Source: a virus
Strand: one strand, 5' to 3'
Virus record (IMG/VR): IMGVR_UViG_3300010399_000054
Coordinates: 1 to 43,250 of that record
DNA: 43,250 nt
Shown one piece after another: positions 1 through 43,250 of this stretch (position 1 is the first letter of the stretch; each line of letters begins with the position of its first letter). The translations under genes were made by a program, and so were the position numbers. The notes under the pieces were generated by a model, which was given only the letters and a program-made list of their open reading frames with translations, did no database searches and had not been told where the DNA came from.

Positions 1-43
1 CGGTCTCGCCCGAAAGGGAGGGGCGACCCCTCCCGCGCTTCAC
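1..43 (-). CDS. 5' part of a ribbon-helix-helix-like protein gene, continues at 43250
   Basis: This is the N-terminal piece of a small gene that leaves the window at base 1. It starts with GTG at 43, preceded by GGAG six bases upstream, and encodes a basic start (VKRGRGRPSLSGET). If the 7-base terminal overlap is collapsed, the frame continues at 43250 and ends at 43116, giving a 56-residue protein with a GRPSLSG...YQVTIPP...GSLSAGI pattern. That pattern resembles short phage DNA-binding proteins of ribbon-helix-helix type. The family call is inferred from pattern only. The gene lies 14 bases downstream of the preceding gene in the leftward operon. Confidence 0.6.
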   Translation of the reverse strand, partial: MKRGRGRPSLSGET

Positions 44-57
44 AGATGACTCCACGC

Positions 58-258
58 TCAGGTCCAGCCCTTCTCGCCGATGCGGCGGGTGGCGACCGTG
101 TCGTTATGCTCATTGCAGATCACGATCCGGTGATCTATGAATCCACCGCCGAATTCCTTGGTGGCCTCTCGCTTGGCCTTGGTCAGACTACCCTCGATTT
201 CGATAATCCGGGCCTGACCGATCGAATGGTGCGTAATGGTCGCTTTGTACTTCGCCAC
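58..258 (-). CDS. Small hypothetical protein (66 aa)
   Basis: I do not recognise this protein. I chose the GTG at 258 because GGGAG lies six bases upstream. In-frame ATG codons at 288 and 294 would add 10 or 12 residues but have no ribosome site. The product is mixed alpha/beta-looking, with no Cys pair, signal peptide or membrane segment, and it contains a lysine-rich stretch (SLTKAKREATKEF). It is the first gene after the promoter at 296-323 and is followed by the junction-spanning DNA-binding gene. It belongs to the leftward early set of small, probably host-interaction genes. Confidence 0.65.
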   Translation of the reverse strand: MAKYKATITHHSIGQARIIEIEGSLTKAKREATKEFGGGFIDHRIVICNEHNDTVATRRIGEKGWT

Positions 259-295
259 TTTCGTCTCCCGCCAGAACCGCTCCGGCATGCTCATT

Positions 296-323
296 AATAT
301 ACACCGATATTCAGCAGAGTCAA
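296..323 (-). promoter_or_regulatory. Leftward internal promoter with overlapping inverted repeat
   Basis: On the minus strand, TTGACT (323-318) and TATATT (301-296) are separated by 16 bases, a good sigma-70-type match. A 9-bp inverted repeat, ATACACCGA at 299-307 and TCGGTGTAT at 330-338, flanks the -35 box, and one arm overlaps the -10. That is the geometry of an operator. Predicted transcription would start near 289 and serve the 58-258 gene and those beyond the junction. The sequence differs from the GGAT...ATCC operators of the immunity region, so any repressor acting here would be a different one. Confidence 0.5.
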
Positions 324-324
324 G

Positions 325-579
325 CTATTTCGGTGTATTTAATTCGTGACCCGCTTCCTGTGGTGGAGCGCGCCTACCGACAACCTGCCGGCATTCAGGA
401 CAGATACGTGTTGGCGTGCTCAGCGGCCCGCCAACGTCCTTATAGGTGCGCCCGTGGATGATGTCCTGGATACTCTTGCGGTTGCATCCCCAGAAGAACG
501 CGAGTTGCTTCTGGCCCGCCCCGGCCGCGTAGGCGTTGCGGATCTCGAGCACCTGGCCCGGAGTGAATCTAGCCTTCAT
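325..579 (-). CDS. Helix-turn-helix protein with C-terminal CxxC motif (84 aa)
   Basis: Residues 5-45 (FTPGQVLEIRNAY...QKQLAFFWGCNRKSI) read as a helix-turn-helix of the type that accompanies HNH homing endonucleases. Residues about 60-63 carry a CPEC zinc-like pair. No HNH catalytic motif is present, so this could be a stand-alone DNA-binding protein or a remnant of a larger endonuclease. It overlaps the upstream gene by 11 bases. The promoter-associated inverted repeat lies at its 3' end. Confidence 0.65.
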   Translation of the reverse strand: MKARFTPGQVLEIRNAYAAGAGQKQLAFFWGCNRKSIQDIIHGRTYKDVGGPLSTPTRICPECRQVVGRRAPPQEAGHELNTPK

Positions 580-811
580 GACCCGCGTCCACGGTTGGAT
601 CAGCTCGCTCGACAGTGATTTCGAGACGCTTTAGCAATTCGTCGAGTTCCTGCGATCCCCAGATATAGTCCATGGTCTGGCCAGCATCCTTCTCTTCACC
701 AGTGATGTCGGCCGCGGCAGTTACGACTGCATCCAACATGGCGTGTTGTCGGTCGCCTACCGCACGTAACCCAATGAGTTGATAGTACTGAGCCTGAGTA
801 ATTGTCTTCAT
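569..811 (-). CDS. Small hypothetical protein (80 aa)
   Basis: This is an unrecognised acidic, mostly helical protein. A longer open frame runs upstream, but the ATG at 811 has AGGG at a good distance and overlaps the preceding stop by 4 bases (ATGA), so I start here. No cysteine cluster or membrane segment is visible. It is one of the tiled leftward early genes. Confidence 0.65.
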   Translation of the reverse strand: MKTITQAQYYQLIGLRAVGDRQHAMLDAVVTAAADITGEEKDAGQTMDYIWGSQELDELLKRLEITVERADPTVDAGHEG

Positions 812-1263
812 TTGTCGAACCCTAGTAGTGGCGGCATCTTGCCGTCTTTGTACGCCTGCCCGATCTGTGGAAGTGCCGCCTCCGCCATCGTGCGGCCGTC
901 TGGCAGCACCACGTGAGCCATGAACGACTCTTCGAAGGTCTCGATTCCGGTGGCCACGGCTTCCAGCTTCGCCTTGATGCATAGATTGAGAGCGCGCCAG
1001 CGGCGGCGCGTCTCGCGCTCCTTGGCGCCATCCTTCTTCATCCCCTTCAAATCGGCATCGGTTGGCATCGGCAAAACAAACTTGATATGCCTGCCCTGAG
1101 CACGAAAGACCACCACAGCAGCGGTGTCGCGCCACCCGTAGCCAAACTGATCGGCGCCGAACTTGGTCAGCGTTCGCTCGATTTCAGCCTTCGAACGCTC
1201 GGCCGGAACCTCGGTGCCTTCGGCAAACTTAGCCACCTGGACCACCTTCTGCGCTGGGAGCAT
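808..1263 (-). CDS. Phage hypothetical protein, paralogue of the gene at 3505-3972 (151 aa)
   Basis: The ATG at 1263 has GGAG eight bases upstream. The open frame extends further, but the added part overlaps the preceding gene. Two blocks match the 3505-3972 product. The first is LTKFGADQFGYGWRDTAAVV against LGKFGCQSFGHMTDAERGMTV. The second is the pair FMAHVVLPDG and FMPHMLLPTG. I know this kind of protein from many phage genomes without a function. No catalytic motif stands out. Two diverged copies in one operon suggest an old duplication. Confidence 0.75.
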   Translation of the reverse strand: MLPAQKVVQVAKFAEGTEVPAERSKAEIERTLTKFGADQFGYGWRDTAAVVVFRAQGRHIKFVLPMPTDADLKGMKKDGAKERETRRRWRALNLCIKAKLEAVATGIETFEESFMAHVVLPDGRTMAEAALPQIGQAYKDGKMPPLLGFDK

Positions 1264-1381
1264 GCCTGGTGCTCCAGCATTTGAAACACACCTGAAGGGG
1301 ACTACCGAAAGCATCCTTTCGCCAATCGTGTAGGCATTTTGGATCCACGATTCTCGCCTCATTGATCGCGGCCTTATTCAT
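1229..1381 (-). CDS. Small zinc-ribbon-like protein (50 aa)
   Basis: The product contains CLHDW about residue 16 and CFKCWSTR about residue 32, a C-x3-W...C-x2-C layout typical of small phage zinc-binding proteins. I prefer ATG 1381, which lies just after the upstream stop and has GAG seven bases upstream. ATG 1405 would also be possible. The 3' end overlaps the next gene by 35 bases. Function is unknown. Confidence 0.55.
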   Translation of the reverse strand: MNKAAINEARIVDPKCLHDWRKDAFGSPLQVCFKCWSTRHAPSAEGGPGG

Positions 1382-1385
1382 CCTT

Positions 1386-1598
1386 CTACTCGCCAGCGTT
1401 TCCATTGTCCGAAGCTCGCTTGCGTCCGGCGAAGACGGCGCGCTCAATCTCCAGAATCAGCGAATGGCTGGCATCAGGCGATAGTGATATGACCTCGCCG
1501 TTGGCCACAATCGAGAAATTCCACGTCAGCTGATCGAACGCAATCGCCAGCTGTCGCGGCTTCGACTCGGCAACCGGTCCGGTGATATAGAGGGCCAT
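1386..1598 (-). CDS. Small hypothetical protein (70 aa)
   Basis: Two ATG codons are adjacent at 1601 and 1598. AGGAG is five bases from the second, which also forms a TGATG junction with the upstream stop, so I use 1598. The product begins MALYITGPVAESKP and looks like a small beta-sheet protein followed by a helix ending in basic residues. No recognised family. Confidence 0.65.
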   Translation of the reverse strand: MALYITGPVAESKPRQLAIAFDQLTWNFSIVANGEVISLSPDASHSLILEIERAVFAGRKRASDNGNAGE

Positions 1599-1810
1599 CA
1601 TTTCTCCTGTATGCCAGCGGTGGATGTATGAGCGTTCGCCTTGGAGCGGGCTATCGTGGCATCGCGCAGCGCATCGGCACCGGCCTTCATGCCGTCGATA
1701 TACAGCTCCTCGAGCCGGCGCAGTAGCTCCAACTCGCTGAGTGCCGTAATACCGCAGGCGGCTTTCATGACCTTCAGCTTGATGTCCATCACGTCAATCA
1801 TGTTGACCAC
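1598..1810 (-). CDS. Small helical hypothetical protein (70 aa)
   Basis: The frame opens with GTG 1810 and has a better-placed ATG at 1801 (MIDVMDIKLK), so the true start is uncertain by three codons. The product is mainly helical (ELELLRRLEELYIDGMKAGADAL). It joins the following gene by TGATG. Unknown function. About 70 bases separate it from the upstream 36-residue gene, and I see no clear gene in that gap. Confidence 0.6.
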   Translation of the reverse strand: MVNMIDVMDIKLKVMKAACGITALSELELLRRLEELYIDGMKAGADALRDATIARSKANAHTSTAGIQEK

Positions 1811-1880
1811 CGTCGTGCTGTAGATGTTGTCTATGGACCACGTGGCTCATCCTTGTTTGGATATGGGAACGCATACCGCT

Positions 1881-1991
1881 TCAGCGCTTCGACCAGATCG
1901 TCCCATCGAAGTGGTGCCGATCAGGGTGCGCGCAGGCTTCGCACAGATCCTCGGGGACACGCTCATTTGAGGTGAGCGTCTCATTTGCCAT
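1881..1991 (-). CDS. Very small Cys/His protein (36 aa)
   Basis: This tiny gene is supported by AGGAG seven bases before ATG 1991 and an 11-base overlap with the upstream gene (ATGGCAAATGA). The product begins MANETLTSNERVPED and carries LCEACAHPDRHHF, a CxxC plus His cluster that could bind zinc. It falls below normal gene-calling length limits. Function unknown, but it matches the style of its Cys-rich neighbours. Confidence 0.55.
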   Translation of the reverse strand: MANETLTSNERVPEDLCEACAHPDRHHFDGTIWSKR

Positions 1992-2235
1992 TGGATAACT
2001 CCTGTCCAATCTTCTTTACCAACCGCTGCCGTGCTGAATCCGCTTGAGACTGGGTAATGACGCGATGAAGGAAGCATGTCGTAATGGCATCGGCCACGTG
2101 TTGCCAGCGCCGCGCATCCTTGACTTTCCAACCGCTGATGCGTCCCTTGCGTAACTGGCTGGAGATCGTGTCCGAGAATGCTCCGAACGCCAGCTTAAAG
2201 CGAGCACGCTCATCCGATGGACGGGAGTCGTTCAT
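1981..2235 (-). CDS. Small basic hypothetical protein (84 aa)
   Basis: ATG 2235 overlaps the preceding stop by 4 bases. The product begins MNDSRPSDERARFKLAFGAF and is basic and helical, with KVKDARRWQHVADAI in the middle and SARQRLVKKIGQEL near the end. It could contact nucleic acid, but no defined motif is visible. It is part of the tiled leftward operon. Confidence 0.65.
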   Translation of the reverse strand: MNDSRPSDERARFKLAFGAFSDTISSQLRKGRISGWKVKDARRWQHVADAITTCFLHRVITQSQADSARQRLVKKIGQELSNGK

Positions 2236-2432
2236 AGATACTCTGCCGGGTCGTAATCTTCTTCGCGCCCATCGTGGCAAGCGCACGAGCATGGACCGCC
2301 ATCCATTTCAATCTCTCGGGCAGTCTGCACGTCGTTCGCGTCGTTCGAGGGATAGCGACTCTGCCAACAGTCGTATGCGTCCGTTGAATGGCAGGCGCAG
2401 CGCTTCTCTTCGGTGTGCTGCTCACGGCTCAT
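2232..2432 (-). CDS. Cys/His-rich small protein (66 aa)
   Basis: The product holds two Cys/His clusters, CACHST near residue 12 and CSCACHDG near residue 48, separated by a polar linker. This is a probable zinc-binding fold of a type common in phage early operons. ATGA overlaps occur at both ends (2429-2432 and 2232-2235), which supports this frame over a competing shadow frame. Role unknown. Confidence 0.65.
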   Translation of the reverse strand: MSREQHTEEKRCACHSTDAYDCWQSRYPSNDANDVQTAREIEMDGGPCSCACHDGREEDYDPAEYL

Positions 2433-2701
2433 TGCTTGCTCCTTAACACGTAGTAAGTGCCACGTCGTATTTCTTTAGCGAGTTGCTGTGCCGTTCTAGT
2501 TAAGGTCGCGGCGGCTTTAGTTCTGTTGTCGTTGGCGTCGTCGAGAGCAAATGCAGCAAGCATCCGAAAGCAGACCGAGCTTGCATGGCCTGGGCAGCAA
2601 GTACGATCTTGCAGCACAAGCCGCAACTCGTTAGCGAGCTGCTCCATTTCCGCTTCTGACATGGTGGCGCGCTCATCTGCAGGGATGGAGTCTTGGCTCA
2701 T
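2429..2701 (-). CDS. Hypothetical protein with Cys pair (90 aa)
   Basis: This is an unrecognised helical protein. It has an acidic N-terminus (MSEAEMEQLANELRLVLQ), a CCPGHASSVC segment about residue 35 and a basic C-terminus ending EIRRGTYYVLRSKQ. It is coupled on both sides by ATGA overlaps. Confidence 0.65.
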   Translation of the reverse strand: MSQDSIPADERATMSEAEMEQLANELRLVLQDRTCCPGHASSVCFRMLAAFALDDANDNRTKAAATLTRTAQQLAKEIRRGTYYVLRSKQ

Positions 2702-2928
2702 GGCGCCTCCCAGGTCGGACAGTCGGCTACATCTGCTATGTTCTCCACTCGTAGGTCACCTGTACGCATGGCCACAAATGCCGGGTCGCCAGGCTCGTGT
2801 CGCGGAGTCTTCGCGAGCGTGACCGGATGGGAGCACGACACCCAGTCTGTCACCGACCAGATGTAAGTGTTGTGCTTGCAGGTCCGGCAATCGTGGACCA
2901 TCGCAGTGGAAGGAATGTTGTCTGCCAT
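2698..2928 (-). CDS. Cys-rich hypothetical protein (76 aa)
   Basis: The product starts MADNIPSTAMVHDCRTCKHN and has a C-x2-C...C-x-H-P arrangement (CRTCKH, then VSCSHP about residue 32) plus a later ADCPTW. This layout is common in small phage proteins that probably bind a metal. It is the start of a run of coupled genes and follows the 2931-3287 gene after two bases. Confidence 0.65.
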   Translation of the reverse strand: MADNIPSTAMVHDCRTCKHNTYIWSVTDWVSCSHPVTLAKTPRHEPGDPAFVAMRTGDLRVENIADVADCPTWEAP

Positions 2929-2930
2929 GC

Positions 2931-3287
2931 TCAGTACTCCGTACAGGCGAATAGCTCGGGCCTGTGGAGACCTTCCGCTACGCGTCGCGCCAATTCCTCA
3001 CTGAACGACCGGCGCGGCCCTCTGATTGGCAGATCGCCCTCATCCGTATCAACGAACTGCAGCCGATCCATATCGGCATCCGTGAGTTCGTGTGCGTCAT
3101 CTTTCTCCACTGGCTCGCCGGTTACCCGAGTGTAATCCTCGATTGCTTCGGCCATTGTTCGTGCAACCCACCATTCGCAGTCGGTGAGTTTGAAGACACG
3201 CCAGGGTAGCGGCGTGGTCATTCCGGGGGTCTCCTGCACGGAGAGCAGGGTCTCAGTGGTAAGCGGCTCGCTGGTGGATGTGGTCAT
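2931..3287 (-). CDS. Hypothetical protein (118 aa)
   Basis: ATG 3287 has GAGGAG upstream and overlaps the previous stop by 4 bases. The middle (PLPWRVFKLTDCEWWVARTMAEAIEDY) resembles short phage proteins of unknown role that begin with a W-rich strand. The C-terminal half is acidic, then basic. No enzymatic motif seen. Confidence 0.65.
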   Translation of the reverse strand: MTTSTSEPLTTETLLSVQETPGMTTPLPWRVFKLTDCEWWVARTMAEAIEDYTRVTGEPVEKDDAHELTDADMDRLQFVDTDEGDLPIRGPRRSFSEELARRVAEGLHRPELFACTEY

Positions 3288-3508
3288 TTCTTCTCCTCGG
3301 CTTTGGGCTTGCGGCCCATGCAGCGCACACCAACTACGAATTTGAACTCGCCGTCTCCGGGCCATTGCTCCACCTGTACGCCGCCGATGACCAAGATGCT
3401 GCCGCCCTTGGATTCGACGTATCGGCGCACGGCTCGATAGAGTTGACCGGTTGGAGTGCGGTCACCCGCCAATGGATCGCGCTGCTTTTTCTTCGTTTTG
3501 ACCTTCAC
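3284..3508 (-). CDS. Small basic hypothetical protein (74 aa)
   Basis: I start at GTG 3508, which has GGAG eight bases upstream and overlaps the upstream stop (GTGA). The N-terminus is lysine-rich (KVKTKKKQRDP). A compact beta-type core follows (GGSILVIGGVQVEQWPG, then EFKFVVGVRCMGRKP). I know similar proteins from other phages only as hypothetical. Confidence 0.65.
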   Translation of the reverse strand: MKVKTKKKQRDPLAGDRTPTGQLYRAVRRYVESKGGSILVIGGVQVEQWPGDGEFKFVVGVRCMGRKPKAEEKK

Positions 3509-3972
3509 GGCTTGAACTCCACGACTTTCTGTTCTGAGCGCGGTAGCATCTGGCTTGCCTCCACGCGATCGATAACTCGTTCGCCAGTCGGCAGCAGCAT
3601 GTGTGGCATGAACACGGCGTCGAAACTCAACACGCCGCACTCGATCGCCGTGACTTGGCCCTTAACCCAGTCGCGCAGGACCGAGCACACGGCTACCCGG
3701 CCTATCTCCAGCGCCTTCCTGTCGTACGCCTGCCGGTCATTGCCGCGAACCGTGGCCCAGGGGTGCGCCTTCTGCCACGCCGCCGCGTAGCCCTTCCAGG
3801 AGGCTTCCAGAGATATCGTACGGTCACGCCATTTGAACTGAATAACCGTCATGCCACGCTCGGCATCTGTCATATGGCCAAAGGACTGACAGCCGAACTT
3901 GCCGAGGATCTTCTGGATTTCCAGCAGTGCTTTGTCGCCGCTGGTGGCCGTCTCGTAGGGGATCGTCGCCAT
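3505..3972 (-). CDS. Phage hypothetical protein, paralogue of the gene at 808-1263 (155 aa)
   Basis: ATG 3972 has GAGGAG upstream. The protein shares a KFG...FG...V block near residues 24-50 and the C-terminal FMPHMLLPTGERV block (about residues 120-132) with the 808-1263 product. W-rich central segments (FKWRDRTISLEASWKGYAAAW) suggest a folded domain. No function is known to me for this family. Confidence 0.75.
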   Translation of the reverse strand: MATIPYETATSGDKALLEIQKILGKFGCQSFGHMTDAERGMTVIQFKWRDRTISLEASWKGYAAAWQKAHPWATVRGNDRQAYDRKALEIGRVAVCSVLRDWVKGQVTAIECGVLSFDAVFMPHMLLPTGERVIDRVEASQMLPRSEQKVVEFKP

Positions 3973-3998
3973 TAGACTTGCTCCTCGGCCATACGATG

Positions 3999-4301
3999 TT
4001 AGTTGATGACGAACGGGCCGCGTTTCAACATCATGACGGATGTCTCCTCGCCATACGCGAATCCATCGGGACGAATGACTCGTCTCGTGCACATCCAGTA
4101 GGGCGTTGCGCCATCGAGAGCAGCGTCGTAGGCCATGTCATATCCATGGCTCACACACATTCTCTGGCTGGAATCGTATTCAGCAAAGAACGCACGATCG
4201 TGTTCACGCTGTATGCGCCATTGGCAGGTTACGAATCCGAGAGTGCTGCCGAGGACGGCAGAGAGTAGAAACCATGTGAATATTTTCATGATGTGCGCCA
4301 T
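3999..4301 (-). CDS. Membrane-anchored hypothetical protein (100 aa)
   Basis: The start at ATG 4301 makes a TAATG junction with the upstream gene. An in-frame ATG at 4289 begins directly at the hydrophobic segment (MKIFTWFLLSAVLGSTLGF), which should form one membrane helix. The rest is soluble and contains two Cys residues about 25 residues apart that could form a disulphide outside the cytoplasm. Function unknown. Confidence 0.6.
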   Translation of the reverse strand: MAHIMKIFTWFLLSAVLGSTLGFVTCQWRIQREHDRAFFAEYDSSQRMCVSHGYDMAYDAALDGATPYWMCTRRVIRPDGFAYGEETSVMMLKRGPFVIN

Positions 4302-4405
4302 TACCAAATCAAGTCTTCCCAGTTCTTCCGCCCATCCTCGAGAGTGCGTTCAAACTCGCGATTCACTGCGGCCAGTACTCGCACAAGCCAGCTCGGTAGT
4401 TTCAT
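4301..4405 (-). CDS. Very small hypothetical protein (34 aa)
   Basis: ATG 4405 overlaps the upstream stop by 4 bases and is preceded by GGAGCCGGAGCT. The product begins MKLPSWLVRVLAAVNREFER and looks amphipathic. It is too short for standard gene callers, but the coupling on both sides (ATGA upstream, TAATG downstream) supports it. Confidence 0.5.
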   Translation of the reverse strand: MKLPSWLVRVLAAVNREFERTLEDGRKNWEDLIW

Positions 4406-4575
4406 AGCTCCGGCTCCCCATGGCTCAAACACTCGGGATTGTCTATCTCAAGAGGCAACGCGCAGACGAGGCACCGTGGAGGATCGGGTAGCTCCGTGAT
4501 GACATCCCAGATCCGTTTGCTCGCGTAGAGACTCACCAGGGCAAAAAGTCCCCAGCACACGTAGATTGGTATCAT
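4402..4575 (-). CDS. Small membrane protein with CxxC (57 aa)
   Basis: ATG 4575 has AGGAG upstream. Residues 3-18 (PIYVCWGLFALVSLYA) form a likely membrane helix, followed by a CLVC pair near residue 35 and another Cys near residue 49. It is coupled by ATGA on both sides. Function unknown. Confidence 0.55.
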   Translation of the reverse strand: MIPIYVCWGLFALVSLYASKRIWDVITELPDPPRCLVCALPLEIDNPECLSHGEPEL

Positions 4576-4742
4576 GGCCTTCTCCTAAGATCGAAGAACC
4601 CAGCTCTCCGGAGCTGTCTCTCAGCTTTCCATAGAGCCAACCGAGGGAAGAGCGCTTCAAGCGCATCGTCCAAGGCAAACTCAAGGGCAAGGGCAATCCC
4701 GCGGATCGGGGATCGGCGAATGAGAAGCCGTAGCTCGTTCAT
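4572..4742 (-). CDS. Small basic hypothetical protein (56 aa)
   Basis: ATG 4742 overlaps the upstream stop (ATGA), and the gene's own stop overlaps the next start. The product begins MNELRLLIRRSPIRG. A helix-forming core (LALEFALDDALEALFPRL) follows, with an Arg-rich end. No recognised family. The alternative frame over the same bases looks like a shadow. Confidence 0.5.
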   Translation of the reverse strand: MNELRLLIRRSPIRGIALALEFALDDALEALFPRLALWKAERQLRRAGFFDLRRRP

Positions 4743-4942
4743 GGGGACTTCTTACGTGCGAGAAGAGGGCGCCGCACCGGTTGCGAAGGCGGAACGACTA
4801 CATCCGGCTCAGCGGGCCATTCGAGGTTTTCAAGGAGCCAGGCCGTCCAGATTTTGGCTGACTTTCGATTACGAGCCAGAAGCCGGCGACGGTGAACGGT
4901 GCGCCAGTAGTACTCCCGATGGTAGGTCGCGGCGTGCCTCAT
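4739..4942 (-). CDS. Small Arg-rich hypothetical protein (67 aa)
   Basis: The N-terminal half is very basic and aromatic (REYYWRTVHRRRLLARNRK), which suggests nucleic acid contact. The rest is WLLENLEWPAEPDVVVPP and a basic tail. The start at ATG 4942 has only a weak GGGGGC upstream. It is the first of the coupled group that runs to 3999. Confidence 0.5.
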   Translation of the reverse strand: MRHAATYHREYYWRTVHRRRLLARNRKSAKIWTAWLLENLEWPAEPDVVVPPSQPVRRPLLARKKSP

Positions 4943-4991
4943 GCGCGCCCCCGTAAAATATTTTCAGCGGATCGCGAAGCGAGGTCGCAGA

Positions 4992-5375
4992 TTACCCGGC
5001 CTTGTACTCCCACTCCTGGGGTAGTGGCTGATCCTCTTCGTATCCACCAGCCTCCAGAAAGGCGATCTCTTCCTTGAGCGCGGCATTCTCGTTTCGGTAG
5101 GCCGAGAGCTGGGCCTGAGTGAGCTGAATAGCGAGCACGTCCCCGGGGGTCGCTATCCAATTCTCTGGAGAACAGAGCTCGCCGCGGCCACTGATATGCC
5201 AGCCGGACCACCTCGGATGGAAGCAACCCAAATCGCGCCGGAGTACCATCAGCGCGGTTTCCGGCGGGACAACTTGTCCGCGCTTCCAGCGTGTGGCCGT
5301 CTTCAATGAGATTCCGCATAGTCGCGCTATCTCATTGATATTGAAGAAATCGAGTTCAGGCGGACGCGTGGCCAT
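4992..5375 (-). CDS. DUF3653-like phage regulator, HTH (127 aa)
   Basis: Residues 10-40 (FNINEIARLCGISLKTATRW) form a helix-turn-helix. Residues about 42-85 match the phage DUF3653 signature as I recall it (LRRDLGCFHPRWSGWHIS...LCSPENWIATPGDV). A C-terminal coiled segment (ALKEEIAFLEAGG) could dimerise the protein. Such proteins occur in proteobacterial temperate phages and are taken to be DNA-binding. It has its own promoter-like leader at 5376-5477. Confidence 0.75.
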   Translation of the reverse strand: MATRPPELDFFNINEIARLCGISLKTATRWKRGQVVPPETALMVLRRDLGCFHPRWSGWHISGRGELCSPENWIATPGDVLAIQLTQAQLSAYRNENAALKEEIAFLEAGGYEEDQPLPQEWEYKAG

Positions 5376-5477
5376 TTGGCCACGGTACCCGATAACTCTA
5401 TTTTACGTAATATACAGTGTGCGCGCATAAGCAGAATCAATGCCCTTACGTTTAGTTGTTAAACCAACATCTTAAAG
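5376..5477 (-). promoter_or_regulatory. Gene-free 102 bases with leftward promoter-like element
   Basis: TGTATATTAC on the minus strand gives a -10-like TATATT at 5414-5409, about 27 bases before the DUF3653 gene's predicted transcript reaches its ATG. No convincing -35 lies at 17 bases. The region is AT-rich compared with its surroundings and contains a short inverted repeat (GTTTA/TAAAC) near 5450. This is the only sizeable break in the leftward operon between 8767 and 1880. Confidence 0.4.
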
Positions 5478-6035
5478 TTATATCGTCAGTTTTGCGACAG
5501 TAGACAATCTGTCTGAGCGCAGACTGGCGATCCGCTGCTTACGTTGCGTTGTGATGTAGCGACAGACGGTCGCGACATGGATCCCGAACTCGGCGGCGCA
5601 CTGCTTAAGCGTGGCGCCTTCTCGGCGCCTCTGCCACAGTCGCTGCATCTGTTCATGCGCTAGTGAGTAGGGGCGCCCGAGGTTGCCACGCTCATCCGCA
5701 GCGGTATTGGTCCAACGGTCCACCATATTGTCGGCACGAGAGCCGAGATACATATGATCGGGGTTACAGCAGATCGCCTGTAGCTCACACACCTGCTTGC
5801 TCTTATGGTTAACGCACAGTCCATCCCGTATAGGACCGTGGGTGAGAATCCATGCTTTGCGACTCGAATGAATCGCCAGGCTGTCGAGCGTGGTCAGCCC
5901 GTGACCGCTCGGCTTGGTATAGCCCAGCCACGGCCAGCATTCCTCGGGGGAACCCTTCAGGACCTTGTCCCAGAATCGCCGCTGCTGTCGCATATTAATG
6001 ACTAGATCACGTGGAACATCTTTTTCAGCGGTCAT
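5478..6035 (-). CDS. HNH homing endonuclease with C-terminal HTH (185 aa)
   Basis: The central part has the HNH_3 layout: ECWPWLGYTKPSGHG (about 32-46), IHSSRKAWILTHGPI, then VNHKSK...CCNPDHMYLGSRADNM (about 75-102), with metal-binding His/Asn/Asp and paired Cys. A C-terminal helix-turn-helix (ATLKQCAAEFGIHVATVCRY, about 141-160) would give site recognition. GAGGG lies upstream of ATG 6035, and the gene is ATGA-coupled to its neighbour. This is probably a free-standing selfish element lodged in the early operon. Confidence 0.8.
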   Translation of the reverse strand: MTAEKDVPRDLVINMRQQRRFWDKVLKGSPEECWPWLGYTKPSGHGLTTLDSLAIHSSRKAWILTHGPIRDGLCVNHKSKQVCELQAICCNPDHMYLGSRADNMVDRWTNTAADERGNLGRPYSLAHEQMQRLWQRRREGATLKQCAAEFGIHVATVCRYITTQRKQRIASLRSDRLSTVAKLTI

Positions 6036-6361
6036 GACTTATCCCTCGCAACCACCAATATCCCCTCACTCACCAACTGAATCAGCGTGAGCGCACACAG
6101 CGTCAAAAATTGCTCGCTGTGGTCGTACTTCAGATCCTTGTTTCGGGAGAGCGTGTCCATTTCCAGATGACACTCCTGGCACAATCGAGCATGGATCAGA
6201 TCCGACACCTTGATGCCGTATCCGCCTCCAAAAGCCTCTCTACGCACCCCCGTGTAATGGCAGCCGACTACCCCCTCGATCTGCCGCTTGCACCGGACAC
6301 AGGGCTTCCCGTTCGCGCTGGCGAGCAGTTTTGGAGAGCGGAAGACCTGGACCTTGATCAT
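6032..6361 (-). CDS. YbcO-like HNH nuclease family protein (109 aa)
   Basis: The pattern CVRCKRQ (21-27), CHYTGVRREAFGGGYGIKVSDL (34-55) and LCQECHLEMD (60-69) matches the Cys-His layout of the YbcO/DUF1364 nuclease family of lambdoid prophages as I recall it. ATG 6361 overlaps the upstream stop by 4 bases. It sits next to the exonuclease and SSB-like genes, so a recombination or DNA-processing role is likely. Confidence 0.6.
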   Translation of the reverse strand: MIKVQVFRSPKLLASANGKPCVRCKRQIEGVVGCHYTGVRREAFGGGYGIKVSDLIHARLCQECHLEMDTLSRNKDLKYDHSEQFLTLCALTLIQLVSEGILVVARDKS

Positions 6362-6540
6362 GCGGCTTGCTTCGATTCTTCGAGTAGTCGCGCTACTGCA
6401 ACCGTAAGATTGATGCCAGGGAATATCTCGTGGAACCGAGCGGCTTGGAATTCGTCCAGCTCGATGGTGATTTTCAGTCCCCCATCGGCGGTCGTTCGAT
6501 AGCCTGAGAGAATCCCCATGATGGCCATTGGATCGGTCAC
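6358..6540 (-). CDS. Small hypothetical protein (60 aa)
   Basis: The product begins MTDPMAIMGILSGYRTT and continues with a beta strand (GGLKITIELDEFQAARF) and a helix (LTVAVARLLEESKQ). It is coupled on both sides by ATGA and lies between the exonuclease and the YbcO-like nuclease. It may be an accessory of the recombination module, but nothing in the sequence proves that. Confidence 0.6.
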   Translation of the reverse strand: MTDPMAIMGILSGYRTTADGGLKITIELDEFQAARFHEIFPGINLTVAVARLLEESKQAA

Positions 6541-7355
6541 GCTGCCTCCAGAGAAAAGGTTGAGTTGTAGCCTCTACGAATCTGCCATGCCCGAAGGAAA
6601 CATCGGAACACTTCCCAGCCATCTTGAATCTCACACTCGTCCCATTCGCGCACTCGGATTAGACCGGGCACCCGAATACTCACGAAAACATTCAAACACT
6701 CGGCTTTGGGTATGCGGAAGCCTTCCCTATAAGCGGCAAGCTGAGAGGCGTGCTCAGGATAGGCGAGATCCTTTGCTTGCTTTTCGGGGCCGAAATCCTT
6801 GCACTTGAAGTCGAGTACGATCTGTAGAGATCGGTTCAGGAGATCGCACTTCCCTCCGAATCCCAGAGGGTGAGCAAAGGAGCGCTCAGCCTCCCACGGA
6901 AGCGACGGCTGCGGATAACGCTGCTTCAGCCATTCCGTGAAAGGAAGAACGTAGGGCATATCTTCGGCGGCTGTCGGCTGACCCTCGAAATATCCCTCAA
7001 GGGCAGCATGAATCTGTGTCCCTCTGGCTGCGGCGTTCTTCGCTTGCTGTTGAGAGTCTTCCCGAGCCCGAATCAAGAAAGCCTCTTCGGACTCGTCCTT
7101 CAGTCGCGGAAGAGTGAGCGCAGAGAGCAGTGCTTGCTCGATCTGCCACTTCACCAAAATAGGTTTGTGTTCCATACCCGCAATAGTCGAGACACCCGGA
7201 ACCAGGCCAAGGGAACGAGCATCCCGGAGGGTTACAGGGCGCATCAGCCCGTTACCCTTGGCCCGGATTTCATACACTGGAGCACCATCCTTCGCATACC
7301 AATGACCAGCCTCGCTCGGGCGACCGGTCGAAGTGTCTTGTGCGATGATGGCCAT
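6537..7355 (-). CDS. PD-(D/E)XK exonuclease, RecB/Cas4-like (272 aa)
   Basis: The nuclease fold is visible in order: GVSTIAG (54-60), RGTQIHAALE (111-120, His116), GGKCDLL (Asp171), IVLDFKCKD (Asp182, Lys184) and QLAAYR (205-210). This is the set used by RecB-type phage exonucleases that make single-strand tails for annealing. The gene directly follows the SSB-like gene with a TGATG junction. Like that gene it starts MAIIA. The role is probably phage recombination, possibly replication restart. Confidence 0.85.
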   Translation of the reverse strand: MAIIAQDTSTGRPSEAGHWYAKDGAPVYEIRAKGNGLMRPVTLRDARSLGLVPGVSTIAGMEHKPILVKWQIEQALLSALTLPRLKDESEEAFLIRAREDSQQQAKNAAARGTQIHAALEGYFEGQPTAAEDMPYVLPFTEWLKQRYPQPSLPWEAERSFAHPLGFGGKCDLLNRSLQIVLDFKCKDFGPEKQAKDLAYPEHASQLAAYREGFRIPKAECLNVFVSIRVPGLIRVREWDECEIQDGWEVFRCFLRAWQIRRGYNSTFSLEAA

Positions 7356-7984
7356 CAGAAAGGGATATCGTCGTCAAAATCACCGGCCGGAACCGAAGCA
7401 TTCGCGGCATGCGCACTAGGGGCGGCAATCCGGGTTTCGAGTTTTTCCTTGATCCAGTTCGGAAGGTGCTCGTAAGCCTCAGGATCTGGATCGTCCAAGG
7501 AATACACCACGACTCCAACTTCTGATTTCGCGCCCCGCGCGCGTTCCCGTTGATCGCGGCTAATGCCCATGATACCTGTGATATTGGCGTAGGTCTTATT
7601 CCCGCTCTCCTTGTGCTGGACCATGATCTGACAGCAGGTCCCTGCGATTTTCGTCACATCAAACCCGCGCAGTTCTTCGGGAGTAAAGGCTTTCCCCCTC
7701 CAGTTTTCGAGATCCTTTCGCAAGTTGGCTTTTTCCGAGAGAGAGAGCGTATAGGTGCGACCAATGGAACAGGGGCCTTCTACCTGTCTACCGTCCTTTT
7801 CGTAGGTCACGCGCTCGTCGGGGACTTCCCACCTCAGATAGATTTGATGTTGGGATTTCGCCTCGCCTTTAAAGGTGGTTTCTTGGATACCGAGATCCAC
7901 CACCATGTTACAGATCGCGAAATGACACCCGGCAGGGACCTTTTTGAAATCCTTGCCTCCGTTATCTTCAGCGATGATCGCCAT
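7355..7984 (-). CDS. SSB-like single-stranded DNA-binding protein (209 aa)
   Basis: The protein has a beta-rich body (about 15-150) and ends in DFDDDIPF, the acidic hydrophobic-tipped tail typical of single-stranded DNA-binding proteins that recruit partners. GGAG lies seven bases before ATG 7984. Its position directly before an exonuclease fits a recombination pair. No RecT/Beta/Erf annealase is evident, so this protein may also fill that role. The fold is inferred, not proven. Confidence 0.7.
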   Translation of the reverse strand: MAIIAEDNGGKDFKKVPAGCHFAICNMVVDLGIQETTFKGEAKSQHQIYLRWEVPDERVTYEKDGRQVEGPCSIGRTYTLSLSEKANLRKDLENWRGKAFTPEELRGFDVTKIAGTCCQIMVQHKESGNKTYANITGIMGISRDQRERARGAKSEVGVVVYSLDDPDPEAYEHLPNWIKEKLETRIAAPSAHAANASVPAGDFDDDIPF

Positions 7985-8147
7985 CGTTCGTCTCCGTTCG
8001 TAATGCGGCCTCAGCCGCGAGTTGAATCAACCAGTCGAAATAACCGGGATCAGCTTTGAGTGCGGCTTCCTCCTCTCGATAGCGACGCTCTTGGAGTTCT
8101 TGTTCGGCCCAGGCAGCATCGATCTCGTCTTGAAGATCCTCATCCAC
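7968..8147 (-). CDS. Small acidic hypothetical protein (59 aa)
   Basis: GTG 8147 has GGGGAG five bases upstream and overlaps the preceding stop. The gene overlaps the SSB-like start by 17 bases. The product is highly charged and helical (EDLQDEIDAAWAEQELQERR), with GYFDWLIQLAAEAAL near the end. Function unknown. Its tight coupling to the SSB-like gene hints at a recombination accessory. Confidence 0.55.
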   Translation of the reverse strand: MDEDLQDEIDAAWAEQELQERRYREEEAALKADPGYFDWLIQLAAEAALRTETNDGDHR

Positions 8148-8328
8148 AATCGCTCCCCATCGGATCGCGGTCTAGCGGATCAGGCAGAAACCGCGACATC
8201 TGCGCGTCATAGGCATCCGCGCAATCGATATGCGCATAGTCGAATTTGAGGATCGCGTGCGGTGCCAAGGTGTCGAGAAACTCCTTGCACACGCAGCAGA
8301 TCGCAGCCGTGGATGTTTGTGCGTCCAT
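8140..8328 (-). CDS. Small Cys-rich protein (62 aa)
   Basis: ATG 8328 has GGAG nine bases upstream. CCVCKEF (residues 11-17) and a later Cys in AHIDCADAY suggest a metal site. The C-terminus overlaps the next gene by 8 bases. No recognised family. Confidence 0.6.
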   Translation of the reverse strand: MDAQTSTAAICCVCKEFLDTLAPHAILKFDYAHIDCADAYDAQMSRFLPDPLDRDPMGSDCG

Positions 8329-8331
8329 TAG

Positions 8332-8400
8332 TCAAGGCTCCTCCACGCACCAACCACGTGCAAATGGTTTACGACCGCAGATTGAACATGGAGCGCGCAT
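8332..8400 (-). CDS. Micro-protein with half zinc-knuckle motif (22 aa)
   Basis: This 22-codon frame joins the upstream gene through TAATG and ends three bases before the next ATG, so it fills an otherwise empty slot in the tiled operon. The product holds CSICGRKPFARGWC, which resembles the Cys-rich start of HNH homing endonucleases (C-x2-C...ARGWC). It may be a real micro-gene or a leftover of an endonuclease. Evidence is positional and motif-level only. Confidence 0.4.
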   Translation of the reverse strand: MRAPCSICGRKPFARGWCVEEP

Positions 8401-8591
8401 TAAAATCCTCTACGGGTAAGTTGGTTCATCTGCACTTCAAACTGACCGGTGCGCTCGCACTGCGGAGAGGGCGGTCCGAGCCGTCGCTTGCGGCGCGGAG
8501 TTTTCTGGAGTTGCTCGGCGAGGAACTGACACAGCCACAGAATCGCCAGACACCAGAGCAGGAAGTCCATGAGTGCGTGATGGAAGCTCAT
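8400..8591 (-). CDS. Small membrane protein (63 aa)
   Basis: Residues 8-25 (MDFLLWCLAILWLCQFLA) form one membrane helix, followed by a basic stretch (KTPRRKRRLG) that should stay inside the cell. It is ATGA-coupled to the first gene of the operon. Function unknown. An early small membrane protein could affect host energy state or exclude other phages, which is only a guess. Confidence 0.55.
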   Translation of the reverse strand: MSFHHALMDFLLWCLAILWLCQFLAEQLQKTPRRKRRLGPPSPQCERTGQFEVQMNQLTRRGF

Positions 8592-8767
8592 GCGTGCACC
8601 GGGAGTTTGAAATCTGGGAAGCTGCGCTCGACCAGCGTGCGGGCTTCCTCAATGCCATCGGCTTTCCCCTCGCGGTACCCCTGCAGACGTCCCTCTTCGA
8701 GACCCGCTCGATAAGCCTTGGCGAGAGCATCCGCCTGGGACTTCAGCATTTCTGTGAGATCGTGCAC
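8588..8767 (-). CDS. First gene of the PL operon, hypothetical helical protein (59 aa)
   Basis: I start at GTG 8767 because GGGAG lies six bases upstream. A TTG at 8785 would add six residues without a ribosome site. The product is a charged helix (SQADALAKAYRAGLEEGR) with a short tail. It occupies the place of lambda N but is not arginine-rich, so I see no support for an N-type antiterminator. It is the first gene downstream of the PL-like promoter. Confidence 0.6.
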   Translation of the reverse strand: MHDLTEMLKSQADALAKAYRAGLEEGRLQGYREGKADGIEEARTLVERSFPDFKLPVHA

Positions 8768-8801
8768 TTCGTTCTCCCATCGCAATTCAGCGTGTAGGGA
8801 G

Positions 8802-8830
8802 AGCGTAAGGAAAGTTTATCCTAGCGTCAA
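8802..8830 (-). promoter_or_regulatory. PL-like leftward promoter
   Basis: On the minus strand TTGACG (8830-8825) and TACGCT (8807-8802) are spaced by 17 bases. The spacer contains the operator GGATAAACTTTCC (8821-8809), and a second operator abuts the -35 box. The transcript would begin near 8795 and enter the 8767 gene. This mirrors lambda PL, with operators overlapping the promoter. Confidence 0.65.
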
Positions 8831-8843
8831 GGATTATTTATCC
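8809..8843. promoter_or_regulatory. Left operator pair (OL1, OL2)
   Basis: There are two 13-bp quasi-palindromes in the same orientation, read on the minus strand: GGATAAACTTTCC at 8821-8809 and GGATAAATAATCC at 8843-8831, centres 22 bp apart. The second is identical to the right operator at 9334-9346. The spacing puts both on the same helix face, as expected for cooperative repressor binding. Confidence 0.7.
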
Positions 8844-8949
8844 CAACGATGGCAAAAGTTTGTCGCAGTGCAGTGGAAACTATAAAGAAATCAGAAGCAG
8901 TGCAATATTCAGCGCGGCCGTTGCAGTATTTTCAGTACGGCGGCATCCG

Positions 8950-9282
8950 TCAGGCGACGTTGCGTTTTTCTTGCCTTAGGCTGGAGTGGTGCGCCTTGAA
9001 AGGGACATTACCCGCGAACAAGTATGTGATGTGGGTCTTGGTGAGTTCGCAGAAGGCGTATATCAGATCATGGCGCAGTAGGGAGCCTTTGGAATCGAGC
9101 TTCTCGTATTTGCGGTAAGTATCGTAGGACACCGTACGACCTGACATCCGTTCAAGCTCAGTAGCAAACTCGGCCGGACTCATTCCGGTGCTCTCACGCC
9201 GCTCTATGACCCGCTTGATGAAGGCGAGCTTCCATTCAAGAGCACTGCTAGGCCTACGTCCCGGTGTTCCCATGCTGGACAT
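8950..9282 (-). CDS. CI-like XRE-family repressor without peptidase domain (110 aa)
   Basis: Residues about 12-75 carry a helix-turn-helix core (WKLAFIKRVIERRESTGMSP, AEFATELERMSGRTVSYDTYRKYEKL). The C-terminal part (LIYAFCELTKTHITYLFAG) has the usual end of small XRE domains. At 110 residues it lacks the LexA/CI self-cleaving domain, so induction cannot work as in lambda. ATG 9282 has no ribosome site, and the PRM-like promoter predicts a transcript starting only a few bases upstream. It is flanked by operators on both sides, as cI is in lambda. Confidence 0.75.
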   Translation of the reverse strand: MSSMGTPGRRPSSALEWKLAFIKRVIERRESTGMSPAEFATELERMSGRTVSYDTYRKYEKLDSKGSLLRHDLIYAFCELTKTHITYLFAGNVPFKAHHSSLRQEKRNVA

Positions 9283-9290
9283 GATTAACC

Positions 9291-9346
9291 GGATATAATT
9301 TCCAGTCACGGGAGACGTAATCCGTCCTTTACAGGATAAATAATCC
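9291..9346. promoter_or_regulatory. Right operator triplet (OR1, OR2, OR3)
   Basis: Three related 13-mers lie in a row on the plus strand: GGATATAATTTCC at 9291-9303 (OR3), GGAGACGTAATCC at 9311-9323 (OR2) and GGATAAATAATCC at 9334-9346 (OR1). Centres are 20 and 23 bp apart. OR1 fills the spacer of the PR-like promoter, OR2 covers the -35 of PRM and OR3 covers its -10. This reproduces lambda OR logic: repressor at OR1/OR2 shuts PR, and Cro at OR3 shuts PRM. Confidence 0.7.
9292..9320 (-). promoter_or_regulatory. PRM-like promoter for the repressor
   Basis: On the minus strand TTACGT (9320-9315) and TATATC (9297-9292) are 17 bases apart. The predicted start is near 9285, three bases before the repressor ATG at 9282, so the transcript would be almost leaderless, like lambda cI from PRM. 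The -35 is weak, which fits a promoter needing activation by repressor bound next to it. Confidence 0.55.
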
Positions 9347-9356
9347 TCGGTATAAG
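9328..9356 (+). promoter_or_regulatory. PR-like rightward promoter
   Basis: TTTACA (9328-9333) and TATAAG (9351-9356) are separated by exactly 17 bases, and the spacer holds OR1. The predicted transcript start (about 9363) coincides with the Cro ATG at 9364. The purine-rich GGGAGG just upstream is then probably promoter DNA and not a ribosome site. Confidence 0.7.
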
Positions 9357-9363
9357 GGAGGAT

Positions 9364-9645
9364 ATGGCCAAAGTCGTGGACATTTTCAAGCTATGGGATT
9401 CGACCACTGTCTTCGCGAAAGCAATCTCGGCTAAGCCGGATACGGTGCGCAAGTGGAAGAAGTTTGGACGCATTCCACAGGATGCATGGCCAAGCGTCAT
9501 CGTGGCTGCAGCACTCAAGGGCTGCGAACTGACCGTCGAGGACATCATCGCCGCCAACACTCCCATGAAGCAGAGAGGGCGACCTGCGCATAAGCCGAAA
9601 GCTTCAAAGAATCGACGGCGCGGCGACATCGCGCTACCTGCCTAG
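9364..9645 (+). CDS. Cro-like transcriptional regulator (93 aa)
   Basis: Residues 6-60 form a small helix-turn-helix of the Cro type (IFKLWDSTTVFAKAISAKPD, TVRKWKKFGRIPQDAW, then SVIVAAALKGCELTVEDI). A basic tail (RGRPAHKPKASKNRRRG) follows. The position, first gene rightward from the divergent promoter and facing the repressor, is that of lambda cro. GGAG is only three bases from ATG 9364, too close for normal initiation, so leaderless translation is likely. Confidence 0.8.
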   Translation: MAKVVDIFKLWDSTTVFAKAISAKPDTVRKWKKFGRIPQDAWPSVIVAAALKGCELTVEDIIAANTPMKQRGRPAHKPKASKNRRRGDIALPA

Positions 9646-9650
9646 TTAAT

Positions 9651-9710
9651 TGTTATGTCGATCATCCTGACACAGCACCCTGGGCTTCGGTAGTGCAACG
9701 CAACATAACA
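9651..9710 (+). other. Inverted repeat downstream of cro
   Basis: TGTTATGT at 9651-9658 and ACATAACA at 9703-9710 are perfect 8-bp inverted arms. A 44-base interior contains a further short GCAC/GTGC pairing. It lies immediately after the Cro stop and before the two terminator-like hairpins, so it may be part of a leader or antitermination structure. The 9646-9922 stretch holds no gene that I can support. Confidence 0.35.
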
Positions 9711-9728
9711 TCCGCTGATCATTCGTAC

Positions 9729-9748
9729 AGGGCGAAAGCCTTTTTTTT
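9729..9748 (+). terminator. Short hairpin with eight-T tract
   Basis: AGGGC-GAAA-GCCTT forms a short stem with a GAAA tetraloop and runs into eight T residues (9741-9748). The stem is small, but the U-tract is long. This is a plausible early rightward terminator after cro, comparable in position to lambda tR1. Confidence 0.45.
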
Positions 9749-9786
9749 CCGGCCAAATAGCAACGTCAAGGCCGTAGTCTCCCTCG

Positions 9787-9810
9787 GCGAGTGGTTTTCA
9801 CTCGCTCTTT
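9787..9810 (+). promoter_or_regulatory. Hairpin plus boxA-like element (nut-like)
   Basis: GCGAGTG (9787-9793) pairs with CACTCGC (9799-9805) around a GTTTT loop. CGCTCTTT (9803-9810) matches the boxA consensus used for NusB/NusE-dependent antitermination. It lies just before a strong terminator. Order differs from lambda nut, where boxA precedes boxB, and no N protein is recognised, so this is tentative. Confidence 0.35.
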
Positions 9811-9811
9811 C

Positions 9812-9850
9812 AGCCCGGATAGCCGGCGTTCCCGGTGTCCGGGCTTTTTC
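9812..9850 (+). terminator. Intrinsic terminator between cro and the winged-helix gene
   Basis: AGCCCGGA (9812-9819) pairs with TCCGGGCT (9838-9845), and the 3' arm leads into TTTTTC. The 18-base loop contains a second possible GC pairing. It would stop PR transcripts about 490 bases from the promoter unless antiterminated. Confidence 0.6.
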
Positions 9851-9922
9851 TTCCTCCCCGTCCACACAGCCGCGTAATGGCGAGGTGCTACCCGTCGAAG
9901 ATCGGCAGCCGGGGAGATCCTC

Positions 9923-10237
9923 GTGAACCAACTGGATTTGGTCGAGGAAATCAACCGTCGAGTGCATTTAGACGGAATCACCTATTCACCCGAATTCGAT
10001 TACGAGCGTTTAGGTGCGCAGCTAAAGCGGGTTTTCTCAGTCATTCGGGATGGGCACTGGTACACGCTCCGAGAGCTTTCCCACATAACGGGGGATGCTT
10101 CCGAAGCCGCTATTAGCGCTCGTCTGCGGGACTTACGGAAACCGAAGTTTGGGGGCTTTCAGATCGACCGACGCCGACGGGGTGACCCGAAGCTCGGGAT
10201 CTGGGAGTACCAAATGAAAAACCCCCGGTGGAAGTGA
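9923..10237 (+). CDS. Winged-helix DNA-binding protein (104 aa)
   Basis: Residues about 28-85 resemble a winged helix: LGAQLKRVFSVIRDGHWYTL, RELSHITGDASEAAISARLR, then a wing (GGFQIDRRRRGDPKLGIWEY). GTG 9923 has GGGAG six bases upstream. It sits where lambda carries cII/O, between the early terminator and a folded gene-free stretch. A role as replication initiator or regulator is possible, but I cannot tell which. Confidence 0.65.
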   Translation: MNQLDLVEEINRRVHLDGITYSPEFDYERLGAQLKRVFSVIRDGHWYTLRELSHITGDASEAAISARLRDLRKPKFGGFQIDRRRRGDPKLGIWEYQMKNPRWK

Positions 10238-10251
10238 TCCATCCGGGGGTT
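10220..10251. terminator. Strong hairpin at the end of the winged-helix gene
   Basis: AACCCCCGG (10220-10228) pairs with CCGGGGGTT (10243-10251), and TGGA/TCCA pairs inside it around AGTGA. On the plus strand only TTCT follows, but on the minus strand the hairpin runs into TTTTTCATTT. It therefore looks better as a leftward terminator, or as the first element of the folded region that follows. Confidence 0.5.
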
Positions 10252-10500
10252 CTGGTAGCGCTGAGACTTTCACGGAACGTGGAAAGTATTAACCAGTTTC
10301 GATCGGATCACAAGGGTCGCACTCCCGGAATACGTGCTGGCTTGTACGCAAGGTCGTACTCAGTCGATAGAGACCAACGCTAAAGGCTGAATTCCGGGCT
10401 CTGCTGACCCAATTGCACCCCGGTCGTAGCGGAACCCCACGAGGTGGGGGCCTGAACAGGGCAGGGCTACCTTAGTACTCCCATACCGGGGGGAAAGGGG
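10252..10500 (+). ncRNA. Gene-free, highly structured region; candidate structured RNA
   Basis: No open frame of any credible kind crosses these 250 bases. Nested complementary arms are visible. ACTTTCACG pairs with CGT-GGAAAGT around GAA (10266-10287). CCCGGAAT 10324-10331 pairs with ATTCCGGG 10391-10398 and encloses GTACG/CGTAC (10344-10359). CCCCGG 10418-10423 pairs with CCGGGG 10486-10491 and encloses CCCCAC-GAG-GTGGGG (10435-10449). I do not recognise it as a known RNA class. Strand is assumed from the flanking genes. An origin of replication is an alternative. Confidence 0.5.
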
Positions 10501-10522
10501 TTGAATTTTGTCTGGAGGTTTT

Positions 10523-10759
10523 GTGATTACGACTGGCTACGGTTTTGCGTTCTATCGTTGGCACCGACTTGTATCGGAGAACGTCGTTAGATGTCAGCGC
10601 GGTAGCATTCACCTGATGCTCTGGACCGGTGAGAAATATAACTGCTGGGAACGATTTGCCTCTATGCAATCCGATTCTGCTCCAAAGCTTCTTCCCACAG
10701 AGCCTGTAGGCAACAGGGCACCTGGGAGCGATCGAACGCTTCCGGATGGGCAAAGATGA
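10523..10759 (+). CDS. Possible small hypothetical protein (78 aa)
   Basis: GGAGG lies four bases before GTG 10523, and an in-frame TTG at 10508 is also possible. The first 50 residues look protein-like (YGFAFYRWHRLVSENVVRC, LMLWTGEKYNCWERF), while the last 25 look like translated noncoding sequence. It follows the structured region. I treat it as doubtful. Confidence 0.35.
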   Translation: MITTGYGFAFYRWHRLVSENVVRCQRGSIHLMLWTGEKYNCWERFASMQSDSAPKLLPTEPVGNRAPGSDRTLPDGQR

Positions 10760-10819
10760 TGGCGAGCAATCTGTTCATGGGCTTATCCACGGTTCCCATT
10801 GTAAAGGTTGCCTAAGCAA

Positions 10820-11137
10820 ATGTCATACCCGCCTAGCTACTTTTCCCGAGAAAAAAAGATCAAAACTCATGGGCAGATGCTGGAGACGCTGAAAACCCGC
10901 ACTCAGAGCTGTGCCGAGTCGCGGTCTTTGGAGGGTGAAATCTGGCTCGCCAAACGGTTTCAGCAGCAATGCGGTCAGGACATCTTTGATGGCATCACCG
11001 ATTCCACCGAGCGGCGAATTCGCTTGAGGGCTGGGATCAAGGAGCAGGGGTTGGAATGCGAGATTGTCGGAGCCAAGGAAGGTAAGCCCATTAACTGGCG
11101 CGAAGCCTTCCAGCGTCTCTATCACGAGGCTCTATGA
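10820..11137 (+). CDS. Hypothetical protein upstream of RusA (105 aa)
   Basis: ATG 10820 is used, and an in-frame TTG lies four codons earlier. The product begins MSYPPSYFSREKKIKTHG and is charged and helical, with a central KTRTQSCAESRSLEGEIW segment. It overlaps the resolvase gene by 4 bases (ATGA), which suggests co-expression. Similar small proteins precede rusA in other phages, but I know no function. Confidence 0.6.
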   Translation: MSYPPSYFSREKKIKTHGQMLETLKTRTQSCAESRSLEGEIWLAKRFQQQCGQDIFDGITDSTERRIRLRAGIKEQGLECEIVGAKEGKPINWREAFQRLYHEAL

Positions 11138-11508
11138 TCACACTAACAATTCCGGAAGCGTCCCCAAGTTTGAACGAACATAAATGGAAACATTGGAGTA
11201 AGCATTTAAGACTGCGTAAGCACTGGTCCATGTTGGTTCTAGTGGCGAAGAATGAGGCGAAGATATTCAATGCTCACCCGGTCGATCCCGCGCTCGTCAC
11301 GATCATCCGCGAAGGTCATCGGCTCCTGGATCACGACAACTTCGTAGGTGGGGCTAAAAGCCTGGTGGACTCTTTACGCGATCAACGGTTGATTGCCGAT
11401 GATAGTCCAGCGCATGCGACTTTCACGTACGAGCAGCGTCAGGTCCCGAAAGCAAGTTATCCCCGAACGCTCGTTGAAATTAGACGGGGTAGCTCAAATG
11501 CGGCATGA
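11134..11508 (+). CDS. rusA: RusA-like Holliday junction resolvase (124 aa)
   Basis: RusA enzymes cut four-way DNA junctions formed during recombination or replication. The catalytic signature is clear: LLDHDNFVGGAKSLVDSL with Asp66, Asp68 and Lys75, then IADD with Asp89/Asp90. The start LTIPEASPSLNEHKWKHW is also typical of the family, and the length matches the usual 120 residues. It could clear branched DNA before packaging. It follows the 10820 gene by an ATGA overlap. Confidence 0.85.
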   Translation: MITLTIPEASPSLNEHKWKHWSKHLRLRKHWSMLVLVAKNEAKIFNAHPVDPALVTIIREGHRLLDHDNFVGGAKSLVDSLRDQRLIADDSPAHATFTYEQRQVPKASYPRTLVEIRRGSSNAA

Positions 11509-11546
11509 GATTGATACCGACGGCGTTTTTCTGAGGCTATTTTGCC

Positions 11547-11966
11547 ATGTACGCTAGAAGCGCTAGGAGAGCATTGGCTGGCGAACTCGAGGAAGGTGCA
11601 CCTGGAGTACTTCCTCGCGAATTAATACCCGTGGATCGCATCCTGCAGCGCTGGGACGTGTCGATTGGTACCGGACTGCCATCTGAAGCATGGGATGATA
11701 ATCCTCGCTGCTCTAGACCCACGCCACTGGATGACGATACTGCGATCGTGGTCGATCAGATTATTCTGAAGCTCCCTCCGCGTACTAACCAAGTCATCGT
11801 GGCCTGGTATCGGACTCCACAACCTACCCAGGTGATTGCTCGTCGCCTGAACATGTCTTCCCGCAATTTGGAAAAGGGGCTTAGGGTCTGCCTAGGCTTC
11901 GTGCGATGGCGTTTTGAGGAAAGTGACCACTTACCCCTTGTACGATTGTTGCGGGTTCAGGTATAA
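11547..11966 (+). CDS. Q-like late antiterminator (139 aa)
   Basis: The C-terminal half has a sigma-region-4-like helix-turn-helix (LDDDTAIVVDQIILKLPPR, then PTQVIARRLNMSSRNLEKGL) as in phage Q antitermination proteins. Its place is decisive: last early gene, directly followed by a promoter-like sequence and a strong terminator ahead of all late genes. Residues 1-60 are not conserved in any way that I recognise. Another regulator of late transcription is the main alternative. Confidence 0.6.
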   Translation: MYARSARRALAGELEEGAPGVLPRELIPVDRILQRWDVSIGTGLPSEAWDDNPRCSRPTPLDDDTAIVVDQIILKLPPRTNQVIVAWYRTPQPTQVIARRLNMSSRNLEKGLRVCLGFVRWRFEESDHLPLVRLLRVQV

Positions 11967-11967
11967 A
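11938..11967 (+). promoter_or_regulatory. pR'-like late promoter
   Basis: TTGTAC (11938-11943) and TATAAA (11962-11967) are spaced by 18 bases. The -10 overlaps the TAA stop of the Q-like gene. The transcript would begin near 11974 and meet the terminator at 12000 after about 45 bases, the layout of Q-controlled late promoters. The -35 match is poor. Confidence 0.45.
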
Positions 11968-11999
11968 TCTCAGTCAGACTAGACGTCCCCATCCCCAAG

Positions 12000-12020
12000 C
12001 CCCGCCCTGTGCGGGGTTTT
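12000..12020 (+). terminator. tR'-like intrinsic terminator before late genes
   Basis: CCCCGC (12000-12005) pairs with GCGGGG (12011-12016) around CCTGT, followed by TTTT. It lies 19 bases before the first late gene, so late transcription must read through it. That fits the Q-like gene immediately upstream. Confidence 0.75.
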
Positions 12021-12038
12021 CCATTTCTGGAGCCCCCA

Positions 12039-12368
12039 ATGTCTGTGACCAATCCGGTTACGGTGAGCTTTACCGCGCCCACGACGTTCGAGGACGGCAC
12101 CTCGATCCCTTCCGGCACCATCACGAAGTACCAATACGGATTCGGGCAGGTTTCGGGCGCATATACCCTCGTGGTGGACGATGCGGACCTCACCGTGACG
12201 GCCGGAAAGCAGACCGGCGCGTTACCGAGCAATCTCGCCATTGGAAACTGGTTCTCCGCTGCCCGTTCGGTGACCAAGGATGGCGCGACGTCGAAGTGGA
12301 GCAACGAGGTTCCGTTCACCATCGCCGCCAAGGCGCCGAGTCCAATCTCGGATTTTTCGCTTGCCTGA
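12039..12368 (+). CDS. Fibronectin-III-like single-domain protein (109 aa)
   Basis: ATG 12039 has GGAG six bases upstream. The sequence is Thr/Ser-rich and beta-type (VTVSFTAPTTFEDGTSIPSG, then YTLVVDDADLTVTAG), with the spacing of an Ig/fibronectin-III sandwich. It is the first gene of the late operon and precedes a larger fibronectin-III adhesin. Likely a virion surface or tail component. No enzymatic motif. Confidence 0.6.
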   Translation: MSVTNPVTVSFTAPTTFEDGTSIPSGTITKYQYGFGQVSGAYTLVVDDADLTVTAGKQTGALPSNLAIGNWFSAARSVTKDGATSKWSNEVPFTIAAKAPSPISDFSLA

Positions 12369-12442
12369 GAAAGTGGATTCGGTACTGGCTCGGGCAGGGT
12401 CCTAGACCCACGTGTTCGTTAAGCAGGGGGCGCTTGAGCTAG

Positions 12443-13735
12443 ATGGCCAAGCTGCCTACGGCGATTGCTGACATGCAACTGATCGCCACCAAGACCTTGA
12501 CCCGCCCGCTTTCGGCTCCGGTTCTGACTTCGACCACGACGGGGACTACGACCGCGACGCTCAACTGGACGGCTCCGACTCCAACCGGAGTGTCTGTCAT
12601 TGCAGGCTACCGGCTCAAGCGAGCCTCGGTCATTGCCGGCCCTTACACGACGATCTATACAGGCCTCAATCTTAGTTTCAACGATACGGTCGCCCAAGGC
12701 ACGGTGTTCTATACGATCGAGGCATTCGATCAATTCGTAACTGGAACTGTTTCTAGTCCTCTGTCTGTGGCCTATATAGGCGGCGCTGCACAGCTCCTCA
12801 TAAATGAGACATGGGCGACGCCAACGAGTCTAGGAACGTTCCCTGCGAGCACAACCTATTCCAGTCGCTGGACTGGAGTTGGGGATACCGGACAGACCAG
12901 GAATGTCCAAAATTCTCCGGTCTCATTTAATAGCGGCAATGTCGCATATTTCGTCCTGAATCCTGCTGGATGCACGGGGGTTAATTCATCCTGTCAGCCG
13001 ACGGGCGCGATTCACTCGACAGTGACATATGCAGGACCGCAGGCGAATTTTACTGCGGGAGTCCCGTATTGGATTGGGTTCGCTTGCTATTTAACCGGTG
13101 GGTGGGCGCCTAATGGAACTGAGAACGGTATAACTGGAGGATATGACTTTATTTTCCAACTACATCCGTCAGATCAACTTAAGGATGGTACAACCGTCTT
13201 CTCGGGGATTTATGCAAATCCTATGTTGAATCTGTCAGTAACTGACGGGCCAGGTGCTCCATTCTCTGTCAACGTTATTGGTCGCACCACTACTACATGG
13301 GATGGCGGGTGTAATTCAGCATTGGTCAACCATCAGCCTATTCCTGCCTATTGCACTAGTCCAGGCTCATTGAATCGTAACATAACTTATCCATTCGGTA
13401 CGATGCTACTCAATGTATGGCAGGGCCACGCCCTAAACATACAGATATCTACATTGCCGGACGGATCTGATGGATTTGTGAAGTGGTACCACAGCCCTGG
13501 AATTAATCAGCCATGGCAATTGATGTTCACAGATGTGGGAGCTAATGATTACTACTCAGATGCGCGTAGACCCTATCCAAACTTCGGGTTATATCACGGA
13601 GAAGGTAGTCGATCGATTCCGCCTGGACCCCAAGCGGCACGGCAAATATCCTACGGTCCTTACCGATTTGGGCGAGCTGATTCACCCGGAAATTGTACTC
13701 TGGCGGATGTGATTCCATGGGGCGGTAATCACTAG
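12443..13735 (+). CDS. Fibronectin-III adhesin with lectin/lyase-like C-terminus (430 aa)
   Basis: Residues 10-110 form a fibronectin-III domain (WTAPTPTGVSVIAGYRL, then FYTIEAFDQF) nearly shared with the 21125-22432 product. Residues about 115-420 are different: YWIGFACYLTGGWAP, GYDFIFQLHPSDQ, GFVKWYHSPG, NFGLYHGEGSR and ISYGPYRFG. This looks to me like the jelly-roll of polysaccharide lyases related to heparin lyase I. The product may bind or cut a host surface glycan. The lyase assignment rests on pattern memory. Confidence 0.6.
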   Translation: MAKLPTAIADMQLIATKTLTRPLSAPVLTSTTTGTTTATLNWTAPTPTGVSVIAGYRLKRASVIAGPYTTIYTGLNLSFNDTVAQGTVFYTIEAFDQFVTGTVSSPLSVAYIGGAAQLLINETWATPTSLGTFPASTTYSSRWTGVGDTGQTRNVQNSPVSFNSGNVAYFVLNPAGCTGVNSSCQPTGAIHSTVTYAGPQANFTAGVPYWIGFACYLTGGWAPNGTENGITGGYDFIFQLHPSDQLKDGTTVFSGIYANPMLNLSVTDGPGAPFSVNVIGRTTTTWDGGCNSALVNHQPIPAYCTSPGSLNRNITYPFGTMLLNVWQGHALNIQISTLPDGSDGFVKWYHSPGINQPWQLMFTDVGANDYYSDARRPYPNFGLYHGEGSRSIPPGPQAARQISYGPYRFGRADSPGNCTLADVIPWGGNH

Positions 13736-14409
13736 TGCCATCTATTTGGAGTTTTGTCGCAGCCGGTGGAAACGGAGCTGCGCAGACCGGAACTATTACG
13801 CTCGCGCTTCCTGCCGGACACGCGGCTGGCGATACATTATTGTGTCTGTGTGTGACCAAGGCGCAGACCATTACTGTTCCAGTCCCTTCTGGGTATACCT
13901 CGATCTACAACAAAGGGACCTGGTGTCAGTTACTGGCGAAGATCGATAATGGCGCTGAAACCGCTCCCGCGATTGCGAGTGGCGGTAATAACATGGCCGC
14001 GAGTCTCGTGGCCTTCCGCGGGGGACCGGGCATTATTCCAACTGTTTCCACCAGCGCGACCACCAACAACAATGTGACTAGTTCCGGCACAATCAATACG
14101 CCGGCTTTAAGTCCTTCCATCGATAACGGGCTAATTATTGACATCGGGTCGTGTAAGGACAATTACGGGACGTTCAGTTCAAACCCGTCTGGATTCTCGA
14201 CGCTCGATCACTTGGCATTTTCTGCCGGCGGTCTTTCCCTGGTATGGGCGTACCAGATTCAGCCCGCACGAGCTGCGATTTCCGCCGATGGATTTTCTAT
14301 CAGCGGCGTAGGTGCCAGTGTCAATTGCGACGGTTCTACGGTCGCGATCAATTCAGGTGTATTACTGTCCAGCGTACCCACTCGCTCACTCTTGGGCGTA
14401 GGAGTTTAG
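13735..14409 (+). CDS. Virion-associated beta-rich protein, GDTLL family (224 aa)
   Basis: The gene begins at GTG 13735, one base into the upstream stop (TAGTG). The N-terminus (GTITLALPAGHAAGDTLLCL, then VPVPSGYTSI) matches the start of the 23396-24823 product (ITCAAPASIADGDLLVAI, then VSRTGWTAL). It is rich in Thr, Ser, Gly and Ala and lacks charge clusters, as expected of a capsid decoration or tail surface protein. The backwards HNH gene follows immediately. Confidence 0.65.
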   Translation: MPSIWSFVAAGGNGAAQTGTITLALPAGHAAGDTLLCLCVTKAQTITVPVPSGYTSIYNKGTWCQLLAKIDNGAETAPAIASGGNNMAASLVAFRGGPGIIPTVSTSATTNNNVTSSGTINTPALSPSIDNGLIIDIGSCKDNYGTFSSNPSGFSTLDHLAFSAGGLSLVWAYQIQPARAAISADGFSISGVGASVNCDGSTVAINSGVLLSSVPTRSLLGVGV

Positions 14410-15059
14410 CGAGACGAGATCCAGCGTCCCGTTATGGGATCTTGTCTGCGAGTGTTCTTGCCTTGGTTGGGTATGCCGATGATCTCTATCGGGGTCCAGC
14501 CTTGTTTTAGCCTGCTCCGGAACAGTTCTTCATCGATTCCTAGTTCGATGCACCATTCTTTGACTGTTTGGGTACGAACTCCGAGAGTAATGCGTCGATT
14601 ATTGCGACGGTTTAGCTGCTGCTGAACCATAGAGATCCAACGGCAATTACCGGGCTCGTAATGACCATTGACGTCAATGCGATCAATGGACATTCGCTTT
14701 CCAGGCTGCTCTCCCATATCAGTAAGGAAGTTTTCGAATTTCATCCAGCGGGGGCAGACGGTAATACCACGTCCGCCGTAATACTTGAATTTTGGGAAGT
14801 TAGCTCGCGTGCACCTTTGGATTATGGCTTGCCATACGCCATAGGTTGTACTTCGCGCCAATCCGTGTTTGGTGACTCTTTCTAGATGAAGACATCCACA
14901 GCTAGCAGATTTACCACTGCGTAAATCACTACCTCGGGCAATTCCTGTTGAACCGCAATCGCATAGATAGCGCCATTTTGGCTTTCCGGGTTCATCTGCG
15001 CGACCTGTAATAAACAGTCTACCGAACTTTATGTTCGTGAGATCTATAAGTTTAGGCAT
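14406..15059 (-). CDS. HNH homing endonuclease inserted against the late operon (217 aa)
   Basis: The N-terminal zinc-like part has YLCDCGSTG and SCGCLH. The HNH core follows: YGVWQAIIQRC, KYYGGRGITVCPRW, then SIDRIDVNGHYEPGNCRW. C-terminal repeats look like DNA-binding elements (TQTVKEWCIELGIDEELF). It is the only gene in the 12-33 kb late block on the minus strand. It separates a stop at 14409 from a ribosome site at 15082, so it looks like a recent insertion. ATG 15059 is preferred because of its own promoter, and ATG 15074 is possible. Confidence 0.85.
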   Translation of the reverse strand: MPKLIDLTNIKFGRLFITGRADEPGKPKWRYLCDCGSTGIARGSDLRSGKSASCGCLHLERVTKHGLARSTTYGVWQAIIQRCTRANFPKFKYYGGRGITVCPRWMKFENFLTDMGEQPGKRMSIDRIDVNGHYEPGNCRWISMVQQQLNRRNNRRITLGVRTQTVKEWCIELGIDEELFRSRLKQGWTPIEIIGIPNQGKNTRRQDPITGRWISSR

Positions 15060-15064
15060 GCCAA

Positions 15065-15094
15065 AATATAGCATGATTTACGGAGTATTGTAAA
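15065..15094 (-). promoter_or_regulatory. Promoter of the reversed HNH gene
   Basis: On the minus strand TTTACA (15094-15089) and TATATT (15070-15065) are 18 bases apart. Transcription would start at about 15058-15059, at the ATG of the endonuclease, so a leaderless message is predicted. Confidence 0.5.
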
Positions 15095-15595
15095 TTGTCT
15101 GACAACGTGCAAGTGACCGCGGGTGCGGGCACCACCATCGCCACGGATGATATTGGCTCTGGCGTTCAGGTCCAACGCGTCAAACCCGTGTGGGGTGCGG
15201 ATGGGACTGGAACCGATACCCAAATCGCGCAACCGCTGCCTGTGCAGGCGACGCCTGAATCCTCGCAGATGACCATGGGTGGGACCGTGGTTACTCCACA
15301 GTTTGCTGTGATCAACACTTCCGCCAGTGGAGATACTACGCTCGTATCTGCGGTCTCTGCGAAAGTCACGCGCGTCATTGCCTACACCTTGGTGTGTGAT
15401 GGGGTGGTGGCGGTGAAATTCACCTCCGGGGCTGCAGGCACGGCACTGACTGGCGCCATGTCCTTCGCTGCCAACGGCGGAGCTGCATCCGCTTGCGATA
15501 GAGGCCTGTTTCAAACAGCCACCAATACCGCGTTGGTCATCAATCTCTCGAGCGCGGTCGGCGTTCGGGGTCATATCACCTACATTCAGGGATAA
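15095..15595 (+). CDS. Hypothetical virion protein (166 aa)
   Basis: TTG 15095 has GGAG nine bases upstream. The first 60 residues are polar (SDNVQVTAGAGTTIATDDIG). The rest forms a beta-rich domain (FAVINTSASGDTTLVSAVSA) known to me from many phage structural regions without a named role. It is probably a small outer capsid or tail protein. It resumes the late operon after the HNH insertion. Confidence 0.65.
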   Translation: MSDNVQVTAGAGTTIATDDIGSGVQVQRVKPVWGADGTGTDTQIAQPLPVQATPESSQMTMGGTVVTPQFAVINTSASGDTTLVSAVSAKVTRVIAYTLVCDGVVAVKFTSGAAGTALTGAMSFAANGGAASACDRGLFQTATNTALVINLSSAVGVRGHITYIQG

Positions 15596-15602
15596 ATCTC
15601 CA

Positions 15603-15998
15603 ATGCCGCTATCTACCTATTTGGTCAATAAGCTCGTCAATCATTGCTACCGCAATACGACGTTCACCAGTCCAACCACTGTTTACGCGGTGCTCTTCAC
15701 GAGCACCGCGACACCCACGGAATTACTGGCAGGTACTTTGACCAATGAGGTCACCGGAGGCTCTTACGCGCGCGTCGCGCTTACGATTGGCGCTCCGACT
15801 GCAGGAGTCAGTACCGCCTCGACAGTGACGTTCGTGACCGCTACGGCGGGATGGGGCGTTGTGCGCTATGTAGGTATTGCGGACGCCAGTACGGCTGGCA
15901 ATATTCTTTCCAGCGCCCAGCTATCGAGCGATGTTACGATCAACAACGGCAACACGTTTCAGTTCAATAGCGGTTCGCTCACGGTGTCGTTTATATGA
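15603..15998 (+). CDS. Phage virion protein, adhesin-set member (131 aa)
   Basis: The product begins MPLSTYLVNKLVNHCYRNT and continues with TVYAVLFTSTATPTELL, GSYARVALTIG, then GWGVVRYVGIAD. This family is frequent next to phage tail and adhesin genes. The 22497-22934 gene has the same architecture at low identity. No enzyme motif. It overlaps the next gene by 4 bases. Confidence 0.65.
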   Translation: MPLSTYLVNKLVNHCYRNTTFTSPTTVYAVLFTSTATPTELLAGTLTNEVTGGSYARVALTIGAPTAGVSTASTVTFVTATAGWGVVRYVGIADASTAGNILSSAQLSSDVTINNGNTFQFNSGSLTVSFI

Positions 15999-16189
15999 TC
16001 AGCGACTTCAGAGTCACGGTAAAAGCCGATTTGGGCGATGGGCAGATCCGCGAAATGGACGTGCGCGATCTCGAAGGCCCCTTCATCACAACGTATCAAG
16101 GGCCGCAGGGAATGGTTGAGACCGTGGAATATCGTTACCAGGGTCGCGTGGTGCATCGCTCCGTAGGGGTGTTGCCGCCTAAGCACTAG
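15995..16189 (+). CDS. Small hypothetical protein (64 aa)
   Basis: The product begins MISDFRVTVKADLGDGQIRE and is a compact beta-type protein (FITTYQGPQGMVETVEYRY). ATGA couples it to the upstream gene, and two bases separate it from the next. It has no paralogue in the second adhesin set. Function unknown. Confidence 0.6.
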   Translation: MISDFRVTVKADLGDGQIREMDVRDLEGPFITTYQGPQGMVETVEYRYQGRVVHRSVGVLPPKH

Positions 16190-16191
16190 CC

Positions 16192-16821
16192 ATGCTGCTT
16201 CTGCTCAGAGGAACGCCGGGGACACTCACGGCGACCATTGCGGGCATTGGCGCGGTCGTTGCATCCGGCTCGACGGTCTCTGCCACGATTGCGGGAATGG
16301 GTTCGGTAGGACTTCCTGAATCCATCGAGCTGATGGTGTTCGCGGATATAGGCGGGGTGGGCGGAGTTACGGCGATCAGCCAAGGATTCCTAACTCGTAC
16401 CGCGACCGTGGCCGGCGAGGGATCCGTAGTCGCTTTCGGTGGCTACGGCGCGACACTGAACTTTTCGGGGATCGGGGGAGTGACCGCTACGGTAGGGTCC
16501 TTTTTCGATGGCGGTGCGGTGACTCTGGCAGGAATAGGTACCGTGAGTGGTGCCGGCGTATTCACCAGTGCGGCGTTTCTCGCGGGCTTCGGCTCTCTCA
16601 GTGCAATCCCTGTCATTTCGGGTGGCACCATCAGCTCTGCGGCGACCGTGGCTGGCATAGGGATTGTCACAGGAGCGATACCCATCCAAATGGCAATAGG
16701 CTCGCTCGAGGGAATGGGCGATATCCTCGCAATCCCCAGTGTAGGCGTGCCCAATCTCGCCACCCAGATGCGATTGTCCTTCGGAGCGGATGACATGCGC
16801 CTGACTTTCCGGAAAGGCTGA
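16192..16821 (+). CDS. Tandem-repeat Gly/Ala-rich protein (209 aa)
   Basis: About nine imperfect repeats of roughly 20 residues fill the protein, each centred on (V/L)xG(I/M/F)GxV. Examples are TIAGIGAV, TIAGMGSV, DIGGVGGV, TVAGEGSV, NFSGIGGV, TLAGIGTV, FLAGFGSL, TVAGIGIV and SLEGMGDI. It is almost free of charge until the last 25 residues (MRLSFGADDMRLTFRKG). A stacked beta-repeat surface protein is likely. The repeat could expand or contract by recombination. Confidence 0.65.
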   Translation: MLLLLRGTPGTLTATIAGIGAVVASGSTVSATIAGMGSVGLPESIELMVFADIGGVGGVTAISQGFLTRTATVAGEGSVVAFGGYGATLNFSGIGGVTATVGSFFDGGAVTLAGIGTVSGAGVFTSAAFLAGFGSLSAIPVISGGTISSAATVAGIGIVTGAIPIQMAIGSLEGMGDILAIPSVGVPNLATQMRLSFGADDMRLTFRKG

Positions 16822-17141
16822 TGGCCGTCCCCACACTGAACGAAGGTAGTCGGTGCTTCGTCACGGCTAAATTCTCAGACCTGAACGATGTCCCGCAGAT
16901 TCCCACCAGCGTGCAATACCGCGTGGATTGCGAGACCACCGGTCAAGCGCTCCTCGACTGGACCTTCGTCACCCCTGACGTCAAGGTCCAGATCCAGATC
17001 GATGCCACGCTGAATACCATCGTCAATCGCAGTAACGCCATCGAGCGCAAGGTCGTGACGATCCAGGCCAATGCGGATCCACCCGAAGACGCCTTCGTGG
17101 AAGTGCAGAAATACGATCTAGTGAATCTGCAGGGGATCTAA
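16821..17141 (+). CDS. Hypothetical beta-sandwich protein (106 aa)
   Basis: The gene starts in the stop of the repeat gene (TGATG). The product begins MAVPTLNEGSRCFVTAKFSD. VQYRVDCETTGQALLDWTFV and RKVVTIQANADPPEDAFVEV follow, giving an Ig-like strand pattern. It lies one base before the small terminase gene. Probably structural. Confidence 0.6.
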   Translation: MAVPTLNEGSRCFVTAKFSDLNDVPQIPTSVQYRVDCETTGQALLDWTFVTPDVKVQIQIDATLNTIVNRSNAIERKVVTIQANADPPEDAFVEVQKYDLVNLQGI

Positions 17142-17444
17142 ATGGCACGTCCCAAAGGTATCTGGACTCCAGACATCGTTCGTTCTCGTATCCGAACGAC
17201 CAAACTCGCTAAAGCCCTTCAGGATCATGTCTTTGGCAAGAACAAAATGAGCGCAACCCAAGTGAGGGCTGCTGAAGTGCTTTTGGCCCGGACCCTGCCG
17301 ACGCTCACGCAGACTGATTTGAACGTGGACGGACAGCTTGGAACATTCGACATATCCGACAAACCCCTCACTCCAGAGCAATGGGCAGCCCAAGCCGAGG
17401 ATTACTTGGGCACCGCAGCCGGGTCCTCAGAAACTCCTCATTGA
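17142..17444 (+). CDS. Small terminase subunit (100 aa)
   Basis: The N-terminal half is basic and helical (ARPKGIWTPDIVRSRIRTTK, then VFGKNKMSATQVRAAEVLLA), which resembles the DNA-binding part of phage small terminases. The assignment also relies on its place directly before the large subunit. It would recognise the packaging site and feed DNA to the motor. The 3' end overlaps the large subunit by 107 bases in another frame. Confidence 0.65.
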   Translation: MARPKGIWTPDIVRSRIRTTKLAKALQDHVFGKNKMSATQVRAAEVLLARTLPTLTQTDLNVDGQLGTFDISDKPLTPEQWAAQAEDYLGTAAGSSETPH

Positions 17445-18783
17445 TTGTCCCATCGGAGAGGTTTTCTTTGGAGGCGCTCGAGGAGGGGGCAAGACCGATG
17501 GGGTATTGGGGAAGTTCGGGATCAAGGCCAAGCGCTATGGAAAGCGATTTAATGCGGTGTTTTTCCGTAAGGAAATGCCTCAGCAGGATGACCTGATCGA
17601 GCGGGCTAAAGAGATTTATTTACCGCTACGGGCGAGTTATAGCGAGCAAAAAAAGCTCTTTGTGATGCCAGGCGGGGGGCGTATCAGATTTAGACCCCTA
17701 GAGACCATTCAGGACGCCGAAAAGTATCAGGGGCAGAGTCTCACGGATGCGGCCGTAGAGGAGGCGGGAAACTACGATTCTCCTGCCCCAATTGACCGGT
17801 TAAACGGGGTATTACGAAGTGCCAAGGGTGTTCCCACGCAATTGCTGCTCACCGGTAATCCAGGTGGGGCAGGGCAGGGATGGATTCGCCAACGATATGT
17901 AGATCCTGCTCCCCTTGGCCTCAAGGTACTCATACGGCAGTTGCCTAATGGCAAGGAGCATCGGTACGTCTATATCCCCAGTAAGGTGACCAATAATCAG
18001 ATATTGCTCCGCAACGATCCTGACTATATCAACCGACTTTATTTGGTGGGTAGTCCCCAGCTCGTCCAAGCCTGGTTGGATGGTGACTGGAACTCGATCG
18101 AAGGGGCATTCTTCCCCGAGTTCGACATTCGTAAGCATGTCGTCGCGCCCATCACTCTACCGGCCCACTGGACGCGGTTTCGGGCAAAGGATTGGGGATC
18201 AGCTAAGCCTTTTAGCATCGGCTGGTATGCAGTGTCAGATGGTGAACTACCTCAGTTCCCGAGAGGCGCGCTGATCAAATATCGCGAATGGTATGGCATG
18301 AAGGAAGGCCAGCCGAACGTCGGTCTCAAGATGACCGCAGAGACTGTCGGTAGCGGCATTAGAGAGCGCGAGAAGGGCGATCGAATCGCCTATGGAGTTA
18401 TAGACCCATCTGCATTTATTGAGGATGGAGGACCCTGTATTGCCTCCATGATGGCCCCTACGATCTGGCGCCCTGCGGACAACAAACGCATTCCCGGCTG
18501 GGATCAACTCCGGGGTCGTCTGGTCGGGGAGGGCGGAAAGCCCATGCTGTATTTCTTCTCCACCTGTACGCACACGATTCGAACGCTACCGATGCTGCAG
18601 CACGATCCGGTAAAGGCTGAGGACGTCGATACGGATTCCGAGGATCACGCAGGCGATGAGACCCGATATGCCTGCATGTCACGGCCGTGGATGAGCACGA
18701 ATGCCAAACATCCCCAAGTGCCCACGGATGGGTACGCCAAGCTCTTTGAGAACCCGGAAACACACGCCTGGAAAACCGCATGA
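17338..18783 (+). CDS. terL: Terminase large subunit (481 aa)
   Basis: This is the packaging ATPase-nuclease. Walker A is GGARGGGKT (45-53) after the usual start WAPQPGPQKLLIDCPIGEVF. The Walker B region is near TDAAVEEAG (136-144). Motif III is LLLTGNPGG. Nuclease-domain acidic residues lie in FRAKDWGSAKPFS and YGVIDPSAF, with DHAGDETRY near the end. The only in-frame start upstream of the conserved region is TTG 17338, inside the small subunit gene. Full length for the family. Confidence 0.9.
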   Translation: MEHSTYPTNPSLQSNGQPKPRITWAPQPGPQKLLIDCPIGEVFFGGARGGGKTDGVLGKFGIKAKRYGKRFNAVFFRKEMPQQDDLIERAKEIYLPLRASYSEQKKLFVMPGGGRIRFRPLETIQDAEKYQGQSLTDAAVEEAGNYDSPAPIDRLNGVLRSAKGVPTQLLLTGNPGGAGQGWIRQRYVDPAPLGLKVLIRQLPNGKEHRYVYIPSKVTNNQILLRNDPDYINRLYLVGSPQLVQAWLDGDWNSIEGAFFPEFDIRKHVVAPITLPAHWTRFRAKDWGSAKPFSIGWYAVSDGELPQFPRGALIKYREWYGMKEGQPNVGLKMTAETVGSGIREREKGDRIAYGVIDPSAFIEDGGPCIASMMAPTIWRPADNKRIPGWDQLRGRLVGEGGKPMLYFFSTCTHTIRTLPMLQHDPVKAEDVDTDSEDHAGDETRYACMSRPWMSTNAKHPQVPTDGYAKLFENPETHAWKTA

Positions 18784-18839
18784 AGTGGGGGAAAGTCTCG
18801 ATTGCTCACCGCCCCATATCCATCAAAGTGGGGGACTGA

Positions 18840-21122
18840 GTGTCTAAATCGACCAAAACCCCCAAGAAAGATCAGTTTCCGGGGAATATCGATGATGCAC
18901 TGGCCGAAGTCGATGAGAGCAATCCCACGCTCGCCCGTTTGGTCTTCAACTTCAATCAGAGCTGCGACACGACTGCATTAGCGCGCCGGGAAGCGGAGAT
19001 CTATCGCGACTATTACGATGGCAAGCAGTGGAGTGAGCACGAACTCTCCATCTTAGAGAAACGCGGCCAGCCGGCGATTACGGACAATCGCATTAAGGAC
19101 AAGGTGGACTACACCCTAGGACTGGAACGCAAGCTGAGAACCGATCCCAAGGCGCAACCCCGCACTCCAGAAGATGAGGCGGGAGCTGATGCCGCGACGA
19201 GTGCCTTACGCTACGTCGCCGAGCTTAATCACTTCCCGCAGATCAAGTCCAAGGTCTTTGCGAATCTCGCCATTGAAGGCTTCGGGGGGGCGGAGGTGAT
19301 CGTTGCGAACGATACCTATGGTAAGACCCAGAACAAGAAGGTTGTGATTCGCTATATCCGCTGGGACCGCTTGTATTACGACGGTCATTCCCTGGCGGAG
19401 GACTTCAGCGATTCGCGCTTTAACGGAATCGTGAAATGGATGGACCTCGACGAAGCGAAGGCTGCATACCCGAAGCTCGCTGAAACCTTCGACCTGTTCA
19501 CTTCTCCGGATAGTATTGGACGCGGGTCAGTCACTTATGACGACAAACCCCGCTGGTTTGATCGCGGTCGCAAACGTATCCAGATACATGAGCAGTATTA
19601 CCGGCAGGGCGATACGTGGATGCGCGCGGTTTTTACTCGTGTGGGGTTCATCGAAGAACCCACAGAATCAGTCTATGTCGATTCGGAGACGGGCAAGAAG
19701 GAATGCCCGCTGATCCTGCAATCGATGTACGTGGACAAGGATGGGAATCGATACGGCATCGTCAAGCGCTATAAGGATCTCCAGGACGAGATCAACAAGC
19801 GTCGTAGCAAATCTCTACACCTGCTCTCAGTCAATCAGGCGCTCGCTGAGAAGGGCGCCGTAGACGACAAGGAAGCTGCGCGTAAGGAACTCTCACGTCC
19901 GGACGGGTTCGTCGAATACACCCCTGGCATGAAGCTCGAGGTGCGCGAGAATGCGGACCTTGCCGAAGGTCAGTTCAAACTGCTGCAGGAAGCGCAGCTT
20001 GCGCTCTCGGCCACCGGACCGAACGAAGCGCTACTCGGCACGACGGGCGATCTCTCCGGGCGTGCAAAGCAGTTGGATCAACAGGGCGGAATGATCACGC
20101 TCGGAATCCAGGGCGATAACATTCGCTTCTGGCAGAAGCGGGTGATGGTCGCAGCCTACAACCGCATGAAGCAGTTCTGGCCGTCAGAGCAGTATATCCG
20201 GATCACTGAAGGCGAGAACACCAAGTTCATGCCGGTGAATTCTACCTATCCTGAAACCCATCCGCATGTACAGAAGGGACTGAAGAAGCCAGGAGCTCCG
20301 ATGAATATCATGGCCGACATGGACATGGACATTCTGATCGAGGAAGCCCCTGAAGTCGCGACTGTGCAGCAGGAAGACTTCCAAGCGCTCACCGCTTTGG
20401 CGGGAGAGGGCAAGATCCAGATCCCTCCTCAAGTGCTCATTGAGCTGTCAGGAATATCGGCTGCGACTAAGAAAAAAGCTCTGGATGCCATGAGTGGCAA
20501 GTTGCCCGACGGGACGGAGATTCCCCCGCAAGTGCAACAGATGATCCAAGCGAAGGAACAGCAAATCACTGCCATCACTCAAGCCCAGCAGCAGAAGACC
20601 CAGGAGCAGATGCAGACCGAACAGGAACTGCAGCAGTTAAAGGCGCAAGCACAGCTCCAGCAGGTCCAATTGAAAGCGCAAGCCGATCAGTTACAGGCGA
20701 AGCAGGGTGCGTTTGAAGCGCAGTTCGCCGCCCGGCAGCAGGAACTCGAAGCGCAGATGGAAATGCTCAACGCGAAGGAGATCGAGCTTAAATCCTTGCA
20801 ATTGCTCGCGGCACAGAACCTCAAGGCGACTCAGGATGCGGCTAATGCGGTCGTGGATGGTTCAGCCAAAGAGGCTGCTATCAACGTACTGACGGCAAAA
20901 CTCGAAGCGCAGCAGCATCAACATGCAGCCGATATCGCTCAGAAGACCAAGCAGATCTCGGATCTGGGTATCCAGCATAACCAGCAATTGCATCAGGAGC
21001 GCGAGAAGGCGCGCGCCGCTCAAGCGCAAACCTCTGAGGAGAGCCAATCTCAGAAGAAGCCTCGTAAGATCACTGTCGAGCGCGATTCAGCCGGCCGGGT
21101 CAGCGGTGCCACGGTTAACTGA
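18840..21122 (+). CDS. P22-type portal protein (760 aa)
   Basis: The protein forms the dodecameric ring through which DNA enters and leaves the head. Residues 1-520 match P22-like portals in character (LARREAEIYRDYYDGKQWSE, then IKDKVDYTLGLERKLRTDPK). The C-terminal third (about 560-740) is an unusually Gln-rich coiled-coil (QQKTQEQMQTEQELQQLKAQ), like the long barrel of P22-type portals. GTG 18840 follows GGGGGA. A 56-base gap to terL contains a repeated AAGTGGGGGA. Confidence 0.85.
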   Translation: MSKSTKTPKKDQFPGNIDDALAEVDESNPTLARLVFNFNQSCDTTALARREAEIYRDYYDGKQWSEHELSILEKRGQPAITDNRIKDKVDYTLGLERKLRTDPKAQPRTPEDEAGADAATSALRYVAELNHFPQIKSKVFANLAIEGFGGAEVIVANDTYGKTQNKKVVIRYIRWDRLYYDGHSLAEDFSDSRFNGIVKWMDLDEAKAAYPKLAETFDLFTSPDSIGRGSVTYDDKPRWFDRGRKRIQIHEQYYRQGDTWMRAVFTRVGFIEEPTESVYVDSETGKKECPLILQSMYVDKDGNRYGIVKRYKDLQDEINKRRSKSLHLLSVNQALAEKGAVDDKEAARKELSRPDGFVEYTPGMKLEVRENADLAEGQFKLLQEAQLALSATGPNEALLGTTGDLSGRAKQLDQQGGMITLGIQGDNIRFWQKRVMVAAYNRMKQFWPSEQYIRITEGENTKFMPVNSTYPETHPHVQKGLKKPGAPMNIMADMDMDILIEEAPEVATVQQEDFQALTALAGEGKIQIPPQVLIELSGISAATKKKALDAMSGKLPDGTEIPPQVQQMIQAKEQQITAITQAQQQKTQEQMQTEQELQQLKAQAQLQQVQLKAQADQLQAKQGAFEAQFAARQQELEAQMEMLNAKEIELKSLQLLAAQNLKATQDAANAVVDGSAKEAAINVLTAKLEAQQHQHAADIAQKTKQISDLGIQHNQQLHQEREKARAAQAQTSEESQSQKKPRKITVERDSAGRVSGATVN

Positions 21123-21124
21123 GC

Positions 21125-22432
21125 GTGATCCCGCTCGCGGTCTCTGACATGCAGCTCACTGCGGTCAGAACCCTGACCTCTATTCTCCCCGCCCCCACAC
21201 TCACAGGCAGCATTACAGGCTCTACGGCGACATTGCAGTGGACCGCACCCACTCCCACGGGTCAGTCCATCATCGCCGGCTATAGGCTCTATAAGGGCGC
21301 AAGTATAGGCACGGTCAATACTCTCCTCGGCACGTTCTCCGGGCTAACGACGACCGATTCGATTAGTACACAAACCTTCTATCGGGTCGAAGCGTTCGAT
21401 CAGTATCAGACCGGAAACAGTTCAACGATTCTTTCCCTGAGTCCCCAGACTGGAGCAGTCTCCCATGGGGATTTGCGCATAATCAGCGGGAGCGGGTTTG
21501 GTACTCGACCAAACTATAACTTCGATGGGTATATGTGGCAGGGCCGTACCCATCTGCATTATCGGTGGTGCGATTTTGGGACGACGTTTCCGGTTAGTGG
21601 CTCATCGCAAGTCACATTTCTCGCCGCGCTGAACGGATTACAGCCAGTTGCGGCATTCGACTTCCAGGGGAATACTCAGAGTCTCCAGCTGACCCAACAA
21701 TCTGGGGGTCCTTCCAGATCCAAGAAATATTTCCAACGTATCGGCTACGGATTTGCTTCCGAAGGCGGGATTGGATTTGAGACCGATAGTCGGGTGCCGA
21801 CTTCGACTAAGTCGTATTCATGCTGGAAGCAAAAAGGCATTATCACCGGGAAGATCTTTCGCGTTTGGCCAAATGGCTGGAGTAATCCAGGAAGTAACAC
21901 AGCGGATTATTACCTAGGGTCAGGAGCTGCTGAGCGCGAAGCCTCATGGCCGTATGACGCGGGGGCTTGGTATAACAACTATAGTCCATCGAATACGGTA
22001 TTTCAGAGACACGTGCTATTTCTAGACCCTGATCCAACGCTCAAGAGTCGGTTTTTTGTGGATAGCACGCAGATCACTTTCGGGCCGTCCATCAATGGTA
22101 ATCAGGTTTTGGTAACTGCGATCCCGCTGACGATATCAACCGATAACGCCCGGGGTCCGAATGGATCGGGAGGGATGTGGGTGGAATGGCCCAATGCAGT
22201 CGATAGTGGCGGCACCATTGCTGTGACTGATATTTATTTCGACTGGACTCCCGCACGGGTGGAAATCACGGTAGGGAGTAAGACTGAAATCCAGATAGTG
22301 AATAGCTGGATAGACACTGAAGTTAAGTATTCGGTGAACGCAGGTGAATTACCTGCTGGTACTGGTACTGAAAACATTTTCAATGCGAGCAATCAATTGG
22401 TCTTTAGTGGACCTATTACGGTGGGACCGTGA
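21125..22432 (+). CDS. Fibronectin-III adhesin, second copy with different C-terminus (435 aa)
   Basis: Residues 8-105 are paralogous to the 12443 product (DMQLTAVRTLTS, WTAPTPTGQSIIAGYRL, FYRVEAFDQYQTGNSS). The C-terminus is distinct: LRIISGSGFGTRPNYNFDGY, VWPNGWSNPGS, GGMWVEWPNAVDSGG and TDIYFDWTPARVEI. It resembles a carbohydrate-binding or concanavalin-like sandwich and carries no catalytic signature that I know. It starts two bases after the portal stop, at GTG 21125. Confidence 0.6.
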   Translation: MIPLAVSDMQLTAVRTLTSILPAPTLTGSITGSTATLQWTAPTPTGQSIIAGYRLYKGASIGTVNTLLGTFSGLTTTDSISTQTFYRVEAFDQYQTGNSSTILSLSPQTGAVSHGDLRIISGSGFGTRPNYNFDGYMWQGRTHLHYRWCDFGTTFPVSGSSQVTFLAALNGLQPVAAFDFQGNTQSLQLTQQSGGPSRSKKYFQRIGYGFASEGGIGFETDSRVPTSTKSYSCWKQKGIITGKIFRVWPNGWSNPGSNTADYYLGSGAAEREASWPYDAGAWYNNYSPSNTVFQRHVLFLDPDPTLKSRFFVDSTQITFGPSINGNQVLVTAIPLTISTDNARGPNGSGGMWVEWPNAVDSGGTIAVTDIYFDWTPARVEITVGSKTEIQIVNSWIDTEVKYSVNAGELPAGTGTENIFNASNQLVFSGPITVGP

Positions 22433-22488
22433 GTGCATCAAATTCAGCAGAATCGTACATTATCACCACGACGCTTAACCTCGCTTAA
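22429..22488 (+). CDS. Doubtful micro-gene (19 aa)
   Basis: GTG 22429 overlaps the adhesin stop by 4 bases (GTGA), and the frame ends at TAA 22486-22488, eight bases before the next ATG. The product is polar, then beta-type (SAESYIITTTLNLA). Only the tidy fit in the operon supports it. It may instead be an untranslated spacer. Confidence 0.25.
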   Translation: MSASNSAESYIITTTLNLA

Positions 22489-22496
22489 GGTCACCC

Positions 22497-22934
22497 ATGA
22501 CGGCATCCGTATCGTTCTATAACAACTGGAAGGCCGCAGTCGATGAGGCTGTGCTCAGGACTGCCACCGTCAAGGTGACCTTGCATACCTCGACGTACAC
22601 GTTTGCAGCCACCCATAACGTGTATGCCGATCTGACGAATGAGTTATCTACCGCGAACGGCTATACCAACGGCGGTCTTGCGCTTTCCTCGATCACCTGG
22701 AGTCAAACGAGCGGCACGGCTACGTTTGCAGCGGCGAATTCGGTGTGGACGGCTTCCGGTGGTTCCATAGTCGCCCGTAGAGCGGTCATTCGGGTAGTGG
22801 GAACTATCAATTCTCAAGTAGATCCGCTGATTCTTTCGGTTCTTCTCGATACAACGCCTGCAGATGTAACGGCGACCTCTGGAAATACGCTGACCCTACA
22901 GTGGAATGCCAGCGGCATCTTTACTCTGGCATAA
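22497..22934 (+). CDS. Phage virion protein, adhesin-set member, second copy (145 aa)
   Basis: The layout matches the 15603-15998 product: a helical start (FYNNWKAAVDEAVLRT), VKVTLHTSTYTF, a Y-G-containing turn (GYTNGGLALSSI), then SGNTLTLQWNASGIFTLA. Members of this family lie near tail or adhesin genes in other phages. No catalytic motif. The ribosome site before ATG 22497 is weak (AAGGTC). Confidence 0.65.
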   Translation: MTASVSFYNNWKAAVDEAVLRTATVKVTLHTSTYTFAATHNVYADLTNELSTANGYTNGGLALSSITWSQTSGTATFAAANSVWTASGGSIVARRAVIRVVGTINSQVDPLILSVLLDTTPADVTATSGNTLTLQWNASGIFTLA

Positions 22935-22938
22935 CGCT

Positions 22939-23391
22939 ATGGGATTTCCTTCGATCAATACCTCACCGACGCTCGATGAGAGCTGGCGGGAAGCGCGTCT
23001 ATTGGCCTCCCAGGTCAAGCAGAACGCACAGGATAACGCCACGGCAGCCGCCAATGGACTGAACGGTCGCACATTGATAGGCCTTGCGGCCTATATGTCA
23101 GATCAGTATGCGAGGCTGGGCGTCCTAGGGGCTATTCCCAATCTTGCAGCCTATGCGCAGACCCAGGTGAGCAATCCCTCGTTGGATGTAGCGACTGCCT
23201 TCAACAATATGCGTACGGCTATGCTGAACGTAGTCAGTTGGGTAATGACTAATTTCCCCAAGGATGGATCAGGGAATCTTCTCTATCAGCAGTTCACAGG
23301 CGACGGGCATACGAGCTATACGACTTTCACTTCGGGGCAACTGGCGTCCCTCGTCACGTTGCTGAACGCACTGATTGCGACTATAGACTGA
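22939..23391 (+). CDS. Hypothetical protein (150 aa)
   Basis: ATG 22939 follows the upstream stop by four bases. The product is helical and Ala/Asn-rich (LLASQVKQNAQDNATAAANG, then LGVLGAIPNLAAYAQTQV), with a Thr/Ser-rich end. It has no partner in the first adhesin set. Possibly a structural linker or chaperone. Function unknown. Confidence 0.6.
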   Translation: MGFPSINTSPTLDESWREARLLASQVKQNAQDNATAAANGLNGRTLIGLAAYMSDQYARLGVLGAIPNLAAYAQTQVSNPSLDVATAFNNMRTAMLNVVSWVMTNFPKDGSGNLLYQQFTGDGHTSYTTFTSGQLASLVTLLNALIATID

Positions 23392-23395
23392 TTCC

Positions 23396-24823
23396 ATGGC
23401 CGTCGCGTACGGGACCGCGGGGACACTGGCGGGTGTCACCTCGGGAAACATTACGTGCGCAGCGCCCGCGAGCATCGCTGATGGCGACCTTCTCGTTGCC
23501 ATTATCTGTGCGAACGACACGGTTACCGTCTCTCGTACCGGATGGACTGCACTTGATAACGTCTCGGCGACCTCCGATACGTTCAAGACCTCGATTCTCT
23601 GGCGAATCGCCTCTGGAGAATCTGGCTCGTATGTCTTCACGCATACGAGCGGTAGTTTCTGTGCAGGTCAAGTGTTCCGATTTACGGGCACAGACCCAAC
23701 GACTCCAATCAATGCCTCGTCCAAGAAAGGCAGTAGTACAAGCGGCACGTCGATCACGTCGAATACGTGTACGCCGACGGCTAATAACTGTCTCATCGCT
23801 TGGTTTATCGGGATCGATGACAATACCGTCCGCGTCAGTGCGGAAGCGGGCGGCAGTCTCACCTGGACTGAACAGGTTGATGCGGGGAATTCAACTGCTG
23901 CGCTAGGCATTTGCGTAGCGACCGCGCCGCAGACGACGGCCGCTGGAATTTCGCCGACTGCGACGTTTTCAGCCTCGAATACCTTCGCTAACCTGGTATT
24001 GGCGATCCAGCCACCCACCGGCGGTAGCGTTACGATCACCCCGCCTGCGGGGTCTCTGACGCTCACGGGACAGGTTCCGACCGTCCTGACGACGGCGAAC
24101 CAGACGATCCCGGTCCCCCTAGGGACGTTGACCCTGACCGGTCAGATACCGACTGTCTCGGTCAGCAATAACCAGACGGTTTCCGTCCCTCTGGGCTCGT
24201 TGACCCTCACGGGCAATGCCCCGACGGTCCTCACGCCTGTCTCGATCGCGGTTCCGGCCGGCGCACTGACGTTGACGGGACAGATCCCGACCGTCGTCAC
24301 GACTAATAATCAGACGGTTAATGTCCCGAGCTCAGCCCTGACGCTGACCGGGCTTACACCGACGGTGCTCTCGGGTACGACGATCAGCGTTCCGCTCGCG
24401 ACGCTGACGCTGACTGGACTCGAGCCGACCATCGGACTAACGCAGAACGTCCTGATCGATGTTCCCGCGGGTCAATTGACCCTGACGGCATTCGCACCGG
24501 ATGTCATCGGAAATAGCACCCAACCGGGTCCACTCGATAGTCCGCGGATTGCCGAAGGGCTCTATCGACGTAAAAAGAAGAAACTTCGCAGGATAGAAGA
24601 ACCGGAAAGTCCGGTCTTCATATCGCCTGCGAGTTTCGAGCGCGCGCCTCCGCAAGAGGTGATCGACAAGGTTCCCAACTTCGCCACCCTTGCGAAGACA
24701 GTCGGAACCGATCCCGCGGTGTTATCCGCGCAGATCGATCGAGAAATTGAATTTCTGATGCGGCAAGAAGCCGAGCGTGACGACGAAGAAGCGCTCGTAT
24801 TGATTCTCACCGCATTGGACTAG
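23396..24823 (+). CDS. GDTLL-family virion protein with LTLTG tandem repeats (475 aa)
   Basis: Residues 1-205 are the GDTLL-type domain shared with 13735-14409. Residues about 212-375 are seven repeats of about 23 residues, each with VPxGxLTLTGxxPTV (for example PLGTLTLTGQIPTV, PAGALTLTGQIPTV, PLATLTLTGLEPTI). The last 90 residues switch to a charged helical tail (RRKKKKLRRIEEPESP, then DREIEFLMRQEAERDDEEA). The repeats suggest an extended beta stalk. The charged tail may dock on the capsid. Confidence 0.65.
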   Translation: MAVAYGTAGTLAGVTSGNITCAAPASIADGDLLVAIICANDTVTVSRTGWTALDNVSATSDTFKTSILWRIASGESGSYVFTHTSGSFCAGQVFRFTGTDPTTPINASSKKGSSTSGTSITSNTCTPTANNCLIAWFIGIDDNTVRVSAEAGGSLTWTEQVDAGNSTAALGICVATAPQTTAAGISPTATFSASNTFANLVLAIQPPTGGSVTITPPAGSLTLTGQVPTVLTTANQTIPVPLGTLTLTGQIPTVSVSNNQTVSVPLGSLTLTGNAPTVLTPVSIAVPAGALTLTGQIPTVVTTNNQTVNVPSSALTLTGLTPTVLSGTTISVPLATLTLTGLEPTIGLTQNVLIDVPAGQLTLTAFAPDVIGNSTQPGPLDSPRIAEGLYRRKKKKLRRIEEPESPVFISPASFERAPPQEVIDKVPNFATLAKTVGTDPAVLSAQIDREIEFLMRQEAERDDEEALVLILTALD

Positions 24824-24912
24824 CGCCGCCGGCTATACGGGCGTGGGTTCATCACTGACCCTCAACAGTGATTTCGCCGCCGGAATCCGGGCGTTTCCCA
24901 CAGAGAAGACAC

Positions 24913-25662
24913 ATGGCCGAGAACTCGATTGAGTCCTTGATAGGTGAGCGTGCGCGTGATGAACACGGGCGATTTGTAGCGGTGCCGCCGACCGAAGAGC
25001 CGAAAGAACCGAAGGTCGAAGCGAAAGCCGAACCCAAGGTTGATGCGACTCCAGTCATCCCGCCTCCGGAAGCATCGCCTCCGGTTATTCAGCCGCCTGT
25101 TGAGACCGAATCGGAGAAAGAGCGGGCGTACAAAGCGACCGCTCTGGATGAACGCAAGAAGCGACAAGCCCTCCAGGCAGAACTTGATGCTCTGAAGAAA
25201 CCGCCCGCGCCCAAACCTGACTTCTGGACCGATCCGGAAGCCCGCTTTGCAGCAGAGCGAGTGGATATAGAGCAGAAACTCCAACGCGAACGCTTGCTCA
25301 TGTCGGAAGACATGGCACGGGATAAGTATAAGGACTTCGATGAAGTCATCGGACACTTTCAGTCGGCAGTAGAGCAGAACCCTGCGCTCGCTGCGCAGAT
25401 GACGTCCAGCCGAAATCCTGCGGAGTTTGCTTACCGTCAAGGCTTGTTACATCGCGAGCTGGGCGCGGTCAATGGCGATCCCATTGCCTATCGCACCAAG
25501 CTCGAAGCGGACATCCGGGCAAAGCTCGAAGCCGAATTTGCGGCCAAAGCCAAGCCCGTTCCGGCCTCACTCAACTCTGAAAGCTCACCCCCGGCGACGA
25601 CCGAGGTCTACGTAGGACCCCCGCCGCTCAAATCCATTCTGAGAAACGCATCTAGGAGTTAG
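24913..25662 (+). CDS. Scaffold-like protein (249 aa)
   Basis: ATG 24913 is chosen over an upstream in-frame ATG because the mature-looking start MAENSIESLIGERARDEHG fits head scaffolds. The sequence is charged, Pro/Glu-rich and coiled (TESEKERAYKATALDERKKR, QALQAELDALKK), without hydrophobic core patterns. It lies directly before the major capsid gene, the usual scaffold position. It should assist shell assembly and then leave. Confidence 0.75.
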   Translation: MAENSIESLIGERARDEHGRFVAVPPTEEPKEPKVEAKAEPKVDATPVIPPPEASPPVIQPPVETESEKERAYKATALDERKKRQALQAELDALKKPPAPKPDFWTDPEARFAAERVDIEQKLQRERLLMSEDMARDKYKDFDEVIGHFQSAVEQNPALAAQMTSSRNPAEFAYRQGLLHRELGAVNGDPIAYRTKLEADIRAKLEAEFAAKAKPVPASLNSESSPPATTEVYVGPPPLKSILRNASRS

Positions 25663-25667
25663 CCACC

Positions 25668-26813
25668 ATGGCTGATACGACAGTCCCAACAGCCCTCCGG
25701 GTTAAACAGTGGGACGACAACTACTTCACGGAATACATCCGTGGGAACCGCTTGGCCCGCTACATGGGCACGGACGAGAATTCCATCGTTCAGGTCAAGG
25801 AAACCTTGGCCAAGAAGCCGGGCGATACCATTTACTTCGAACTCATCAATCGCCTACAGGCTCCCGGTAAGAAGAACAATGCCACCCTGGAGGGCTTCGA
25901 GGAAGATCTGAGCCAGCGTTCCTGGCCACTCGTCGTCAATCTCTATCGTCATGGCGTGACCGTGGCGGAGTATGAGGAACAGGTCACGGCTATCAGCCTT
26001 CGGGAAGCCGGTAAGGCCGTCCTAATGAACTGGTCCATGGAGCATACGCGGGATAAGTTTCTGGCAGCTCTTGGCTCTAAGGATGCCGTGGCTGCTGGTG
26101 CGGGACAGTCCACCACGGGACCGGGCTCTTATGCCGGTAATACTTCCACGTTCCAGTCAGCGAATTCGACTGCCCTGAATACGTGGCTGACGGATAATAC
26201 AGACCGTGTATTGTTCGGTGCTGCGAAGTCCAATGCCTCCTCCAACGTATTTGCAACCGCACTCGCTACCGTGGACTCCACCAACGACAAGCTGACCTCG
26301 TCTGCAGTCTCAGTAATGAAGCGCATCGCCAAGAATGCCTCTCCTAAGATCCGTCCCATCAAGGTGAACGGGGATGAGGAGTGGTACGTGATGTTTGCTG
26401 GCTCGGAGGCCTATCGGGATCTCAAGCTCGATACGAACATCATTCAGTCACGGCAGTATGCCTTGGATCGGGGTACCGACAATCCGCTCTTCACTGATGG
26501 CGATATCGTGTGGGATGGCGTGATTGTGCGTGAAGTTCCCGAACTCTCGCAGAACAAATGGCTTGCTCTCGGAGCCTCAAGCATTGATGTCGGCGAGGTG
26601 TACCTGTGTGGTGCGCAGGCGATTGGGTATGCATTAGCCCAGCGATGGAACACTCGCACTAAGGATAAGGACTACGAGACCAAACACGGTATTGCCATTC
26701 AGCAGATCTATGACGTTGGCAAAATCCAGTTTGGCACCGGTTCCTCAGACACCACCACGTTGAAGGACAACGGCGTCGTGACCGGATTCTTCAGTGCAGT
26801 TGGCGATGCTTGA
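25668..26813 (+). CDS. Major capsid protein, N4-gp56/DUF4043-like (381 aa)
   Basis: The order GDTIYFELINRL (about 46-57), LEGFEEDLSQRSWPL, then VNLYRHGVTVAEYEEQVTAI is the pattern of N4-gp56-type major capsid proteins with the HK97 fold. AGGAG stands before ATG 25668. The length (381) is within the usual range. It follows the scaffold gene by five bases and should be the main shell protein. Confidence 0.85.
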   Translation: MADTTVPTALRVKQWDDNYFTEYIRGNRLARYMGTDENSIVQVKETLAKKPGDTIYFELINRLQAPGKKNNATLEGFEEDLSQRSWPLVVNLYRHGVTVAEYEEQVTAISLREAGKAVLMNWSMEHTRDKFLAALGSKDAVAAGAGQSTTGPGSYAGNTSTFQSANSTALNTWLTDNTDRVLFGAAKSNASSNVFATALATVDSTNDKLTSSAVSVMKRIAKNASPKIRPIKVNGDEEWYVMFAGSEAYRDLKLDTNIIQSRQYALDRGTDNPLFTDGDIVWDGVIVREVPELSQNKWLALGASSIDVGEVYLCGAQAIGYALAQRWNTRTKDKDYETKHGIAIQQIYDVGKIQFGTGSSDTTTLKDNGVVTGFFSAVGDA

Positions 26814-26837
26814 TCCACCATCCTATAGGAGAATGAC

Positions 26838-27251
26838 ATGACTGCAGCAACAGTAGCGGTGGCGGCATCGGCTGCGCACCAGATCCCCAAGCCTTTTTCC
26901 GCTGGGCTTGTGGCGATCACGTTCACAGCGGCAATGGCCACCACACAATTGGATGACGTCGGTGACATTACGGAACTCGGGTATTTGCCCGCGAACTGCA
27001 CCGTCATCGGATTTATCGTCAATGCTACGGACATGGATACCGGCACGCCCGCGTTGGTCTACAAACTCACCGCAGGCTCGACGGATCTCGTCACGGGCAT
27101 TACGACCGGTCAGAGTGCGGGTACGGCGTTCTTTGGCTGTACCCCAACTGCATTGACGGCGGTGACGAAACTCCAGGTCAATATCACCACTGTCTCCGCA
27201 ACCGCAGCGGCCGGAACACTGAACGTGACGGCTCTTTACATCAACGGATGA
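26838..27251 (+). CDS. Head-associated beta-rich protein (137 aa)
   Basis: ATG 26838 has AGGAG upstream. The sequence is Ala/Thr-rich with low charge (ITFTAAMATTQLDDVGDITE, LGYLPANCTVIGFIVNATDM). The pattern and position directly after the capsid gene fit a capsid decoration or minor head protein. It overlaps the next gene by 4 bases. Confidence 0.6.
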   Translation: MTAATVAVAASAAHQIPKPFSAGLVAITFTAAMATTQLDDVGDITELGYLPANCTVIGFIVNATDMDTGTPALVYKLTAGSTDLVTGITTGQSAGTAFFGCTPTALTAVTKLQVNITTVSATAAAGTLNVTALYING

Positions 27252-27541
27252 ACCTCGAGCTGATAGGCGAGGAGCCATGGTCAGGGGAATTCCCCGACTA
27301 TGGCCCCATCGCGGCAACTTCAGGGTGGAACAAGGAGGTTCCGCCGTCCGTGGCTAAGGTTTTGCTCAATACCGGGAGATTCCGTGAGTGTAAATCTGTT
27401 CCAGTTCAAGGAGAGAGTCGCCCGGAAACTGGGAGTGCTCCCCGTGGGAAACTCACTCTCGGCGGAGGACGCGGTGCTGATCGGGGAGAAATGCGAAGCG
27501 ATCCAAAAGCAGCTCCAGGAATTGGACATCGCGGTCATTGA
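27248..27541 (+). CDS. Small head-region protein, C-terminus uncertain (97 aa)
   Basis: ATG 27248 is ATGA-coupled to the upstream gene. Residues 1-46 (EEPWSGEFPDYGPIAA, then VPPSVAKVLLNTGRFREC) look like the short proteins found between capsid and head-closure genes. The remaining 50 residues run in another frame over the next gene and read like translated shadow (RPETGSAPRGKLTLGGGRGA). The stop may simply be late by chance. Confidence 0.5.
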   Translation: MNLELIGEEPWSGEFPDYGPIAATSGWNKEVPPSVAKVLLNTGRFRECKSVPVQGESRPETGSAPRGKLTLGGGRGADRGEMRSDPKAAPGIGHRGH

Positions 27542-27758
27542 CTTCGAGGAGGGTATCGATGATGTCATGGTGGATTCCATCATCGCCATGGTCGCCGCAC
27601 TCCTAGTGGATGACTTCATGCTCGGGGAACCGAAGCGCTCGAAGATCGCGCAGGAAGGGATTCTAGGCCTCCCGACCACCAGCATGGCCGAACGACAGTT
27701 GAGAAAGGTCCTCTCGCCCACGGTCGTCTCCAGCCCCGTCAGGGTGGAGTATTTCTGA
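27384..27758 (+). CDS. Head-closure / head-to-tail adaptor-like protein (124 aa)
   Basis: GTG 27384 has GGGAG five bases upstream. The product begins VSVNLFQFKERVARKLGVLP. It is helical and acidic in the middle (IAVIDFEEGIDDVMVDSI) and ends in a beta strand (SSPVRVEYF). Position between capsid and the gp10-like gene equals that of P22 gp4, so a portal adaptor role is likely. Similarity is positional more than sequence-based. Confidence 0.55.
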   Translation: MSVNLFQFKERVARKLGVLPVGNSLSAEDAVLIGEKCEAIQKQLQELDIAVIDFEEGIDDVMVDSIIAMVAALLVDDFMLGEPKRSKIAQEGILGLPTTSMAERQLRKVLSPTVVSSPVRVEYF

Positions 27759-29122
27759 TGCCGACGATCCCCTTCGGGACACAGGCATACCAGCATTCGA
27801 GCCTTCCTCTATCCGCTCAGCGGATGGTAAATAGCTATCTCGAACCCGCACCTCCGGCTGCGAAAACAAACGCCGCCGTCGTCAGTTGCTTCGGCATCAA
27901 GGATTATATGACGGTGGGGGATGGCGCCTTGAGAGGCGGCGAAGTCGTCAATAACTCTCTCTACATCGTCTCTGGAACACAGCTCTATAGGATCTCTGGA
28001 ACGGTCGTAGAGGCGCTAGGTTCGGTTCCCGGAAGCGGACCCGTCTTTATCGACGGGGACGGTTCCCACGTCATGGTGACCGTTAACGGGCCTTCATATC
28101 TATTCGACGGGGCAACCACTACCCGGATCACGGATCCGGATTTCCCCGGTTATGAATGGGTCGCCTTTCTCGATGGCTATATGGTTGGAGGTCCCGGGGA
28201 TGGACTGGTCTATGTCAACCATACGGCTTTCGATCCCTCAAACTGGGATGCGCTGGATTTTGCCTCCGCGGAAGCCGCTCCCGATGATGTCGTCGTCGGG
28301 ATCGTCGATCATCGCGAACTCTTCCTGTTCGGCCGACAGACCACGGAGGTGTGGTATAACTCGGGCGATCCCGCATTCCCCTTGACGCGCACCGCGTCCG
28401 GATTCATGGAGATTGGCTGCACGTCCAAATATGGACCTGCGAAGATCGATAACTCGATCTTTTTCCCGGCCAACGATGGCACCGTTAGACGGGTGAACGG
28501 CTATACCCCCGTTCGGGTATCGCAGACCGCCATGGAACAGGCGATTGCCAAATACGCCCCTCAAGAATGTGTCGGGAACACCTGGATTGAGAATGGCCAC
28601 TCCATGTATGGCCTCACCTTCAATGAGGCGACCTGGATTTACGATATCTCGACGCAGCTCTGGCACGAACGGCAGAGCTATGCACTCTCCAACTGGCGTG
28701 CGCAGTTCTTATTGCGAGGCAATAATGTTACCTATGTTGGGGATCGACTCTCGAACCGATTGGGGGTCTTGGATGCGAATACGTTCTCAGAATGGGGCGA
28801 GACGATGGTCACTCACGTCGCATCCCCTGCGATCGCCCAGGAGAATCAGCTCATCCCGCATGCCATCCTCGAGCTCGTCTTCGAACAAGGCGTAGGAACG
28901 ACCGGGCAGGGTGCGGATCCTAAGGTAATGCTCGACTGGTCGGATGATGGGGGCCGTACCTGGTCGAACGAGATCTGGCGTCATCTAGGAAAAGCCGGGG
29001 AGTTCAGGCGAGCAGCGTTGTTCAATCGATTGGGTCAATCACGCGATCGTGTCTATCGATACAAAGTGTCCGACCCTGTGAGACGGACGCTGATCCAGGC
29101 GATTCTCCGCAATGCCGCTTAA
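27758..29122 (+). CDS. P22 gp10-like packaged-DNA stabilisation protein (454 aa)
   Basis: The start (IPFGTQAYQHSSLPLSAQRM, then VNSYLEPAPP) and the blade-like repeats (GEVVNNSLYIVSGTQLYRIS, FIDGDGSHVMVTVNGPSYLF, FLFGRQTTEVWYNSGD) match the phage stabilisation family typified by P22 gp10, which plugs the tail tube after packaging. It starts in the previous stop (TGATG). Length agrees with the 472-residue P22 protein. Confidence 0.85.
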   Translation: MPTIPFGTQAYQHSSLPLSAQRMVNSYLEPAPPAAKTNAAVVSCFGIKDYMTVGDGALRGGEVVNNSLYIVSGTQLYRISGTVVEALGSVPGSGPVFIDGDGSHVMVTVNGPSYLFDGATTTRITDPDFPGYEWVAFLDGYMVGGPGDGLVYVNHTAFDPSNWDALDFASAEAAPDDVVVGIVDHRELFLFGRQTTEVWYNSGDPAFPLTRTASGFMEIGCTSKYGPAKIDNSIFFPANDGTVRRVNGYTPVRVSQTAMEQAIAKYAPQECVGNTWIENGHSMYGLTFNEATWIYDISTQLWHERQSYALSNWRAQFLLRGNNVTYVGDRLSNRLGVLDANTFSEWGETMVTHVASPAIAQENQLIPHAILELVFEQGVGTTGQGADPKVMLDWSDDGGRTWSNEIWRHLGKAGEFRRAALFNRLGQSRDRVYRYKVSDPVRRTLIQAILRNAA

Positions 29123-29774
29123 AGCTCCGGGGTTTCCTCCGGTCAATCAAGCGGACTGGGATCGATGGACCCGTGGGACTACGGTCATCCCGGATGACAA
29201 CTCGATCACGACGGTCAAGATTGAAGACAAGTCAGTCACGGACCAAAAACTCAGGGACAGCGCCCCAGCGAGTGTGATCGGGAGACTGAACAATACTCCT
29301 GGAACACCCACCGATATCGTCGCTCCGGGGGATAACACGTTCCTGGTCCGACGTTCGGGAACACTCGAATTCGCAGCGTTAGCGGACACGGATATCCCGG
29401 CGACGATTGCCCGTGAGACGGATGTCACGGCGGCGATCACCGCATTACAGGCGCAATCAGATCCCTTCCCGGTCTATCTGACACAGACAGAAGGGGACGC
29501 GCGCTACGTCCAGCTCGCGAACGTCCTCAATGCATCGGTCACCTATGACCCTCCATCATTGGCCGATGGAGCGGGAACTACGACGACCGTGACGGTTACA
29601 GGCGCTGCATTGGGTGATTTCGCACTCGCTTCGTTCTCACTCGATCTACAAGGGATTACGGTGAGTACGTATGTATCCTCATCCAACACGGTTTCGGTGA
29701 GATTTCAGAATGAATCTGGTGGGACGTTGGATCTGTCTTCCGGAACGTTACGTGTAAGGGTATGGAAGCAATGA
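29112..29774 (+). CDS. Tail protein with short trimer-like segment (220 aa)
   Basis: Residues 35-60 (STTVKIEDKSVTDQKLRDS-type sequence) and 90-130 (TETDARYV-like motif seen as TQTEGDARYVQLANVL) are common in phage tail fibre shafts. The C-terminal 75 residues form a beta domain (DGAGTTTTVTVTGAALGDFA). It overlaps the gp10-like gene by 11 bases. It may be the tail needle or a short fibre. Confidence 0.6.
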   Translation: MPLKAPGFPPVNQADWDRWTRGTTVIPDDNSITTVKIEDKSVTDQKLRDSAPASVIGRLNNTPGTPTDIVAPGDNTFLVRRSGTLEFAALADTDIPATIARETDVTAAITALQAQSDPFPVYLTQTEGDARYVQLANVLNASVTYDPPSLADGAGTTTTVTVTGAALGDFALASFSLDLQGITVSTYVSSSNTVSVRFQNESGGTLDLSSGTLRVRVWKQ

Positions 29775-30013
29775 ACGACGAACTTGCGAAAGAGATTCTT
29801 GCTGAACTCGTCAAATTGAACGCCGGCGTATCACAGATGTTGTGCTACCAGAGGATGATAGTTCATGTCAAACGACCCTATCCCCCAGTGGGATCAACTC
29901 CCCGATCTGACATGGACGGAAAAGCTGGCGTATCTGACGCACCAGTTCCTGACTATGGAGCAAACGGCCTGCAAGCTGACGCACCACTTCGAGCAGGGCT
30001 TGTACATCCGTGA
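29771..30013 (+). CDS. Small helical protein, C-terminus uncertain (80 aa)
   Basis: ATG 29771 overlaps the preceding stop. The first 35 residues (NDELAKEILAELVKLNAGVS) form an amphipathic helix. The rest overlaps the cupin-like gene in another frame for 149 bases and is Pro/Gly-rich like a shadow translation. A real but shorter product cannot be excluded, since there is no earlier stop. Confidence 0.45.
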   Translation: MNDELAKEILAELVKLNAGVSQMLCYQRMIVHVKRPYPPVGSTPRSDMDGKAGVSDAPVPDYGANGLQADAPLRAGLVHP

Positions 30014-30326
30014 TATCCATATTCCTGCAGGTACATTGCTCATCGGGCGTATCCATCGTCACGGGCATGTCTGCCAATTATTGGAAGGGTCCGTCGTGCT
30101 TATCCACCAAGAGGGTAAAAAGGAAGGCTTCCACGCACCCTCGCAGATTATCACCCTGCCGGGTTACCAGATGGTCGTACACGCAGTGACGGATTGTATT
30201 GCACGCACCGTGCATCCTAATCCCACCGAAGAGCGCGACATTGATATTCTGGAAGCGGATATTTTCGAGCCCGTGCAGCCACTTTTGCAGAAAGGCAAAC
30301 AGATCGCGCAGGGGTTATTGACGTGA
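29865..30326 (+). CDS. Cupin-like virion-region protein (153 aa)
   Basis: The core GLYIRDIHIPAGTLLIGRIH, HRHGHVCQLLEGSVVLIHQE, then HAPSQIITLPGYQMVVHAV shows a cupin-type beta-barrel with His residues (HRHGH) that could bind metal. Similar proteins lie among tail genes of T7-like and P22-like phages without known role. GAGG precedes ATG 29865. ATGA/GTGA-type overlap links it to the ejection gene. Confidence 0.65.
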   Translation: MSNDPIPQWDQLPDLTWTEKLAYLTHQFLTMEQTACKLTHHFEQGLYIRDIHIPAGTLLIGRIHRHGHVCQLLEGSVVLIHQEGKKEGFHAPSQIITLPGYQMVVHAVTDCIARTVHPNPTEERDIDILEADIFEPVQPLLQKGKQIAQGLLT

Positions 30327-31039
30327 GCGCAGTAGTAACAGCCATTGCCAGCGCCGCGGTCATTGGTGCAGGGGCGTCCATCTATTCGGCCAATAAAGCC
30401 GCAGGCGCGGCTAAATCAGCCGCCAACTCATCCATCGCAGAGCAGAATGCGGAATATAACCAAACTCGTGCCGATCAAGCCCCCTGGAGAACGACGGGAG
30501 CATCCGCTCTCGATCAGATCGCAAAGCTCTACGGACTTGATACTGTCGATGCGAATGGGAACGTCGTCAAGGGATCTGGAAAGGCCGATTTCTCAAGTTT
30601 TACGACATCCCCTGATTTCAAGTTCAATCTGACCCAAGGCCAGGATGCGATTAACCGATCTGCGGCAGCTCGCGGAGGATTACTCTCAGGAGCGGCTGTC
30701 AAAGCAGGTGAAACGTATGCTTCAGGTCTGGCATCCAACGAATTCGGCAACTACGTAGGTCGGTTATCCGGTATTGCGGGAGCCGGGCAGGCGGCAACCA
30801 ATGCGACGCAGGCCGCTGGAACAAACATGGCTAACCAGAATACCGGTGCCCTTATATCAGCAGGAAACGCCAGGGCGTCCGCTTATAGCGATGTTGGTCA
30901 GACAATCGGAAATACGGCGAACGGCCTTGCGAACAATTACCTGCTATATAAGTACCTGAATCCTGGCACTTCGGCCGCCGCCGCTCCCTACACTTATGGT
31001 GGCGGTGGGTTCGGTCCGTCGAGTGTCTACGGGGGATAA
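30323..31039 (+). CDS. DNA ejection protein 1 (238 aa)
   Basis: The N-terminus is a hydrophobic Gly/Ala helix (AVVTAIASAAVIGAGASIYS) followed by an Ala/Asn-rich segment and a Gly-Tyr-rich tail (APYTYGGGGFGPSSVYGG). These are traits of P22 gp7-type ejection proteins, which enter the host envelope with the DNA. Two further large proteins of the same kind follow. GTG 30323 overlaps the cupin-like stop. Confidence 0.65.
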   Translation: MSAVVTAIASAAVIGAGASIYSANKAAGAAKSAANSSIAEQNAEYNQTRADQAPWRTTGASALDQIAKLYGLDTVDANGNVVKGSGKADFSSFTTSPDFKFNLTQGQDAINRSAAARGGLLSGAAVKAGETYASGLASNEFGNYVGRLSGIAGAGQAATNATQAAGTNMANQNTGALISAGNARASAYSDVGQTIGNTANGLANNYLLYKYLNPGTSAAAAPYTYGGGGFGPSSVYGG

Positions 31040-32530
31040 ATGGCATACCAAGGTCCTCCCAGTCTGGCCGACATTTACCAGCAGTCCAACGCGATTAAGG
31101 CGCAGCAGCAACGTGCGAGCTTAGGCGACATCGCGCTCCAGCAGCAGCAGACGGAACTTGCCAATCAGCAGGGTATCCAGCAGACGCTAGCGACTAATCC
31201 GAATGCCACCAGTGCTGATTTCGCGAAGTACGGCACCCAAGGTCTACAGGCCTATGGTCAGTTGAGCGAAAGCAAACTAGCTGATCTCACCAATCATCTG
31301 AAGGAACAGTACATTCGTTCCGGGATTGTGGCCTCATCGGATGATCCAGTTGCCGCAGCCAAGCGATATGCACCTGAATTTGTCGCGAAGTATGACGAAG
31401 TACACGGTCCTGGAGCCTTCGACCGATTGACACCGGATGAGGTCAAGCAGGGCGCTGTGAATATGAATCAGCAGTCGCTCAGCGGATTGCAGGACCCGCA
31501 GAAAGCCGCTCAGGATATGTTCGAGGCTACGCAAAATTTCTACAAGCAGCAAGGTCCTGGTGGTGAACTTGATCGTAAGAAGATGGAGATCGATGCCGCT
31601 AACAAGCGCGAGTTATTTATTCAGGCACAGCAGAACCAGCGAGACTTAAAGCCCGTTCTGAATCCTGACGGTACCGCGACCTACATGCCTGCGAATCAGG
31701 CATCAGGTAAGACTCCCTATAACAATGCGACCGCAAGCGCGGGCAGTGTGACGGATCAGGCGAAGGAATTCGCCTATCAGAAGTTCAAGCAGACCGGTGA
31801 AATGCCGCAATCTGGTCGCGGTGGGGCTGCGATGCAGGCCATGTATGCAAACTACTTCGCCCAGCGTGCTGCTCAAGATGGTGATTCGGGAGCGAGCATT
31901 GCCGCACGCGGACAGGCCTTCAAGGCCCAGCAGGCCGTGCTGAAGGACTTTACAAGCGGGCAAACGTCGAGGACGTTGAACGGCATTAATACCGCTGTGG
32001 CGCACATGGATGCGCTCTCTCCGCTCATCGATAACCTCGATAACACACGCTCGCCGTTGTTTAATAAATTGGTAAACGTCTTCAAGCAGCAGACGGGTCA
32101 AACTGCGCCGACCAATTTCGCGGCCCTCAAAGAATTTGTCGCTGGCGAGGTGGCGAAAGCAGTGCTTCCAGGCGGAGGAGGCGAGGGGGAGCGGGCTGCA
32201 TTGTCAGGTCCGCTCGCTGCCGCTAATAGTCCTGCCCAGCTCAAAGAGGCTGTCCAAACCATCCAGAAAGCACTGGCGGGCAAGACCGAAGCCCTACGCA
32301 ATCAGTGGGATATTGGTACTCAAGGCACTCAAGGACCGTTCGATAAATTACTACTACCCCCGACCAAGAAAGCGCTAGGGATTGGAATTCCTGCTGAGCC
32401 AGCCGTTACCCCGCAATCTCCAGCGAAGCCCGCAGGGCCAATCAAGATTGCCTCGGATGAGGATTTTGCGAAATTACCGAGTGGGACTGTTTTTGTCGGT
32501 CCCGATGGTAAAACGCGCAGGAAGCCTTGA
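31040..32530 (+). CDS. DNA ejection protein 2 (496 aa)
   Basis: This is a mostly helical, Gln/Ala-rich protein (ADIYQQSNAIKAQQQRASLG, DIALQQQQTELANQQG), with long coiled stretches and a Pro-rich linker near 450. The C-terminal SDEDFAKLPSGTVFVGPDGK is a motif that I have seen at the end of phage ejection or internal virion proteins. The position matches P22 gp20/gp16. No transglycosylase motif is visible. Confidence 0.65.
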   Translation: MAYQGPPSLADIYQQSNAIKAQQQRASLGDIALQQQQTELANQQGIQQTLATNPNATSADFAKYGTQGLQAYGQLSESKLADLTNHLKEQYIRSGIVASSDDPVAAAKRYAPEFVAKYDEVHGPGAFDRLTPDEVKQGAVNMNQQSLSGLQDPQKAAQDMFEATQNFYKQQGPGGELDRKKMEIDAANKRELFIQAQQNQRDLKPVLNPDGTATYMPANQASGKTPYNNATASAGSVTDQAKEFAYQKFKQTGEMPQSGRGGAAMQAMYANYFAQRAAQDGDSGASIAARGQAFKAQQAVLKDFTSGQTSRTLNGINTAVAHMDALSPLIDNLDNTRSPLFNKLVNVFKQQTGQTAPTNFAALKEFVAGEVAKAVLPGGGGEGERAALSGPLAAANSPAQLKEAVQTIQKALAGKTEALRNQWDIGTQGTQGPFDKLLLPPTKKALGIGIPAEPAVTPQSPAKPAGPIKIASDEDFAKLPSGTVFVGPDGKTRRKP

Positions 32531-34005
32531 TGGGATGGCAAGACGCTCCTGAAGTTGCGGTCAGTCAATCTATTCAGCCCGCATGGGCTACGGCACCAGA
32601 AGTAGGAACAGAAAGCTCCTCCGCGCTCGATATGGCGAAAGAAGCGGGCAGCGCTTTCGTGCGCCCCATCATCAAAGCGGTGAGCGGTATCCCACTGATG
32701 GCGATGGATACGGGCGTCGCCATGCGCAATCTAGTGACCGGTAACTACGATCCGAGTAGTCTACATTCTCTGTTATTCGGTTCGCCTAAAAATACGGGAG
32801 CTACTGAACTTCCCTCCACGACCTTCAATCAGGCTCTGGATCAATATACTCGAGCCCCTGCCACGGGTGCTGGGAAGGTTGCAGAGTTCATCAATACCGC
32901 ACTGGCGGGTGCGGCTCTGCCGACTCCCAAGATAAGCAATTCAGCTCCTGCAGAATTTACGAATGCGCCAGCGACGTCCGCATTGACAGGTGCTCAGCAG
33001 AGAGCATTACAACAGGGAGAAGATCTTGGCATGCGGGCGACGCCCGGACAGGCCATAGGATCAAAGCCTCTACAACAGATCGAAGCGAATCTGGAATCGC
33101 ATCCCTGGACGTCGGGCCCCATAAATGCAGTGCGTAGTGCGAATCAGGCCGTATTAGATCGCACTGCAGCGCAGGCCATTGGTGAAAATGCCCCGTCAGT
33201 AGATGCCACCGTCTTAGGACGGGCTTCTGAACGGTTGGGAAATATTTTCGAATCCGTTCGCAATCCTGCGCAGAAATTGATTATTGATCCCAAAGAGACT
33301 CAAGGAGTCTTGAGTAAGATCGATTCTAACTTTGAAGGGCTTCTACCAAATAACGAGTCCATACTCGATAACAAGCTCGTGAGTAGGCTGGCATCGCTTA
33401 CGGACGAGGGTAGTGTCAACGCCCAGCAACTCGGGTCACTTTCGAGCAAGCTAGGTAAAGCCGCGTATAAGCAGATGTCCAGTCCCATGGGGGACAGAGA
33501 TCTAGGACAAGCGCTCTATGCGGTAAAAGATCATGTCGATGATCTCGTTCAACGTACATTGACCGGCGAAGAGTCTTCGCTCTATGCCTCCGCGAGACAA
33601 CAATATCGTACGTTGATGCAGCTCACGAGCAGGGTGGGAACTGTGAATCCCTCGACTGGACATGTGTCTGGAGCGACTCTAGCGAATGTTCTGCAGCGCG
33701 GGGATAGACAGGGATTCCTCTATGGTGGAAACGAATCACCGCTCTATAACGCCGCAAGATTCGCACAGGCGTTTAAGCCCATCGTAGGTGATTCGGGTAC
33801 CGCAACTCGTTCGGCGAATCTATTCAATCCAGTCGAACTGGCACTCGGTATTCCGGCCAACTTAGCCACGCGCGCCTATCTAAGCGCGCCCAGTTCGCGC
33901 CTATTGCAAATAGGGAGCAATGCTGCGACCCAGTTGCCGCAGGCAATCCCGCCGAGTGTTCTCGGCGGCTTAATCGCCGCGCAGACGAGTGAAGCGGGCC
34001 AGTAG
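32530..34005 (+). CDS. DNA ejection protein 3 (491 aa)
   Basis: ATG 32530 shares one base with the previous stop (TGATG), and an in-frame TTG lies just before. The protein begins MGWQDAPEVAVSQSIQ and has a Pro/Ala segment followed by a helical body (FVRPIIKAVSGIPLMAMDTG, LGSLSSKLGKAAYKQMSS). It should complete the ejection trio that forms a conduit through the envelope. The 3' end overlaps an antisense small gene. Confidence 0.65.
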   Translation: MGWQDAPEVAVSQSIQPAWATAPEVGTESSSALDMAKEAGSAFVRPIIKAVSGIPLMAMDTGVAMRNLVTGNYDPSSLHSLLFGSPKNTGATELPSTTFNQALDQYTRAPATGAGKVAEFINTALAGAALPTPKISNSAPAEFTNAPATSALTGAQQRALQQGEDLGMRATPGQAIGSKPLQQIEANLESHPWTSGPINAVRSANQAVLDRTAAQAIGENAPSVDATVLGRASERLGNIFESVRNPAQKLIIDPKETQGVLSKIDSNFEGLLPNNESILDNKLVSRLASLTDEGSVNAQQLGSLSSKLGKAAYKQMSSPMGDRDLGQALYAVKDHVDDLVQRTLTGEESSLYASARQQYRTLMQLTSRVGTVNPSTGHVSGATLANVLQRGDRQGFLYGGNESPLYNAARFAQAFKPIVGDSGTATRSANLFNPVELALGIPANLATRAYLSAPSSRLLQIGSNAATQLPQAIPPSVLGGLIAAQTSEAGQ

Positions 34006-34125
34006 TTCGGCTGAATCCTTTATAGCCTTACGTCTGTAGTATTCCCTCCACCAGAAGGGATCACGCAACTTCCTCAGACATGAAATGAGGATGATCGTGC
34101 CAATCATTGCTAATGCGGTTTCCAT
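33970..34125 (-). CDS. Small antisense membrane protein (51 aa)
   Basis: This is an open frame on the minus strand inside the gap before the tailspike, overlapping the ejection gene end by 36 bases. The product starts METALAMIGTIILISCL, a good membrane helix, and continues with RKLRDPFWWREYYRRKAIKD, a basic aromatic tail. TATAAA (34137-34132) sits just upstream of the ATG, but there is no ribosome site and no clear -35. It looks protein-like, yet expression is unproven. Confidence 0.4.
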   Translation of the reverse strand: METALAMIGTIILISCLRKLRDPFWWREYYRRKAIKDSAELLARFTRLRGD

Positions 34126-34149
34126 AGTATTTTTATAGGGGTTTGTACC

Positions 34150-35919
34150 TTGGCGATCTTGTTCTCGCCTTACTTCCGCGCGACTGATCAGGCCAATCAG
34201 CCCGTGCCGGGTGCGTTTCTGACCTTCTACGCTACCACGACCTCAACATTACAGCCAATTTGGGCCGATCAGGGGTTGAGCGTTGCATTGTCAAATCCGC
34301 AGCAAGCTGACGGCAACGGGGTTTTCAGTGCGATCTGGCTCGATGATTCATTACCGCCCTATAAGATCGTCCTACAGCATCCCGATCAGAACGACCCCAC
34401 GATTCCCGGAGCGATAGTCTCCGGTGCTTGGGGAACGATTGATCCTTATAACGCAGCCTTCGTCCTGTCTCAGACAACGGTCGCGAACGCTTTTTACCCG
34501 CGGACGAGTGCCGAAATCGCCGCGAGCACCACGCCCACCTTTACCCTCTATGCTCCCAGTCCCATGGCGGATGTCCGTCGATATCTCACGGCCTGGGACG
34601 ATGGCTCAGATCAAACCGCGGGACTGCAAACTGCGATCAATATGGCCTATTCGCAAAAAGGCCGATTGATCTTTCCGAACGGACTAAACATAAAGTGCTC
34701 CGGTGTCTCACTCCCCATGAGCGGGAACGCGGGCAATCAGGGATTCGCCATAGAGGGTCCCGGATATCCGGGGGCGTTGATCACAAAAGTAGGATCGCCA
34801 ACCGCACTGTTTACCTTCACGGGCGCAACGCCGACCGGGAATCCCACTGAGTCACCCCTCATTATCGAGGGATTCTCCGTCAACGGCGTCGATAATACCG
34901 CGCACGGAGTCTCTTTGGTCGGGATTGGAAGTTGGGCGCTACGGGATCTGCGTCTCTACAACTGTGCGGCCGGTGTCAACCTATCATCTGCCCTGAATGG
35001 GCTCATCCAGAGAGTCGAATCAGTCACCAATCACTACGGACTTCTGGCTCAAACGGACGGTGCAGGTTCTCCCTGTAATCGTGTATCCGTCCGCGACTCC
35101 CGTTTTCAACTGAATACTACGCAAGGGATTTACTTAAGCAGCGGAAGCGGTTGGCTGATTTCAGGCTGTAACATGGAGGGTAACGGAACGGCTGCCGATA
35201 CGACGACCGGAGGGATGCGAATCCAGTCAGGGATTGCAGGCATCTTAGGCGTATCCAATGTCGCCCTCAAATCGACCTGGTTCGAGAGCAACCTAGGGCA
35301 ACCGTTCAATGTCGAAAACTGTACCGGACTCATCCTCTCGATCGAGGACTGTAACTTCCTCTCGGGAGAGAGTAATCGCGAAGTTAACATAGATGGAGCT
35401 TCGCGAGTTCACATGGCGCGATGCTTTGGAGGAGCCGGCGGAGATATCTTCACCTTTGGCAGCTCGATCTCAAGCTTAGACCTGGAACAATGCAGTTTCA
35501 GCGTTCTGAATGACACGAGCGTAATGCCGTTTTACAAGTACGTCCAGACCAATGCTGCAGTCTATAACGGCCGTCTGGATACGACGGGATATACCGGAAC
35601 TCTGACGGGAGTTACGGCTACCACCACGGGTGCGGTCTATGTCACTCAGCAGGGAACTTCAATTCGATTGTTTGTGCCTAGTAACATTATAGGCACTAGC
35701 AATACCACCGCATGCACGCTCACCGGGATGCCAGCGAAGTACCGGCCTTCTGTGATTCGACGGATCGACTGTTACTTCAACGATGCGGGGGCGGATTGCG
35801 TTGCGATTGCCACCATCGGGACAGATGGCGTCATCACCTTTACTAAACCGGGCGGCCTCACCAATAGCGGGAATAAGGGTATCCCTGGAGGCACGCAGTT
35901 CCCGACTTACGATCTATAA
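34150..35919 (+). CDS. Tailspike, beta-helix (589 aa)
   Basis: TTG 34150 has AGGGG eight bases upstream. Residues 1-110 are a phage-attachment-type domain (FSPYFRATDQANQPVPGAFL, then PPYKIVLQHPDQND). Residues 150-460 show the parallel beta-helix pattern of pectate-lyase-like spikes: TAGLQTAINMAYSQKGRLIF, VEGPGYPG-type turns, and repeated short strands such as ISGCNMEGNG and LSIEDCNFLSGE. The C-terminal 120 residues form another beta domain. It probably degrades or binds the host surface polysaccharide. Confidence 0.8.
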   Translation: MAILFSPYFRATDQANQPVPGAFLTFYATTTSTLQPIWADQGLSVALSNPQQADGNGVFSAIWLDDSLPPYKIVLQHPDQNDPTIPGAIVSGAWGTIDPYNAAFVLSQTTVANAFYPRTSAEIAASTTPTFTLYAPSPMADVRRYLTAWDDGSDQTAGLQTAINMAYSQKGRLIFPNGLNIKCSGVSLPMSGNAGNQGFAIEGPGYPGALITKVGSPTALFTFTGATPTGNPTESPLIIEGFSVNGVDNTAHGVSLVGIGSWALRDLRLYNCAAGVNLSSALNGLIQRVESVTNHYGLLAQTDGAGSPCNRVSVRDSRFQLNTTQGIYLSSGSGWLISGCNMEGNGTAADTTTGGMRIQSGIAGILGVSNVALKSTWFESNLGQPFNVENCTGLILSIEDCNFLSGESNREVNIDGASRVHMARCFGGAGGDIFTFGSSISSLDLEQCSFSVLNDTSVMPFYKYVQTNAAVYNGRLDTTGYTGTLTGVTATTTGAVYVTQQGTSIRLFVPSNIIGTSNTTACTLTGMPAKYRPSVIRRIDCYFNDAGADCVAIATIGTDGVITFTKPGGLTNSGNKGIPGGTQFPTYDL

Positions 35920-35940
35920 ACAACATAAGGATATTCGACG

Positions 35941-36303
35941 ATGGGGGTCGCAACATGGCATTCCACTGGCCTTCGGGAACGCACCCGGATGTGGCTGGAA
36001 ACTCTCATGGACAACCGGAGGTTGGACCCGGACTACAATCCCCAGGACGACGTGGAGGACCGACTAGCGCGGATCATGGCAAAATCGATGCGCGGAGTTC
36101 AAGTCGGAACCTACAACGAGGGAGGAAACGGGTCATGGGGAAAATGGATCATACCGGGGCTAGTGACCCTGGCGGTGATGGGGGTGGGGGGAGGGATTCT
36201 GATGTTCGGGAAACTCAGCTCCCTGGAAGCGAAAGTGGAGAGTTTGCAGGAGCAGGTGAATCGGGTGGAGAAGATCGTCGAACCGAGGTACCGCGGCCAG
36301 TGA
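35941..36303 (+). CDS. Membrane protein with coiled-coil tail (120 aa)
   Basis: An acidic N-terminal region (RRLDPDYNPQDDVEDRLARI) is followed by a membrane helix (WIIPGLVTLAVMGVGGGILM, about 70-89) and a C-terminal coil (SLEAKVESLQEQVNRVEKIV). AAGGA precedes ATG 35941. It opens a block of small membrane/coil proteins that leads into the lysis genes, so a lysis or envelope role is likely. Confidence 0.65.
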   Translation: MGVATWHSTGLRERTRMWLETLMDNRRLDPDYNPQDDVEDRLARIMAKSMRGVQVGTYNEGGNGSWGKWIIPGLVTLAVMGVGGGILMFGKLSSLEAKVESLQEQVNRVEKIVEPRYRGQ

Positions 36304-36596
36304 GAATGGGGTCCACCACCAGTTCACCGGACGAATCCGTCAAGGATAATACAGCTCCCGTTCAAATCGTGCGATTGAGTCTACCGAAAGAAACCAGAGA
36401 ACTGATCATCGCCATTGTTATGGCGGCATCTGTGATTACTAACTTCGTTCTATGGGGGAAGCTTCACGATGCGGATAAAGATATCCAAACCCAAGTGTGG
36501 TTGCGGGACGATGCGCTAACCAAGTTTCAACAAGGGCCTTTTGCCGATTTGAAGGCTCACGTCATCGCATTGGAAAACTGTAGGAAGGAGAAATAG
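36300..36596 (+). CDS. Small single-pass membrane protein (98 aa)
   Basis: I use GTG 36300, which overlaps the previous stop. ATG 36306 two codons later is equally plausible. The membrane helix is LIIAIVMAASVITNFVLW (about 35-52), followed by a polar tail ending ALENCRKEK. Function unknown. It sits in the membrane-protein block before the lysozyme. Confidence 0.6.
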   Translation: MRMGSTTSSPDESVKDNTAPVQIVRLSLPKETRELIIAIVMAASVITNFVLWGKLHDADKDIQTQVWLRDDALTKFQQGPFADLKAHVIALENCRKEK

Positions 36597-36597
36597 C

Positions 36598-36789
36598 ATG
36601 TCAGGCGGCATCATAATTCAACGCAGGGCGGCCATCGTGCCAGCCGTGACCGATCCGAGTCTCTATAATTCTCTACCGCCTGCCTGTAAGGCGACGGTAG
36701 ATGCCATCGTGGCCAAATTGCCAGCAGATGTGACCGACTTCGATCTATCGGTATTGGTAGCCATGCTGCAGGTCGCCGTGCACTGTTAG
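36598..36789 (+). CDS. Small hypothetical protein (63 aa)
   Basis: AAGGAG lies upstream of ATG 36598. The product starts MSGGIIIQRRAAIVPAVTDP and then forms short helices (KATVDAIVAKLPADVTDFDL). No membrane segment or cysteine motif with clear meaning. It may be a small soluble partner within the lysis block. No recognised family. Confidence 0.55.
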   Translation: MSGGIIIQRRAAIVPAVTDPSLYNSLPPACKATVDAIVAKLPADVTDFDLSVLVAMLQVAVHC

Positions 36790-37050
36790 ATGGAAACACT
36801 GCAATGGGCCATGGGAATCCTGGTTTTCGTGGAGACGGGCCTTTTGGGATTCCTGGGTGCCAAACTCTGGGCGCATGTGGAGAAGTGCGCCCATGTTTCC
36901 TCTGATCTAGGTCGGATCCAAGCCGATCTCGAACGCATGAAGGTGGATATCGGTACCCACGATACGGGGATGCGCGGCGAACTCCATCAAGCAGCCAGTT
37001 TGGTCTCAGCGCACGAACTACGATTGACCATCCTGGAGCGACTTAAATGA
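36790..37050 (+). CDS. Membrane-anchored coiled-coil protein (86 aa)
   Basis: The gene begins directly after the previous stop (TAG-ATG). Residues 4-25 (LQWAMGILVFVETGLLGFLG) form a membrane helix. The rest is a helical coil (LGRIQADLERMKVDIG). Topology resembles small phage lysis accessory proteins. Function unproven. Confidence 0.6.
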   Translation: METLQWAMGILVFVETGLLGFLGAKLWAHVEKCAHVSSDLGRIQADLERMKVDIGTHDTGMRGELHQAASLVSAHELRLTILERLK

Positions 37051-37063
37051 CCGCCGGCAATCT

Positions 37064-37396
37064 ATGAATAATGAGGTGACGCTCCGAGAGTACGTCGATG
37101 TACGTTTCGATGCGCAGGAAAAAGCCGTGCAATCTGCGCTCACCTCCGCCAAAGAAGCTGTGACTAAGGCCGAAATGGCGACTGAACGCCGTTTCGAGAA
37201 CTCCAACGAATGGAGAAACACAGTGGAGACATTGCAACGTACCTATATGCCCAGAACTGAAGCATTACAACTCTTTACATCGATCACCGAAAAGGTCGAA
37301 TCGGTGCAGAAGTTTTTATGGATGGGGCTCGGGGCGATGCTCGCAATTCAACTGTTTCTCGGCATCGTATTTGTCTTCATCAAACGGAGTCCATAA
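37064..37396 (+). CDS. Coiled-coil protein with C-terminal membrane helix, DUF7201-like (110 aa)
   Basis: A long coil (VTLREYVDVRFDAQEKAVQS, ALTSAKEAVTKAEMATERRF) leads to a C-terminal membrane helix (FLWMGLGAMLAIQLFLGIVF). I know this architecture from many phages, usually beside endolysin genes. The start at ATG 37064 has no strong ribosome site. Confidence 0.65.
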   Translation: MNNEVTLREYVDVRFDAQEKAVQSALTSAKEAVTKAEMATERRFENSNEWRNTVETLQRTYMPRTEALQLFTSITEKVESVQKFLWMGLGAMLAIQLFLGIVFVFIKRSP

Positions 37397-37398
37397 CC

Positions 37399-37584
37399 AT
37401 GATTTCACCCTTACTCGTAGCCTTCATCGTCCTATGCATCATTGGATTGATCCTCTGGGGAGTGAATCAAATACCAGGCGTCCCGCAGATCATCAAGGTT
37501 GTCATTTACGTCATTGTGGGCGTGATTCTCTTGTTGTGGCTGCTTCAGTATGTACAGTCAGGACATCTAGGACATCTGGGGTGA
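37399..37584 (+). CDS. Two-helix small membrane protein, Thivi_2564-like, holin candidate (61 aa)
   Basis: ATG 37399 follows the upstream stop by two bases. Two membrane helices are clear: LLVAFIVLCIIGLILWGVNQ and VVIYVIVGVILLLWLLQYV. This fits the Thivi_2564 family of tiny phage and bacterial membrane proteins as I recall it. Next to the lysozyme it is a reasonable holin or pinholin candidate. Confidence 0.65.
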   Translation: MISPLLVAFIVLCIIGLILWGVNQIPGVPQIIKVVIYVIVGVILLLWLLQYVQSGHLGHLG

Positions 37585-38006
37585 ACGCGATCGATTTAGT
37601 CCTCGCCAGACTGCCCTCAGAAGAGGGTCGCAAGCTCTATCCCTACGATGATGCCACTGGATTACGGGTCCGCGCCCCGAAGGGGAAGATCAGTTGGGGC
37701 GATGGCTTCAATCTTGAAGAATGCGGTTCACAGGGCCTCTTCGAAGTAATGGACCGCTACCTGCTCGAGCAGGAACAGATTCCGTTACTTGCATTGCCTT
37801 GGTATGCCGCTCTTGATCCGGTGCGCCAATCGGTTTGTCTCGATATTGCTTATAACGCAGGCGTTCACGGACTGCTCGGCTTCCCGCACATGATTGCCGC
37901 GCTTTCCCGGCAGGACTGGCCAAATGCTGCTTCCGAATGCAAAGTGACTAACCTGGAGCTCGCCGGCAGGTATGCAGTGCTCGCACAGCTTCTACTCAAC
38001 GGATGA
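37581..38006 (+). CDS. Endolysin, GH24-type lysozyme (141 aa)
   Basis: EEGRKLYPYDDATGLRV (about 15-31) contains the Glu-x8-Asp/x-Thr spacing of T4-type lysozymes. GKISWGDGFNLEECG, YAALDPVRQSVCLDIAYNAG and LLGFPHMIAALSRQDW follow family order. GTG 37581 overlaps the preceding stop. It should cut peptidoglycan between N-acetylmuramic acid and N-acetylglucosamine. No signal peptide is seen, so export depends on a holin. Confidence 0.8.
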   Translation: MNAIDLVLARLPSEEGRKLYPYDDATGLRVRAPKGKISWGDGFNLEECGSQGLFEVMDRYLLEQEQIPLLALPWYAALDPVRQSVCLDIAYNAGVHGLLGFPHMIAALSRQDWPNAASECKVTNLELAGRYAVLAQLLLNG

Positions 38007-38314
38007 ATAAGAGCCTGCATCTGCAATGGGCCGAAGCTATTGATGCCTATCGCATTATCCCCAGGGTATTTCTTACGGCGTGTTTCGTGTGGACGGTGTG
38101 GGTATCGAATATGTGCCTGATATGGTACTTCCACCTCAGTAAGGATGAGCGCGGACTAGAAGCATCAGGCTTCGCCTCAGTGGTCTTCCTGACCGTCTTC
38201 GGCTTCTTGCGCCTGGTCTATACCACCTATGCGGCCACGGCCCGTGATTGGAACGCCGCACCGCCCTCAGTGACCTCTACGACCACAACGACTGCCACCG
38301 GAGTCAAGCCATGA
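38003..38314 (+). CDS. Two-helix membrane protein, holin candidate (103 aa)
   Basis: The gene is ATGA-coupled to the lysozyme. Membrane helices lie at about 20-42 (IPRVFLTACFVWTVWVSNM) and 57-76 (FASVVFLTVFGFLRLVYTTY), with a Thr-rich cytoplasmic-type tail. This pattern (AEAIDAYRIIPR...) is familiar from lysis cassettes of P22-like phages. It is probably the holin or its antiholin. Confidence 0.65.
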   Translation: MNKSLHLQWAEAIDAYRIIPRVFLTACFVWTVWVSNMCLIWYFHLSKDERGLEASGFASVVFLTVFGFLRLVYTTYAATARDWNAAPPSVTSTTTTTATGVKP

Positions 38315-38814
38315 TCTACGCCAAATTAGGGGGTATTCTGGCAATGATTCTGGTGATCTTTGCACTCGGATACCGCGTCGGAGAAATGCCCTATAAGGCC
38401 AAATATGAGGCCCTACAAGCCGCTGACTGGAAAGGGAAGTCCCAAGGTGAGGAGCTGGCCAAAGAGACGCTTGCAAGGCAGCTCGTGCAGGTACAGGCCA
38501 CATCCCAGAACAATGCCGATGTCATGCTGAGGTTAGCCAATGAGAACGCCAAGACCGTCCAGGATCGCGATGCTACTGTCGCTCGCGTGCATCGCCTTGA
38601 GCAGTTGCTCGCTGCCACGGCAACCCGAACCGCCTCAAATCCTCAAGTGCCCCAAGCCGGTCGTGGACCGGTCACTCCTGATTCCAGCGGAGACACAGGC
38701 ATTGGACGCATTGGAGAGCTTCTTATCGCAGCCAGAAACGAAGCTCGGCGGAACGCCACCAGGCTCAACGCGTTAGTGGCTGAGATCACGCCTCAACTGG
38801 AGTCACTACCGTGA
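38311..38814 (+). CDS. Rz: Rz-like inner-membrane spanin (167 aa)
   Basis: An N-terminal membrane anchor (LGGILAMILVIFALGYRVG) is followed by a long periplasmic coil (AKETLARQLVQVQATSQNNA) with ARNEARRNATRLNALVAEI at the end. It overlaps the holin-like gene by 4 bases. A lipoprotein gene is nested in its +1 frame at 38540-38776, the classic Rz/Rz1 layout. Function: bridge inner and outer membranes for the last step of lysis. Confidence 0.85.
   Translation: MIYAKLGGILAMILVIFALGYRVGEMPYKAKYEALQAADWKGKSQGEELAKETLARQLVQVQATSQNNADVMLRLANENAKTVQDRDATVARVHRLEQLLAATATRTASNPQVPQAGRGPVTPDSSGDTGIGRIGELLIAARNEARRNATRLNALVAEITPQLESLP
38540..38776 (+). CDS. Rz1: Rz1-like outer-membrane lipoprotein spanin, nested (78 aa)
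   Basis: The gene lies entirely inside the Rz-like gene in the +1 frame. GAGG seven bases before ATG 38540 gives a start, and ATG 38570 is also possible. MLLSLACIALSSC ends in a lipobox with Cys23 as lipid site. PRQPEPPQIL gives the proline-rich segment typical of Rz1. A longer tail (VVDRSLLIPAETQALDALES) follows. This is strong evidence for a Gram-negative host. Confidence 0.85.
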   Translation: MRTPRPSRIAMLLSLACIALSSCSLPRQPEPPQILKCPKPVVDRSLLIPAETQALDALESFLSQPETKLGGTPPGSTR

Positions 38815-38831
38815 TGACAATAGCCGTCGTT

Positions 38832-39023
38832 CTACTGGCGATTATCTCGCTGCTCGAGCATATCCCTATTCGCTAGCTTGCGGCTCACCCATTCGGGTCC
38901 GAGTTCACTTTCTCCAGCGATCGTCCTACCGCTATCAAGCGCTGTATTGTACCCTCTCCGAGCACCTACCATATATCCCACCAAAGCGCTCAAAACGATT
39001 AAACAGAGCCAAACGATAGTCAT
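38832..39023 (-). CDS. Small membrane protein downstream of the RtcB block (63 aa)
   Basis: ATG 39023 has GGGAG five bases upstream. Residues 3-20 (IVWLCLIVLSALVGYMVG) form a membrane helix, followed by a basic and then acidic soluble part (ARRGYNTALDSGRTIAGESE). It is the last gene of the leftward accessory block and converges on the spanin genes. Function unknown. Confidence 0.6.
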   Translation of the reverse strand: MTIVWLCLIVLSALVGYMVGARRGYNTALDSGRTIAGESELGPEWVSRKLANRDMLEQRDNRQ

Positions 39024-39032
39024 AACCACTCC

Positions 39033-39332
39033 CTACTTGTTATTTCCCTCGGCCAATTTCCCGTGATGGATCTCGTATCCCGGTGGATGAGGCATGCGGT
39101 CCTGCACAAAATCCTTTGCGACGACTCTCCCAATGGTCTGATTAGTATCCGCACGTATCCTGGTGTTGTCGAGCGTCCAGATCTCTCCCGTCTTCTCCAT
39201 GGCGACTACCCAGTACAGATGCTCCTCGATGTGGTAATCGATCAGGAATAACGCCAGTCCATAGTCGTTCATGTGGGGAACCCACACGTGGAAAGTAGGA
39301 TTCAACTGTAGGATCAAGGCGTCATTCTCCAC
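39033..39332 (-). CDS. Hypothetical protein (99 aa)
   Basis: GTG 39332 forms a TAGTG junction with the frameshift-corrected upstream gene. The product has a beta-sheet-like core (LALFLIDYHIEEHLYWVVAM, EKTGEIWTLDNTRIRADTN) and a His-rich end (PHPPGYEIHHGK). No membrane segment or known enzyme motif. It resembles small phage proteins of unknown role. Confidence 0.6.
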   Translation of the reverse strand: MENDALILQLNPTFHVWVPHMNDYGLALFLIDYHIEEHLYWVVAMEKTGEIWTLDNTRIRADTNQTIGRVVAKDFVQDRMPHPPGYEIHHGKLAEGNNK

Positions 39333-39539
39333 TAGCCACTGGTCTCAGAGTTAAGAGGCACGCCCATGCCTTTGGGCTCACCTTCGATGCAGATGGCAAA
39401 CTCGCGCCAACCATTGCTCCCCAGTCGTCAGTGTGACGATCTTAGCTTCGCCAAAGACTCCCACCAGGGAGGGCCCAAAAAGCCGCTGACAGAATCCCAG
39501 AATATCTGGGCGTTCATGCAATAGCGGTTTATTGGCCAT
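39332..39539 (-). pseudogene. Small gene with apparent one-base frameshift (about 68-69 aa if corrected)
   Basis: The open frame from ATG 39539 (MANKPLLHERPDILGFCQRL) continues to LTTG and then runs out of frame to a stop at 39378. If one base of the four-base run at 39419-39422 (CCCC on the plus strand) is removed, the frame reads LTTGSNGWREFAICIEGEPK and ends at TAG 39334-39332, exactly touching the next start (TAGTG). The downstream part is clearly protein-like. It could be a mutation, a sequencing error or programmed slippage. Function unknown. Confidence 0.5.
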
Positions 39540-39562
39540 CGGCACGTCCGCTATCCGCGCCT

Positions 39563-40792
39563 CTATCCCTTCACGCAAACAATCTGCTTCAACTCGGCCA
39601 CGATCTCGACCAAATCGCTCTGATTGGCCATCACTTCGTCGATCGACTTGTACGCGCCCGGAATCTCGTCGATCACGTCCAGATCCTTTCGGCATTCCAC
39701 ACCCGCAGTCTGCTCCTCCAAATCCGCCTTCGTGAAGCGCTTCTTTGCCGCACCTCGGCTCATTTTTCGGCCAGCGCCGTGCGAGCAGGAACAGAACGAC
39801 TCAGGATTACCTTTGCCACGCACAATGAAGCTGCGCGCACCCATTGAGCCTGGAATGATCCCCATGTCGCCTTCGCGAGCCCTGACCGCTCCCTTGCGCG
39901 TCACGTAGACGTTCTGCCCGAAGTGGTTCTCGATCGCGACGTAGTTGTGATGACAGTTCACCGCATGCTCGGTTGTGACAACCGGCAGGCCCAGCGACTC
40001 CGACAGCGCCTCCTTGGCCCGCTCCATCATGATGGTGCGATTGGTCATCGCGTAGTCCTGGGCCCACGAGAGCGCCTTCCAGTACACGCCGAACAGTGGC
40101 GAAGCCTCCGGCAGGTAGGCGAGATCCGGATCCGGCACCGTAATGTGCCAATCCTCCATCGCTTCCTTAGCTTTCTCGATGAAGTAGGTCCCGATGCGGT
40201 TCCCGATCCCACGCGAGCCTGAGTGCAGCATGAGCCATACGCAGCCTTCCTTGTCCAAGCAGAGCTCCACGAAGTGGTTACCGGTCCCGAGCGAGCCGAG
40301 TTGCCGCGGACCTTGATCCACCCGGTTTAGTACTTTCGGCTGATCCTCGAGAAGCTCGACGAACCGCGGGTCGATGCGCAGCCGCTCCCACTCCGAAGTG
40401 ACCGCAGCAGGCGATTGCTCTCCCCATGCGCCGCGGTCGTTGGGGCCGCCATTGTCGGTGCGCCCATGTGGAATCGCCTTCTCTAGCGCGCTGCGTACGC
40501 CCGCAAGGCTGTCGGGCAACTGTTCAGGCGTGATGTTCAATTTGTGCGCGACCATGCCACAGCCGATGTCTACGCCGACGGCAGCGGGCACAATAGCGCG
40601 AATGGTCGGGATCACCGAGCCAACGGTCGATCCCATACCCCAATGGACGTCCGGCATCACTGCGACGTGCTTGTGGATGAAGGGGAGGGTGGCGAGGTTG
40701 TGAAGCTGCTGCATGGCAGACTCTTCGATGTCCGTCGTCCACACCTTTACCGGCGCAGAGCCATCGTCTTTGAATGTCGTTAGAACTGGCAT
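39563..40792 (-). CDS. rtcB: RtcB-type RNA ligase (409 aa)
   Basis: RtcB joins RNA ends carrying 2',3'-cyclic or 3'-phosphate to 5'-OH using GTP and Mn. All hallmarks are present: MPDVHWGMGSTVG (46-58), VGVDIGCGM (72-80, Asp75, Cys78), GTGNHF (169-174), HSGSRG (190-195), TEHAVNCHHN (274-283) and SHGAGR with guanylylated His338 (337-342). Length equals E. coli RtcB. GAGGAG precedes ATG 40792. The gene neighbours two phage tRNAs, which suggests repair of tRNAs cut by host anticodon nucleases. The neighbouring sequence is more GC-rich. Confidence 0.95.
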   Translation of the reverse strand: MPVLTTFKDDGSAPVKVWTTDIEESAMQQLHNLATLPFIHKHVAVMPDVHWGMGSTVGSVIPTIRAIVPAAVGVDIGCGMVAHKLNITPEQLPDSLAGVRSALEKAIPHGRTDNGGPNDRGAWGEQSPAAVTSEWERLRIDPRFVELLEDQPKVLNRVDQGPRQLGSLGTGNHFVELCLDKEGCVWLMLHSGSRGIGNRIGTYFIEKAKEAMEDWHITVPDPDLAYLPEASPLFGVYWKALSWAQDYAMTNRTIMMERAKEALSESLGLPVVTTEHAVNCHHNYVAIENHFGQNVYVTRKGAVRAREGDMGIIPGSMGARSFIVRGKGNPESFCSCSHGAGRKMSRGAAKKRFTKADLEEQTAGVECRKDLDVIDEIPGAYKSIDEVMANQSDLVEIVAELKQIVCVKG

Positions 40793-40867
40793 ATACTTCT
40801 CCTCACCATGACTGGCATCGGCAACTTACTCCGCCCCCTCCCGCCACCACCCGCGCTCTAGAAGCGT

Positions 40868-40945
40868 CTGGGTGTAGCTCAGTCTGGTTAGAGTACCGAG
40901 CCCGGAACTCGGGGGCCGCAGGTTCAAATCCTGCCACCCAGACCA
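40868..40945 (+). tRNA. tRNA, probable Pro (anticodon CGG), CCA encoded
   Basis: The cloverleaf is complete: acceptor CTGGGTG/CACCCAG, D-arm GCTC/GAGT, anticodon stem CCGAG/CTCGG with loop CCCGGAA, T-arm GCAGG-TTCAAAT-CCTGC, discriminator A and encoded CCA. C1:G72 and A73 fit proline tRNAs. The loop has C at position 33 and A at 37, where U33 and G37 are expected, so the identity and activity are less certain. Confidence 0.8.
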
Positions 40946-40960
40946 ACCTTCTCAACAAAT

Positions 40961-41044
40961 GCCCGCGTGGCGAAATGGCAGACGCGCTGAGCTTAGACCT
41001 CAGTGCCTTCGGGCGTGTGGGTTCAAGTCCTACCGCGGGCACCA
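40961..41044 (+). tRNA. tRNA-Leu (anticodon UAG), CCA encoded
   Basis: This is a class II tRNA with acceptor GCCCGCG/CGCGGGC, the typical TGGCGAAATGGCAGACGC D-region, anticodon stem CTGAG/CTCAG with loop CTTAGAC (UAG), a long variable arm, T-arm GTGGGTTCAAGTCCTAC and encoded ACCA. It lies 15 bases after the first tRNA, so both are probably cut from one transcript. It would read CUA/CUN codons. Confidence 0.9.
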
Positions 41045-41074
41045 ATTCAACCATCGGATCGACGCTGAGCGGCT

Positions 41075-41572
41075 CTAGTTGTCGAACCAAAAGATGATGC
41101 GTTCCGCACCGACCCGCTTGATAGTGTCCAAGTCATCGAAGAAGCCTTGGTGGAGAAACTCCCGCACGGTCATTTTCTTCCCCTCGCCAGGCTCGCATGT
41201 CGCTCCGCCGTCGAAGGAGTTAGGGCCCTCTTGCCGTGTATAGCGCCGATCTTCCAGCTTTTGTTCATAGTCGTATGCCTGAAGTTCATCCAGGGTCAAC
41301 CATGACGGTGTGTGTGCGTCGATGTCCCAGGTCTCGTAGTCGGCCTTGACCTCTCGGCTGGCGTCGGCTGGGAAGCCTCGCGGCTCAGTGATTGGTGTGA
41401 CCGCCGAATAATTGCGAACGCCAGCCAAGAATGCGAACGTCCCATAATTTCGGTTATGTAGTGGTGGTTCGGTATAGCTCGATCCTTCCCACCTGGGCTT
41501 TTCAGGCAACTCAACCTTGACCCACTTGTCTCCTTCACGTCGTTCTGCGTGAAGATGTATGTCACATCCCAT
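41075..41572 (-). CDS. Phage hypothetical protein, MGCDIH family (165 aa)
   Basis: The open frame extends upstream, but ATG 41572 gives the familiar start MGCDIHLHAERREGDKW. YGTFAFLAGVRNYSAVTPIT, WLTLDELQAYDY and a C-terminal RIIFWFDN follow. Homologues are common in phages of many hosts and remain without assigned function. It is the last gene of the leftward operon and converges on the tRNAs. Confidence 0.75.
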   Translation of the reverse strand: MGCDIHLHAERREGDKWVKVELPEKPRWEGSSYTEPPLHNRNYGTFAFLAGVRNYSAVTPITEPRGFPADASREVKADYETWDIDAHTPSWLTLDELQAYDYEQKLEDRRYTRQEGPNSFDGGATCEPGEGKKMTVREFLHQGFFDDLDTIKRVGAERIIFWFDN

Positions 41573-41768
41573 CGGGACTACCTCCGGTTCTCTGAGCGTG
41601 CGGCTTCTCGTCACCACGCCCAATTCCGAGTAACTTGCGCGCATTTTCGTGTGCGGCACAGATGCATGGCCCCATGCCATGTTGATACCCATTGTGAGCG
41701 CGCACTAGGTCGTAGAGTGCCTTGAGCGCTGCGGCTAAGTCTGCCTCGACTTTTGCTTTTCTACTCAC
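41562..41768 (-). CDS. Small hypothetical protein (68 aa)
   Basis: A basic helical start (SRKAKVEADLAAALKALYDL) is followed by CICAAHENARKLLG and a polar tail. It overlaps the next gene by 11 bases. No recognised family. The Cys pair with a nearby His might bind metal. Confidence 0.6.
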   Translation of the reverse strand: MSRKAKVEADLAAALKALYDLVRAHNGYQHGMGPCICAAHENARKLLGIGRGDEKPHAQRTGGSPDGM

Positions 41769-41792
41769 CGCCAGCTCCCGATTTCGCCGCTG

Positions 41793-42323
41793 TTACCATT
41801 TCATATTCGCGGATGCGCCCGTAGCGATGTGCTCACCTTCATGGCCGTCAGGCTTGCAGCACTGCTTACCGCGGTACTTCTCCTGGCAGCGCATTCCAGG
41901 CTTCGGCGGTTCCTTGGGAGAATCGGGCTCTGACTGCTTCAGCGTTCGCCAGTTCGCTGGCTTTTCAATAAACATTTCGATATCCGCTCGAAGTAACTCT
42001 GCGGAAGCTGCTTCGAAATCCAGATCAGATTGGACAACCTCTCTCAATAGAGACTCAGCGCGCTGTAGACGGCCTAGAGCCGTTCCCGGTTCGGCCGATG
42101 TTCCTTGGAGTGCAGTTGTAGCTGCATCTGCCATCCATTTCGCCACCGGCCATTGGCCAATGCTGCGAACAAAGGCTCGCAACCGCTCGTTCTCGCGCTC
42201 CAGCCGCTCGATCTCTGCGCCCTGCTGCTCGACCTTGCACTGAATGCAGCCTGCAATCGTGTCGGCCTGCATAATGCCGACTGCTGCGCCGAAGACAGGA
42301 TGAGTGCACCGCTGATTTGTCAT
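41793..42323 (-). CDS. Coiled-coil protein with zinc-like ends (176 aa)
   Basis: Residues 5-30 carry CTHPVF...CIQCKVE. A strong coil follows (QQGAEIERLERENERLRAFV). The C-terminus has CQEKYRGKQCCKPDGHEGEH, a Cys/His cluster seen in several phage proteins. It is ATGA-coupled to the upstream gene. A regulatory or scaffolding role is possible, but nothing in the sequence proves one. Confidence 0.65.
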   Translation of the reverse strand: MTNQRCTHPVFGAAVGIMQADTIAGCIQCKVEQQGAEIERLERENERLRAFVRSIGQWPVAKWMADAATTALQGTSAEPGTALGRLQRAESLLREVVQSDLDFEAASAELLRADIEMFIEKPANWRTLKQSEPDSPKEPPKPGMRCQEKYRGKQCCKPDGHEGEHIATGASANMKW

Positions 42324-42502
42324 CAGAGCAACTCCATTACGGCAGCTTCGTCAGCCGAGCGACCCGCAGCGAAGTGAGCCACAGCCTCGTTGTAATACTC
42401 TCCGCGGTACTTGATCGCTTGACGCTCAGGCATACCTGATTCCTTCAGGTAATGCTCGAAGTCCTTCAGCCACGCGGTGAATTTCGTATTATCGAATGGC
42501 AT
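42323..42502 (-). CDS. Small hypothetical protein (59 aa)
   Basis: ATG 42502 has GAGGA upstream. The product (MPFDNTKFTAWLKDFEHYLK, then YRGEYYNEAVAHFAAGRSAD) is acidic-aromatic and helical. It overlaps the upstream gene by 14 bases and the downstream one by a single base. Function unknown. Confidence 0.6.
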   Translation of the reverse strand: MPFDNTKFTAWLKDFEHYLKESGMPERQAIKYRGEYYNEAVAHFAAGRSADEAAVMELL

Positions 42503-42686
42503 GACTATCCTCTGAGTTATCCCACTCGAACATTTCATCGTCCGCAGCATCCCGCGGGTCCTGAGTAAGGCAAGTCGAATCAAGCGATTCGATAGCCGCC
42601 AGCATCCTGTCCTCTGGATAGCCACGATCCACCATACGCGCCTTGTAGAGCGCTACCCATTGATCCATCGTGAGCGGCTTTGTCAT
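42489..42686 (-). CDS. Small acidic hypothetical protein (65 aa)
   Basis: The product begins MTKPLTMDQWVALYKARMVD, continues with YPEDRMLAAIESLDS and ends in an acidic stretch (RDAADDEMFEWDNSED). It is coupled on both sides by overlaps. No motif recognised. The acidic tail is reminiscent of DNA-mimic proteins, but length and charge alone do not establish that. Confidence 0.6.
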   Translation of the reverse strand: MTKPLTMDQWVALYKARMVDRGYPEDRMLAAIESLDSTCLTQDPRDAADDEMFEWDNSEDSHAIR

Positions 42687-42940
42687 GAGCGTTTCACCTG
42701 AAAGTAGCGAACCTCGGGCTCTTTCGGCCAGCGAGGCTCGATCAATCCTTTCTGTACCATGTCGTCTACCTCGGCTGATGTCAGCGGATCGTATTTGGGC
42801 AGATCCGCGGCATAGTCCAGATAATGAAGACCACTCCCGCCTCCATGGCCGTTCGATCCCTCATAAAGCATGTGAACGCGCCGCCCGTTGCGCATGTGTT
42901 GCAGCACTGTCAACTGTCGATTGTTGAGCGAGACGGTCAT
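42683..42940 (-). CDS. Small hypothetical protein (85 aa)
   Basis: The product begins MTVSLNNRQLTVLQHMRNGR. SAEVDDMVQKGLIEPRW suggests a winged-helix-like C-terminal half, in which a strand-turn helix reads a phage-style ending. It is ATGA-coupled at both ends. Function unknown. Confidence 0.6.
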   Translation of the reverse strand: MTVSLNNRQLTVLQHMRNGRRVHMLYEGSNGHGGGSGLHYLDYAADLPKYDPLTSAEVDDMVQKGLIEPRWPKEPEVRYFQVKRS

Positions 42941-43119
42941 GAGTTAACCGGTGGTACGTCATGGCATTTGACCTGGATGAGAACCTCGCCGCTGTCCTTA
43001 CTAGGTACATCCAACATCCACTTGAACCGCGCGGTATCGCGCAGCATCCGGCGGTTCGGATCGTAGCGCACCCAGAACTTCACTGTTCTGAGAGCAGGCG
43101 ACCGTTTGTTGCCTTTCAC
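42937..43119 (-). CDS. Small basic hypothetical protein (60 aa)
   Basis: GTG 43119 overlaps the stop of the junction-spanning gene (GTGA). The product is basic (KGNKRSPALRTVKFWVRYDP, NRRMLRDTARFKW) and then beta-type (VLIQVKCHDV). It directly follows the ribbon-helix-helix-like gene and could act with it. Unknown. Confidence 0.6.
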   Translation of the reverse strand: MKGNKRSPALRTVKFWVRYDPNRRMLRDTARFKWMLDVPSKDSGEVLIQVKCHDVPPVNS

Positions 43120-43250
43120 TTCTGAGTCCTCCGCTTCGCCAGCCGCTGTGCCAGCTTGATAATTCCAGCCGACAGTGACCCTTCTCCAAACTGCCGTATA
43201 CGCTCTGCAAGGCTCGGCGGGATAGTCACCTGATACCGCTCGCCGGTCTC
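43116..43250 (-). CDS. 3' part of ribbon-helix-helix-like gene, continues at base 1
   Basis: The frame enters from the right edge and reads ETGERYQVTIPPSLAERIRQ, then FGEGSLSAGIIKLAQRL and a basic tail, ending at 43116. The N-terminal 12 residues lie at 43-8 at the other end of the window if the 7-base overlap (43244-43250 with 1-7) is collapsed. Without collapse the frame breaks. A beta strand (YQVTIPP) followed by two helices fits the ribbon-helix-helix fold. Confidence 0.65.
   Translation of the reverse strand, partial: ETGERYQVTIPPSLAERIRQFGEGSLSAGIIKLAQRLAKRRTQK

Follow-up and report, generated by a model that had tools for sequence, protein, structure and literature searches.

A pseudoknotted RNA stands in the place of the initiator gene in lambda-like phages and is a candidate replication origin

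A single-copy pseudoknotted RNA occupies, in 11 distinct phages, the position between cro and a small leftward open reading frame (ORF) at which related phages carry a replication initiator gene. In the λ-like phage replication modules known to us, the central component is without exception an initiator protein that binds iterons. The existence of a covarying RNA family on the + strand is close to certain. That this RNA may be the working part or core of an RNA-based replication origin, as an R-loop or primer RNA, is a reading we hold to be evenly balanced between right and wrong. For the broader proposal, that a lambda-like soil phage group dropped the initiator protein and the iteron origin and starts replication with its own folded, pseudoknotted RNA, the balance tips slightly to the negative.

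The window, that is the whole stretch of DNA analysed, consists of one virus record, 43,250 bases long, with terminase, portal, head and recombination genes and a repressor/cro-type switch. Its gene-free stretch, between a winged-helix (wHTH) gene and a short ORF starting with GTG at 10523 (Table 1), was originally predicted to be strongly folded and to hold no credible frame, and indeed none of 200 shuffles folded as well on either strand (z = −3.45 and −3.49 for the + and − strands). The element extends from ~10210 to ~10505 and measures ~300–440 nt across the family. The further suggestion that it is a novel structured RNA held up as well, with compensatory changes and a pseudoknot found, no conserved protein encoded and no Rfam family matched. 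Across the whole window, no Rfam 15 family reached its gathering threshold; the element and its L031 counterpart gave chance matches only at E ≤ 5, and the elements of L089, L093, L097, L099 and L100 gave no match. Group I and group II introns, RNase P and HEARO were rejected as identities, having no Rfam support. A literature search covering part of the literature returned no description of such an element. Judged from its sequence, the RNA is a large pseudoknotted phage family outside Rfam that appears to be previously undescribed.

Table 1. Features of the structured RNA element and its surroundings, in window coordinates.
Feature	Position	Strand	Remarks
59-bp block	9856..9914	.	96.6% identical to L038:2483-2541; probable left boundary of the swapped module
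wHTH gene, phrog_25381	9923..10237	+	Same place only in window and L101
Structured RNA element	10210..10505	+	Rightward early transcript; 10 relatives, covariation; covariance model (CM) R1 match of 97.6 bits, not independent because the training set included the window
Hairpin 1	10220..10251 (arms 10220-10228 / 10243-10251)	+	9 pairs, 93.9% paired, 3 with two-sided changes
Pseudoknot	10234-10240 with 10305-10311	+	GTGATCC (hairpin 1 loop) with GGATCAC; 7 pairs, 94.8% paired
Hairpin 2	10252..10296 (outer stem 10252-10256/10292-10296, inner hairpin 10266-10287)	+	
Most conserved segment, AGTTTCGATCGGANNNCAAGG	10295..10315	+	Exact pattern in 8 viral contigs, all with the element
Closing pairing	10297-10300/10493-10496	+	TTTC/GAAA; long-range; weak alone, single U-G change
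Variable hairpin P3	10344..10359	+	GTACG/CGTAC; different fully paired arms in 7 members
P4	10363..10387	+	GTC/GGC with U-G pair in 7/7; TAG/CTA to TGG/CCA
P5	10394-10398/10419-10423	+	CCGGG/CCCGG; covaries, CCAGG/CCTGG in L097 and L101
G-rich conserved 3' end, GGGGGGAAAGGGG	10488..10500	+	Alignments A3, A7
Shine-Dalgarno and GTG start (10523) of short downstream ORF, TTTTGTCTGGAGGTTTTGTGAT	10506..10527	+	
Small leftward ORF, 38 aa, MNRLLAIIFAHPEAFDRSQVPCCLQALWEEALEQNRIA	10665..10778	−	Conserved by tblastn
Leftward promoter-like site	10798..10826	−	ATGACA-17-TACAAT; convergent with rightward operon

The terminase, used as bait, gave 79 loci. One of these, L031, shares 10210-10257 (87.5%) and 10506-10527 (100%) with the window, but not the wHTH gene. 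Further relatives were recruited by a 20-mer search (L089), by the pattern of the most conserved segment (the 8 viral contigs of Table 1) and by a second pattern (L099, L100 and L101). As a result, the element was found in 10 other phage contigs from IMG/VR; L095 duplicates L089. When 93 sources were searched with CM R1, only the known carriers matched, the next match having E=0.06. Nine of nine records held exactly one copy each, and 14 further relatives had none. When 84,980 bacterial and archaeal genomes were scanned once for the exact pattern, a single chance match came up, and no direct DNA similarity to phages or plasmids was found. Two candidate carriers, L091 (20-mer match) and L098 (genome match), were rejected as chance matches. 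As protein baits, wHTH, exonuclease and RusA recovered no relatives useful for the element; the RusA scan yielded L002, later an initiator carrier.

The 5' domain is shared by all carriers and covaries. In its alignment (A5, 11 sequences), 28 pairs were 91.9% satisfied and 11 of them showed two-sided changes. The covariation score was 0.279, compared with 0.114±0.016 in shuffled alignments (0/500 as high), and sliding the partners abolished the signal; the alignments were built without structure, the pairs, however, being picked with the same sequences in view. Both hairpins predicted here, 10220-10251 and 10266-10287, were confirmed, the former by covariation and the latter by a hairpin kept in relatives of wholly different sequence. 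The outer stem of hairpin 2, with two-sided changes in 3 pairs, had been missed, as had the pseudoknot and the closing pairing. Four pseudoknot pairs carry two-sided changes, the arms reading GTGATCC/GGATCAC in the window, GAAGTCC/GGACTTC in L031 and GAAAGCC/GGCTTTC in L101, and the 3' partner segment follows GATCGG. The 3' end of the wHTH gene overlaps the 5' arm of hairpin 1, with the stop codon (10235-10237) in the loop. Members that lack the wHTH gene have an extra short hairpin ~25 nt upstream of the element (L031:3560-3585, L089, L092, L096, L097, L099 and L100) with compensatory changes (TCGCC-TTC-GGCGA / TCTCC-TTC-GGAGA / TCGCG-TGC-CGCGA); its identification as a UUCG tetraloop was dropped, the loop being TTC.

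The whole 3' domain is common to the window, L092, L094, L097, L099, L100 and L101, and other 3' domains stand behind the same 5' domain in L031/L089, L093 and L096. In the shared form, 19 pairs were 100% satisfied, 4 with two-sided changes, and the core helices scored 0/500 among shuffles. The predicted pairing at 10344-10359 was upheld, its arms reading GGACG/CGTCC, GAACGG/CCGTTC, TCAGGT/ACCTGA or TCACGT/ACGTGA elsewhere. Two others, 10324-10331/10391-10398 and 10418-10423/10486-10491, were unsupported because their strands belong to the covarying stem P5. The hairpin proposed at 10435-10449 recurs in L099 and L101 and is absent from the other relatives. At its 3' end the window element shows a moderate excess of G (84th percentile), and relatives vary in this respect, a point against the origin reading.

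The RNA is assigned to the + strand because, when the supported helices are read on it, G-U wobbles exceed A-C cells (19 vs 2); these cells are not independent, and the distinct pairs (8 vs 2; sign test p=0.11) favour the + strand without being significant alone.

Among the relatives that share the terminase, the site bounded by cro and the small leftward ORF is taken by either the RNA (11 phages) or an initiator (L002, L033, L037, L038 and L042), never both. An HTH_36 gene occupies it in these five; L002 gave no match to the small ORF, and its HTH_36 gene has cro on one side and the RusA-side genes on the other. The initiators of L033 and L038 match the PHROG 'replication initiation protein' (E 1e-34), and four iterons, at 21–32 nt spacing, lie inside the initiator gene in each of L038, L033, L042 and L002, the same layout as in λ ori. 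This accords with the original prediction, which put the stretch at the position of the lambda origin and replication genes and noted that this genome lacks them: relatives have an O-type initiator and a four-iteron origin there. More distant relatives carry other initiators (L017, initiator and DnaB-like; L021, O-like and P-like; L022; L023). At the swap place of RNA carriers, no iterons were found and repeats were at background level at most; elsewhere in the covered parts of their records, no four-copy repeat cluster was found but one, in the second half of G002. In L137 (G014), an initiator-bearing relative, a cluster of more than 10 copies of CGACCCGTCC/ACCCGTCCCC repeats lies at 5441-5719.

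The 59-bp block stands just before the gene start in both the window and L038, and is shared although their terminases are only 54% identical. It is probably a boundary used in modular exchange, and its presence in both phages indicates that one module replaced another between shared boundaries.

No substitute initiator was detected in the RNA carriers. They gave no match to Pfam HTH_36, DnaB_C, IstB/DnaC, DUF1376, D5_N or DNA_pol_A (PolA), and none in tblastn with seven replication proteins of relatives. The PHROG families matched by 72 of their early rightward ORFs number 17, and none is a replication initiator; a wider scan of 118 early ORFs likewise gave none among the 25 most frequent of 69 matched families, with the caveat that rapidly evolving initiators can escape profile searches. 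One phrog_1347 match in an RNA carrier (L114:14756-15106) was not counted, as it covers a different part of the profile than the L017 initiator does, and the g10823-like gene was rejected as a substitute, being present in both kinds of phage. Eleven RNA carriers without an initiator against 8 non-carriers with one would arise by chance with a probability of 1.3e-5 if the phages were independent, which they are not: shared ancestry leaves fewer independent exclusion events than the counts suggest.

To the right of the element, the small leftward ORF is kept in 11/11 RNA carriers and in the initiator carriers L033, L037, L038 and L042. A −10-like box lies 16–28 nt before it in 10 of 13 relatives, against a background of 7% at random places. 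A transcript predicted to start from the promoter-like site would run antisense through the element and end at hairpin 1, which on the − strand forms an intrinsic-terminator-like fold followed by GGGGGTTTTTCATTTGG, a U-tract conserved among relatives. The small protein itself follows the pattern M..LLxLIxxxPEAFxxTQVPCCLRGHWxAAL and has no PHROG match.

The RNA takes the place of the initiator gene and the origin, and is most simply read as providing the origin function itself. Priming from an R-loop, as in ColE1, is the best-known route by which an RNA origin dispenses with an initiator protein. By analogy, RNA polymerase from the early rightward promoter would transcribe the element, whose pseudoknot and two 5' hairpins would fold on emergence from the polymerase, and the G-rich 3' part would remain hybridised to the template as an R-loop. 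The processed 3' end of the RNA could then serve host enzymes as a primer for the leading strand, as happens with ColE1 RNA II and at T4 oriF. The convergent leftward transcript, starting before the small ORF and extending to hairpin 1, would be antisense to the whole element and may limit or time firing in the manner of RNA I (ColE1) or pO/OOP (lambda). A 3' domain that differs between classes is odd for a primer end and counts against the primer reading. No cluster of DnaA boxes was found; there is one TTATCCACG at 10783, and box-like sites are no commoner than chance. The GC skew of the window dips slightly around 8-10 kb, where the genes also switch direction, and it was discarded as non-discriminating.

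The best-surviving alternative, though an unlikely one, is that the element acts in cis on the early rightward operon, either as a processive antitermination element (HK022 put/nut-like) or as a leader for the next gene. It lies on the sense strand after cro and before the delayed-early genes, comparable to nutR/putR, and no N-type protein was recognised. For a leader, a Shine-Dalgarno sequence and start codon stand directly behind the element and are the same in three phages, the site being identical in L031 and, over its first 20 nt, in L089; against it, the downstream ORFs differ between phages. The put sites of HK022 number two, one each for the left and right operon, and are ~70 nt long with two stem-loops (PMC9378689). 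As a structured RNA made within the early rightward transcript by a temperate-like phage, put resembles the element, but the element is present once per genome, is 300-440 nt long and is pseudoknotted; it was not filed as put because put is smaller, two-stemmed and present twice. A cis-acting role would also leave the mutual exclusion of the RNA and the initiator/iteron module unexplained.

The leftward signals permit another reading, which we consider improbable: the functional RNA would be an OOP-like antisense transcript that ends at hairpin 1 and controls the wHTH gene, in the cII position, or the early operon. The conserved − strand terminator-like hairpin and U-tract overlap the 3' end of the wHTH gene, and together with the leftward −10 box they stand at the place of lambda OOP (PMC3985674). 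However, the wobbles favour the + strand, the wHTH gene that would be silenced is missing from most relatives, and the small leftward ORF and promoter are present in RNA-lacking phages too. OOP is, moreover, short and acts against cII, unlike the element.

An equally poor prospect is a trans-acting RNA (an sRNA or an RNA-protein particle) released by cleavage of the early transcript and acting on host or late genes, the place that it shares with the initiator module being due to coincidental hitch-hiking during modular exchange. Its large size, pseudoknot and variable 3' domain are reminiscent of other large ornate RNAs, but this reading does not account for its fixed position or for its replacing the origin module one for one, and on the + strand the scan found no terminator-like hairpin where the element ends. 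That the hairpins act as DNA, as a single-strand initiation site or protein-bound cruciform origin, is very improbable: inverted repeats can occur in origins and the position fits, but a pseudoknot between a loop and a distant segment and strand-biased G-U exchange are typical of RNA. If replication should not be the role, there would still be a large pseudoknotted phage RNA family outside Rfam with a clear position and testable partners.

Two side observations concern other genes. A NusG/RfaH-like gene (PF02357; PHROG transcription antiterminator) in L097 (6536-7033), L092 (5329-5826) and L101 (11057-11548) takes the position of the Q-like gene of the window (11547-11963), so that late regulators of two kinds are exchanged here. 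On the − strand of the window, an RtcB-type tRNA ligase gene (39563-40792) adjoins tRNA-Pro and tRNA-Leu genes (40868-40945, 40961-41044), possibly a repair answer to host tRNA cleavage.

Compared with known systems, the proposed RNA origin has one of its closest counterparts in ColE1 RNA II/RNA I. Both have a structured sense transcript of several hundred nt and no initiator protein found, and the conserved leftward promoter and terminator signals at the element would correspond to the convergent antisense transcript of ColE1 with its terminator hairpin. In contrast to ColE1, the element is embedded in a phage early operon. In ColE1, priming by DNA polymerase I starts from a persistent R-loop that RNase H cuts. 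A blastn search of 72,556 plasmids (E<=1) gave no match to ColE1-type origins, and no similarity to Rfam RNAI was found. In the λ ori region, pR and pO converge around ori, and pO activity affects replication (PMC3985674). The element shares with it the early-operon place, a convergent leftward promoter signal and, where the post-cro gene ends, a terminator-like hairpin in the leftward direction; O and the iterons are absent in RNA carriers. T4 oriF and oriG support RNA-primed synthesis from an R-loop; for these origins a promoter and an unwinding element suffice, R-loop formation is independent of specific sequence and the replisome is T4-encoded (PMC3016281). Priming of a phage origin by an early or middle transcript, as proposed for the element, is the common feature, and conservation of the RNA structure itself sets the element apart. 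Were the origin reading true, the mode would resemble such transcript-primed origins, the novelty would lie in the RNA and in its position within a λ-like module, and the related phages would form a natural set for comparing origin firing by protein with origin firing by RNA.
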